Source: Clostridia bacterium
GTDB taxonomy: Bacteria > Bacillota > Clostridia > JAQVDB01
Reading direction: 5' to 3'
DNA length: 42,383 nt
Assembly (NCBI GenBank): GCA_028698525.1
Contig: JAQVDB010000011.1
Span: 1-42,383 of the forward strand
In this document: piece after piece, positions 1-42,383 of the stretch
How the letters are laid out: each line of letters starts with the position of its first letter
Numbering within the stretch: the stretch's first letter is position 1
Made by a program: the position numbers and the translations under genes
Notes under the pieces: model-generated
What the model was told of the DNA's origin: nothing
What the model saw: the letters and a program-made list of their open reading frames with translations, nothing else
The model's database searches: none

Positions 1-26
1 TTTTAAAACAAGGGGAAAATCAATTG

Positions 27-55
27 TTGCATAATAAATATAACGATGATATAAT
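27..55 (+). promoter_or_regulatory. Probable sigma-A promoter of rpsF-ssb-rpsR
   Basis: A -35 box TTGCAT (27-32) and a perfect -10 box TATAAT (50-55) are separated by 17 bases. Transcription would start near 62, just ahead of the hairpin leader of rpsF. Confidence 0.6.
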
Positions 56-69
56 TTATAGTCAGGTTA

Positions 70-114
70 TCCTTGCCCTGGTCATGCAGGGCCGTTATAG
101 TCCATAAGGAGGTG
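70..114 (+). promoter_or_regulatory. Candidate S6:S18-binding leader of rpsF
   Basis: A perfect 6-bp hairpin GCCCTG (75-80)/CAGGGC (87-92) is followed directly by the trinucleotide CCG (92-94). An outer helix TCCTT (70-74) can pair with AAGGA (106-110), which is part of the ribosome binding site. Bacterial rpsF leaders are known to carry a hairpin with a CCG-containing bulge bound by the S6:S18 complex for autogenous repression. The match is by shape and motif, read by eye, so it is a candidate only. Confidence 0.5.
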
Positions 115-119
115 AAAGC

Positions 120-410
120 ATGCGAAAAAAGTATGAGACAATATTTATATTAAAGCCCGACCTTGAAGAAGAAGCTATAAAGGCTGAAATTGATAAGGTA
201 AAAGGGGTTATTGAAAATGGTGGAGGACAAGTGACTTCTATAGATGAGTGGGGAATGAGAAAGCTTGCCTACGAAGTAAAGAAGTTAAAAGAAGGCTATT
301 ACGTTTTTATGACCTTCGATGCAGCTCCTGAATTGCCTAGAGAATTGGAGAGGGTTTATAAAATTAATGACAACATTTTAAGACACATTATAGTTAGAGA
401 TGAAGAATAA
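120..410 (+). CDS. rpsF: 30S ribosomal protein S6
   Basis: This is bacterial S6 (bS6), which binds the central domain of 16S rRNA as a heterodimer with S18. The 96-residue length is normal for the family. It opens [17 protein letters not shown] and carries the family signature [12 protein letters not shown] near residues 44-55, followed by EGYYVF. An AAGGAGGTG ribosome binding site (106-114) lies 5-6 bases before ATG. It is the first gene of the conserved rpsF-ssb-rpsR operon. The RBS can be sequestered by the leader hairpin, so autoregulation by S6:S18 is likely. Identification is firm. Confidence 0.97.
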
Positions 411-430
411 TTAATAAGGATGTGTATTAT

Positions 431-865
431 ATGTTAAACAAGGTGGTACTTATAGGACGTTTAACACGAGACCCTGAATTGAGATACACAACTAACGGAA
501 TTAGTGTTGCAACTTTTACTCTTGCTGTGGAAAGGACTTTTGCCAACAGTCAAGGTCAAAGAGAGACCGATTTTATTCCCATAGTTACTTGGAGAAAGAC
601 AGCGGAGTTGTGTGCCCAATACCTATCCAAAGGTAGAATGGCGGGAGTTTCAGGAAGAATTCAGACTAGAAGCTATGAGAATCAAGAAGGACAGAGAAGA
701 TATGTTACAGAGATAGTAGCTGATGAGGTTCAATTTTTAGGTGGAGGCGGAGAATCAAGGCAGCAACAGCCCGGTGACCTGAATGATTTTGAAAAAGATA
801 TGCCTAAAAATGATAATGATGATGATTTTATGGATATAGATAACGAGGAAGACCTGCCATTTTAA
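431..865 (+). CDS. ssb: Single-stranded DNA-binding protein
   Basis: SSB coats single-stranded DNA in replication, repair and recombination. An N-terminal OB fold (about residues 1-105; [20 protein letters not shown] and the [15 protein letters not shown] block) is followed by a flexible, acidic linker and the conserved C-terminal tip DLPF that recruits partner proteins. I use ATG at 431 because it gives the canonical [10 protein letters not shown] start with AAGGA ten bases upstream. A GTG at 422 would add three residues. It sits 20 bases after rpsF and 27 bases before rpsR, in the standard operon. Confidence 0.96.
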
Positions 866-892
866 AATGCTTAAAAAGGAGGTTTAAAGCAG

Positions 893-1138
893 ATGACAGA
901 AGCTAGGAATTCGAGAAGACCTATGCATAGAAAAAAGAGAAAGATCTGTAGTTTTTGTGCGGATAAAGCTGAACATATAGATTATAAGGATATAAATAAG
1001 CTTAGAAGATATATCACCGAGAGAGGAAAGATACTGCCTAGAAGAATAACAGGCAATTGTGCAAAGCATCAGAGACAGCTTACTAGTGCTATAAAAAGAG
1101 CAAGAAATATAGCTTTGCTACCGTATACTACCGATTGA
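893..1138 (+). CDS. rpsR: 30S ribosomal protein S18, Cys-containing (putative zinc-binding) form
   Basis: This is bS18, partner of S6 on the 16S central domain. The 81-residue protein has the typical [19 protein letters not shown] core and the [13 protein letters not shown] tail. It carries C19-x2-C22 and C56-x2-H59, the ligand set of the zinc-binding (C+) S18 form, which many bacteria lack. AAGGAGG (876-882) lies ten bases before ATG. It is the last gene of the operon, with a strong terminator directly after it. Confidence 0.97.
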
Positions 1139-1140
1139 TA

Positions 1141-1177
1141 AAACAGGGACATGTGCACACATGTCCCTGTTTTTTAA
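1141..1177 (+). terminator. Rho-independent terminator of rpsF operon
   Basis: A 14-bp perfect stem (1141-1154 with 1159-1172) with loop GCAC is followed by a run of T up to 1175. The arm includes ACAGGGACATGT. This is a strong intrinsic terminator. Confidence 0.93.
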
Positions 1178-1179
1178 GT

Positions 1180-1208
1180 TTGACAAAGAAAGAACAAAAA
1201 TATAAAAT
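1180..1208 (+). promoter_or_regulatory. Probable promoter of pheA
   Basis: TTGACA (1180-1185) and TAAAAT (1203-1208) are separated by 17 bases, right after the rpsR terminator. The untranslated leader would be about 145 bases. I see no T-box core or attenuator hairpin in it. Confidence 0.5.
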
Positions 1209-1361
1209 ATTAACAACATTTTCAATGGGATCTACTATGTTCCAGTTGTTAGCTTATTTATATACAAATTTTGGAATTATGTATAAACCTTTGGAAAATT
1301 GAGCTTTTCAAAAGATATGAAACAATAACTTAATTTGCTAAAATGAGGTTTGATAAGGGTG

Positions 1362-2195
1362 ATGAGGATAGGCTATTTGGGGCCTGAAGGGACCTTTACT
1401 CATAAGGCCGCTGTTTTGTATTGTAAACATGTAGCAGGTAGTGAATGTGAGCTAATTGAATACGATACTATAATGGATTTGATCTATTCTGTAGATGATA
1501 GAGAGATAGGTAAAGCTATTGTACCTATAGAGAATTCATTGGAAGGATCAGTAAATGTTACAATAGATATGCTTGCAAATGAGGTAGAATGTTGCATAAG
1601 TGGGGAATTTATTTTAAACATAAGACATAGCTTGCTTGCATCGCATCAAGTGCCATTAAAACAGATTAAAACTATATTATCTCACCCTCAAGCATTGGCT
1701 CAGTGCAGGCAGTTTATAATTAGAGAATTGAACAAGCCTACTGCAGAACAGACATTTAGCACTGCAAAAGCTGCTAGCATGGTTGCTGAAAGGGGTAAAT
1801 ATTGTGCCGCCATTGCATCAGAGGCTGTAGCTTCGAGGTATGGTTTGAAAGTTTTAGCCAAAGATATACAAGATAATGATAATAATTCTACCAGATTTGT
1901 AGTTATAGACAAGAACAATAATCCTAAATCAATTTATTATAAGACTTCTATTGTGTTCTCTGTGGATGATAGGCCAGGCAGCTTGTATGAGGTGCTTAGG
2001 ATTTTTGCTGATGCTGGGATAAATCTCACGAAGATAGAATCACGTCCCATGAAAAAGATGCTTGGTCAGTATATGTTTTTTATTGATTTCCAGGGGTGTA
2101 GCGTAGATGAAAATATAGACGGGATACTGGATTACATCGATAGCAAATGCAAGTTTTATAAATTTCTTGGATCGTATCCGGTATATTTTATCTAA
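1362..2195 (+). CDS. pheA: Prephenate dehydratase (monofunctional, with ACT domain)
   Basis: It converts prephenate to phenylpyruvate in phenylalanine biosynthesis. The prephenate dehydratase domain spans about residues 2-180, with GPEGTF at 7-12, VPIENS at 54-59 and the catalytic Thr-Arg-Phe motif at 177-179. A regulatory ACT domain follows (about 195-270) and contains the ESRP motif at 226-229, which is linked to phenylalanine binding and feedback inhibition. No chorismate mutase domain is fused. The start is uncertain: ATG 1362 gives the canonical MRIGYLGPEGTF, while GTG 1359 or TTG 1350 are in frame. The nearest ribosome binding site is GAGG at 1345-1348. Monocistronic by context. Confidence 0.94.
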   Translation: MRIGYLGPEGTFTHKAAVLYCKHVAGSECELIEYDTIMDLIYSVDDREIGKAIVPIENSLEGSVNVTIDMLANEVECCISGEFILNIRHSLLASHQVPLKQIKTILSHPQALAQCRQFIIRELNKPTAEQTFSTAKAASMVAERGKYCAAIASEAVASRYGLKVLAKDIQDNDNNSTRFVVIDKNNNPKSIYYKTSIVFSVDDRPGSLYEVLRIFADAGINLTKIESRPMKKMLGQYMFFIDFQGCSVDENIDGILDYIDSKCKFYKFLGSYPVYFI

Positions 2196-2356
2196 CTAAA
2201 GACCATCAGAGGAATTGTCAGTTAAATATAGAATATATAAATCAAGTATTTTTTTGTTATTTGTTGCAAGGGGGTAGGGTATAAGAAAGTATAGATCTTA
2301 TTTTAATAGGAAAATATTTCAATGGAGAAATAACTAAAAAAGACGAGGTGAAGGTT

Positions 2357-3328
2357 TTGCACAAACAACCCTATTTACGAGCGATATTAGAATGTATGCT
2401 GGCAGGAATAGCAATTGCGGCTATAGCTACCATGGCTTTGTCAGTATCCATATTGAACTTTATTTTGATGTTTATACCTGTGCCTATCATATTTATGATA
2501 AACAGATGGGACATAAGATTTGGAATAGCATCTCTTGCTATTGCTGTCATATTATTAGGGATGGCACTGCCGGCTATGTCAATCGTTTTTATACTATTAG
2601 TAACCACACCTCTTTCTATTGTGTTTGGTATAGCTATAAAGAAAAAATATCCTTCGTTTAGGACTGTAATAATGGGTGCTGCAGTTGTTTTGGCATCTAT
2701 AGCTGTATCTATAGAGGTATTTGCATTAAGTACAGGGACTAATATATTTGAATATTTTGCTGGCCAAATGCTTGAGTTTTTTAATCAAACGATAAGCTAT
2801 TATAAAAATGCAGGGATAGATAATAATACTATACGAATGATAGAGCAATTTAAAGATAATAATTTTGATTTTATAGATTTAAGCAGGATTGTCATTCCAG
2901 CCGGTATAATAATATATTCTTTAGCTTGTAGTTTTTTAAATTATTTTATTGTAATAAAAGTTTTACAAAAGTATAAATATGATGTAAGGGATATACCACC
3001 ATTTAGTGAATGGAAGCTTCCGAGAGGGACAGGCAGGGGATTGCTTGGGATAAATATATTGGCTTATTTAGGTGCTTACTTCGGGTTGAATAACTTTGAT
3101 ATAGTGTTTGCTTCTACTTATGTATTGCTTGTATTTGTATTTTCGATCCAAGGTTTGTCAGTAATTGATTTTTATATAAGAAAGTCAAAATTGATACCAT
3201 TTGTGAGGATATTGATAGATGTATTTATCCTATTATTTTTTGGGATGTTTCTAAGTATAATAGGGTTGTTGGATCAACCCATCAATATAAGAAAAATCGG
3301 GAAAGATGACAATAACTTGTCACCTTAA
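2357..3328 (+). CDS. yybS: YybS family (DUF2232) integral membrane protein
   Basis: This polytopic membrane protein of about 323 residues has roughly eight hydrophobic segments, including two long N-terminal ones (MLAGIAIAAIATMALSVS and NFILMFIPVPIIF regions) and a C-terminal one near FILLFFGMFLSIIGLL. DUF2232 proteins are encoded just upstream of gdpP and rplI in many Firmicutes and are proposed to act in transport, but their substrate is not established. TTG at 2357 is preferred because GAGGTG (2345-2350) then sits six bases upstream. The GTG at 2348 overlaps that site. The gene begins an apparent operon through lonC. Confidence 0.8.
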   Translation: MHKQPYLRAILECMLAGIAIAAIATMALSVSILNFILMFIPVPIIFMINRWDIRFGIASLAIAVILLGMALPAMSIVFILLVTTPLSIVFGIAIKKKYPSFRTVIMGAAVVLASIAVSIEVFALSTGTNIFEYFAGQMLEFFNQTISYYKNAGIDNNTIRMIEQFKDNNFDFIDLSRIVIPAGIIIYSLACSFLNYFIVIKVLQKYKYDVRDIPPFSEWKLPRGTGRGLLGINILAYLGAYFGLNNFDIVFASTYVLLVFVFSIQGLSVIDFYIRKSKLIPFVRILIDVFILLFFGMFLSIIGLLDQPINIRKIGKDDNNLSP

Positions 3329-3343
3329 CTGGAGGAGTAGTTT

Positions 3344-5353
3344 ATGAAAAAAAAGAATTCTAAAAGATTTTATATTCCCGAGATTAAATTTTATTTGTTG
3401 ATTATACTGATAAATACATTAATATTTTTCAGATATAATTTAACTATTGCAGTTGCAAATACAATTCTCCTTTTATTTTTAGCATATTATTATTGGAAAA
3501 GCAGTTATAGAAGGAAATTGGAATGGTCTGAATATGTAGAGAATCTTACTGAAAACATGAACACAGCTAAAAAGGCATCGGTATTCAATATACCCATTCC
3601 TCTTGTAGTTATTGAAGAAGACGGGAAGATAAGTTGGTATAATTCATCTTTTTTAAATTTGCTGGAGCCGGGTCAGGATATATTAGATAAAGAGCTGCAT
3701 TCACTTGTTCCTGAATTATTGCCTAAGAAAATATTTGAAAAGGATAAACTTGAGATAAAAAAAGTATATTTTAGGGAAAAGTACTATCAAGTGTTGTGTT
3801 ATCCATCAATTATAAAAAGCACCAACAAATCCCCTAAAAGAATTGCGGTTTTATACTGGATAAACATCAGCGATTATGTTAACCTAAAAGAGAGATTTGA
3901 AGATGAAAAGCCAGTTGTATGTTTTATTCAGATAGACAATTATGATGAGGTATTGCAAAATACTGAAGAAATGGATAAGACTACAGTTTTAGCGGAAATA
4001 GATAAAAGAATAGCACAGTGGGCAAATATGTTGAAAAGCTCATGGAAGAAGTATGATAAAGATGAGTATATAGCAGTATTCCAAAACTATTATCTACTTC
4101 AGCAGCAGCAGAAAAAGTTCAGTATACTAGATGACATAAGAGATATTGAGACCAGTGCAAAATTTCCTGTTACTCTGAGCATAGGCATAGGAGCAGATGG
4201 GCAAAACATGGCTGAGACTGCCGAGTATGCTAGAACTGCTTTAGATCTTGCATTAGGCAGGGGGGGTGACCAGGCTGTCGTAAAGCGCAAGGATAAATTG
4301 ATGTTTTATGGAGGTAAGACCAAAGAGGTCGAAAAGAGGACTAAGGTCAAATCCAGAGTGATAGCTCATGCCCTTAGAGAACTGATAAATCAGTCAGACA
4401 AAGTGTTTATAATGAGTCATGAGATGCCGGATTTAGATGCCATAGGGTCTGCGCTTGGAATATATAGGGCTGCAAAAAGCTTGGATAAGCAGGCGTATAT
4501 TGTGTTGGACAGATCTAAGGTTATGCTGATAGATAAACTCATCAGCCAGATAGAAGAGGATGAGGAGTATGATGATGTTTTTGTAAGTCCGCAGCAAGCA
4601 TATGAGATGATAAATGAACAATCTTTGTTGGCGGTAGTGGATACCCATAGACCTAGCTTTACCGAATATCCTCCCTTGCTCAAAAAGACGGAAAGGATAT
4701 TTGTTGTGGATCATCACAGGCGAAGTACAGAATCCATAGAGAATGCTACACTCATGTATATGGAGCCTTACTCATCATCCACCAGCGAATTGGTGACTGA
4801 GATACTGCAATATATAGTTGAGAAGGTTAAACTTACTAATATAGAATCCCTAGCATTATTGGCTGGTATAACAGTAGATACCAAGAATTTCTCTTTCAAG
4901 ACTGGTGTGAGGACATTTGAAGCTGCATCATTTTTAAGGCGGGCAGGGGCAGATACTACTGCTGTGAAAATGCTGTTTCAGGATGATTTAAATACATTTA
5001 TTGCTAGGGCAGAGGTGGTAAAAAACGCTGAGGTGATAGAGGAGGGAATAGTTATCTCTGTATGTCCTGAAGATGTAGAGAACCCTTCGTTAATTGTTGC
5101 TCAAGCAGCAGATGAACTGATAAATATAAGGGGTATTAAGGCATCTTTTGTGTTGTATGGAGATGAAGATGGCACAATAATAAGTGCCAGATCCCTTGGA
5201 GATATAAATGTGCAATTAATACTTGAAAAGCTTGGGGGAGGAGGGCATCTTAGCATAGCAGGCGCCCAGCTTAAGGGTATTGGCATTGAACAAGCAAAAC
5301 AGAGGATAAGATCTCTTGTGTTAGAATACCTAAAAGAGGAGGAGAAAGAATGA
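3344..5353 (+). CDS. gdpP: Cyclic-di-AMP phosphodiesterase, DHH/DHHA1 family (GdpP)
   Basis: GdpP hydrolyses c-di-AMP to pApA and so controls potassium, osmotic and cell-wall homeostasis. The 669 residues show two transmembrane helices (about 12-29 and 34-50), a degenerate PAS domain (about 80-175), a degenerate GGDEF domain (about 190-320) with no GGDEF signature, a DHH domain and a DHHA1 domain. Metal ligands are visible as H359, D363, D365, D433, D456-H457-H458 (the DHH motif) and D512. The DHHA1 motif GGGGH is at 631-635. Length and order match Bacillus GdpP. Its stop overlaps the rplI start (ATGA), indicating translational coupling. A ribosome binding site GGAGGAG precedes ATG. Confidence 0.95.
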   Translation: MKKKNSKRFYIPEIKFYLLIILINTLIFFRYNLTIAVANTILLLFLAYYYWKSSYRRKLEWSEYVENLTENMNTAKKASVFNIPIPLVVIEEDGKISWYNSSFLNLLEPGQDILDKELHSLVPELLPKKIFEKDKLEIKKVYFREKYYQVLCYPSIIKSTNKSPKRIAVLYWINISDYVNLKERFEDEKPVVCFIQIDNYDEVLQNTEEMDKTTVLAEIDKRIAQWANMLKSSWKKYDKDEYIAVFQNYYLLQQQQKKFSILDDIRDIETSAKFPVTLSIGIGADGQNMAETAEYARTALDLALGRGGDQAVVKRKDKLMFYGGKTKEVEKRTKVKSRVIAHALRELINQSDKVFIMSHEMPDLDAIGSALGIYRAAKSLDKQAYIVLDRSKVMLIDKLISQIEEDEEYDDVFVSPQQAYEMINEQSLLAVVDTHRPSFTEYPPLLKKTERIFVVDHHRRSTESIENATLMYMEPYSSSTSELVTEILQYIVEKVKLTNIESLALLAGITVDTKNFSFKTGVRTFEAASFLRRAGADTTAVKMLFQDDLNTFIARAEVVKNAEVIEEGIVISVCPEDVENPSLIVAQAADELINIRGIKASFVLYGDEDGTIISARSLGDINVQLILEKLGGGGHLSIAGAQLKGIGIEQAKQRIRSLVLEYLKEEEKE

Positions 5354-5796
5354 AGATTATTTTAATGAAAGATATAAAAGGATTGGGGAAAAAAGGCGAT
5401 GTAGTAAACGCTAATGATGGGTATGCTAGAAATTATTTATTGCCCAAGAAATTAGCCGTTCAGGCTGATTCAGGCAATTTAAAAGTTTTAAATGAACAAA
5501 AGAAAGCTTTAGCGAAAAAAGAAAAGAAGGAGCATAAGAACGCATGTAAGTTGGCATCAGCATTGGAAGGTAAGATTATAAATATTAAAGCGAAGGCAGG
5601 AGAGGGAGGAAGACTTTTTGGTTCGGTTACCAGCCTTGATATATCAAAAGCAATAAAACAACAGACTGATTTTGATATAGATAAGAAAAAAATTGATTTG
5701 GACGAGCCGATACGAACTTTAGGTTCTCAAAAGGTGGAAATCAGAATATACCCTGAAGTAACCGCCCAGGTAATTGTAAAAGTCGTGGAAGAGTAG
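5350..5796 (+). CDS. rplI: 50S ribosomal protein L9
   Basis: L9 (bL9) binds domain V of 23S rRNA near the L1 stalk and helps keep the reading frame. The 148 residues show the N-terminal RNA-binding lobe (MKIILMKDIKGLGKKGD, then NDGYARNYLLPKKLA), the long linking helix rich in Lys/Ala/Glu (about 40-75) and the C-terminal lobe with GGRLFGSVT. The start overlaps gdpP by four bases, with GAGGAGAAAG just upstream. The gdpP-rplI pair is conserved in Firmicutes. Confidence 0.97.
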   Translation: MKIILMKDIKGLGKKGDVVNANDGYARNYLLPKKLAVQADSGNLKVLNEQKKALAKKEKKEHKNACKLASALEGKIINIKAKAGEGGRLFGSVTSLDISKAIKQQTDFDIDKKKIDLDEPIRTLGSQKVEIRIYPEVTAQVIVKVVEE

Positions 5797-5811
5797 AAAG
5801 GGGAATGATAA

Positions 5812-7713
5812 TTGAAAACCATCCCGGAACAGCAGAATAGTCCAAATATAGATATAGATTTAAAGCATATGGAAAAGCAGATAGATGCTTTATATAAATT
5901 GATTGATAAGATATTTGGAAGCAGGAAACTAGAAAAGAAAGTAGAAAAAATGAAATTAGACAATATGATAAGATCTAATATATTGGAAGAGAGGGTGCTT
6001 GCTCTTCACAAGATCATTTTTGAGGATGATTCCATCCAAGGTGTTCCCAGAATGGATGATATACCTGAAATAATGAATGATATTGAAGAAGAGATTTCCG
6101 AAATATTGGCCAGGAGAACTGTTGAAACCCGGATACAAAGGCAAATAGCTGAAAAGTTGGAAAAAAGGCAGCATAAGTATATGGAGGAGATGAAACTCCA
6201 GATTTTAAAGAAGAATGCAGGTCCGGAAAATGCTAACACCCTTAAAAAATATGCCATATTGGAGAATAAGGAGAATAAAAAACTTTCCCATCACATACTG
6301 GATCTTTTAAGGCCTTCCAGTATAGATGAAATAGTCGGTCAGCAAAGAGCTATAAAAGCATTGATTAGCAAACTTGCATCTCCATATCCTCAGCATATAC
6401 TGATTTACGGTCCTCCAGGTATAGGCAAGACTACTGCAGCTAGGCTGGTCTTGGAGATGGCTAAGAGCATAAAATATACTCCGTTCAGGCAGGATGCACC
6501 TTTTATCGAGGTGGATGGGACAACTTTGAGGTGGGACCCTAGGGAGATAACTAACCCTCTTCTAGGTTCAGTACACGATCCTATATACCAAGGCAGCAAG
6601 AGGGAGCTTGCAGAAACTGGTATACCTGAACCTAAAACCGGACTTGTTACTGATGCCCATGGGGGAGTGCTCTTTATAGATGAGATAGGTGAGTTAGACC
6701 TATTTTTACAAAATAAATTATTAAAAGTACTGGAAGAAAAACGGGTGAGATTTGACTCATCATATTATGATCCTGATGATGACAGTATTCCTAGATACAT
6801 AAAAAAGCTGTTTGATGAAGGAGCACCGGCTGATTTTATATTGATAGGAGCTACTACTAGGCAGCCGGAAGATATTAATCCTGCTTTAAGATCAAGGGCA
6901 GCAGAGGTTTTTTTTGAACCGCTGACTGTTGATGACATACAAAGGATTGTGATAAATGCGGCAGACAAACTTAATATAATATTGGATGAAGATGTGCCTG
7001 AATTGATCAGCCGTTATACCTTTGAGGGCAGAAAAGCAGTTAATATGCTTGCAGATGCTTATGGAATGGCTTTATATGCAAAAGGACCGGATATAGAAGT
7101 GGGGAAATTACATGTTACAGCTGAAGATGTATTTCAAGTGGTACGGGTAAGCAGACTGACACCTTATGAAAAAGTTGCCCCCCAAGAAACTGCCCAGATT
7201 GGGAAAATATTCGGGTTAGGGGTATCAGGGTATATGGGTTCTATCATAGAATTTGAATCAATAGCTTTTTCCGCTAGAAATAAGGGTGAAGGCGATATAA
7301 GATTCAATGATACAGCAGGTAGCATGACTAAAGATTCTGTGATAAATGCTGCTTCTGTGATAAGAAAGTTGACCGGTGAATTCATCGGTGATTATGATAT
7401 ACATGTAAATTCCATAGGCGGCGGTAATATAGACGGACCCTCTGCAGGTGCCGCAATATGTCTTGTGATTTTGAGTGCCCTTAAACAGAAACCCATAAGG
7501 CAGGACATAGCAGTTACAGGTGAAATCTCGATACAAGGCAATATAAAACCTGTAGGAGGTATATTTGAAAAGATTTATGGTGCTTCTCGGGCAGGCATTA
7601 AAAAAGTTGTAATACCTTTTGAAAATAAGGATGATGTTCCTGAAGATCTTGAGGATATAGAGATAATTACCGCTAAAAGGATAGAGGATGTTATGGATGT
7701 GGTGTTTGAATAA
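5812..7713 (+). CDS. lonC: LonC-type ATP-dependent protease (spore-former Lon family)
   Basis: This 633-residue Lon-related protease lacks the N-terminal substrate domain of LonA. The N-terminus is coiled-coil-like (about 15-155) with no obvious membrane helix. The AAA+ domain has Walker A GPPGIGKT at 200-207, Walker B VLFIDE at 286-291 and a sensor region GATTR at 346-350. The C-terminal Lon protease domain has the Ser-Lys dyad at S544 (GPSAGAA) and K587, spaced 43 residues as in LonA. A Lon subfamily of this size beside rplI and dnaB is typical of endospore-forming Firmicutes. The start is TTG with AAAGGGGA seven bases upstream. A sporulation role is inferred from the family only. Confidence 0.88.
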   Translation: MKTIPEQQNSPNIDIDLKHMEKQIDALYKLIDKIFGSRKLEKKVEKMKLDNMIRSNILEERVLALHKIIFEDDSIQGVPRMDDIPEIMNDIEEEISEILARRTVETRIQRQIAEKLEKRQHKYMEEMKLQILKKNAGPENANTLKKYAILENKENKKLSHHILDLLRPSSIDEIVGQQRAIKALISKLASPYPQHILIYGPPGIGKTTAARLVLEMAKSIKYTPFRQDAPFIEVDGTTLRWDPREITNPLLGSVHDPIYQGSKRELAETGIPEPKTGLVTDAHGGVLFIDEIGELDLFLQNKLLKVLEEKRVRFDSSYYDPDDDSIPRYIKKLFDEGAPADFILIGATTRQPEDINPALRSRAAEVFFEPLTVDDIQRIVINAADKLNIILDEDVPELISRYTFEGRKAVNMLADAYGMALYAKGPDIEVGKLHVTAEDVFQVVRVSRLTPYEKVAPQETAQIGKIFGLGVSGYMGSIIEFESIAFSARNKGEGDIRFNDTAGSMTKDSVINAASVIRKLTGEFIGDYDIHVNSIGGGNIDGPSAGAAICLVILSALKQKPIRQDIAVTGEISIQGNIKPVGGIFEKIYGASRAGIKKVVIPFENKDDVPEDLEDIEIITAKRIEDVMDVVFE

Positions 7714-7825
7714 TTTATTATTTATGAGCAATTCACTAATCTTCTATTAAGATATTATATTAGCAAGAAACAGCTGTACCGAGTACATATATATTGTTTT
7801 ATTTTGAAGGGCAAGAGGTGAAAAC

Positions 7826-9163
7826 ATGGCTCAGGAGATACAAATGGTTCCCCCTCATAATGTAGAGGCCGAGTATTCAGTGCTCGGTTCTATGTTGTTG
7901 GATAAAGAAGCTATATCTGAAGTTTCTGAACTGCTAAAGGGAGATGATTTCTATCTGGATGCACATAAGATTTTGTTTGAAGCAGTTTTGGACTTGTATG
8001 ATGAGGGTACTCCAGTAGATCTTGTCACTATAGTAGATTATCTGAGGGATAAAAATGAGCTGGAAGACGTGGGTGGAATAACTTATATTACCAGGCTGGT
8101 AAATAGTGTTCCTACAACGGCTAATGTGAGGTATTATGCAGAGATAGTAGAAAACAAGGCAATATTGAGAAAACTTATTTTTGCTGCCAATGACATAATA
8201 AAGATCAGTTATGGAGCTTCACAAGAAGTGGATGATATATTAAATGAAGCTGAAAAGCATATTTTCAACATATCCCAAAGAAGAAGCAAAAGTGCATTTA
8301 CCCACATAAAAAGCGTACTGCTTGAAAGCTTTAATAAGATAGAAAAGTTATATGCAGATCAAAACAAAATAACCGGTGTGCCTACAGGATTTATAGATAT
8401 TGATAGGAAGACCTCAGGATTACAGAAATCAGATTTAGTCCTGGTAGCAGGCAGACCATCCATGGGTAAGACTGCATTTGCATTAAATATAGCACAATAT
8501 GCAGCTGTTCAAAAAGATATACCTGTTGCAATATTCAGTTTAGAGATGTCCAAAGAACAATTGGTAAACAGGATGTTGTGTGCAGAGGCTAATATAGATA
8601 GCCATAAGCTTAGGACAGGGGATTTGGATGAAAATGATTGGCCTAAGCTTGCTATGTCGGTAGCCCCTTTGTCTGAAGCGCCTATTTTTATAGATGATAC
8701 AGCTGGCATAAATGTGGTTGAAATGCGATCAAAGGCAAGGAGACTCAAGTTGGAGCATGATGTTCAATTGATATTAATTGATTATCTTCAGTTGATGCAG
8801 GGACGGGGAAGAACAGAGAACAGACAACAGGAAATATCCGAAATATCCAGATCTTTAAAATCCCTGGCTCGTGAATTAGATGTGCCTGTAGTGGCATTAT
8901 CACAGTTAAGCCGTGCACCAGAAGCTAGAAATGATCATAGACCGATGCTGAGTGATTTGAGGGAATCGGGAGCGATTGAACAGGATGCAGACGTTGTTAT
9001 GTTTTTGTATAGAGATGAATATTATAATCCTGATACTGAATTTAAAAATATAGGAGAAGTTATAATAGCAAAGCAGAGGAATGGGCCTACAGGAACGGTT
9101 AAATTGGTATGGCTGGAGCAATTTACTAAGTTTGCAAACTTGATTGGACAAGAGGGGATTTAA
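7826..9163 (+). CDS. dnaB: Replicative DNA helicase DnaB (DnaC of Bacillus)
   Basis: This hexameric 5'-3' helicase drives replication forks. The N-terminal collar domain (about 5-110; PPHNVEAEYSVLGSMLLD) is followed by a linker helix and a RecA-fold motor from about 180. Walker A GRPSMGKT is at 209-216, Walker B LILIDY at 315-320, and the RNGPTG region lies near the C-terminus. The 445-residue length is normal and no intein is present. AAGAGGTG precedes the ATG. The gene ends two bases before the stop of the convergent dnaI. In this lineage DnaB is loaded by the DnaD/DnaI proteins encoded opposite. Confidence 0.97.
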   Translation: MAQEIQMVPPHNVEAEYSVLGSMLLDKEAISEVSELLKGDDFYLDAHKILFEAVLDLYDEGTPVDLVTIVDYLRDKNELEDVGGITYITRLVNSVPTTANVRYYAEIVENKAILRKLIFAANDIIKISYGASQEVDDILNEAEKHIFNISQRRSKSAFTHIKSVLLESFNKIEKLYADQNKITGVPTGFIDIDRKTSGLQKSDLVLVAGRPSMGKTAFALNIAQYAAVQKDIPVAIFSLEMSKEQLVNRMLCAEANIDSHKLRTGDLDENDWPKLAMSVAPLSEAPIFIDDTAGINVVEMRSKARRLKLEHDVQLILIDYLQLMQGRGRTENRQQEISEISRSLKSLARELDVPVVALSQLSRAPEARNDHRPMLSDLRESGAIEQDADVVMFLYRDEYYNPDTEFKNIGEVIIAKQRNGPTGTVKLVWLEQFTKFANLIGQEGI

Positions 9164-9180
9164 TTTAAAAACCCCTCTTT
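9150..9180. terminator. Possible bidirectional terminator between dnaB and dnaI
   Basis: AAGAGGGG (9150-9157) pairs with CCCCTCTT (9172-9179) around an A/T-rich 14-base loop. It overlaps the 3' ends of both convergent genes. T-rich tracts after the stem are short, so efficiency is uncertain. Confidence 0.45.
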
Positions 9181-10139
9181 CTTATATCGTTGCCATAGAA
9201 TTTAAATATTTGAAAGTTTCCTAGTATCCTGGATATGATCCTTTCAGAGTAATTGGACATCAGTTCGTTCAAGTCAAGATTTGTAGATATTATTGTATTT
9301 TTGCAATCTAGAAGTCTTGTATTTATTATATTGAAAAGTTCTGAATTGGTGAACGAGTTTGTAAGCTCTGTTCCCAGGTCATCAATAATCAATAGATCGC
9401 AAGTAAGTAAGCTGGCCAAGTCAAACTGTTGTCCGGTAGCATTGCTGAATCTGAACTTGCGAATTATGTCGAACAATTTAAATGCAGTTTGATATATTAC
9501 TATTTTCCCTTGGTCCAACAGATCTTTTGCTATGCAGTTGGAAAGGTAAGTTTTGCCTAGTCCTGGTTTCCCGTAAAACAATAAGTTTTGGTTTGAATTA
9601 TCAAAATCCTGGACAAACTTTATACAATAATAGAATATATTCTCCATATTTTGTCTAGGAGATATCTTTTGACTGTCTGAAGTTTGATTAGAGTATAGGC
9701 TTATATCGAAATTATCGAAATTTTCCTGTAACAGCCTTTCACCTATATTTGATTGAGAATATGCATAATCTATCAGAGATTGTTTAAGGCATTTACATTG
9801 CTTATTTCCTATGTAGCCGGTATCTTGACATTGTTCACAGTCATACTTAATGGTTAGATAATCTGCCGGATAATTTTTATCTAAAAGCAATTGGGCTTTT
9901 TCGGATTTGAGTTCGAATATCCGTTTTTTCATTTTTTCAATAATTTGGTGTTGTTTAGAATTATTTTCTATCAATAACTTTGAGATATTTATCCCTGTTT
10001 CTGAAATCATTCGGTCTATCTCTTTTATCCTAGGTATATTAAAGTATATTTCTTTTTTTCTATTGTTTAATTCTATTTCTTTTGCATCTCTTTTTTGTTG
10101 ATAATTGTCCATCACTTTTTTATATATATCTTTATTCAT
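9165..10139 (-). CDS. dnaI: Helicase loader / primosomal AAA+ ATPase, DnaI/DnaC family
   Basis: This AAA+ ATPase loads the DnaB helicase at origins and restart sites. In 324 residues there is an N-terminal coiled region, a zinc-binding cluster C101-x2-C104 and C115-x-C117, and a C-terminal AAA+ domain. Walker A is GKPGLGKT at 190-197 and Walker B LLIIDD at 249-254. A sensor STN lies at 285-287, with an arginine-rich finger region SERIISR at 298-304. I chose ATG at 10139 (GGTGG just upstream). A TTG at 10145 would overlap the dnaD stop. It follows dnaD by two bases in the same operon. Confidence 0.88.
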   Translation of the reverse strand: MNKDIYKKVMDNYQQKRDAKEIELNNRKKEIYFNIPRIKEIDRMISETGINISKLLIENNSKQHQIIEKMKKRIFELKSEKAQLLLDKNYPADYLTIKYDCEQCQDTGYIGNKQCKCLKQSLIDYAYSQSNIGERLLQENFDNFDISLYSNQTSDSQKISPRQNMENIFYYCIKFVQDFDNSNQNLLFYGKPGLGKTYLSNCIAKDLLDQGKIVIYQTAFKLFDIIRKFRFSNATGQQFDLASLLTCDLLIIDDLGTELTNSFTNSELFNIINTRLLDCKNTIISTNLDLNELMSNYSERIISRILGNFQIFKFYGNDIRKRGF

Positions 10140-10141
10140 AA

Positions 10142-11152
10142 TCAACCACCAAACATCTTCAAATTCTTTTCTATGATTTTTTTCTCTAGCTCTTTAAAAT
10201 CGTAATCTCGTTCTGAAAAGTTGTGAAATTTATTCTTGCTGGGTTTTTTCGCCGTTTTCTTTTTTCTAAATTCATTCATAAAGTTATATGCTTCTTCTTT
10301 GGTCTTTATATTGTTTTGATACCAGTGATATAATATGGCATCTATGTATTTAAAACTCGGATTGCTTGTGTTGATTGTTGCACTACAAGCCGCAAGTATA
10401 ACATCGATGGAAAAACACCATTTTTTCATCCATTTGTCCATGTACTCCATTTCGAACTTTGTGGGGAACCTGTGCAAACCCAAAGAACTCATTATTTTTT
10501 TGATATCTTTGTTGCGCATTTCTTCTTTTTTAAGCCATTGTTCGGCCTTTTCTACAGTGTTTAAACCAAGCTCTGACCATTGTATAGCTACTTTTTCAAT
10601 GTATCTCATATTTCTCTTATCCATGCTTGAACAATATTCTAAAAGCATTATTATGACTTCTACTGGTAGTCTGAGCCAGTCATATAAGCTGAACAATATA
10701 CTGGTATCCTGTTGTGTAAGCATTTTACCCAATTTTTGTTCTGCTGTTTTAAATAGCAATCGTATTTGTTCGCTGTTTTTGATATATATACTTATTTCTT
10801 TCGGTGAATAATTGGGCCGAGTATGAAGCACAATATTATTTGAAAGAGGCGGGGTGTCTTCCAATCTCCTGTACTCAATTGTAATACTGTTTTCTTTTTC
10901 AACTAAGGATATAGCCCCTTTTTTATTCCAATATTTCCATGCTCTTATTACATCTGATTCAAGCATGTCCAAATCGCTAGCTATTTGTGAATTTGATATA
11001 TCTTGTTTTCCATTGTATAAATTGCGAAGCCCATAGAGATATACCTTTACAAATTCGCCGTTTGCTTTGGGCATATATTCATCTATGAAGGTATTTTGTA
11101 TTATGGTAACACCTTTTTCACCAGTATCATTTTTTAATATCAAATCAGGCAT
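10142..11152 (-). CDS. DnaD-family replication initiation / primosome protein
   Basis: The protein of 336 residues has an N-terminal winged-helix-like domain (about 10-105) and two DnaB_2/DnaD C-terminal-type domains (about 114-205 and 212-290). Each of these contains the YIxxIxxxW-like helix (YIEKVAIQW and YIDAILYHW). Two such domains recall Bacillus DnaB, the helicase co-loader, as well as DnaD. The K-rich C-terminus resembles a DNA-binding tail. AAAGGA precedes the ATG on the minus strand. Pairing with dnaI supports a role in loading the helicase. Confidence 0.85.
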   Translation of the reverse strand: MPDLILKNDTGEKGVTIIQNTFIDEYMPKANGEFVKVYLYGLRNLYNGKQDISNSQIASDLDMLESDVIRAWKYWNKKGAISLVEKENSITIEYRRLEDTPPLSNNIVLHTRPNYSPKEISIYIKNSEQIRLLFKTAEQKLGKMLTQQDTSILFSLYDWLRLPVEVIIMLLEYCSSMDKRNMRYIEKVAIQWSELGLNTVEKAEQWLKKEEMRNKDIKKIMSSLGLHRFPTKFEMEYMDKWMKKWCFSIDVILAACSATINTSNPSFKYIDAILYHWYQNNIKTKEEAYNFMNEFRKKKTAKKPSKNKFHNFSERDYDFKELEKKIIEKNLKMFGG

Positions 11153-11188
11153 ATATAAATTCCTTTCATGGATGATAAGTGTATTTAT

Positions 11189-11216
11189 ATAATATCATAC
11201 TTTTACTTGTTTTCAA
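11189..11216 (-). promoter_or_regulatory. Probable promoter of dnaD-dnaI
   Basis: On the minus strand, TTGAAA (11216-11211) and TATTAT (11194-11189) are separated by 16 bases, about 35 bases upstream of the dnaD start. The remaining space to nagB (11217-11340) shows no gene. Confidence 0.5.
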
Positions 11217-11342
11217 TACGAATAAATTAAACATGAGGGCAATAGTTCTAGCGATTTACATACATTTTAAAAACTTATTTTTTTAATGCACACAAACTGT
11301 ATTTTATTTATAATTTTTTTATATACTAAGTGTGAAAAGTAC

Positions 11343-11371
11343 TTTAAATTAAAAAAATCATGTGATATTAT
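11343..11371 (+). promoter_or_regulatory. Possible promoter of nagB
   Basis: TTTAAA (11343-11348) and TATTAT (11366-11371) are spaced by 17 bases and lie 50 bases before the nagB start. The -35 box is a weak match. Confidence 0.35.
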
Positions 11372-11420
11372 ATTCATATGCAAATTTATTTATTCCATAT
11401 ATAAATTGGAGGTTGTTGGT

Positions 11421-12167
11421 ATGAAAATTGTGATAGAACAAGACTATCAAAAAATGAGCGATAGAGCGGCTGCCATTATTGCAAGGCAAGTAATATGCAA
11501 ACCAGATAGTGTATTAGGATTTGCTACCGGGAGCACACCTGTAGGGACATATAATAAACTCGCTCATATGAATAAGGAAGGCTTGGTTGATTTTTCAAAG
11601 GTTACTACCTTTAACCTTGATGAGTACGCAGGCTTAGATGAAAATGATCAAAACAGTTACAGATATTTTATGAACCAAAATCTCTTTGACCATATAAATA
11701 TTGATAAAGAAAATACACATGTGCCAAAGGGGAATTTAGATAATCTAAATGAAGTTTGTGCACAATATGAACAAGCAATAGCGAACAGCGGAGGGATAGA
11801 CCTTCAATTGTTGGGGATAGGACATAATGGACATATAGGATTTAACGAGCCGGGGGCTTCGTTAGATTCCTTGACTCATGTAGTGGATTTGAGCAGTAGA
11901 ACTATAGAGGCAAATGCAAGATTCTTTGAGTCTGCAGAAAAAGTTCCAAGGCAAGCTATTTCAATGGGTATAAAGACCATAATGAAATCCAAACAAATAA
12001 TTTTATTGTGCAGCGGAAAAGATAAATCTGATGCGATATATGAAGCATTGTTCGGGGATATCACCCAGCAGGTGCCTGCATCTATACTGCAGTTACATCC
12101 TAATATAACATTTATAATCGATAAAGATGCTGCTGAAAAGATCTGTGCAAAAGGGCTGGATAAATAG
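11421..12167 (+). CDS. nagB: Glucosamine-6-phosphate deaminase
   Basis: NagB converts glucosamine-6-phosphate to fructose-6-phosphate and ammonia, joining amino-sugar catabolism to glycolysis. The 248-residue protein is of the short, non-allosteric Firmicute size. Visible motifs are the sugar-phosphate loop ATGSTP (35-40), the catalytic Asp in FNLDEY (D67) and the ring-opening His in GHNGHIGFNEPG (H138). An in-frame upstream extension exists, but ATG 11421 has GGAGG eight bases before it and gives the family start MKIVIEQDYQ. No nagA or PTS gene is adjacent in this window. Confidence 0.95.
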   Translation: MKIVIEQDYQKMSDRAAAIIARQVICKPDSVLGFATGSTPVGTYNKLAHMNKEGLVDFSKVTTFNLDEYAGLDENDQNSYRYFMNQNLFDHINIDKENTHVPKGNLDNLNEVCAQYEQAIANSGGIDLQLLGIGHNGHIGFNEPGASLDSLTHVVDLSSRTIEANARFFESAEKVPRQAISMGIKTIMKSKQIILLCSGKDKSDAIYEALFGDITQQVPASILQLHPNITFIIDKDAAEKICAKGLDK

Positions 12168-12250
12168 AAAGATTCAAGCGTATCATAGTTGATAATAATG
12201 TAAGTAAATGATATTATAACAACACAAAATATAAGCAAGGAGGTTGGAAC

Positions 12251-12469
12251 ATGGACAAGGTGACAGGTAAGACTGTAATAATAGATGTATTGAGAAGGGA
12301 CGCCGAGACAGCTGAAATATTTATGAAACACGGTATGCACTGTGTAGGTTGTCCGTCTGCAAGTGGAGAAAGTATCGAAGCTGCTTGCGTAGTACATGGG
12401 CTGGATCCAGAACCATTGATAAAAGATTTAAATGAATTTTTTGCAAGCAAGGGAAATCAATCTAAATAG
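12251..12469 (+). CDS. DUF1858 domain protein (ScdA N-terminal-like)
   Basis: This small 72-residue protein starts MDKVTGKTVIIDVLRRDAETAEIFMKHGMHC. It carries the CxxC pair HCVGCPSA (C31 and C34 approximately) typical of DUF1858, a four-helix domain also found at the N-terminus of ScdA/RIC iron-sulfur repair proteins and fused to redox enzymes. The standalone form is common in Clostridia, and its role is unproven. AAGGAGG precedes the ATG by seven bases. It is followed by a long hairpin terminator. Confidence 0.85.
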   Translation: MDKVTGKTVIIDVLRRDAETAEIFMKHGMHCVGCPSASGESIEAACVVHGLDPEPLIKDLNEFFASKGNQSK

Positions 12470-12500
12470 CTAAATAGCATCTGTATTTTTATAGAAGCAA

Positions 12501-12571
12501 TTTAAAGTTTTAAAAAAGTTAGGAAACCGAGAAAAAATGCTCATAGTTTCCTAACTTTTTTAAACTTTAAA
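12501..12571. terminator. Long bidirectional hairpin terminator
   Basis: Arms at 12501-12527 and 12546-12571 pair over about 26 bp with one bulged T. The core GTTAGGAAAC/GTTTCCTAAC is flanked on both sides by A6/T6 tracts, so either strand has stem plus U-run. The loop carries a further GAG/CTC pairing. It ends the DUF1858 transcript and could stop minus-strand transcription. Confidence 0.75.
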
Positions 12572-12743
12572 ATTATTCTTCCCACCTTTAATCTTAAACA
12601 AAGAACCCTCATTGAATATTTCTTCTCTAACCTGATTTAACCCAACGGAAACCAAACAGTTAATTTTTATTGGAAAACCCTTGATATTTATATACGCATA
12701 TTCGAATATTAAATTAAAAAAGCGAAAAATTATTCGGATTTGA

Positions 12744-12772
12744 TTGACGGAACAATGCATATCTGCTACTAT
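12744..12772 (+). promoter_or_regulatory. Probable promoter of the FAD dehydrogenase-purA unit
   Basis: TTGACG (12744-12749) is followed after 17 bases by TACTAT (12767-12772). A second -10-like TATAAT lies at 12772-12777 but at a poor 22-base spacing. The rest of the stretch 12572-12740 shows no convincing gene. Confidence 0.5.
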
Positions 12773-12831
12773 ATAATAGGATAAAAGTGACTTTCCGATT
12801 ATCCCTAATAAACGATGTGAGGGAGATTGAT

Positions 12832-15526
<2,695 letters not shown>

Positions 15527-15565
15527 TGAATGATGCGAATTTAGTAAAATAGTTTGAAATAGGTG

Positions 15566-15594
15566 TTGACATAAATAATAAGCTGTAGTAATAT
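15566..15594 (+). promoter_or_regulatory. Strong promoter of tRNA operon
   Basis: A consensus TTGACA (15566-15571) and TAATAT (15589-15594) with 17-base spacing end 33 bases before the first tRNA. Confidence 0.8.
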
Positions 15595-15627
15595 ATTAAA
15601 CTGTGAGCCGCAATTTTTGCGCTCCGT

Positions 15628-15703
15628 GACCCATTAGCTCAGGCGGTAGAGCACTTGACTTTTAATCAAGGTGTCCGGCGTTCGAGTCGCCGATGGGTCA
15701 CCA
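15628..15703 (+). tRNA. tRNA-Lys(UUU)
   Basis: The acceptor stem GACCCAT pairs with ATGGGTC. The anticodon loop CTTTTAA carries TTT inside the stem TTGA/TCAA, the T-loop is TTCGAGT, and CCA is encoded. It is first of four tRNAs in the operon. Confidence 0.96.
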
Positions 15704-15709
15704 TATTGT

Positions 15710-15784
15710 GGCCCCTTGGTCAAGTGGTTAAGACATCGCCCTTTCACGGCGGTATCAGGGGTTCGAGTCCCCTAGGGGTCACCA
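15710..15784 (+). tRNA. tRNA-Glu(UUC)
   Basis: The acceptor GGCCCCT pairs with AGGGGTC (one G-U). The anticodon TTC sits in the loop CTTTCAC between CGCC and GGCG, the T-arm is GGGGTTCGAGTCCCC, and CCA is encoded. Confidence 0.96.
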
Positions 15785-15793
15785 TTATAAAAT

Positions 15794-15870
15794 GGCCCGG
15801 TAGTTCAGTTGGTTAGAATGCCAGCCTGTCACGCTGGAGGTCGAGGGTTCGAGTCCCTTCCGGGTCGCCA
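15794..15870 (+). tRNA. tRNA-Asp(GUC)
   Basis: The acceptor GGCCCGG pairs with CCGGGTC and the discriminator is G. The anticodon GTC lies between CCAGC and GCTGG, the T-arm is AGGGTTCGAGTCCCT, and CCA is encoded. Length 77. Confidence 0.96.
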
Positions 15871-15876
15871 TATAAT

Positions 15877-15952
15877 GCTGGTGTAGCTCAATCGGCAGAG
15901 CAGCTGATTTGTAATCAGCAGGTTGCGGGTTCAAGTCCCATCACCAGCTCCA
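15877..15952 (+). tRNA. tRNA-Thr(UGU)
   Basis: The acceptor GCTGGTG pairs with CACCAGC and the discriminator is T. The anticodon TGT lies between CTGAT and ATCAG, the T-loop is TTCAAGT, and CCA is encoded. It is the last tRNA before the terminator. Confidence 0.96.
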
Positions 15953-15959
15953 GAATATT

Positions 15960-15996
15960 AAAAAGCCAGTCGTTTATATTATGCGACTGGCTTTTT
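15960..15996 (+). terminator. Terminator of tRNA operon
   Basis: The stem AAAAGCCAGTCG (15961-15972) pairs with CGACTGGCTTTT (15984-15995), and the 3' arm runs into the T tract. The loop is A/T-rich. Confidence 0.9.
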
Positions 15997-16056
15997 AAGT
16001 TTTGGAAGGAGATTATATATCTAACCCACTTATTATTTTATGTTAACCATATGTGT

Positions 16057-16085
16057 TGACACAAGGGGACAGTCCCTCTGTGTCA
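16057..16085. repeat. REP-like palindrome (TGACACA ... TGTGTCA)
   Basis: TGACACA (16057-16063) and TGTGTCA (16079-16085) flank GGGGAC and GTCCC, giving a near-perfect 29-base palindrome. Motifs of this kind recur as intergenic repeats in Clostridia and other genomes, often with IS200/REP-associated tyrosine transposases. No transposase is in the window. I cannot count genome copies. Confidence 0.5.
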
Positions 16086-16155
16086 TTATTTATAAGCAAT
16101 TCATTTACCTTGCATATAAGTCCCTGTTCAGTGGTTAAATTAAACCTCTGTAAAG

Positions 16156-16261
16156 GGAGCATATAATACCCGAAGCTGCGACTAATGTGCCGCACTATAC
16201 CTAGTATTTGTATATAATATAGTGCGACAGATTGCGGAGCACGGAGGGTATTATATACTCC
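16156..16261. repeat. Large imperfect palindromic element, MITE-like
   Basis: Outer arms GGAGCATATAATACCC (16156-16171) and GGGTATTATATACTCC (16246-16261) pair over 16 positions with one mismatch. An inner pair CGCACTATA (16191-16199) and TATAGTGCG (16218-16226) nests inside. With the palindrome at 16057-16085 it fills most of the stretch between the tRNA operon and the M1 peptidase gene. No credible gene lies in 15997-16439. Confidence 0.5.
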
Positions 16262-16439
16262 TGATACTGCTGTATTTATAAGCATAGCAACAACTCTTCT
16301 ATATATGTTCTCGTTTAATGGTTAAATCCAAACTTTGATGACGTTGGTGATGATATTAACTTTAAAATTGATCATGCATATATCGTTTAAATATGCGTAA
16401 ATATAGTATATGGATAGTGGGGAGGAGAAGGTACGTTGC

Positions 16440-17978
16440 ATGAAGGTTTTCTTTATTAAAAAAGATGGTTTTGTAAAAATAATCATAATTACATTGATAC
16501 TGATTATATTATTTGTTTGTATAAATATATTTTTGAATACTGCAGATAAAAACAAATCAAAACAATTATTAGAGGATAATTTCAGCCAACGGGAGATCAA
16601 AGCATCGGAATGGCTAAATGAATATTTTATGGATGTGGTTCTTGATACCGATTTAAAAAAGCTGGATGTAATGCAGAAAATCAAGTATGTCAATAATGAA
16701 GGTACCGAACTAGAAAGCATTTATTTTCATCTTTACCCTAATGCATACAAAAGCCAAGATACTGCACCTTTCGAAGAGCAGGATTTGAAAAGGGCATATC
16801 CAAACGGATTTAATTCAGGTCACATCAAAATAGATAAAATAGAGGTGAACGGCAAGGGTGCAAAATACTCCATATCCGGTCAAGGAGAAACTATACTTGA
16901 ATTGCAGCTTAAAGATAAGATTAAACCTTTAGATGAGTTGGACATAGATATAAAATACATTGTTAAACTTCCCAATAGCTTAGGCAGATTTGGTTACGGT
17001 GATTTTACCATCAATTCGGCAAACTGGTATCCTGTGCTGTGTGTATACGATGATACTGGTTGGAGCAAATACCCTTATTATGCTATTGGAGACCCCTTTT
17101 ACAGTCATGTGGCAAATTATAATGTAAAAATTACTGCGCCTTCTAGCTGGATTATTGCCTCTACCGGAAATGTAATGGATAAAAAAGAACGGGGAGATCT
17201 GACCACTTGGGATATAAAAGCTTTAGCTGTAAGAGATTTTGCTTTTATTGCAAGTGATAAATTTATGGTTTCATCAAAAAGCTTAAAAGATATCCAGGTG
17301 CATTCTTACTATTTTACAAAAGATTTTGGGGAAAGGGCATTGAAGTACGCATCTGATGCAATAGATGTATTTAATGAATATTTTGGAGATTATCCATATG
17401 GACAGTTTTCAGTAGTACAAACGGATTTTTTTATAGGAGGAATGGAGTATCCTAATGTTGTAATGATAGATAAAAGTCTTTATAATGATGCTTCCAAATT
17501 TCTTTTAGAATATGTAATAGCACATGAGACTGCACATCAATGGTGGTATAGCACGGTAGGCAATAATGAGATAGAGGAGGCATGGCTAGATGAAAGCCTG
17601 ACTGAGTATTCTACTATGATATATTTTGAACAGGTATATGGAAAGCAAATGAGAGATGAGATATTTAAAAGTATGATAGTGGATAAATATGATAGAAATA
17701 GGGCAAAAGATAAGGAGCAAAAAGAAATCATATTGAAACCTGTAGATGAATTTGAAAATATGACGGATTATGATTCGCTGGTTTACGCAAAAGGAGCTAT
17801 GATGCTGGATAGCTTGAGGAAAAGTTTAGGGGACGATGTGTTCAAAGATATAATGATGACTTATTATAGAAATAATGCCTTTGGTATATCCTCTACCCAA
17901 GAATTTATCGATGTTTGTGAACAAGTTTCAGGACAGAAGTTAGATGATTTTTTTACTGGGTGGCTGATGGATGATTGA
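16440..17978 (+). CDS. Membrane-anchored M1 family (gluzincin) metallopeptidase
   Basis: This is a zinc aminopeptidase of the M1/gluzincin clan, tethered outside the membrane. In 512 residues there is a short Lys-rich cytoplasmic end, one transmembrane helix (about 13-32), a beta-sandwich N-terminal domain and a catalytic domain. The zinc site is HETAH (362-366) with the third ligand E385 in DESLTEY. A GAMEN-like substrate motif appears as GGMEYPN (333-339). ATG 16440 is preferred (GAGAAGG eight bases before, hydrophobic segment follows at once) over ATG 16410. It is shorter than classical PepN because it lacks the large C-terminal domain. The substrate is unknown. Confidence 0.85.
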   Translation: MKVFFIKKDGFVKIIIITLILIILFVCINIFLNTADKNKSKQLLEDNFSQREIKASEWLNEYFMDVVLDTDLKKLDVMQKIKYVNNEGTELESIYFHLYPNAYKSQDTAPFEEQDLKRAYPNGFNSGHIKIDKIEVNGKGAKYSISGQGETILELQLKDKIKPLDELDIDIKYIVKLPNSLGRFGYGDFTINSANWYPVLCVYDDTGWSKYPYYAIGDPFYSHVANYNVKITAPSSWIIASTGNVMDKKERGDLTTWDIKALAVRDFAFIASDKFMVSSKSLKDIQVHSYYFTKDFGERALKYASDAIDVFNEYFGDYPYGQFSVVQTDFFIGGMEYPNVVMIDKSLYNDASKFLLEYVIAHETAHQWWYSTVGNNEIEEAWLDESLTEYSTMIYFEQVYGKQMRDEIFKSMIVDKYDRNRAKDKEQKEIILKPVDEFENMTDYDSLVYAKGAMMLDSLRKSLGDDVFKDIMMTYYRNNAFGISSTQEFIDVCEQVSGQKLDDFFTGWLMDD

Positions 17979-18163
17979 GCTGATGAATATTTTTATATTT
18001 ACAAGGTAAAATAAGGATGTAAAAAAATTTTTTTAAGGAGGATTTTACGAATTGATGTAGAATATACATATGTGTAATATTTTTGTAATATATTTGTAAT
18101 AGGGTGTTAATATTATTTAAGTCTGTAGCTTAAATGCCTTCCAGAGTATTGGAAAGGAGGGGG

Positions 18164-18187
18164 ATGAGGGTAATATATGCATTATAG
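18164..18187 (+). CDS. Possible 7-codon leader ORF overlapping the M23 gene start
   Basis: ATG at 18164, just after AAAGGAGGGGG, opens a seven-codon frame (MRVIYAL) ending TAG at 18187. The real gene start at 18177 lies inside it in another frame. It may only be a chance ATG inside a purine-rich ribosome binding site. Confidence 0.2.
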   Translation: MRVIYAL

Positions 18188-19988
18188 ATTAAGTGACCGG
18201 ATGACCAAGGTCATGACCGATAAAAGAAGATTAAAGCCTAAAGCAAAGCTTACAGAAAAAGACCCGAGAATTAAAACCAAGACGACAGGTGTATTTACAT
18301 ATAAAGGTTTTGGCCAAGCTGTAGCGGCAAAGATATTGCCTGGGAGGCCTGAATTTACAATTAAGGATAAGTTGACTCAAGGGGCTAAGAGAATTTTGAA
18401 TAAAAAATTATGGCTGAAGATGATTAGAAAGATTTTTGCTGAGCAAGGATATGCAGATAATAACACCCGAAGGCTATGTTTAGTGAAAGGGAAAAACATC
18501 AAAAAAGAAGAGCATAATCTATTAAAACCCTTGTATTGTTTGAATTTTAAAGGTTTCAAAGGGTATAGGGAGTTTTTAAGCAAAGAATTTCTTATCAATA
18601 CAACAAGGAATTTTGTAAAGAATAAGGCAGCTATTGTAATAGCCTCCTGTCTCATAGCAGTTGTATTGATGGCTGCTGTAGGCAACCAAGACAAGGTACA
18701 AGCATACTACAATGTTCAGGAACAAATGACAGGTGCTTATGAGGTGAGTCTAGGTGAAAATCATCTAGGGATTGTATCTGATAAGGAGCAGGTTTTAAAG
18801 CTGATCAAAGATATCAAGGATGGGTTTCAGCAACAATATGGTACAGAAGCAGTTATATCCCAGGATATGAACATTAAGCCAGTCAGTGTTGGTAAGATAG
18901 AACTTACAAGTGAACAAGAACTAGAGGAGAATATAAAGGCTGTTATAGATATAAAAGTTAATGGTGCTGCAATAGTGGTTGATGGTGAAACCATAGCTAT
19001 AGTGAAGAACAAACAGGCTGCAGAACAGATTATTGATAATATTAAAAAACCATATATAGAAGCGGTAAAGGGTGCAGAAAACGAGATAAAAGACGTTTCT
19101 ATCGTTGAGGATATAGAGATAAAGAATATTCCTGTAGAATATAGCAACATACAGGATGAGGACAAGGCCTATAAAAAGATAGCGTTAGGAACAGATGATA
19201 TAAAGGAATATTCTATAAAAGAAGGGGACTCTCTTTGGTCCATTGCCAGAGAAAATGATATGAGGGTGGATGACCTTAAGAAGGCAAATCCTAGACTTTT
19301 AGATTCAGAGCTAATAAAGCCGGGAGAAAAGATAAAGCTAGTGATACCTAAAAGTATTATAAGCGTTAAGACTGTTGAAGTGATTGAATACATAGACAGT
19401 ATACCCTATGAAAAACAAGTAAAGCAGACATCTGACATGTATAAAAATGAGTCAAAGGTGCTAAAAAAAGGAGAAGATGGACAAAAACAAGTAGTGGCTG
19501 AGGTAGAAAAACACAATGGAGTAGAAGTAGCCAGAAAAATAATAAGTGAAAAAGTTGTTGAGCAGCCTGTAACTGAAATAGTTGCAGAAGGAACTAAACC
19601 TCTACCGCCTAAAAAAGGGACAGGCATATTAGGGATGCCGGCGAGGGGAAGAATAACTTCCAGGTTTGGGCCCAGATGGGGAGGATTCCACAAGGGGGTG
19701 GATATAGCCGCTCCTGTAGGTACTCCGATATATGCTAGTGATGGTGGGGTAGTGATACAAGCAGGATGGTCAGGTGGTTATGGACGGATGATTTTAATAG
19801 ATCATGGAGGAGGGATAAAAACTAGATATGCCCACTGCAGTAGACTTTTAGTATCATCGGGCGGCAGGGTGAGAAAGGGTCAATTAATAGCTAAAATGGG
19901 TAGTACAGGCAATAGCACTGGTCCACATGTGCATTTTGAGGTAATAAAGAATGGAAGACCGGTAAATCCTTTAACCAACTTAAAATGA
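18177..19988 (+). CDS. LysM-G5-M23 family cell-wall peptidase, membrane-anchored
   Basis: This probable DD-endopeptidase cuts peptidoglycan cross-links outside the cell. The 603 residues have a basic cytoplasmic N-terminal stretch (1-148), a transmembrane helix (about 149-168), an extended region, a LysM peptidoglycan-binding domain (about 343-390; IKEGDSLWSIAREND), a G5 domain (about 393-471) and a C-terminal M23 domain (about 490-600). Zinc and catalytic residues are H505 and D509 (HKGVDI), H553 (YAH) and H584-x-H586 (HVHFEV), so the domain looks active. The 148-residue cytoplasmic part is unusually long. A GAGGG site lies six bases before ATG. Monocistronic, with a terminator after it. Confidence 0.9.
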   Translation: MHYRLSDRMTKVMTDKRRLKPKAKLTEKDPRIKTKTTGVFTYKGFGQAVAAKILPGRPEFTIKDKLTQGAKRILNKKLWLKMIRKIFAEQGYADNNTRRLCLVKGKNIKKEEHNLLKPLYCLNFKGFKGYREFLSKEFLINTTRNFVKNKAAIVIASCLIAVVLMAAVGNQDKVQAYYNVQEQMTGAYEVSLGENHLGIVSDKEQVLKLIKDIKDGFQQQYGTEAVISQDMNIKPVSVGKIELTSEQELEENIKAVIDIKVNGAAIVVDGETIAIVKNKQAAEQIIDNIKKPYIEAVKGAENEIKDVSIVEDIEIKNIPVEYSNIQDEDKAYKKIALGTDDIKEYSIKEGDSLWSIARENDMRVDDLKKANPRLLDSELIKPGEKIKLVIPKSIISVKTVEVIEYIDSIPYEKQVKQTSDMYKNESKVLKKGEDGQKQVVAEVEKHNGVEVARKIISEKVVEQPVTEIVAEGTKPLPPKKGTGILGMPARGRITSRFGPRWGGFHKGVDIAAPVGTPIYASDGGVVIQAGWSGGYGRMILIDHGGGIKTRYAHCSRLLVSSGGRVRKGQLIAKMGSTGNSTGPHVHFEVIKNGRPVNPLTNLK

Positions 19989-20020
19989 GAAACAGCTATC
20001 AATAGCTGTTTCTTTTTTTT
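19989..20020 (+). terminator. Terminator after M23 peptidase
   Basis: The stem GAAACAGCTAT (19989-19999) pairs with ATAGCTGTTTC (20002-20012) and eight T residues follow. A strong intrinsic terminator. Confidence 0.93.
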
Positions 20021-20134
20021 GTCATTAAGGACACATTAATTACCAATGAAGTTAACATAACAATACTGTATAATATATTTGGATATTTTTATTTGTTTTT
20101 CTTTAAATGGTTCATGTAAAGAAGGGGTGTATCG

Positions 20135-20965
20135 ATGAGGTTTAAGAGAAAGACTACATTTTTGATTTTTGTGTTTGTCTTTTTATCTTTGATCTTTATA
20201 TCCAATTTCAAGGATTGTTTTTTTGTCAAATCCTACCCTATATTCAGACAAATTCAGAATATAAGCACTGCTGGTAACTATGACACATATTCAACAAAGA
20301 AAAGCGAAAATTTCATTGTGAAATACAAACGAAATGATAGTATGTATGTGGATTCGATGCTCCAAATAGCAGAGCAGTCATATGATCAGGTATCCAGCTT
20401 TTTGTCTTATTCACCTGAAAGGGGTACGGAATTGATCATATACCAAGATTCCTACCGATTGAATCGGGATATAGGTGTGCTTTCATATAAAAAGACTATG
20501 GGTGCATACAGCAAAGGAAGGATATTGATTTTATCTCCAAGAGAATGGGCAGGGGAAGATATCAATTCTGAAGATGCTTTTAAGGTGATCGATGAAAGTG
20601 GGGTTGTGCTGCATGAGTTTACACATTTAGTTGTGGATGAAATAACCAATGGAAATTATCCTTTGTGGTTTACTGAGGGCATTGCTTTATATGCTGAATA
20701 CCAACTGCTAAAAAATGAATGGCACCCTGAAATAGAGGAGCAGGATATTTATTACACTATAGATGATTTGACCGATAGATTTATAGCTCTAGATGATGAC
20801 AAGGCTTATAGAAAATCATTTTTAATAGTCAAGAGAATAGTTGATCAGTACGGGCAGCAAAAATTGATGGATATTTTAAACCGATTAGGGCAAGGGATGA
20901 GATTTGAAGATTGTATCAGAGAGATAACAGGTACCAAACTAGAGGAGATAGCAGATGTTTTATAA
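20135..20965 (+). CDS. Peptidase MA-like (gluzincin) membrane/secreted protein
   Basis: The protein of 276 residues has one N-terminal hydrophobic helix (about 7-24), acting as anchor or signal. The extracytoplasmic domain contains HEFTH (160-164) and a downstream glutamate in FTEGIALYAEY (E181), the zinc site of the peptidase MA family of gluzincins. The family is found in Clostridia and has no firmly known substrate. AAGGGGTG precedes the ATG. No operon partner is close: the M23 terminator lies upstream and the murA promoter downstream. Confidence 0.8.
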   Translation: MRFKRKTTFLIFVFVFLSLIFISNFKDCFFVKSYPIFRQIQNISTAGNYDTYSTKKSENFIVKYKRNDSMYVDSMLQIAEQSYDQVSSFLSYSPERGTELIIYQDSYRLNRDIGVLSYKKTMGAYSKGRILILSPREWAGEDINSEDAFKVIDESGVVLHEFTHLVVDEITNGNYPLWFTEGIALYAEYQLLKNEWHPEIEEQDIYYTIDDLTDRFIALDDDKAYRKSFLIVKRIVDQYGQQKLMDILNRLGQGMRFEDCIREITGTKLEEIADVL

Positions 20966-21002
20966 AATTAATAAAATATAATCTTATATCATGTGAATTA
21001 TA

Positions 21003-21046
21003 TGTTATAATGAATTGGAATGTCTGTATATCAGCATCAGATGCTG
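21003..21046 (+). promoter_or_regulatory. Extended -10 promoter and palindrome upstream of murA
   Basis: TGTTATAAT (21003-21011) is an extended -10 element with no good -35. A perfect 7+1+7 palindrome CAGCATCAGATGCTG (21032-21046) lies about 20 bases downstream, where a repressor or an RNA hairpin could act. The gap to murA is otherwise empty. Confidence 0.4.
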
Positions 21047-21193
21047 AAAATTTCATCAATAATGGGATAGGGGAATCCAACTTATTTTAAAAAAGTAAAT
21101 AATGTTTTTTTACTTATATAAAAATTATATATAGCAAAAGTTGAAGCTGGGAGGTGAAGTTCCTGTTAATATAGATATTATCAGGATTGTAAA

Positions 21194-22453
21194 TTGGAAA
21201 GACTATTGATTACAGGGGGAGCTAGATTAGAAGGGGAAGTAAGTGTTAGTGGTGCAAAAAATGCAGTAGTAGGCATACTACCTGCGGCTTTACTGGCAAA
21301 CGATGTAAGTGTTATAGAGAAAGTGCCGTATATAAGTGATGTATTGATTTTGATAAATATAATGCGTGATATGGGTATTAAAGTGGATTTTGATAGGAAG
21401 GGAAAGGTTGTTATTGACCCTACATCTATAAATTGTTGTGAGGCTACTTGTGACATGGTAAATGAACTTAGAGCCTCTTATTATTTGATGGGAGTATTGC
21501 TTGGAAAGTATGGAAAGGTGAGGATTTCATATCCGGGGGGATGTGAAATCGGGGAGCGTCCGGTAGACCAGCACATAAAGGGTTTTGAGTCATTAGGTGC
21601 AAAGGTTACTATGAAGCACGGAGTAATAACAGCTGAAGCGGATAGGTTGTATGGGAGTGAGATATATCTTGACGTGGTAAGCGTTGGTGCTACTATCAAT
21701 ATAATGTTGGCAGCTGTGTTGGCAGAGGGTACTACTACAATAGTAAATGCGGCTAAAGAACCCCATGTGGTAGATATAGCCAATTTTTTGAATTGCATGG
21801 GGGCAAATGTGAAAGGGGCAGGGACTGACACAATAAGAATAAATGGTGTAGAATCTCTACATGGATGTACTTACATGGTTATTCCTGATCAGATAGAAGC
21901 AGGGACATTTATGATAGCTGCAGCTGCTACTAAGGGAGATGTGGTTATAAAGGATATAATACCCAAGCATTTAGAATCTATATCTGCAAAACTTATGGAA
22001 ATGGGTGTTAAAGTACGTGAGTATGGCGATGCTGTCAGAGTCACATCTGATTCTCGACCCAAGAGTGTGACTGTAAAAACCTTGCCTTACCCGGGCTTTC
22101 CTACTGATTTGCAGCAGCCTATATCTGTACTGCTTTCGGTTGCAGAGGGAACAAGTTTGGTAGTTGAAAGTGTATGGGAAGCTAGGTATAAGCATATAGA
22201 GGAAATAAAAAAGATGGGTGCTAAGGTAAAGATTGAGGATAGAGTTGCCGTTATCGAGGGAATAGAGAGACTTTCTGCTGCACCGGTTATCGCCACAGAT
22301 TTAAGGGCAGGGGCTGCGTTGGTAATAGCTGGATTGATTGCAGAAGGAGAGACTAAGATAGGCAATTTAAAATATATTGACAGGGGCTATGAAAATTTTG
22401 AGAATAAATTGATTGAGTTAGGAGCTCAGATGAGGAGAATCAAAGCTGACTGA
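21194..22453 (+). CDS. murA: UDP-N-acetylglucosamine 1-carboxyvinyltransferase
   Basis: MurA transfers enolpyruvate from PEP to UDP-GlcNAc, the first committed step of peptidoglycan synthesis and the target of fosfomycin. The 419 residues show the SGAKNA motif (19-24; K22 and N23) and the catalytic loop GGCEIGERPVDQH with C117, so it should be fosfomycin sensitive. The Firmicute paralog (murA or murZ) cannot be told apart by eye. The start is TTG with AGGA (21183-21186) seven bases before. A stronger GGGAGGTG at about 21149 is too distant. A terminator follows. Confidence 0.93.
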   Translation: MERLLITGGARLEGEVSVSGAKNAVVGILPAALLANDVSVIEKVPYISDVLILINIMRDMGIKVDFDRKGKVVIDPTSINCCEATCDMVNELRASYYLMGVLLGKYGKVRISYPGGCEIGERPVDQHIKGFESLGAKVTMKHGVITAEADRLYGSEIYLDVVSVGATINIMLAAVLAEGTTTIVNAAKEPHVVDIANFLNCMGANVKGAGTDTIRINGVESLHGCTYMVIPDQIEAGTFMIAAAATKGDVVIKDIIPKHLESISAKLMEMGVKVREYGDAVRVTSDSRPKSVTVKTLPYPGFPTDLQQPISVLLSVAEGTSLVVESVWEARYKHIEEIKKMGAKVKIEDRVAVIEGIERLSAAPVIATDLRAGAALVIAGLIAEGETKIGNLKYIDRGYENFENKLIELGAQMRRIKAD

Positions 22454-22477
22454 TTGTTATTTACAGTCAGCTTTTTT
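22443..22477 (+). terminator. Terminator of murA
   Basis: The stem AAGCTGACTG (from 22443, overlapping the stop codon) pairs with CAGTCAGCTT (22464-22473), followed by further T residues. Confidence 0.88.
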
Positions 22478-22545
22478 CTATGTATTTTAAATTAGATGTA
22501 TTGGAATAATAGATAAAAAGGCTGTAAAAGGTGGTAATTTGGGAT

Positions 22546-23688
22546 ATGAGCAGTAGTAGAAATCGTTTTATTGTTTCAAATATATTGATCGCGGTAGTAT
22601 CTACCATATTGACTGCTGTTATTTTACTGAATATAGTTCCATCAATGGTTGATAGACAAGAGACGCCTAGAAGGCCTATTGATTACCAGAACGAAATACC
22701 ACCCCAAAGGATAAACATTCAAACAACTGACCAGGTAAATATAGAACAAGCTGTTGCACAAAAGGTTATGCCGGCAGTAGTAGGCATATCCACAGTAAGT
22801 ATAGAAAAACGGTCAGCATTGGATCCTAACCCGGTTGAAAAGCGGGGAGTAGGTTCGGGAGTTATTGTACATTCATCTGGATATATATTGACAAATCATC
22901 ATGTAGCAGGCGGTGAACCGGATGAATTGCTGGTTACTTTAGAGAATGGGCAGATACTTGAAGGAGAAACATTGTGGTCTGATCCTATATTGGATATGGC
23001 TGTAGTAAAGATAAATGCTGTCAATCTTCCTTATGCCGAATTTGGGGACTGTCAAGAACTAAAAGTCGGAGAACCTGCTATAGCTATAGGTAATCCTTTA
23101 GGGCTTCAATTTCAAAGGACGGTAACATCAGGGATAATAAGTGCATTGGATAGAACTATAAGTATAAATAATGAAAAAGGAGAGGTCGTGTTTATGGAGG
23201 ACCTCATCCAGACTGATGCATCCATAAATCCGGGAAATAGCGGTGGTCCTCTTCTGAATCAAAAAGGAGAGGTAATAGGGATAAATACAGTAAAAGTAGC
23301 AAGCGCAGAAGGAATAGGTTTTGCGATACCTATAAATATTGCAAAACCTATAATAGAGGATTTTGTTAAAAAAGGAGAGTTTGTGACCCCTTATATAGGT
23401 ATATTTGCTTATGATAAGGAAATAGCAAAGTATATGAATCAGGAATTTGATATAGAAAAAGGTATTTATGTGATAAAGATAGATAAGGGCAGTCCTGCTG
23501 ATAATGCGGGTATAAAGCTGGGAGATATAATATCAGAAGTGGAAGGGAAAACAATAAATACCATGCTGGACATGAGAATGATTATCTACCAAAAAGATCC
23601 GGGTGATATTATTAATTTTAAGATAGTCAGGAACGATGAGCAAAAAAGTATAAAGGTAAAGCTGGGTTTATTTCCCGGGGAATATTGA
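22546..23688 (+). CDS. htrA: HtrA/DegP-like membrane-anchored serine protease with PDZ domain
   Basis: HtrA degrades misfolded extracytoplasmic proteins. The 380 residues have one N-terminal transmembrane helix (about 9-31), a trypsin-like protease domain and one C-terminal PDZ domain (about 285-375). The catalytic triad is H119 (TNHHV), D150 (ILDMAV) and S232 (GNSGGP), all present. Length and layout match Bacillus HtrA-type proteases. The start is uncertain between ATG 22546 and the in-frame GTG at 22531, which directly overlaps the AAAAGGTGG site. No two-component system is adjacent. Confidence 0.9.
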   Translation: MSSSRNRFIVSNILIAVVSTILTAVILLNIVPSMVDRQETPRRPIDYQNEIPPQRINIQTTDQVNIEQAVAQKVMPAVVGISTVSIEKRSALDPNPVEKRGVGSGVIVHSSGYILTNHHVAGGEPDELLVTLENGQILEGETLWSDPILDMAVVKINAVNLPYAEFGDCQELKVGEPAIAIGNPLGLQFQRTVTSGIISALDRTISINNEKGEVVFMEDLIQTDASINPGNSGGPLLNQKGEVIGINTVKVASAEGIGFAIPINIAKPIIEDFVKKGEFVTPYIGIFAYDKEIAKYMNQEFDIEKGIYVIKIDKGSPADNAGIKLGDIISEVEGKTINTMLDMRMIIYQKDPGDIINFKIVRNDEQKSIKVKLGLFPGEY

Positions 23689-23713
23689 CAATGGGACAAG
23701 AAGGTGCTAACAT
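23685..23713 (+). promoter_or_regulatory. Promoter of the riboswitch-oadB transcript
   Basis: TTGACA (23685-23690) and the extended -10 TGCTAACAT (23705-23713) are spaced 17 bases. Transcription would start near 23720, right at the riboswitch. Confidence 0.75.
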
Positions 23714-23720
23714 ATAGACA

Positions 23721-23834
23721 GTTAAAGGGGAGTAACTCGTTTCGAAAAGATGTTTCGGAATAAATTAGTCGTCATCTCAGTGGCATACACTCGGCTAATT
23801 TTAGAGGTAAATTCTCGAGAGTAAGACCTTTAAC
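23721..23834 (+). ncRNA. yybP-ykoY (Mn2+) riboswitch
   Basis: The segment starts AAAGGGGAGTAA (from 23724), has the internal GTCGTCA (23769-23775) and closes with GAGAGTAAGACCTTTAAC (to 23834). These match the conserved parts of the yybP-ykoY class, which senses Mn2+. The closing stem P1 pairs GTTAAAGG (23721-23728) with CCTTTAAC (23827-23834). The 3' strand of P1 is also part of the following terminator, so ligand binding should block termination. Confidence 0.8.
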
Positions 23835-23863
23835 CTGTTTTATCCAGGTTAAAGGTCTTTTTT
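23824..23863 (+). terminator. Regulated terminator (expression platform) of the Mn2+ riboswitch
   Basis: AAGACCTTTAACCTG (23824-23838) pairs perfectly with CAGGTTAAAGGTCTT (23845-23859), followed by a T tract. The first arm includes the P1 3' strand, so P1 and the terminator are mutually exclusive. Confidence 0.85.
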
Positions 23864-23890
23864 AATTTTTTAAACATTGGAGGAGTGCAA

Positions 23891-25003
23891 ATGCTTGATA
23901 TGTTTCCCGGGCTGGCGGGTATGACACTAGGAAATATAATAATGATTTTCATCGGAAGTTTACTTATTTATCTTGCAGTAAAAAAAGAGTATGAACCCAT
24001 GCTATTGCTTCCCATAGGATTTGGGGCGATACTTACCAATATACCTTTTTCTGCAGCAGTTGGTGAAGGGGGATTTTTGACTTTATTATACGAAACAGGG
24101 ATATTGACTGAACTTTTTCCCATATTGATATTTATTTCAATAGGGGCTATGATGGATTTTACTCCTTTGCTCAGGCAGCCTTCCATGCTGTTTTTCGGTG
24201 CTTCTGCACAGTTGGGAATATTTCTAACCATGCTTATAGCATCACTTTTAGGGTTTAATTTGAAAGAAGCTGCAGCGATAGGAATAATAGGGGCTGCTGA
24301 TGGACCTACTTCTATTTATGTGGGTACAAAATTTGCTCCGCAACTTTTAGGGGCTATATCTGTTGCTGCATATTCATATATGGCGCTGGTGCCTATAATT
24401 CAGCCTCCAGTGGTCAGGTTGCTGACCACCAAAAAAGAAAGGCTGACAAGGATGAAACCTGTGATGTCCAACGATGTGTCCAAAAAGTTAAAGATAATAT
24501 TTCCTATAGCTATAACTGTAATAGTGGGTATAATGGCCCCGGTTAGTGTACCCCTTATAGGTTCTCTTATGTTTGGTAATCTGATAAGAGAGTCGGGGGT
24601 TTTAGAGAGGCTATCCAAGACGGCTCAAAACGAACTGGCGAATTTGGTTACGCTATTATTAGGTATAACTATAGGGTCTACCATGTCTGCCCAATACTTT
24701 TTATCGTCATCCACAGTATTGATACTGGGCATGGGGCTGATCGCATTTATTTTGGATACTGCAGGGGGGGTATTGTTTGCCAAGTTTTTAAATCTGTTTG
24801 TAAAGGATAAGTTCAATCCCATGATAGGAGCCTGTGGCATATCAGCATTTCCCATGTCTGCAAGGGTAATACAGAAGATGGCAAATAAAGAGGATCCTCA
24901 GAACTTCATACTCATGCAGGCTGCGGCAGCCAATGTATCCGGACAGATCGGTTCAATAATAGCCGGGGGGGTCATACTAAAACTGGTTATGGGAGGTATG
25001 TAG
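23891..25003 (+). CDS. Na+-transporting decarboxylase beta subunit (OadB/GcdB/MmdB family)
   Basis: The beta subunit of biotin-dependent sodium-pumping decarboxylases removes CO2 from carboxybiotin and exports Na+. The 370-residue, roughly ten-helix membrane protein has the family hallmarks GAADGPTSIYVG (about 133-144, with the essential Asp), GACGISAFPMSARV (about 316-329) and AAAANVSGQIGSIIAGG near the end. ATG 23891 has GGAGGAG six bases before it. A GTG at 23885 is possible. The gene stands behind a Mn2+ riboswitch and before an OadG-like peptide, but no alpha or biotin-carrier subunit is in the window. The partner decarboxylase is therefore unknown. Confidence 0.92.
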   Translation: MLDMFPGLAGMTLGNIIMIFIGSLLIYLAVKKEYEPMLLLPIGFGAILTNIPFSAAVGEGGFLTLLYETGILTELFPILIFISIGAMMDFTPLLRQPSMLFFGASAQLGIFLTMLIASLLGFNLKEAAAIGIIGAADGPTSIYVGTKFAPQLLGAISVAAYSYMALVPIIQPPVVRLLTTKKERLTRMKPVMSNDVSKKLKIIFPIAITVIVGIMAPVSVPLIGSLMFGNLIRESGVLERLSKTAQNELANLVTLLLGITIGSTMSAQYFLSSSTVLILGMGLIAFILDTAGGVLFAKFLNLFVKDKFNPMIGACGISAFPMSARVIQKMANKEDPQNFILMQAAAANVSGQIGSIIAGGVILKLVMGGM

Positions 25004-25006
25004 AAT

Positions 25007-25129
25007 ATGAATACCGACGTTTTTTTAAAGGCGCTTAATATAACAGGTATAGGTATTTTAACAGTGTTTATTACCATTAGTATTATATATCTATTCATTA
25101 AAATGATGATGAAAATATTCAACAAATAA
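25007..25129 (+). CDS. Small OadG-like membrane peptide (40 aa)
   Basis: ATG at 25007, three bases after the oadB stop, opens a 40-codon frame with GGGAGG ten bases upstream. The product begins MNTDVFLKALNITGIGILTV and has one transmembrane helix (about 12-33) and a basic end KMMMKIFNK. The gamma subunits of sodium-pumping decarboxylases (OadG/MmdD) are short single-helix proteins with this look, encoded next to the beta subunit, and they help assemble the complex. It lacks the long C-terminal zinc-binding tail of enteric OadG. Too short for most gene finders. Confidence 0.7.
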   Translation: MNTDVFLKALNITGIGILTVFITISIIYLFIKMMMKIFNK

Positions 25130-25156
25130 TATCGCTTAAAAAGCGATATTATTTTT
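25124..25156 (+). terminator. Terminator of the oadB-oadG unit
   Basis: AAATAATATCGCTT (25124-25137) pairs with AAGCGATATTATTT (25141-25154) over 14 bp with loop AAA, and two further T residues follow. It overlaps the small ORF's last codons. Confidence 0.8.
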
Positions 25157-25182
25157 GATATTGGATAAATATATATTATACT
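25155..25182 (+). promoter_or_regulatory. Possible promoter of the CPBP protease gene
   Basis: TTGATA (25155-25160) and TATACT (25177-25182) are spaced by 16 bases, just after the preceding terminator and about 95 bases before the start codon. Confidence 0.4.
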
Positions 25183-25277
25183 AGTAGTATATTTAAAAAT
25201 CTTAAATGATGGATCGGAGAGACCATTAGTTAAAGTCAGTGTATTTTTTTAATATATAAAAATGGGGAGGAAGTGGT

Positions 25278-26249
25278 ATGGATATGGAAGAGCGGAAACA
25301 CTATGGTATGCCTATATGGAGCATAAATTTGCTTTTTTTCATTGTATTGATGCTGTTTATAACCGTTGGAAGGATTGTTCAAAGCAAAAGCATATACCCC
25401 GGACTTTTGATAACCGAGTTTGTGCTTATCCTTTTGCCTGCACTGATTTATCTTGTTATTACAAAACAGAACATAGTGGAAGTTGTTAAACTTCATCCTA
25501 TTACATTAAAACAGTTTTTCTTGGTTATAGGCATATCTATTACCGGATATTGTGTGGCAGTATTTTTGTCGTTGATTGTAAATTATATATTGAGTTTGTT
25601 TGGAGAATTAATACCGTCACCTATTCCGCCTATAACAACTGGAGGAGAATATATAAAAGGGTTGCTGGTTATTTCGGGTTCTGCTGCCATATGTGAGGAA
25701 TTTTTGTTCAGAGGAGTCATATTGAGTGGATATCAGAAGCTAGGGGGAAGAAAGGCTATAATAATATCCAGCCTTATGTTTGGCTTTATGCACATAAATG
25801 TACAAAATCTGGTAGGACCTCTTGTTATTGGAATTATATTGGGATATCTTGTATACAGGTCTAATTCTATATTGGCCGGCATGGTAGGACATTTTACATT
25901 TAATAGTATAGCTGTTACACTTGCTTATTTGGCCTCTACTTTCCAAGGAGTAAATGGAGATATGATGAATGAAGTTCCATCTCTGGACGCACTACCTGCA
26001 GGATTTTTGATTGCTGCTATAGTCGTATGGATGATTATAGCTATAGGTGCAGCCGCATTACTGGTGTTATTTTTAAAATTATTCAACAAAACGGTGGGAG
26101 ATCAGGGGAATAGCTTTGAAAGAGAGGCTGTTGTACATAAGGTCAAGGGTGGATTTTTTGCCTATTTACCTTTAATAGCTGCAGGTATTATAATAGTTGC
26201 AGAGATGGTATTTCAAATTTTAATTATTTCAGGTGTTGTTAAAATATGA
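25278..26249 (+). CDS. CPBP family intramembrane glutamic endopeptidase
   Basis: This polytopic membrane protein of 323 residues has about eight hydrophobic segments. The three CPBP/Abi motifs are present: EEFLFR (E140, E141, R145), FGFMH (F168-H172) and HFTFN (H205-N209). They form the intramembrane active site of the Rce1/CPBP group. Bacterial members act in bacteriocin immunity, in surface-protein processing or in unknown roles. There is no bacteriocin gene here. GGGGAGGAAG precedes the ATG. Its TGA overlaps the rlmH start (ATGA), so the two are translationally coupled. Confidence 0.88.
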   Translation: MDMEERKHYGMPIWSINLLFFIVLMLFITVGRIVQSKSIYPGLLITEFVLILLPALIYLVITKQNIVEVVKLHPITLKQFFLVIGISITGYCVAVFLSLIVNYILSLFGELIPSPIPPITTGGEYIKGLLVISGSAAICEEFLFRGVILSGYQKLGGRKAIIISSLMFGFMHINVQNLVGPLVIGIILGYLVYRSNSILAGMVGHFTFNSIAVTLAYLASTFQGVNGDMMNEVPSLDALPAGFLIAAIVVWMIIAIGAAALLVLFLKLFNKTVGDQGNSFEREAVVHKVKGGFFAYLPLIAAGIIIVAEMVFQILIISGVVKI

Positions 26250-26725
26250 ATGTAAAGATAATTGCTGTAGGTAAGATAAAATCAGGATATATAAAGACAG
26301 GGATAAAAGATTATCAAAAAAGATTAAAACCATATTGTAATCTAAAAATAGTTGAGGTGCCTGATCAAAAGGCACCTCAAAATCTGAGCGCAAAGGAAGT
26401 TTTGCTGGTTAAACAAAAGGAAGGGCAGGGGATTTCTAAACATATCAAACAAGGTGAATATTTGATTGCCTTGGATCTAAAGGGAAACCAGATATCTTCT
26501 GAACAATTTGCGGACAAGTTAAACGATTTAGCATTGTCAGGGAAGAGCAATATTGATTTTATAATAGGCGGATCTTTGGGATTAAGCCAAGACATCATAA
26601 AAAGAAGCCATATAAGACAATCATTTTCACCCATGACATTTCCTCATCAGCTAGCAAGATTGATACTATTGGAGCAGATATACAGGGGTTTTAAGATAAT
26701 TAAGGGTGAACCGTATCATAAGTAG
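26246..26725 (+). CDS. rlmH: 23S rRNA (pseudouridine1915-N3)-methyltransferase
   Basis: RlmH is a SPOUT-fold methyltransferase that modifies pseudouridine 1915 in helix 69 of 23S rRNA. The 159-residue length is exact for the family. The start MNVKIIAVGKIK, the SAM-binding knot FIIGGSLGLSQDI (about 105-118) and the C-terminal FPHQLARLILLEQIYRGFKIIKGEPYHK block are all diagnostic. The start overlaps the CPBP gene by four bases. Confidence 0.97.
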   Translation: MNVKIIAVGKIKSGYIKTGIKDYQKRLKPYCNLKIVEVPDQKAPQNLSAKEVLLVKQKEGQGISKHIKQGEYLIALDLKGNQISSEQFADKLNDLALSGKSNIDFIIGGSLGLSQDIIKRSHIRQSFSPMTFPHQLARLILLEQIYRGFKIIKGEPYHK

Positions 26726-26827
26726 GAGGAGCAGTTGTACTTTATGTTAGAACATGTATGTTAGTTGTATTGTAGATGTAAAATAATTTGGAGCAGAGAT
26801 AGATTATATTTTGCGAGGTGATGTTAA

Positions 26828-27220
26828 GTGGGAAAGAATCAGTTTTTAAGTATATTTATTGTAATGATAATTTTTATATTTACAGGATGTACAAGTGGTT
26901 CGTATACAGTAGCAAAAGGTAACGAGCTTAATACTTCGACAAAAATGTCGATGAATTACGAGAAATTCAACGGGTATAAAAAAACTAAAATTAAAGTAAA
27001 TAGCAATGAAATTGTTGAAGTTTCCGTTAATATTGTAACTGAAAGCGGCTCAATTGATGCATATATTGCAAAAGATGATGATGTCCGAAATAGCGTTTAT
27101 CAAGGAAGCGATATACCGACATCCTCATTTACTGTAAAACTTGCTGAAGAAGGAATATACACTATTAGAGTAGATGCAAAGAATCACAGTGGCAGCTATT
27201 CATTTTCATGGGCAAAATGA
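26828..27220 (+). CDS. Small secreted lipoprotein, function unknown
   Basis: The 130-residue protein begins with a short basic end, a hydrophobic stretch (about 6-19) and the lipobox FTGC (C21), so it should be lipidated on the outer face of the membrane. The mature part (about 110 residues) is predicted beta-rich, with a segment near the end (EEGIYTIRVDAKNHSGSYSF) resembling pre-peptidase C-terminal or jelly-roll type domains. I do not recognise a family. The start is GTG with GAGGTGATG upstream. It stands alone between rlmH and the deoR-type gene. Confidence 0.7.
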   Translation: MGKNQFLSIFIVMIIFIFTGCTSGSYTVAKGNELNTSTKMSMNYEKFNGYKKTKIKVNSNEIVEVSVNIVTESGSIDAYIAKDDDVRNSVYQGSDIPTSSFTVKLAEEGIYTIRVDAKNHSGSYSFSWAK

Positions 27221-27410
27221 GTATTAGCCTTGATTAGGCTGCAATAAATATGCAACAGGCGGAAACTAAAATTATATATAATAAAAGATTATTCATGTAT
27301 TGCTAGAAGGGCTTGTGATATATTTCATGTTTGAACAGTAGCAGACTTAAACGAGTTTGATTCAAGACCTGCTATTTTTAGGTTTAATATTTTTGATTGT
27401 TTATTTTAAA

Positions 27411-27439
27411 AACACAAAGGAACAAAAATGTGATATAAT
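27411..27439 (+). promoter_or_regulatory. Promoter with putative DeoR operator, regulator gene
   Basis: AACACAAAGGAACAAAAATG (27411-27430) contains two copies of a decamer related to GAACAYAAAS and ends four bases before a perfect -10 TATAAT (27434-27439). No clear -35 is seen. The position suggests autoregulation. The rest of 27221-27410 shows no gene. Confidence 0.5.
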
Positions 27440-27497
27440 TTTTATAAATTGTTGTTGTGCTTGTATAGATTAAAGCCTATTAATAAGGGGTTTTGTA

Positions 27498-28268
27498 ATG
27501 TTTGCAATTGAGAGACTTAATAAAATTAAAGAAATATTATATAGAGATAAACGTGTAGATGTTCTTGAGTTGAGCAGACTTTTTTCGGTAACTGAAGTAA
27601 CTATCCGAAGGGATCTGGATAAACTTGAAAAAGAAGGATTTTTAATTAAAACATACGGAGGAGCTGTTCTTAACGAGAAAGTTTTAGGAATTCCCTTTGT
27701 ACCGGAATCGGATGATGATGCTTTAGAAGAAAAGAGGATGATAGGTAAGATTGCATCTCAAATGATTGAAGATGGGGAAGCGGTTTTTTTAAGTTCAGGA
27801 ACCACATGCCTTGAAATAGCTAGAAATATAAAAAGCAAGAGATTAACGGTAGTAACCAATGATCTGCTCATTGGTTATGAACTCAAGGATAGCATCGGTA
27901 TCAAGGTTATAGTTACAGGTGGGGATCTTATCCAATCTTCTAGTACGTTGGTAGGTTCATTTACACTTCAGGCGTTGAATTCGATTTATATCAACAAAGC
28001 TTTTATTGGGGTAAAAGGTGTTAATTTTGATTCGGGTTATACGGTAGATAGCTATGAGGAAGCAATGGTTATTCAAGGGATTAGGAAAATATCAAGTGAT
28101 ATAATTATTGTAGCCGATTATACCAAGTTCAATCGCACTGCTTTTGCTCGCCTTGGGGGATTAACAATGGCAAAAAAGATTATTACCAACAAGCAGGTGC
28201 CTTCCGCCTTTAAAAAGTTTTTCTTTGAAAATTCAATCAAAATTTATACTGCGTTTGAGTTTGAGTGA
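27498..28268 (+). CDS. DeoR/GlpR family sugar-responsive transcriptional repressor
   Basis: The 256-residue protein has an N-terminal DeoR-type helix-turn-helix (about 6-56; the recognition helix lies in SVTEVTIRRDLDKLEKEG) and a C-terminal sugar-phosphate-sensing domain with SSGTTCLEIA (about 94-103), TNDL and VTGGDL (about 137-142). The family represses sugar operons and releases DNA on binding a phosphorylated sugar. AAGGGG precedes the ATG. It is directly followed by sugar ABC transporter genes, and related decamer repeats flank both units, so it probably controls them. The inducer cannot be read from sequence. Confidence 0.9.
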   Translation: MFAIERLNKIKEILYRDKRVDVLELSRLFSVTEVTIRRDLDKLEKEGFLIKTYGGAVLNEKVLGIPFVPESDDDALEEKRMIGKIASQMIEDGEAVFLSSGTTCLEIARNIKSKRLTVVTNDLLIGYELKDSIGIKVIVTGGDLIQSSSTLVGSFTLQALNSIYINKAFIGVKGVNFDSGYTVDSYEEAMVIQGIRKISSDIIIVADYTKFNRTAFARLGGLTMAKKIITNKQVPSAFKKFFFENSIKIYTAFEFE

Positions 28269-28314
28269 TTTTGATTCATTAGTATCCAAACTTTGTTTAA
28301 GAGGGGGAAATAAA

Positions 28315-29817
28315 TTGGGCAGTTTTCTGGAAATGAAAAGTATAACAAAATTGTTTAATGACAATGTTGTCCTTAAAGATATAGATTTCGATGCAGACAG
28401 AGGCCAGGTTCATTCGATTGTGGGCGAAAACGGTGCAGGCAAATCTACATTGATGAAGATACTGGCAGGCTTGTATACCCCTGATGCTGGGGAAATATAT
28501 ATTGATGGTAAACAGGTTATTATAAACAATCCAGAAGATGCTCAAAGGCTAGGTATATCCATGATCTATCAGGAAATCAGACTTTTTCCAGATTTGAATG
28601 TTGCTGAAAACATTTTTATTAAAAGGGAACCTGTAAAAAATAAAAAATGGTTTAGACTGATTGACTGGGACAAGGTTTATACGGAAACAACTAAATATTT
28701 GGATTATTTCGATTTAAAAATAGACGCAAAGACATCTGTAAATACCTTAAGTATAGGACAGCAGAAATTTGTTGAGATTATACGGGCTTTGTCTCGAGAT
28801 GCCAAGATTATTATAATGGATGAACCTACTGCTGCTTTGACAGAGCAGGAAATTGAGGTGCTTTTTAATGTTATTCAAGATATGAAGAAATTAGGTATAG
28901 TTATTATTTATATATCTCACAGGTTGGAAGAGGTCAAGAGAATTGCGGATAAGGTTACTATTCTCAGGGATGGAGAATTAGTGGAAACCTGTGATAGAAA
29001 TAAAATTGATATCAGTCATATTGTAAAGCTTATGGTAGGGAAAAAGTTAGAGGATAGGTATCCAAAGCTGAAAATCAGATTGGGCAGACAATCGTTGGCA
29101 GTTAATAATCTATCTTTTGAGGGGAGAATAAGAAATATAAACTTTGATTTGAAAGAAGGAGAAATCCTTGGCATTACAGGCTTGAGCGGTTCAGGCAGGA
29201 GAACTTTAGCAAAAGTCATCTTTGGTATTAATAGACATTATCAAGGAGAAATATATTTAAATGGGAAAACCTTCAAAGATATGAACCCTCACTTAGCCAT
29301 TGAAAATGGGCTATGCTATGTAACAGGAATAGGAACTGATGAAGGGCTTATATTAGATGCGTATGTTTCAGAAAATATTACATTGACTAATTTAGAGCGA
29401 ATTTCAAGGATGGGATTGCTAAACAAAGATGAGGAAACAAATAAAGCTAGAGATTTGATAGAAAGACTTGAAATAGAAGCCCATGAACATGAAATCACAA
29501 ACAACTTAAGTGGGGGCAATCAGAAAAAGGTCATATTTGCAAAGTGGCTATTTACTAATGCGAAAGTTTTAATTATTGATGAGCCCACGGCAGGTATTGA
29601 CGTGGGTTCTAAAGTTGATATATATAATATTATCAATGAATTGGTATTATCAGGGGCTTCAGTTATAATCATTTCTTCTGATTTACCGGAAGTATTAGGT
29701 ATGTGTGACAGAATACTTGTTATGTATAATGGACAAATCCGCAAGGTATTTTCTGAAGATGAAGCTACACAGGAGAAAATAATATATTATGCGTCAGGTG
29801 GCAAAGATAACATATGA
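28315..29817 (+). CDS. Sugar ABC transporter ATP-binding protein, first copy (RbsA/MglA family)
   Basis: This 500-residue dual ATPase belongs to the ribose/galactose importer class. The N-terminal domain has Walker A GENGAGKST (about 39-47), signature LSIGQQ and Walker B IIIMDEPTAAL. The C-terminal domain has the degenerate Walker A SGSGRRT typical of the class, signature LSGGNQKK and Walker B LIIDEPTAGID. I chose TTG 28315 (GAGGGGGA seven bases upstream) rather than the longer frame that overlaps the deoR-type gene. It lies 46 bases after the regulator, but no permease follows. A 410-base gap and a second ATPase gene come next, so its partners are unclear. Confidence 0.88.
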   Translation: MGSFLEMKSITKLFNDNVVLKDIDFDADRGQVHSIVGENGAGKSTLMKILAGLYTPDAGEIYIDGKQVIINNPEDAQRLGISMIYQEIRLFPDLNVAENIFIKREPVKNKKWFRLIDWDKVYTETTKYLDYFDLKIDAKTSVNTLSIGQQKFVEIIRALSRDAKIIIMDEPTAALTEQEIEVLFNVIQDMKKLGIVIIYISHRLEEVKRIADKVTILRDGELVETCDRNKIDISHIVKLMVGKKLEDRYPKLKIRLGRQSLAVNNLSFEGRIRNINFDLKEGEILGITGLSGSGRRTLAKVIFGINRHYQGEIYLNGKTFKDMNPHLAIENGLCYVTGIGTDEGLILDAYVSENITLTNLERISRMGLLNKDEETNKARDLIERLEIEAHEHEITNNLSGGNQKKVIFAKWLFTNAKVLIIDEPTAGIDVGSKVDIYNIINELVLSGASVIIISSDLPEVLGMCDRILVMYNGQIRKVFSEDEATQEKIIYYASGGKDNI

Positions 29818-29970
29818 AAAAGTTATTATAAGTTTTAAAAATATATTCAGCAGTTAATACATTCGAATATTCCAGACAATTTCATTTCTTATGATATTAT
29901 GAATTTCTTCAAACATTTCAATATTGCTATAAAATTACGATACAACTTTTGATGATTTTAGATATCAGCA

Positions 29971-30000
29971 AAAGAACACAAACGAACATGAAAGAAAACA
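29971..30000 (+). promoter_or_regulatory. Putative DeoR operator, upstream copy
   Basis: GAACACAAAC and GAACATGAAA stand in tandem (29974-29993), followed by GAAAACA. They match the decamers at 27411-27430 and 30140-30169. The surrounding gap 29818-30227 holds no gene. Confidence 0.5.
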
Positions 30001-30108
30001 ATAAGAGGTTACACAAGTGGGAAATAGCGCTTGTGGAGTGCCTACGTATTATTTTTTATGGATAAAATAAAAAAATAAATCCTAAAAAATTTTCAAAAAG
30101 AAGGATAT

Positions 30109-30169
30109 TTTAAACAAGTGTCGAATATACTTAATAAAGGAACATAAACGAACACAAAGGAAAGAAATA
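30109..30169 (+). promoter_or_regulatory. Possible promoter and DeoR operator of the ABC operon
   Basis: TTTAAA (30109-30114) and TAATAA (30132-30137) are spaced 17 bases. Right after the -10 stand three tandem decamers: GAACATAAAC, GAACACAAAG and GAAAGAAATA (30140-30169). A repressor bound there would cover the transcription start. Confidence 0.5.
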
Positions 30170-30227
30170 AAAATGGATGTAAGGTTGATATTTTCTAATG
30201 ATAGCAAACTGAAGGAGGTCTGTGGAT

Positions 30228-31751
30228 TTGTCTGAAAATATACTTGAGCTAAAAGCGATTACAAAAACATTTCCAGGAGTCAAAGCATTAGACGATGTAA
30301 ACTTTGATTTAAAGTCCGGAGAGATTCATGCTTTAATGGGTGAAAATGGTGCAGGAAAGTCTACCTTTATAAAGATTATAACCGGAGTTCATCCCCAGGA
30401 TAAGGGAGAAATATATTTGGCCGGGGAAAAGGTTGATATGAAGAACCCAAACCAAGCAAAAGAGATGGGTATTGCAGCAATTTATCAGCATGTAACCTGT
30501 TATCCTGATTTGAGTGTTACGGAAAATATCTTTATGGGACATGAAAAGGTGAGTAAAATCTCAAAGAGGATTCTATGGGAGGAGATGCATTCGGAAGCAG
30601 AGAAGCTTATAAAGGATTTGGGAACGGACATTGACCCTAAAACCCAGATGGGGGCGCTGAGCGTGGCACAACAACAGATTGTTGAAATAGCTAAAGCTTT
30701 ATCTACAAATGCAAAAATTGTTATTATGGATGAGCCTACCGCTGCACTTACAAAGAGAGAAACTGAAGAGCTTTATCGAATTACCGAACAACTGAGAGAC
30801 AATGGTGTTTCCATAATTTTTATTTCCCACAGACTGGAGGATATGTATAGGTTGGCAGACAGAGTTACCGTATTGAGGGATGGGAAATATATCGGGACAT
30901 GGGAAGCAGATAAAATATCAACTCAGGAACTTATCGTTGCTATGGTGGGCAGGGAACTTACAGAGATGTTTCCACAAAAGGATACAAAAATAGGGGAGGA
31001 GCTTCTGCATATTGAGGGACTAGGCAAAACAGGGTATTTTGCTGATGTTTCATTTACTCTTCGAAAGGGTGAAATCCTTGGGTTAACAGGGTTGGTAGGT
31101 GCGGGGAGAACAGAAGTATGTCAATCAATTTTTGGCATCATGCCTCCTGACAAAGGTAAGATATATTTAGAGGGAAAAGAGATAAAAATCAGGAATCCTC
31201 TGGAAGCAATGGAACTAGGCATAGGATATTTGCCGGAAGATAGGCAAAAACAGGGTTTGATATTGGATTGGGAGATAGGAAGAAATATTACTTTACCTAC
31301 CCTAAACAAATTTTCAAATAAAGGGTGGATTGATGAGGATAAAGAGGCTGAAATCGCCAAGGCCTTTACTGAAAAGGTAGATGTTAGAACAGACAGTATT
31401 TTTAATTTGGCCAGCTCGTTATCCGGAGGAAATCAGCAGAAGGTTGTTATAGCAAAACTGTTGAATACTGACTTAAAGGTTATCATACTTGATGAAGCTA
31501 CCAAAGGTGTGGATGTAGGAGCCAAATATGCAGTATATGAAATAATGTGTAGTCTAGCTGAAAAGGGATATGGAATTATTATGGTTTCATCTGATATGCC
31601 GGAGGTATTGGGTATGAGCGATAGAATAGTTGTGATGCGGGAAGGTCGGGTTACAACCATTCTAAACAGGGAAGATGCCACACAGGAGGCAATTCTTGAA
31701 GCATCTATGGTATCAAAAGCTGAAGGAAGGACTCCTGTATCTGCAGTATAA
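30228..31751 (+). CDS. Rhamnose/AI-2-type sugar ABC transporter ATP-binding protein, second copy
   Basis: This 507-residue dual ATPase energises sugar import from the cytoplasmic face. Domain 1 has Walker A GENGAGKST (about 38-46), signature LSVAQQ and Walker B IVIMDEPTAAL. Domain 2 has GLVGAGRTE in place of Walker A, EDRQKQGL, signature LSGGNQQKV and VIILDEATKGVD. TTG 30228 sits nine bases after AAGGAGG. The GTG at 30222 is only three bases away from that site and is less likely. It heads an operon with two permeases and a binding protein, the gene set of RhaT-P-Q-S or LsrA-C-D-B systems. Confidence 0.9.
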   Translation: MSENILELKAITKTFPGVKALDDVNFDLKSGEIHALMGENGAGKSTFIKIITGVHPQDKGEIYLAGEKVDMKNPNQAKEMGIAAIYQHVTCYPDLSVTENIFMGHEKVSKISKRILWEEMHSEAEKLIKDLGTDIDPKTQMGALSVAQQQIVEIAKALSTNAKIVIMDEPTAALTKRETEELYRITEQLRDNGVSIIFISHRLEDMYRLADRVTVLRDGKYIGTWEADKISTQELIVAMVGRELTEMFPQKDTKIGEELLHIEGLGKTGYFADVSFTLRKGEILGLTGLVGAGRTEVCQSIFGIMPPDKGKIYLEGKEIKIRNPLEAMELGIGYLPEDRQKQGLILDWEIGRNITLPTLNKFSNKGWIDEDKEAEIAKAFTEKVDVRTDSIFNLASSLSGGNQQKVVIAKLLNTDLKVIILDEATKGVDVGAKYAVYEIMCSLAEKGYGIIMVSSDMPEVLGMSDRIVVMREGRVTTILNREDATQEAILEASMVSKAEGRTPVSAV

Positions 31752-31775
31752 AGTATGAGAAAAGGAGAAGCGTTT

Positions 31776-32783
31776 ATGACTGAAAAAGCTCTAGGGAAGA
31801 GATCAAGAATATCAAACAATGGAAAATTCAGAGAAATAGGACTTTTAGGGTTTATCATTCTAATTTCAATATTTGTACAACTTCGCAATCCAAAATTTCT
31901 TACATTAGGAAATATTAACGACATGACTAAAAACACGGCGATACTAAGTATTCTTGCAGTTGGAATGATGTTGGTTATAGTTACGAGAGGCATGGACCTT
32001 TCGATCGGTGCAACTTTAGCTTTATCAGGCATGATATCAGCCATGACTGTAAGTGCGAATCCTAGTTTGCATCCTGTATTTGCAATATTGTTAGGGATAT
32101 TGGTGGGAATTGTTTGCGGAACTATAGTAGGTTTTTTTGTATCAAAGGCAGGGGTTCTTCCTATCATAGCTTCACTTGGAATGATGAATGTATACAGAGG
32201 ATTGACCTATTTGGTAGGAGGAGGTAAGTGGGTGAGCGCACATCAAATGTCACCCAGCTTTAAAGGTATTGCAATCAGTTCCATATTAGGTATTAATACC
32301 TTAGTTTTTATAGCAATAATTATTTATATAGTTTTTTATTATTTTATCAATCATACAAGAACAGGCAGACAGATATATGCGGTGGGTAGTAATCCAGAGT
32401 CTGCTAAAATCAGTGGGATAAATGTTCAAAAGATATTATGGATGGTTTACATAATTATGGGAGGACTGGCCGGATTATCAGGGGTATTGTGGGTGTCAAA
32501 GTTTGCATCCGCTCAGGGAGATACAGCAGTAGGATATGAAATGAATGTTATAGCTGCCTGTGTATTGGGTGGAGTTAACATTGCCGGTGGATCAGGAAAA
32601 ATCTCTGGAATTATAATGGGATCGTTGTTAATCGGTATCTTAAACAATGCATTACCCCTCATAAATGTATCGCCATTCTGGCATCAGGCAATTCAAGGTT
32701 TGATAATTTTAATTGCGGTAATTGTCAATGCTCTTGTAAAGAGGCGTGTGGAAAGAACTAATCTCATGAGGAGGAAAATCTGA
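31776..32783 (+). CDS. Sugar ABC transporter permease 1 (RbsC/RhaP/LsrC family)
   Basis: The 335-residue permease has about ten transmembrane helices. Family motifs are RGMDLSIGATLALSGM (about 72-87) and the cytoplasmic coupling region GRQIYAVGSNPESAKISGI (about 201-219), which contacts the ATPase, followed by GGVNIAGGSGKISG. ATG 31776 has AAAAGGAG nine bases upstream. The ORF can extend to ATG 31755. It lies 24 bases after the ATPase gene and three bases before permease 2. Two unlike permeases in one operon are typical of rhamnose and AI-2 importers, whereas ribose systems use one. Confidence 0.9.
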   Translation: MTEKALGKRSRISNNGKFREIGLLGFIILISIFVQLRNPKFLTLGNINDMTKNTAILSILAVGMMLVIVTRGMDLSIGATLALSGMISAMTVSANPSLHPVFAILLGILVGIVCGTIVGFFVSKAGVLPIIASLGMMNVYRGLTYLVGGGKWVSAHQMSPSFKGIAISSILGINTLVFIAIIIYIVFYYFINHTRTGRQIYAVGSNPESAKISGINVQKILWMVYIIMGGLAGLSGVLWVSKFASAQGDTAVGYEMNVIAACVLGGVNIAGGSGKISGIIMGSLLIGILNNALPLINVSPFWHQAIQGLIILIAVIVNALVKRRVERTNLMRRKI

Positions 32784-32786
32784 GCT

Positions 32787-33782
32787 ATGGAACAGAGAAA
32801 CATTATTGCCAAGAGGGAATTTAATCTGAAAAGTTTTTTCTTTCAGTGGGAATGGATGTTGGTACTGATATTGATTGTTATAAATATTGTAAACTCATCC
32901 ATATCCTCTCACTATTTGAATTTTAGTGGATTGATGGATGCCACCATGACTTTTCTCGACAAGGCTTTCATCGTTTTACCTATGGCTTTTATCATAATTT
33001 TAGGAGATATCGATATCTCCGTTGCATCCACTGTTGCGCTGTCTTCAGTAATTATGGCGGTATCATACAATGCCGGTTTACCCATGGGGATGGCTATGGT
33101 GCTCTGCCTTATAGTGGGGACGGTTTGTGGATTAATAAACGGATTGTTGATAGTTAAATTTAAGGAGTTGTCAGCAGTCATCGTTACACTTTCTACAATG
33201 ACAATATATCGCGGAATTGCTTATATAATACTTGAAGACCAAGCAGCAGGCAAATTCCCCCAGTGGTTTAGCTATTTAGGCTGGGGATATGTTGGAAGTA
33301 TACCGTTTATTTTGATTGTTTTTGCAGTGTTTGCAGTTATTTTTGGCTTGCTGCTCCACAAGACAACCTTTGGCAGACGTGTATATGCGATAGGCAATAA
33401 CCCTGTAGCAAGCAGATTTTCCGGAGTGGAGGTTGATAAGATAAAGGTGATAATTTTCACAGCTGCAGGTTTTATGTCAGGTGTAACAGCTCTTTTCCTC
33501 ACTTCAAAAATGGGAAGTACAAGGCCCAATGTGGCAATTGGTTATGAATTAGATGTAATAGCCATGGTTGTTCTCGGCGGTGTAAGCACAGCAGGGGGAA
33601 AAGGTAGAATTATAGGAACTGTGATCTCTATCTTTCTTATCGGTCTTTTACGTTATGGTCTCGGCCTTATCAATGTGCCTTCCCAGGTATTGTTGATAAT
33701 CATAGGTCTATTGCTGGTATTTGCGGTAATGATTTCTGATTTAAACGTAAATACAGTGAAAGCAGGAAAGATAAAAAGATAA
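32787..33782 (+). CDS. Sugar ABC transporter permease 2 (RhaQ/LsrD family)
   Basis: This second permease of 331 residues has about ten membrane helices. It shows GDIDISVASTVALSSVIM (about 72-89) and the ATPase-coupling segment GRRVYAIGNNPVASRFSGV (about 195-213), then GGVSTAGGKGRIIGTV. It is paralogous to permease 1 but clearly diverged, so the pair likely forms a heterodimer. The start is ATG, three bases after the previous stop, with GAGGAGG about 15 bases before it. Confidence 0.9.
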   Translation: MEQRNIIAKREFNLKSFFFQWEWMLVLILIVINIVNSSISSHYLNFSGLMDATMTFLDKAFIVLPMAFIIILGDIDISVASTVALSSVIMAVSYNAGLPMGMAMVLCLIVGTVCGLINGLLIVKFKELSAVIVTLSTMTIYRGIAYIILEDQAAGKFPQWFSYLGWGYVGSIPFILIVFAVFAVIFGLLLHKTTFGRRVYAIGNNPVASRFSGVEVDKIKVIIFTAAGFMSGVTALFLTSKMGSTRPNVAIGYELDVIAMVVLGGVSTAGGKGRIIGTVISIFLIGLLRYGLGLINVPSQVLLIIIGLLLVFAVMISDLNVNTVKAGKIKR

Positions 33783-33850
33783 TAAATAGCTTTGCATATA
33801 ATAGTCTAAAGACTGTTTATATTTAAATTAAAAATAAGGAGGAAAGATTA

Positions 33851-34954
33851 ATGAAGAAAGTATTAGCATTAATTATTTCACTTGCATTGGTTATGTCTTT
33901 ATTGGTTGGATGCGGTGGAGGAGGTACTGAAGATGTTTCGGAACCGGAAGAAACACCGGAAGTTGAAGATGCATCGAAAACCGATGATGAGCCAGAGCCG
34001 GAAGAAGAACCAGATAGTGGGGAAGGAAAACAATATGCCATCATTGTAAAGAGCACAGGTAATCCCTTTATGGAAAAGATGGCAGATGGGTTTAAGGAAG
34101 CTGTAAGTGAGCTCGGTGGGGAAACTATTGTGAAGGCACCAGATCAGCCAACAGCTGAAGCTCAGATTCAGATGATTGAAGAGCTTATTGCTCAAAAAGT
34201 TGATGGGATAGCAATATCAGCAAATGACCCTGATGCTTTGCAGCCTGCTCTTCAAAAAGCCATGAATGACGGAATCAATGTTGTTTCACTTGATTCTGCA
34301 GTAAATGCGGAGAGTCGTACAACTCATATACAGCAAGCGGATCCTGAAAGAATTGGACGTGTTCAGGTACAGGCAATTCATGAGATGATTGACGGTGAAG
34401 GTGAGATTGCTATTTTAAGCGCTACTTCACAAGCAACCAACCAGAACGAATGGATTGAATGGATGAAGGAAGAATTAGAAGATCCTAAATATGAGAATAT
34501 TGAGCTTGTAAAGATTGCCTATGGTGACGACCTTAGAGATAAAAGTGTTTCAGAGACAGAAGGCTTGTTACAATCATATCCAAATCTAAAGGGAATAATT
34601 TCACCTACAACTGTAGGTATAGCGGCAGCAGCAAAAGTCCTTACGGATAAAGGTCTTGAAGGAAAGGTACAACTTACAGGTCTCGGCTTGCCAAGTGAAA
34701 TGGCTGAGTATATTGAAAATGGTGTGTGTCAGTGGATGTATCTGTGGAATCCTATTGATTTAGGATATCTAGCAGGATGTGCTATTGATGCCCTTGCAAA
34801 AGGGGAGATTAGCGGAGAGGCTGGAGATACATTTAGTGCTGGTAGACTAGGAGATAGAGAAGTTGTTGAAGTAGGAGACGGGACTGAAATTATGCTAGGT
34901 GACCCATTTAAATTTGATATTGACAATATAGGAGAATGGAAAGACGTATATTAA
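33851..34954 (+). CDS. Sugar-binding lipoprotein of ABC transporter (RhaS/LsrB-like)
   Basis: This 367-residue lipoprotein captures the sugar outside the membrane. A signal peptide (1-20) ends in lipobox LVGC (C21). An acidic, Glu/Pro-rich linker (about 28-55) follows, then a type-1 periplasmic-binding fold. The stretches SPTTVGIAAAAKVLTDKG and LTGLGLPSEMAEYIENG with LWNPIDLGYLAG resemble rhamnose-binding RhaS and AI-2-binding LsrB proteins. The exact ligand is not certain. AAGGAGG precedes the ATG. It is the last gene of the transporter operon. Confidence 0.87.
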   Translation: MKKVLALIISLALVMSLLVGCGGGGTEDVSEPEETPEVEDASKTDDEPEPEEEPDSGEGKQYAIIVKSTGNPFMEKMADGFKEAVSELGGETIVKAPDQPTAEAQIQMIEELIAQKVDGIAISANDPDALQPALQKAMNDGINVVSLDSAVNAESRTTHIQQADPERIGRVQVQAIHEMIDGEGEIAILSATSQATNQNEWIEWMKEELEDPKYENIELVKIAYGDDLRDKSVSETEGLLQSYPNLKGIISPTTVGIAAAAKVLTDKGLEGKVQLTGLGLPSEMAEYIENGVCQWMYLWNPIDLGYLAGCAIDALAKGEISGEAGDTFSAGRLGDREVVEVGDGTEIMLGDPFKFDIDNIGEWKDVY

Positions 34955-34984
34955 TAACACGTAGAAATAGATATGTCTTATGAT

Positions 34985-35037
34985 CTTATCGGACTGTTTC
35001 TCATATAGCTCTATTTTATGAGAAACAGTCCGATAAG
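34985..35037. repeat. 21-bp perfect inverted repeat after the ABC operon
   Basis: Arms at 34985-35005 and 35017-35037 are perfectly complementary over 21 bp (outer end CTTATCGGACTG, loop 11 bases). No T tract follows on either strand, so it is not a classical terminator. It may still stabilise or end the binding-protein transcript, or be a small mobile repeat. The rest of 35038-35423 shows no gene and no clear promoter. Confidence 0.7.
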
Positions 35038-35423
35038 TAGAACTTTACATTGAGAACAGTTATAAATAAAACAGATTTTTTGTTAGATAACATTGTTATT
35101 TATAAGATGAATAAATAGTCTAATATAGCCTTCCTATCCAAAGATTTAGCTCACAACAGAATAAATTTCGGTTCAAAAAAGAAAGTGGTCTCATAAAGGT
35201 TATCACTTCTTATAAAATATGGATTTTTTTAAAAGCTGTGCAATGCTATGGCTTTATTTGTTGTCTTTAAAAATATTATTGTATCGAACCAAACTTAAAA
35301 TAATATATGCATGTAGCAACAAGATAATAAGGGTTAGAAGATAATGGGTGTTTTTTAATCTTATTTAAATAATCAAGATTAATCATAAATGATAAATATA
35401 AAATGAAAGGGGAAAAATAGACG

Positions 35424-36599
35424 ATGAGGAGAAACATGCCTATTATTCCTACAGAAGAATATCGTCAGCGGTGGAAAAAGGTTCAAAAAATGATGGATGA
35501 AAAAAACTTGGATTTACTATTAGCCTATGCAGATGATCACGCAGTTTTTGGGCCTGCTTATTCCAGATGGCTGGCAGATTTTCCAGTACACTTTGAACCG
35601 GTATGCATCTTAATGAGTAAGGAGAAAGATCCGGTATTGCTATGTGGGCCGGAGAGTGACCGTTATGCATTACAAGTTGGTCAAATACATGATGTGCGTA
35701 TACTAGAAGAGTTTACCCATCCTAACGAAGATTACCTCCACACAAAGATTCAAAGTTTGACCCAAGTGGCTAGCGAGATGGTGGACATTGATAAAATAAA
35801 GAGAATCGGTTTTGCAGGTCAAAGTTTATTGGGGGCAGATGCTTACCTAAGATTTCAGAAAGCTTTTCCGAATTCAGAATGGGTAGATATTGATTATGAT
35901 ATGTCTATGCTCAGAGCTAGGAAAACAGAGGCTGAAATAGGAGTGATCCGATATGCTTATCAAATAGCCCAAAGGGGTATGATGACAGCCATAGATAGCA
36001 TTTGTGAGGGTGTTGTAGAACGGGAAGTGGCAGCAAATATCGAATATACCATGAGAAAAGCAGGATCGGAAGGGACGGGTATTGACACTATGGTAGGTTC
36101 AGGTGAAAATTCTCGACATGAGATTGCAAGGACTACTTTCAAACAAATTCAAAAAGGAGATGTTGTGCAAGTTACCATAGCACCTCGATACGAAGGATAC
36201 CATGGTGCTATTGCCAGGCCGATATTTGTAGGGCAACCAAGTGATGAGGCCAAACATGCATTGGAAGCTGCCTGTCGTGCTCAGCAAGCTTGTTATAAAG
36301 CACTCCGTCCGGGGATAGAAGGAAGAGAGGTAGAAGCTATTGGAAGGGAAATAATGGACAAGGCAGGCTTAGGTAAATACTTCCTATACTCAGGAATACA
36401 TAGTATTGGAATAATGGAATTCGAACCGCCTATATTCGGGCCTACACAGAAGGAAGTTCTAGAAAAAGATATGATAGTTTCGGTGGATATTCCTATATTC
36501 GGAGCACCTTGGGGAGGATTCCGTTTGGAGGATGGATATTTAATTACTGATAAAGGTGCAGAGCGGTTGAACTATGTTGATTATTGGGTTATAAAATAA
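35424..36599 (+). CDS. Creatinase/prolidase-fold (M24-like) protein with two metal-ligand Asp lost
   Basis: This 391-residue pita-bread-fold protein has the creatinase N-terminal domain (about 10-165) and the M24 catalytic domain (about 172-385). In M24 peptidases two Asp, one His and two Glu bind two metals. Here the two Asp positions are T251 (VTIAP) and A262 (GYHGAIARP). H326, E334 and E369 are kept, as is H232, which corresponds to the conserved His before the first Asp. Creatinase is a known metal-free member of the fold, so a non-peptidase hydrolase is plausible. GAAAGGGG precedes the ATG. It stands alone between the ABC operon and the glycosidase-nitrilase operon and has its own terminator. 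Confidence 0.82.
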   Translation: MRRNMPIIPTEEYRQRWKKVQKMMDEKNLDLLLAYADDHAVFGPAYSRWLADFPVHFEPVCILMSKEKDPVLLCGPESDRYALQVGQIHDVRILEEFTHPNEDYLHTKIQSLTQVASEMVDIDKIKRIGFAGQSLLGADAYLRFQKAFPNSEWVDIDYDMSMLRARKTEAEIGVIRYAYQIAQRGMMTAIDSICEGVVEREVAANIEYTMRKAGSEGTGIDTMVGSGENSRHEIARTTFKQIQKGDVVQVTIAPRYEGYHGAIARPIFVGQPSDEAKHALEAACRAQQACYKALRPGIEGREVEAIGREIMDKAGLGKYFLYSGIHSIGIMEFEPPIFGPTQKEVLEKDMIVSVDIPIFGAPWGGFRLEDGYLITDKGAERLNYVDYWVIK

Positions 36600-36664
36600 A
36601 ATTTGGTTTAATCAAGATTCTATAAAAAGTTTAATTCAATAATTTGCGAATAAAATGATTTTAT

Positions 36665-36705
36665 AAAAGCGTCAGGTTTTTATATTTAAGATCTGACGCT
36701 TTTTG
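36665..36705 (+). terminator. Terminator after the creatinase-like gene
   Basis: AAAAGCGTCAG (36665-36675) pairs with CTGACGCTTTT (36693-36703), and the 3' arm ends in a T run. No gene is seen in 36600-36825. Confidence 0.85.
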
Positions 36706-36825
36706 TGCGAGTTAATTGTTTTGTACTTGATTTTCTATTCAAAAAAATTTCAATTAAAGGCAGGAAAGAGTAAAAACATGGCGAATTTGTTAAGTATATT
36801 CAAAAACTAAAAAGGAGGGGGAGGA

Positions 36826-38637
36826 TTGAATAAAATTATCACAAGACCAACAGAAATCGGTAAAAATGAACAAGTGCTTTATGCAGGGAATCATTATATC
36901 AGTTTGCCTGAGATAGATCCAACTACAGGTATGGCTAAAAGCTTGAATATAGCATCTTTGCACAATAAAGCATTGGTGGAATTAGAAGGAAAGCAAGGGC
37001 TTTTTATTCCCTCCTTTTATTTAGGAGATAAAAAATTAAAGGTCAAAAAAGCATCCTTTAATAAAGAGGATTTTTATATCCCTTTGCTAGAGCTTCATCT
37101 TGAACAAGATATCCAAGTCCGTGTCAGAATATATACTGACCTTCAAGAAAAAGGAATTATATATGATTTTCAAAGCAGTCAGCCTGTGGATACACAAATT
37201 GTGTGTCAAATATCCAATATGAATTTTTTACGTTTTAATTCCCATCATGAGAAATTTGAGAAAAGGTTCAAAGTGGATTCTTGGTTAAACAATCCTCTAA
37301 TAGAAATAGATAATCCTAAAGCATCTTTAGCTCTCGCTTTTGGCGGACAGGAGGATTTTTCATATAAATATAGCCGGGAACAGGGAAGTCTTTTGTTAAA
37401 AACAAGGTGTCAGCAGAGAAATGCTATATATATAGCTGTCAATTCTGATGCTGATGGAGCTTCTACTACTCTTATACATCTTAAGAGAAAAGGTTATCAG
37501 ATGATATATGAGCAGTGGCGGGAATGGCTGCAGAATAAATCAATCTCCTACCCACAAGATAGTTATTTAGAGACCTTGATGAATGAAAATTTGTTCTTTA
37601 ATTATTTTTTTGCAATAGCAAAAGATATGCAAAGCGACCAATATTTTGCCTTGACATCTAGAAGTCCACGGTACTATGTTTCAGGTGCATTTTGGGAAAG
37701 GGACAGCTTTTTGTGGTCTTTTCCGGCTATAAAGCTGGTAGATGCTAATCTTCATCAAAAAATAATGAGGGAAATGATACTGGTGCATAGCAAGAATGCT
37801 GGTGACCATGCTCATTATATCGATGGTACGGTGTTGTATCCAGGGTTTGAATTGGATCAGGCTGCCAGCTATTTTATTTTGTTAAAAGATCTCAAGGAAG
37901 AATATATAGACCAAACTCTTATCTGGGCATTGGAAGAGGTATGGAATCGAATTGAGCAGGAATACGATAGTGATACTCAGCTATATAAAACATTCTTGCT
38001 TCCTTCTGATGATCCGGCCTATCATCCCTTTGTCACTATCGATAATATTATCCTGTGGCGGGGGCTGCATTATCTGAAACAGGTTTATGAAAATTTGAGA
38101 CTGTTCCACAAGACAATAGTGATTGAACAGCGGATACGGGGAGTTGAGCAGGGGATAAAAAAGCACCTGATTCAAGAAGTACAGGGGAAGAAAATGTTTG
38201 TGTGGTCAAGCGATGGTAAGGGAAATGTACGTCTATATAATGACCCTCCGGGGAATTTAGGTTTATTATATTTTTATGGGTTTGTAGACCAAAATGATGA
38301 GGTTTTTCAAAACACTATCCAATATTATTATTCTTCCGACTATCATTACTTTTTTGAACAAGCTCCTATTCAGGAATTAGCTTGTGATCATCATCCTAAT
38401 ACCCCTTCAGGGCTGGGTCTGTGCGGTAGTATTCTCAATCCGTTAAAAAGAAAGGAGGCTCTTGGGTGGTTGAAAAATGCAGTTATGGATCATGGGCTGT
38501 TGGCTGAAAGCTTTGATGTCCAAACAGGGGAGGCAAAGACTGGAGTAGGGTTTGCAACGGGTTCAGGCTACTTGGCCTTTGCCCTATATCATGTCTTATT
38601 GGAGGAGGGGAAAGGGCATGAAAGTTGCAGTGGTTGA
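36826..38637 (+). CDS. Six-hairpin glycosidase-like protein, unassigned family
   Basis: The 603-residue cytoplasmic protein (no signal peptide) appears to have an N-terminal beta-sandwich (about 1-225) and a C-terminal alpha/alpha six-hairpin barrel (about 245-595). The latter has FWERDSFLW at 289-297, YPGFELDQA near 338-346, RLYNDPPGNL near 469-478 and NTPSGLGLCGS near 525-535. The acidic motifs recall GH125, GH63 and GH15-type glycosidases, but I cannot assign a family or name the catalytic acid. The start is TTG with AAGGAGG seven bases before. It heads an operon whose next gene overlaps its end by 20 bases, so expression is coupled to two nitrilase-fold proteins. Confidence 0.65.
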   Translation: MNKIITRPTEIGKNEQVLYAGNHYISLPEIDPTTGMAKSLNIASLHNKALVELEGKQGLFIPSFYLGDKKLKVKKASFNKEDFYIPLLELHLEQDIQVRVRIYTDLQEKGIIYDFQSSQPVDTQIVCQISNMNFLRFNSHHEKFEKRFKVDSWLNNPLIEIDNPKASLALAFGGQEDFSYKYSREQGSLLLKTRCQQRNAIYIAVNSDADGASTTLIHLKRKGYQMIYEQWREWLQNKSISYPQDSYLETLMNENLFFNYFFAIAKDMQSDQYFALTSRSPRYYVSGAFWERDSFLWSFPAIKLVDANLHQKIMREMILVHSKNAGDHAHYIDGTVLYPGFELDQAASYFILLKDLKEEYIDQTLIWALEEVWNRIEQEYDSDTQLYKTFLLPSDDPAYHPFVTIDNIILWRGLHYLKQVYENLRLFHKTIVIEQRIRGVEQGIKKHLIQEVQGKKMFVWSSDGKGNVRLYNDPPGNLGLLYFYGFVDQNDEVFQNTIQYYYSSDYHYFFEQAPIQELACDHHPNTPSGLGLCGSILNPLKRKEALGWLKNAVMDHGLLAESFDVQTGEAKTGVGFATGSGYLAFALYHVLLEEGKGHESCSG

Positions 38638-39475
38638 GTTCTCCGATATTGTTACCCGAAATATTAGTAATACCAAAGAGTGGATTAAAACAATAGAAGA
38701 AAATATTTATAAGGCAGCAGAGAAAGAGGCTGTTTTAGTGGCTTTGCCGGGTTTTACCGGATGTTTTTATCAATGGTTGCAGATGAACGAACCCAGTCTC
38801 TGCCAGGTGATAAGTAGCCTATCTCATCAACAATTTGTTCAAGCCATGATGGAGCTGTCCGCCAAGTACAAAGTGCTGTTGTGTTCCGGGAGCTATTGGG
38901 AAAGGGTGGGTGATGATGTTTTTCATACAGCTTGCCTGATGTATCAGGGGAAAATATTGTTGAAACAGCGGCAGATATATCTATCAAGGTGGGAAAGAGC
39001 GCTATCTTTCAAAGGCGGTAAGGAAGTGTATATAAGAGATATAAATGGATGGAAAGTGGCAATTATACTGGCTACAGATGTTTTTTATCCCCAGGTAGCC
39101 CGGAGGGCTGCGCTATTAGGAGCTGATGTTGTTATTTCTCCGGTGGGTTTTGTGGGAGAGATAAACCCTTGGGTACAGGTAAGCGGAGTGTGGCAGACCA
39201 CTCAGCTGAATCATTATTTTGCCCTTGAAAGTGCCTTCAATGGAAGATTAGGAGAAAAAACGTTATGGGGAGAAAGCATTATTCATGCCCCATTGCCTAT
39301 GACTTATAAAGAGCAAGGGATCCTAGAGCGGAGTCATGGCAGCAAACAATTGATTGTGTCTAGGCTAGACAATGAGGCTAGAAGACGAGCAACAAAAGAA
39401 TTCAACGTGCTAGCTCAGTTAAACCCAGACTTTTATGATGAAATACAAGGGCTAGGAGGGGCGAAAAATGGTTGA
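38618..39475 (+). CDS. Nitrilase-fold protein lacking the catalytic Glu-Lys-Cys triad
   Basis: This 285-residue carbon-nitrogen hydrolase-fold protein starts MKVAVVEFSD. Compared with the next gene, all three catalytic positions are changed: Glu to G45 (ALPGF), Lys to Q119 (QRQIYL) and Cys to A152 (ILATD). The frame is intact, the ribosome binding site GGAGGAGGGG is strong and surrounding fold positions are kept, so this looks like a maintained non-catalytic partner and not a decaying gene. It starts inside the glycosidase-like gene and overlaps the next by eight bases. It could form a hetero-oligomer with its active neighbour, which is inference. Confidence 0.75.
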   Translation: MKVAVVEFSDIVTRNISNTKEWIKTIEENIYKAAEKEAVLVALPGFTGCFYQWLQMNEPSLCQVISSLSHQQFVQAMMELSAKYKVLLCSGSYWERVGDDVFHTACLMYQGKILLKQRQIYLSRWERALSFKGGKEVYIRDINGWKVAIILATDVFYPQVARRAALLGADVVISPVGFVGEINPWVQVSGVWQTTQLNHYFALESAFNGRLGEKTLWGESIIHAPLPMTYKEQGILERSHGSKQLIVSRLDNEARRRATKEFNVLAQLNPDFYDEIQGLGGAKNG

Positions 39476-40529
39476 AACTTTTGTAAAACGTATATTTGGC
39501 AGAAAGATATGTTTAAGCAGAATTGAAAACCATATCGCCAGGTTGCCTGCTGTGGAAACAAGCACAGAATGGGATACAGTCCCGAGTCTAGTTAAGATCA
39601 GCACGGTACAAAGAGGAATAAAGCTAGTAAAAAACATAGAGGATTATATAGATATAATTAATAGCTTTATTGAGGAGGCATACAGACAGGATAGTCGGCT
39701 TGTTGTTTTTCCTGAATATAATTTTTTCGATCTTTTTGGGTTTATTCCCGGTTTTACCCTGATAAATAGATATCTGAATGATAAAGGGAAGTCGGCAAAA
39801 TCTAATGATCAAGGAGCAGGGGATGTTTCAAAGTTGGCCCCTTTTTTTAAAGGGATAGCTGTATCGATAGGAAAGGGAATAGATAGGATATTTTCCTTGT
39901 TGGCCCGAAGATATGCTATTTATATATATACAGGTACTTTTATATTGCCCGGAGAAAAAGGATTATATAATGTAGGTTTTCTCTATAGTCCTAAAGGCGA
40001 ATGCATAGGAAGCCAGCGGAAGCTTCATTTGACAGATTTTGAAGAACAGATAGGTTTGATGAGAGGTAATACATTGAAGGTTTATGACCTTCCAATAGGT
40101 AGAATTGCTTTCCCTGTGTGTATGGATGCAAGCTATTTTGAAACTTTTTATCGGGCGGAAGAGCTAAATGCAGAGCTGGTGATTTTACCTATTGCAAATA
40201 TGGAGGAGTACAATTTATGGAAGGCTATTAGAGGGATATGGCCTCGTGTGCAGGAATCTTATATCTATGGAGCCAAATCTTCTTTAAATGGTTGGATTGC
40301 AGGAATGCATTTTACAGGGAAGGCAGGTATTTTCGCTCCTCTATCCTTATCCAACAAAGGGGATGGAGCAATAGCTTTATCTCCTCATTATGAGGGGAAT
40401 CAATTGATTACAGCTACGGTAAATTATCAAAGATTAAAGCAACAGAGAGAAAAGGCAGAATACTTTGGTGACCGCAATTCGGATTTTGAGAAAGATTTCG
40501 TTCGAAGAACTTATTTTATTGGAGGATAA
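39468..40529 (+). CDS. Carbon-nitrogen hydrolase (nitrilase superfamily), intact triad
   Basis: This 353-residue member of the nitrilase superfamily cleaves C-N bonds in amides, nitriles or related compounds. The triad is E83 (VFPEYN), K185 (QRKLHL) and C218 (PVCMD). An N-terminal extension of about 40 residues precedes the usual first strand, and an insert (about 90-140) with a hydrophobic part sits before the second strand. No signal peptide is seen. AGGAGGGG lies six bases before the ATG, and the start overlaps the triad-less paralog. The GPH transporter follows two bases after its stop. The substrate is unknown. Confidence 0.85.
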   Translation: MVETFVKRIFGRKICLSRIENHIARLPAVETSTEWDTVPSLVKISTVQRGIKLVKNIEDYIDIINSFIEEAYRQDSRLVVFPEYNFFDLFGFIPGFTLINRYLNDKGKSAKSNDQGAGDVSKLAPFFKGIAVSIGKGIDRIFSLLARRYAIYIYTGTFILPGEKGLYNVGFLYSPKGECIGSQRKLHLTDFEEQIGLMRGNTLKVYDLPIGRIAFPVCMDASYFETFYRAEELNAELVILPIANMEEYNLWKAIRGIWPRVQESYIYGAKSSLNGWIAGMHFTGKAGIFAPLSLSNKGDGAIALSPHYEGNQLITATVNYQRLKQQREKAEYFGDRNSDFEKDFVRRTYFIGG

Positions 40530-40531
40530 AA

Positions 40532-41857
40532 ATGAAGAAGAACAGGAAGATAGTATTATTTATGTATGCCATGGGGTACTTTGGTATATCTATATTTACT
40601 CAGACTACCGTCAAATGGTATCAGTATTTCTATACTCCCCCGGAAACCAACGTAAGCGGTTTGAAGGTTCTAATTCCTTTGAGCCTTATAGGCATTACCA
40701 TGATTGTGGCTCGAATATTTGATGGTTTGGCAGACCCTGTTGTTGCCTATCTTTCAGATAATTGTAAAAGCAAAAGGGGAAGGCGTATTCCTTTTATTTT
40801 ATTTGGATCTGTTCCTCTCGCTATAACTTTTATCATGATTTGGTTTCCGCCTGTGGCAGGAGAGTCTATATGGAATTTCATATATCTGACAATAGTATTG
40901 ATCTTATTCTTTATATTTTTTACTGTGGTGGTGGGACCGTATCTTGCGTTGATTGGAGAAGTATCCAAGACCAAAGAAGAGCGGATTAAACTTACTACTA
41001 TGCAAGGTATTACTCAGGTATTAGGTGTAATGGTAGCTGAAGCAGGTTCTGGGCTTATAATACAAAAGACTAATTACAGGATAATGGGTATTACATTGGG
41101 ACTTATTGCGTTAGCCACTATCCTGTTAACCCCTCTGTTTGTAAAGGAAGAACAAACAGAGTACCCTGAACAGCAGGCTAATATATTCTCTTCTATCAAA
41201 ATGACTATGATAAATAGACATTTTGTTATGTATCTAATTTCGTATCTAATGATATGGTTTGGAATCAATACACTAACCATTGCAATGCCTTATATTACGG
41301 AAATTCTTTTAAGAAAGACTGCAGAAACATCAGGGTTTTTGATTGCCGGTGCTTTTGTAGTGGCTATTGTAGCAAGTCCGTTTATTCCTAAACTTACTCT
41401 TAAATGGGGTAAAAAGAAGGTGATGTTATTTGCATCTGTTGCATTGGCTATTATATTATGCAGTATGTTCTTTTTTGGGACTGCCTTTACAGGATGGGTT
41501 CCTACTTTCATTATTTTTTTGGCGGGAATACCTCTTTCGGTTACCTTTATAGTGCCTAATGCTATGGTGGCAGATATTGCCGAATGGGATGGATTGATTA
41601 CAGGACAATGGAGAGAGGGGATGTATTTTGGAGCCCAGGGACTGGTAATAAAGATTGTCATAGGATTTTCTTCATTTATTACGCCGTTGATGTTCAAGGC
41701 CTTCGGATATAGCTATGAGAACCCGCTTGGATTAAGACTTATAGGACCATTAGCTGGTATAGTAGTATTGTTGGGTGTTATGTTTTTGAGACATTATGAT
41801 TTATCGGAAGATCAACTAGAGCAGAGGCGAGAGCGACATAAACAGGTTAAACTTTAG
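40532..41857 (+). CDS. GPH-family (MelB-like) sugar:cation symporter
   Basis: The glycoside-pentoside-hexuronide:cation symporter family imports sugars or glycosides with Na+ or H+. The 441 residues have about twelve transmembrane helices and the family signature ARIFDGLADPVVAYLSD, then GRRIPF (about 56-85). GGAGG lies six bases before the ATG. It is last in the glycosidase-nitrilase operon and probably brings in the compound these enzymes process. The motif set does not reveal the substrate. The C-terminal tail is charged (QLEQRRERHKQ). Confidence 0.88.
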   Translation: MKKNRKIVLFMYAMGYFGISIFTQTTVKWYQYFYTPPETNVSGLKVLIPLSLIGITMIVARIFDGLADPVVAYLSDNCKSKRGRRIPFILFGSVPLAITFIMIWFPPVAGESIWNFIYLTIVLILFFIFFTVVVGPYLALIGEVSKTKEERIKLTTMQGITQVLGVMVAEAGSGLIIQKTNYRIMGITLGLIALATILLTPLFVKEEQTEYPEQQANIFSSIKMTMINRHFVMYLISYLMIWFGINTLTIAMPYITEILLRKTAETSGFLIAGAFVVAIVASPFIPKLTLKWGKKKVMLFASVALAIILCSMFFFGTAFTGWVPTFIIFLAGIPLSVTFIVPNAMVADIAEWDGLITGQWREGMYFGAQGLVIKIVIGFSSFITPLMFKAFGYSYENPLGLRLIGPLAGIVVLLGVMFLRHYDLSEDQLEQRRERHKQVKL

Positions 41858-41966
41858 TTTATAAAGTTTGAGCAATAATTTAATTTTATTTCAAATAGCT
41901 AATTTAAAAAATCGAATATAATGATATAATATGATATATAGATTAAATATCAAAGGCGGGGGAAAG

Positions 41967-42350
41967 ATGAATAATCAAGATAAGGTTTTGAGCCTGCTGG
42001 AACAATTACAAAACAATATAAGTATAGTGCAAAAAGACATAAAAGGATTGAAGACCAGTCAAACAGAGATGCAAGAGGGCATAAAAGGATTGAAGACCAG
42101 TCAAGTTGAGATGCAGGAAGGTATAAAAGGATTGAAGATCAGTCAAGTTGAGATGCAAGAAGACATAGACGATATAAAGTCAACTGTTCATGGCATTGAA
42201 GATCAATTCAGAGATCTGGAATCAAGGAATGCAAATAGACATATGGATATCATCGCCCAAATAAAAGAGATGAAATCTGATATATCCAGGATAGAAATAA
42301 ATACTGCTGAAAACTGGCGAGATATTGCAAAGCTTAAATCAATTAAGTGA
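41967..42350 (+). CDS. Small coiled-coil protein with 14-residue repeats
   Basis: This 127-residue hydrophilic protein is predicted to be almost fully helical. After MNNQDKVLSLLEQLQNN it has three tandem copies of a 14-residue unit (GIKGLKTSQVEMQE type, two heptads), then more heptads to the end. It resembles uncharacterised coiled-coil proteins of Clostridia that may form bundles or fibres. No enzymatic motif, signal or membrane segment is present. ATG 41967 has GGGGG about five bases upstream. The in-frame ORF upstream (from ATA/ATG at 41931) has no binding site. TATAAT boxes occur at 41917 and 41925. Confidence 0.7.
   Translation: MNNQDKVLSLLEQLQNNISIVQKDIKGLKTSQTEMQEGIKGLKTSQVEMQEGIKGLKISQVEMQEDIDDIKSTVHGIEDQFRDLESRNANRHMDIIAQIKEMKSDISRIEINTAENWRDIAKLKSIK
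42036..42161 (+). repeat. 42-bp tandem repeat, three copies
   Basis: Three head-to-tail 42-bp units (42036-42077, 42078-42119, 42120-42161) differ at only a few bases each. They encode the 14-residue repeats of the coiled-coil protein. Being in frame, copy number could change by slippage without a frameshift. Confidence 0.9.
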
Positions 42351-42383
42351 ATAAGATGAAAGCACAAAAAACTGCCTAATAAA

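Follow-up and report, generated by a model that had tools for sequence, protein, structure and literature searches.

A conserved pair of active and inactive nitrilase-type proteins encoded with a GH125-like glycosidase and a GPH-type symporter

Gene content of the operon and its surroundings

Four closely packed genes, all on the forward strand, occupy positions 36826–41857 of the stretch of DNA that was analysed (42,383 nucleotides, referred to as the window). The first one (36826–38637, +) encodes a GH125-like glycosidase of 603 aa (Pfam PF06824, 6e-13) and has a TTG start behind AAAGGAGGGGGAGGA, with a strong ribosomal binding site, AAGGAGGGGGAGG (36812–36824, +), immediately 5' of the TTG at 36826; the start is supported by homologues with the same first residue. 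Its end overlaps by 20 bp with nit1 (38618–39475, +), which has an ATG at 38618 behind GGAGGAGGGG and encodes a pseudo-nitrilase of 285 aa, and nit1 in turn overlaps by 8 bp with nit2 (39468–40529, +), encoding a C-N hydrolase of 353 aa. The Pfam domain PF00795 (CN_hydrolase) is matched twice in the operon, in nit1 and nit2 (2e-14 and 2e-13). After a gap of 2 bp follows a gene for a GPH-type (MFS_2) symporter of 441 aa (40532–41857, +; Pfam PF13347, 3e-57). The shared direction, the two overlaps and the short gap bear out the four-gene operon proposed in the initial annotation. None of the four products reaches the cut-off of an NCBIfam equivalog model.

Upstream of the operon, a hairpin followed by a T-run is found at 36668–36704 (+), AGCGTCAG...CTGACGCT TTTTT, which folds at -19.6 kcal/mol; its loop is longer than 8, outside the range of the terminator scan, and it was identified by folding. 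It is likely a Rho-independent terminator between the operon and a creatinase-like M24 gene located at 35424–36599, on the 5' side of the hairpin. This gene and the rhamnose-type ABC operon preceding it had been suggested to belong to the same regulon, but they were rejected as members of the module, since the terminator-like hairpin lies between and they are not seen again at any other module locus compared. The rhamnose-type ABC operon (28225–34954) is unusual in its duplicated ATPase gene: two genes for double-ABC ATPases of the sugar type follow one another (28225–29817 and 30222–31751), and after them come one permease pair and a binding protein of the RhaS type (406 bits, cut-off 342). 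Directly 3' of the symporter gene, 41931–42350 encodes a small protein of the coiled-coil type whose tandem repeats (GLKTSQTEMQEGI) are nearly identical. The Rfam scan of the window detected four tRNAs only, clustered at 15628–15949, and thus gives no clue to a riboswitch.

Catalytic residues of the nitrilase pair and the glycosidase

About 80 neighbourhoods were fetched and searched with profiles of all four genes, and 76 of them contain a member of the nit2 family. The Glu-Lys-Cys triad of the nitrilase superfamily is intact in nit2 of the window (E83, K185 and C218, together with E192), and in the family it is complete in 75 of 76 proteins (Glu in 75/75, Lys in 76/76, Cys in 75/76, and the second Glu in 76/76). 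In nit1 of the window all three residues are gone, Glu being replaced by Gly, Lys by Gln and Cys by Ala/Thr, and the protein is classed as a pseudoenzyme; the assignment of one dead and one active nitrilase made from the window alone is supported. At the fetched loci, the Lys position of nit1 is lost in 72 of 72 proteins (Gln in 70, Ala in 2), Cys is lost in 63 of 72, and Glu in 65 of the 70 sequences that have a residue at this position. In 26 diverse nit1 proteins this Gln (residue 118, the count starting after Met) never varies, and PF00795 is present in 26/26 members of the nit1 family. The consistent loss of Lys in nit1 and the retention of the triad in nit2 indicate an ancient enzyme/pseudoenzyme pair. 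In a phylogenetic tree, nit1 (72/72) and nit2 (76/76) form one clade each, with support of 0.80 and 0.84, indicating that the dead form probably arose once. The pairwise distances of nit1 and nit2 are correlated with r = 0.85, and those of nit1 and nit2 with the glycosidase with r = 0.64–0.65, permutation maxima being below 0.2 in both comparisons.

Neither nitrilase-type protein can be placed in a known family at the equivalog level; the best scores to the NCBIfam C-N hydrolase equivalogs are 49.7 and 40.8 bits against 500, and no cut-off is reached. A plasmid search returned distant nitrilases only, with identities no higher than about 32% for the matches listed, and a search of viral contigs gave no match. 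The nit2 protein of the window carries an N-terminal extension and an insertion N-terminal to residue 140. An AlphaFold model of nit2, made from a single sequence, has a pLDDT of 36 and is too weak for use.

The glycosidase consists of an extra N-terminal domain of about 240 aa followed by a complete GH125-type catalytic domain, with the acid D395, the base E561, a WxRDS motif at 290–294, and Gly573 at the position of GH125 Arg405. Comparison by hhalign with five canonical GH125 proteins taken from the genome sample gives a probability of 99.7% and an E-value of 7e-27 over the whole domain (query columns 259–609 to template 30–428), and the glycosidase profile also matches solved GH125 structures. 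PF06824 is found in 22/22 family members. The catalytic acid and base of GH125 (PMC9425025), Asp220 and Glu393 in CpGH125, have equivalents in 40 of 41 family members, whereas all 40 aligned members have Gly at the Arg405 position, and the protein is therefore designated GH125-like and not GH125. The fold of the glycosidase is the one inexact point of the initial annotation, which had left it open; it is GH125-like. An AlphaFold model from two sequences (pLDDT 45, Foldseek matches with TM about 0.3) is too weak for use; in this low-confidence model the extra N-terminal residues appear as beta strands. The kinship to GH125 only suggests that the substrate could be an alpha-mannoside or another alpha-hexoside.

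Conservation and distribution of the module

The gene nit1 is located directly upstream of nit2, on the same strand, in all 72 testable loci, the other four of the 76 being cut by a contig end. A GH125-like gene is present within about 8 kb of nit2 in 42 of the 76 loci and a GPH-type gene near nit2 in 25. The complete order glycosidase-nit1-nit2-symporter recurs, for example in L052, L054, L055, L056, L060, L062, L063, L081 and L109. Convergent glycosidase and symporter genes occur in L059, L065, L066 and L076, and in L085 the symporter comes first and the glycosidase last. In five genomes nit1 and nit2 are fused into a single open frame (L089, L093, L095, L102 and L113), and in L107 nit2 is fused in the same way to the glycosidase, giving a protein of 1,078 aa in which Pfam detects both domains. 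Other importers can be found nearby, namely a different MFS gene in L058 and L103 and ABC importers in L142 and L150. The constant core is the nitrilase pair, to which the initial annotation gave too little weight, with the glycosidase linked strongly though not always, and the symporter is replaceable. No further neighbour family is common to most of the fetched neighbourhoods, indicating that the module is self-contained, and in the outgroup, ten loci of other nitrilases (L122–L131), a GH125-like gene is absent. The locus L012 was considered as a case in which the glycosidase has no nitrilases next to it, but this reading was dropped: the 6.3-kb contig stops right after an MFS gene, the one that precedes nit1 in the related locus L058.

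Several other genes are found at some of the loci. A gene for a PIG-L family de-N-acetylase sits between nit2 and the glycosidase in L111, L112, L114, L118, L119 and L121, from two families, and a PIG-L-like motif is present at the protein start of 10063–10791 in L149, beside the unlinked glycosidase of genome G429. An Amidohydro_2 gene recurs near or beside the GH125-like gene (L068 8610–9548, gene 4 of L103, L071, L142 1956–2897, and L144 13520–14539). Divergent genes for LysR-type regulators, which are candidate regulators, are located upstream of the module in L056, L057, L064, L069 and L082, and in L026 a gene with an AdoMet decarboxylase domain (PF02675; 7473–8294) lies 120 bp 3' of nit2.

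The nit2 and glycosidase profiles were also used to scan 398 genomes sampled across one phylum. Full-length relatives of nit2 are found in 71 genomes, with a few more in the class, and the glycosidase (E <1e-60) in 60, both being present in 52 (odds ratio 109, p 2e-40). The conserved co-occurrence predicted from the window is thereby confirmed in neighbourhood and genome searches alike. The initial annotation had named as refuting evidence that the four genes be found together in no other genome, and with 52 of the 60 glycosidase-bearing genomes having nit2 this condition clearly does not hold. At the family level nit2 is present in 36, the glycosidase in 33 and both in 27 (odds ratio about 47, p 1e-15). 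Shared ancestry could be a part-source of the co-occurrence, although the association holds between families, and its recurrence across the phylum indicates that it is not due to chance. Several genomes, for example G298, G411, G429 and G458, carry nit2 and an unlinked glycosidase, showing that linkage alone is not the cause. In nineteen genomes nit2 is present and no glycosidase was detected; the reverse case comprises eight genomes by profile, another count giving about 6. Broken assemblies or divergent copies account for some of these, and in G506, which has the glycosidase only by profile, nit1 is located at a contig end. In G613 the nit pair is degenerate and a nitrilase with an intact triad and a signal-like N-terminus, apparently exported, adjoins the glycosidase, and in G667 the same exported nitrilase is found beside the glycosidase and the pair is absent (L142 10426–11514 and L152 2324–3418). 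In these two genomes only, another nitrilase looks to have replaced the pair, as if the same substrate required C-N cleavage.

A possible pathway for a glycoside with a C-N bond

The fusions, the coupling of the genes and their co-conservation suggest a heteromer of nit1 and nit2. In the pathway that we propose, a small glycoside with an amide, carbamoyl or nitrile group would enter the cell through the GPH symporter, whose place a different importer would take in other genomes. The C-N bond would be hydrolysed by nit2, for which nit1 would be an indispensable subunit without catalysis of its own, and the GH125-like enzyme would cleave the glycoside with inversion, before or after the C-N hydrolysis. 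The two activities would thus act on one molecule, in either order and for a catabolic purpose. This reading draws on what is directly observed in the genes and their coupling, that is the adjacency of nit1 and nit2 in 72/72 loci, the fusions, the co-occurrence, the pattern of catalytic residues kept and lost, the distance correlations and the recurring importers. The suggestion of the initial annotation, that a glycoside carrying a C-N bond (amide, nitrile or other) would be taken up and degraded, is plausible, and we hold the chances that the four genes constitute a self-contained pathway of this kind to be even. Mannosylglyceramide and cyanogenic glucosides were weighed as substrates, with direct evidence for neither.

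The pair could instead be a housekeeping amidase, active in metabolite repair like the deaminated-glutathione amidase or in nitrogen salvage, the glycosidase and symporter often lying next to it in saccharolytic bacteria but having a function of their own. The pair is more constant than the other module genes, and in L025, L028, L064, L069, L072, L082 and others it has neither a glycosidase nor a symporter nearby, but this explanation is unlikely in view of the association with the glycosidase at both genome and family level, the nit2-glycosidase fusion, and the great distance to the known amidase equivalog models (best about 50 bits, with cut-offs of several hundred). The nitrilase superfamily also includes acyltransferases such as Lnt, and a heteromer that is synthetic, N-acylating or otherwise forming an amide and thereby decorating a sugar or glycoside that the glycosidase trims or recycles, would be consistent with the N-terminal extension and insertion of nit2, which are missing in simple nitrilases. 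The pair is however accompanied by importers and a hydrolase, and the neighbours include no recurring gene for a glycosyltransferase or an acyl donor, making a synthetic role improbable. In some lineages N-acylated sugars are hinted at by the PIG-L genes that separate nit2 from the glycosidase at six loci, and by the PIG-L-like protein start next to the unlinked glycosidase in G429. The pathway might then degrade a glycoside whose amino sugar is N-acylated, of the thiol type or an antibiotic-like pseudodisaccharide; the pair would take off the acyl group, and the alpha-glycoside left over would be split by the glycosidase. Most loci, including the window, have no PIG-L gene, and we regard such a substrate as improbable.

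Known systems resemble the proposed pathway for a C-N-bearing glycoside in parts. With the GH125 exo-alpha-1,6-mannosidases (CpGH125, SpGH125 and BT3781) the module glycosidases share the profile match over the whole domain, the WxRDS and E(L/I)D motifs and the catalytic acid and base, kept in 40/41, but they differ in the Gly for Arg405, in the extra N-terminal domain, and in the remaining sequence, which is about 22% alike. The C-N hydrolase domain and the Glu-Lys-Cys residues of nit2 are those of the nitrilase superfamily (PH0642, the P. abyssi nitrilase, NIT4 and N-carbamoylputrescine amidase), from whose amidases and nitrilases it differs by always having a dead partner with the Lys replaced, nearly always by Gln, and by scoring below every equivalog cut-off. 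A precedent is known from sorghum, where the paralogues NIT4A and NIT4B2 are proposed to form a heteromeric nitrilase in the turnover of the cyanogenic glucoside dhurrin (PMC5154151); those are plant branch-1 nitrilases without a GH125 or GPH partner. The symporter resembles the GPH cation symporters (MelB, YagG and the glucuronide transporter), matching Pfam MFS_2 with 195 bits and above its threshold, but it reaches only 145 bits to TIGR00792, below the NCBIfam cut-off of 231.

A literature search gave no description of this gene combination, nor any paper on a pseudoenzyme in the nitrilase superfamily; the search covered open-access papers, and the absence is therefore provisional, but the module is apparently described here for the first time. 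Tentatively, and with slightly more doubt than confidence, the pair may be a new bacterial class of heteromeric C-N hydrolase, composed of an active subunit and an anciently dead one with Gln for Lys, which together with the GH125-like glycosidase would constitute a phylum-wide pathway for an undescribed natural glyco-amide or glyco-nitrile. Pseudoenzymes of the nitrilase superfamily are little discussed, and a dead/active pair that is conserved in some 36 families within a single phylum, and is sometimes fused, offers a clean system for the role of a dead nitrilase subunit. That the pair is closely tied to an importer and a GH125-like glycosidase implies a common natural substrate.
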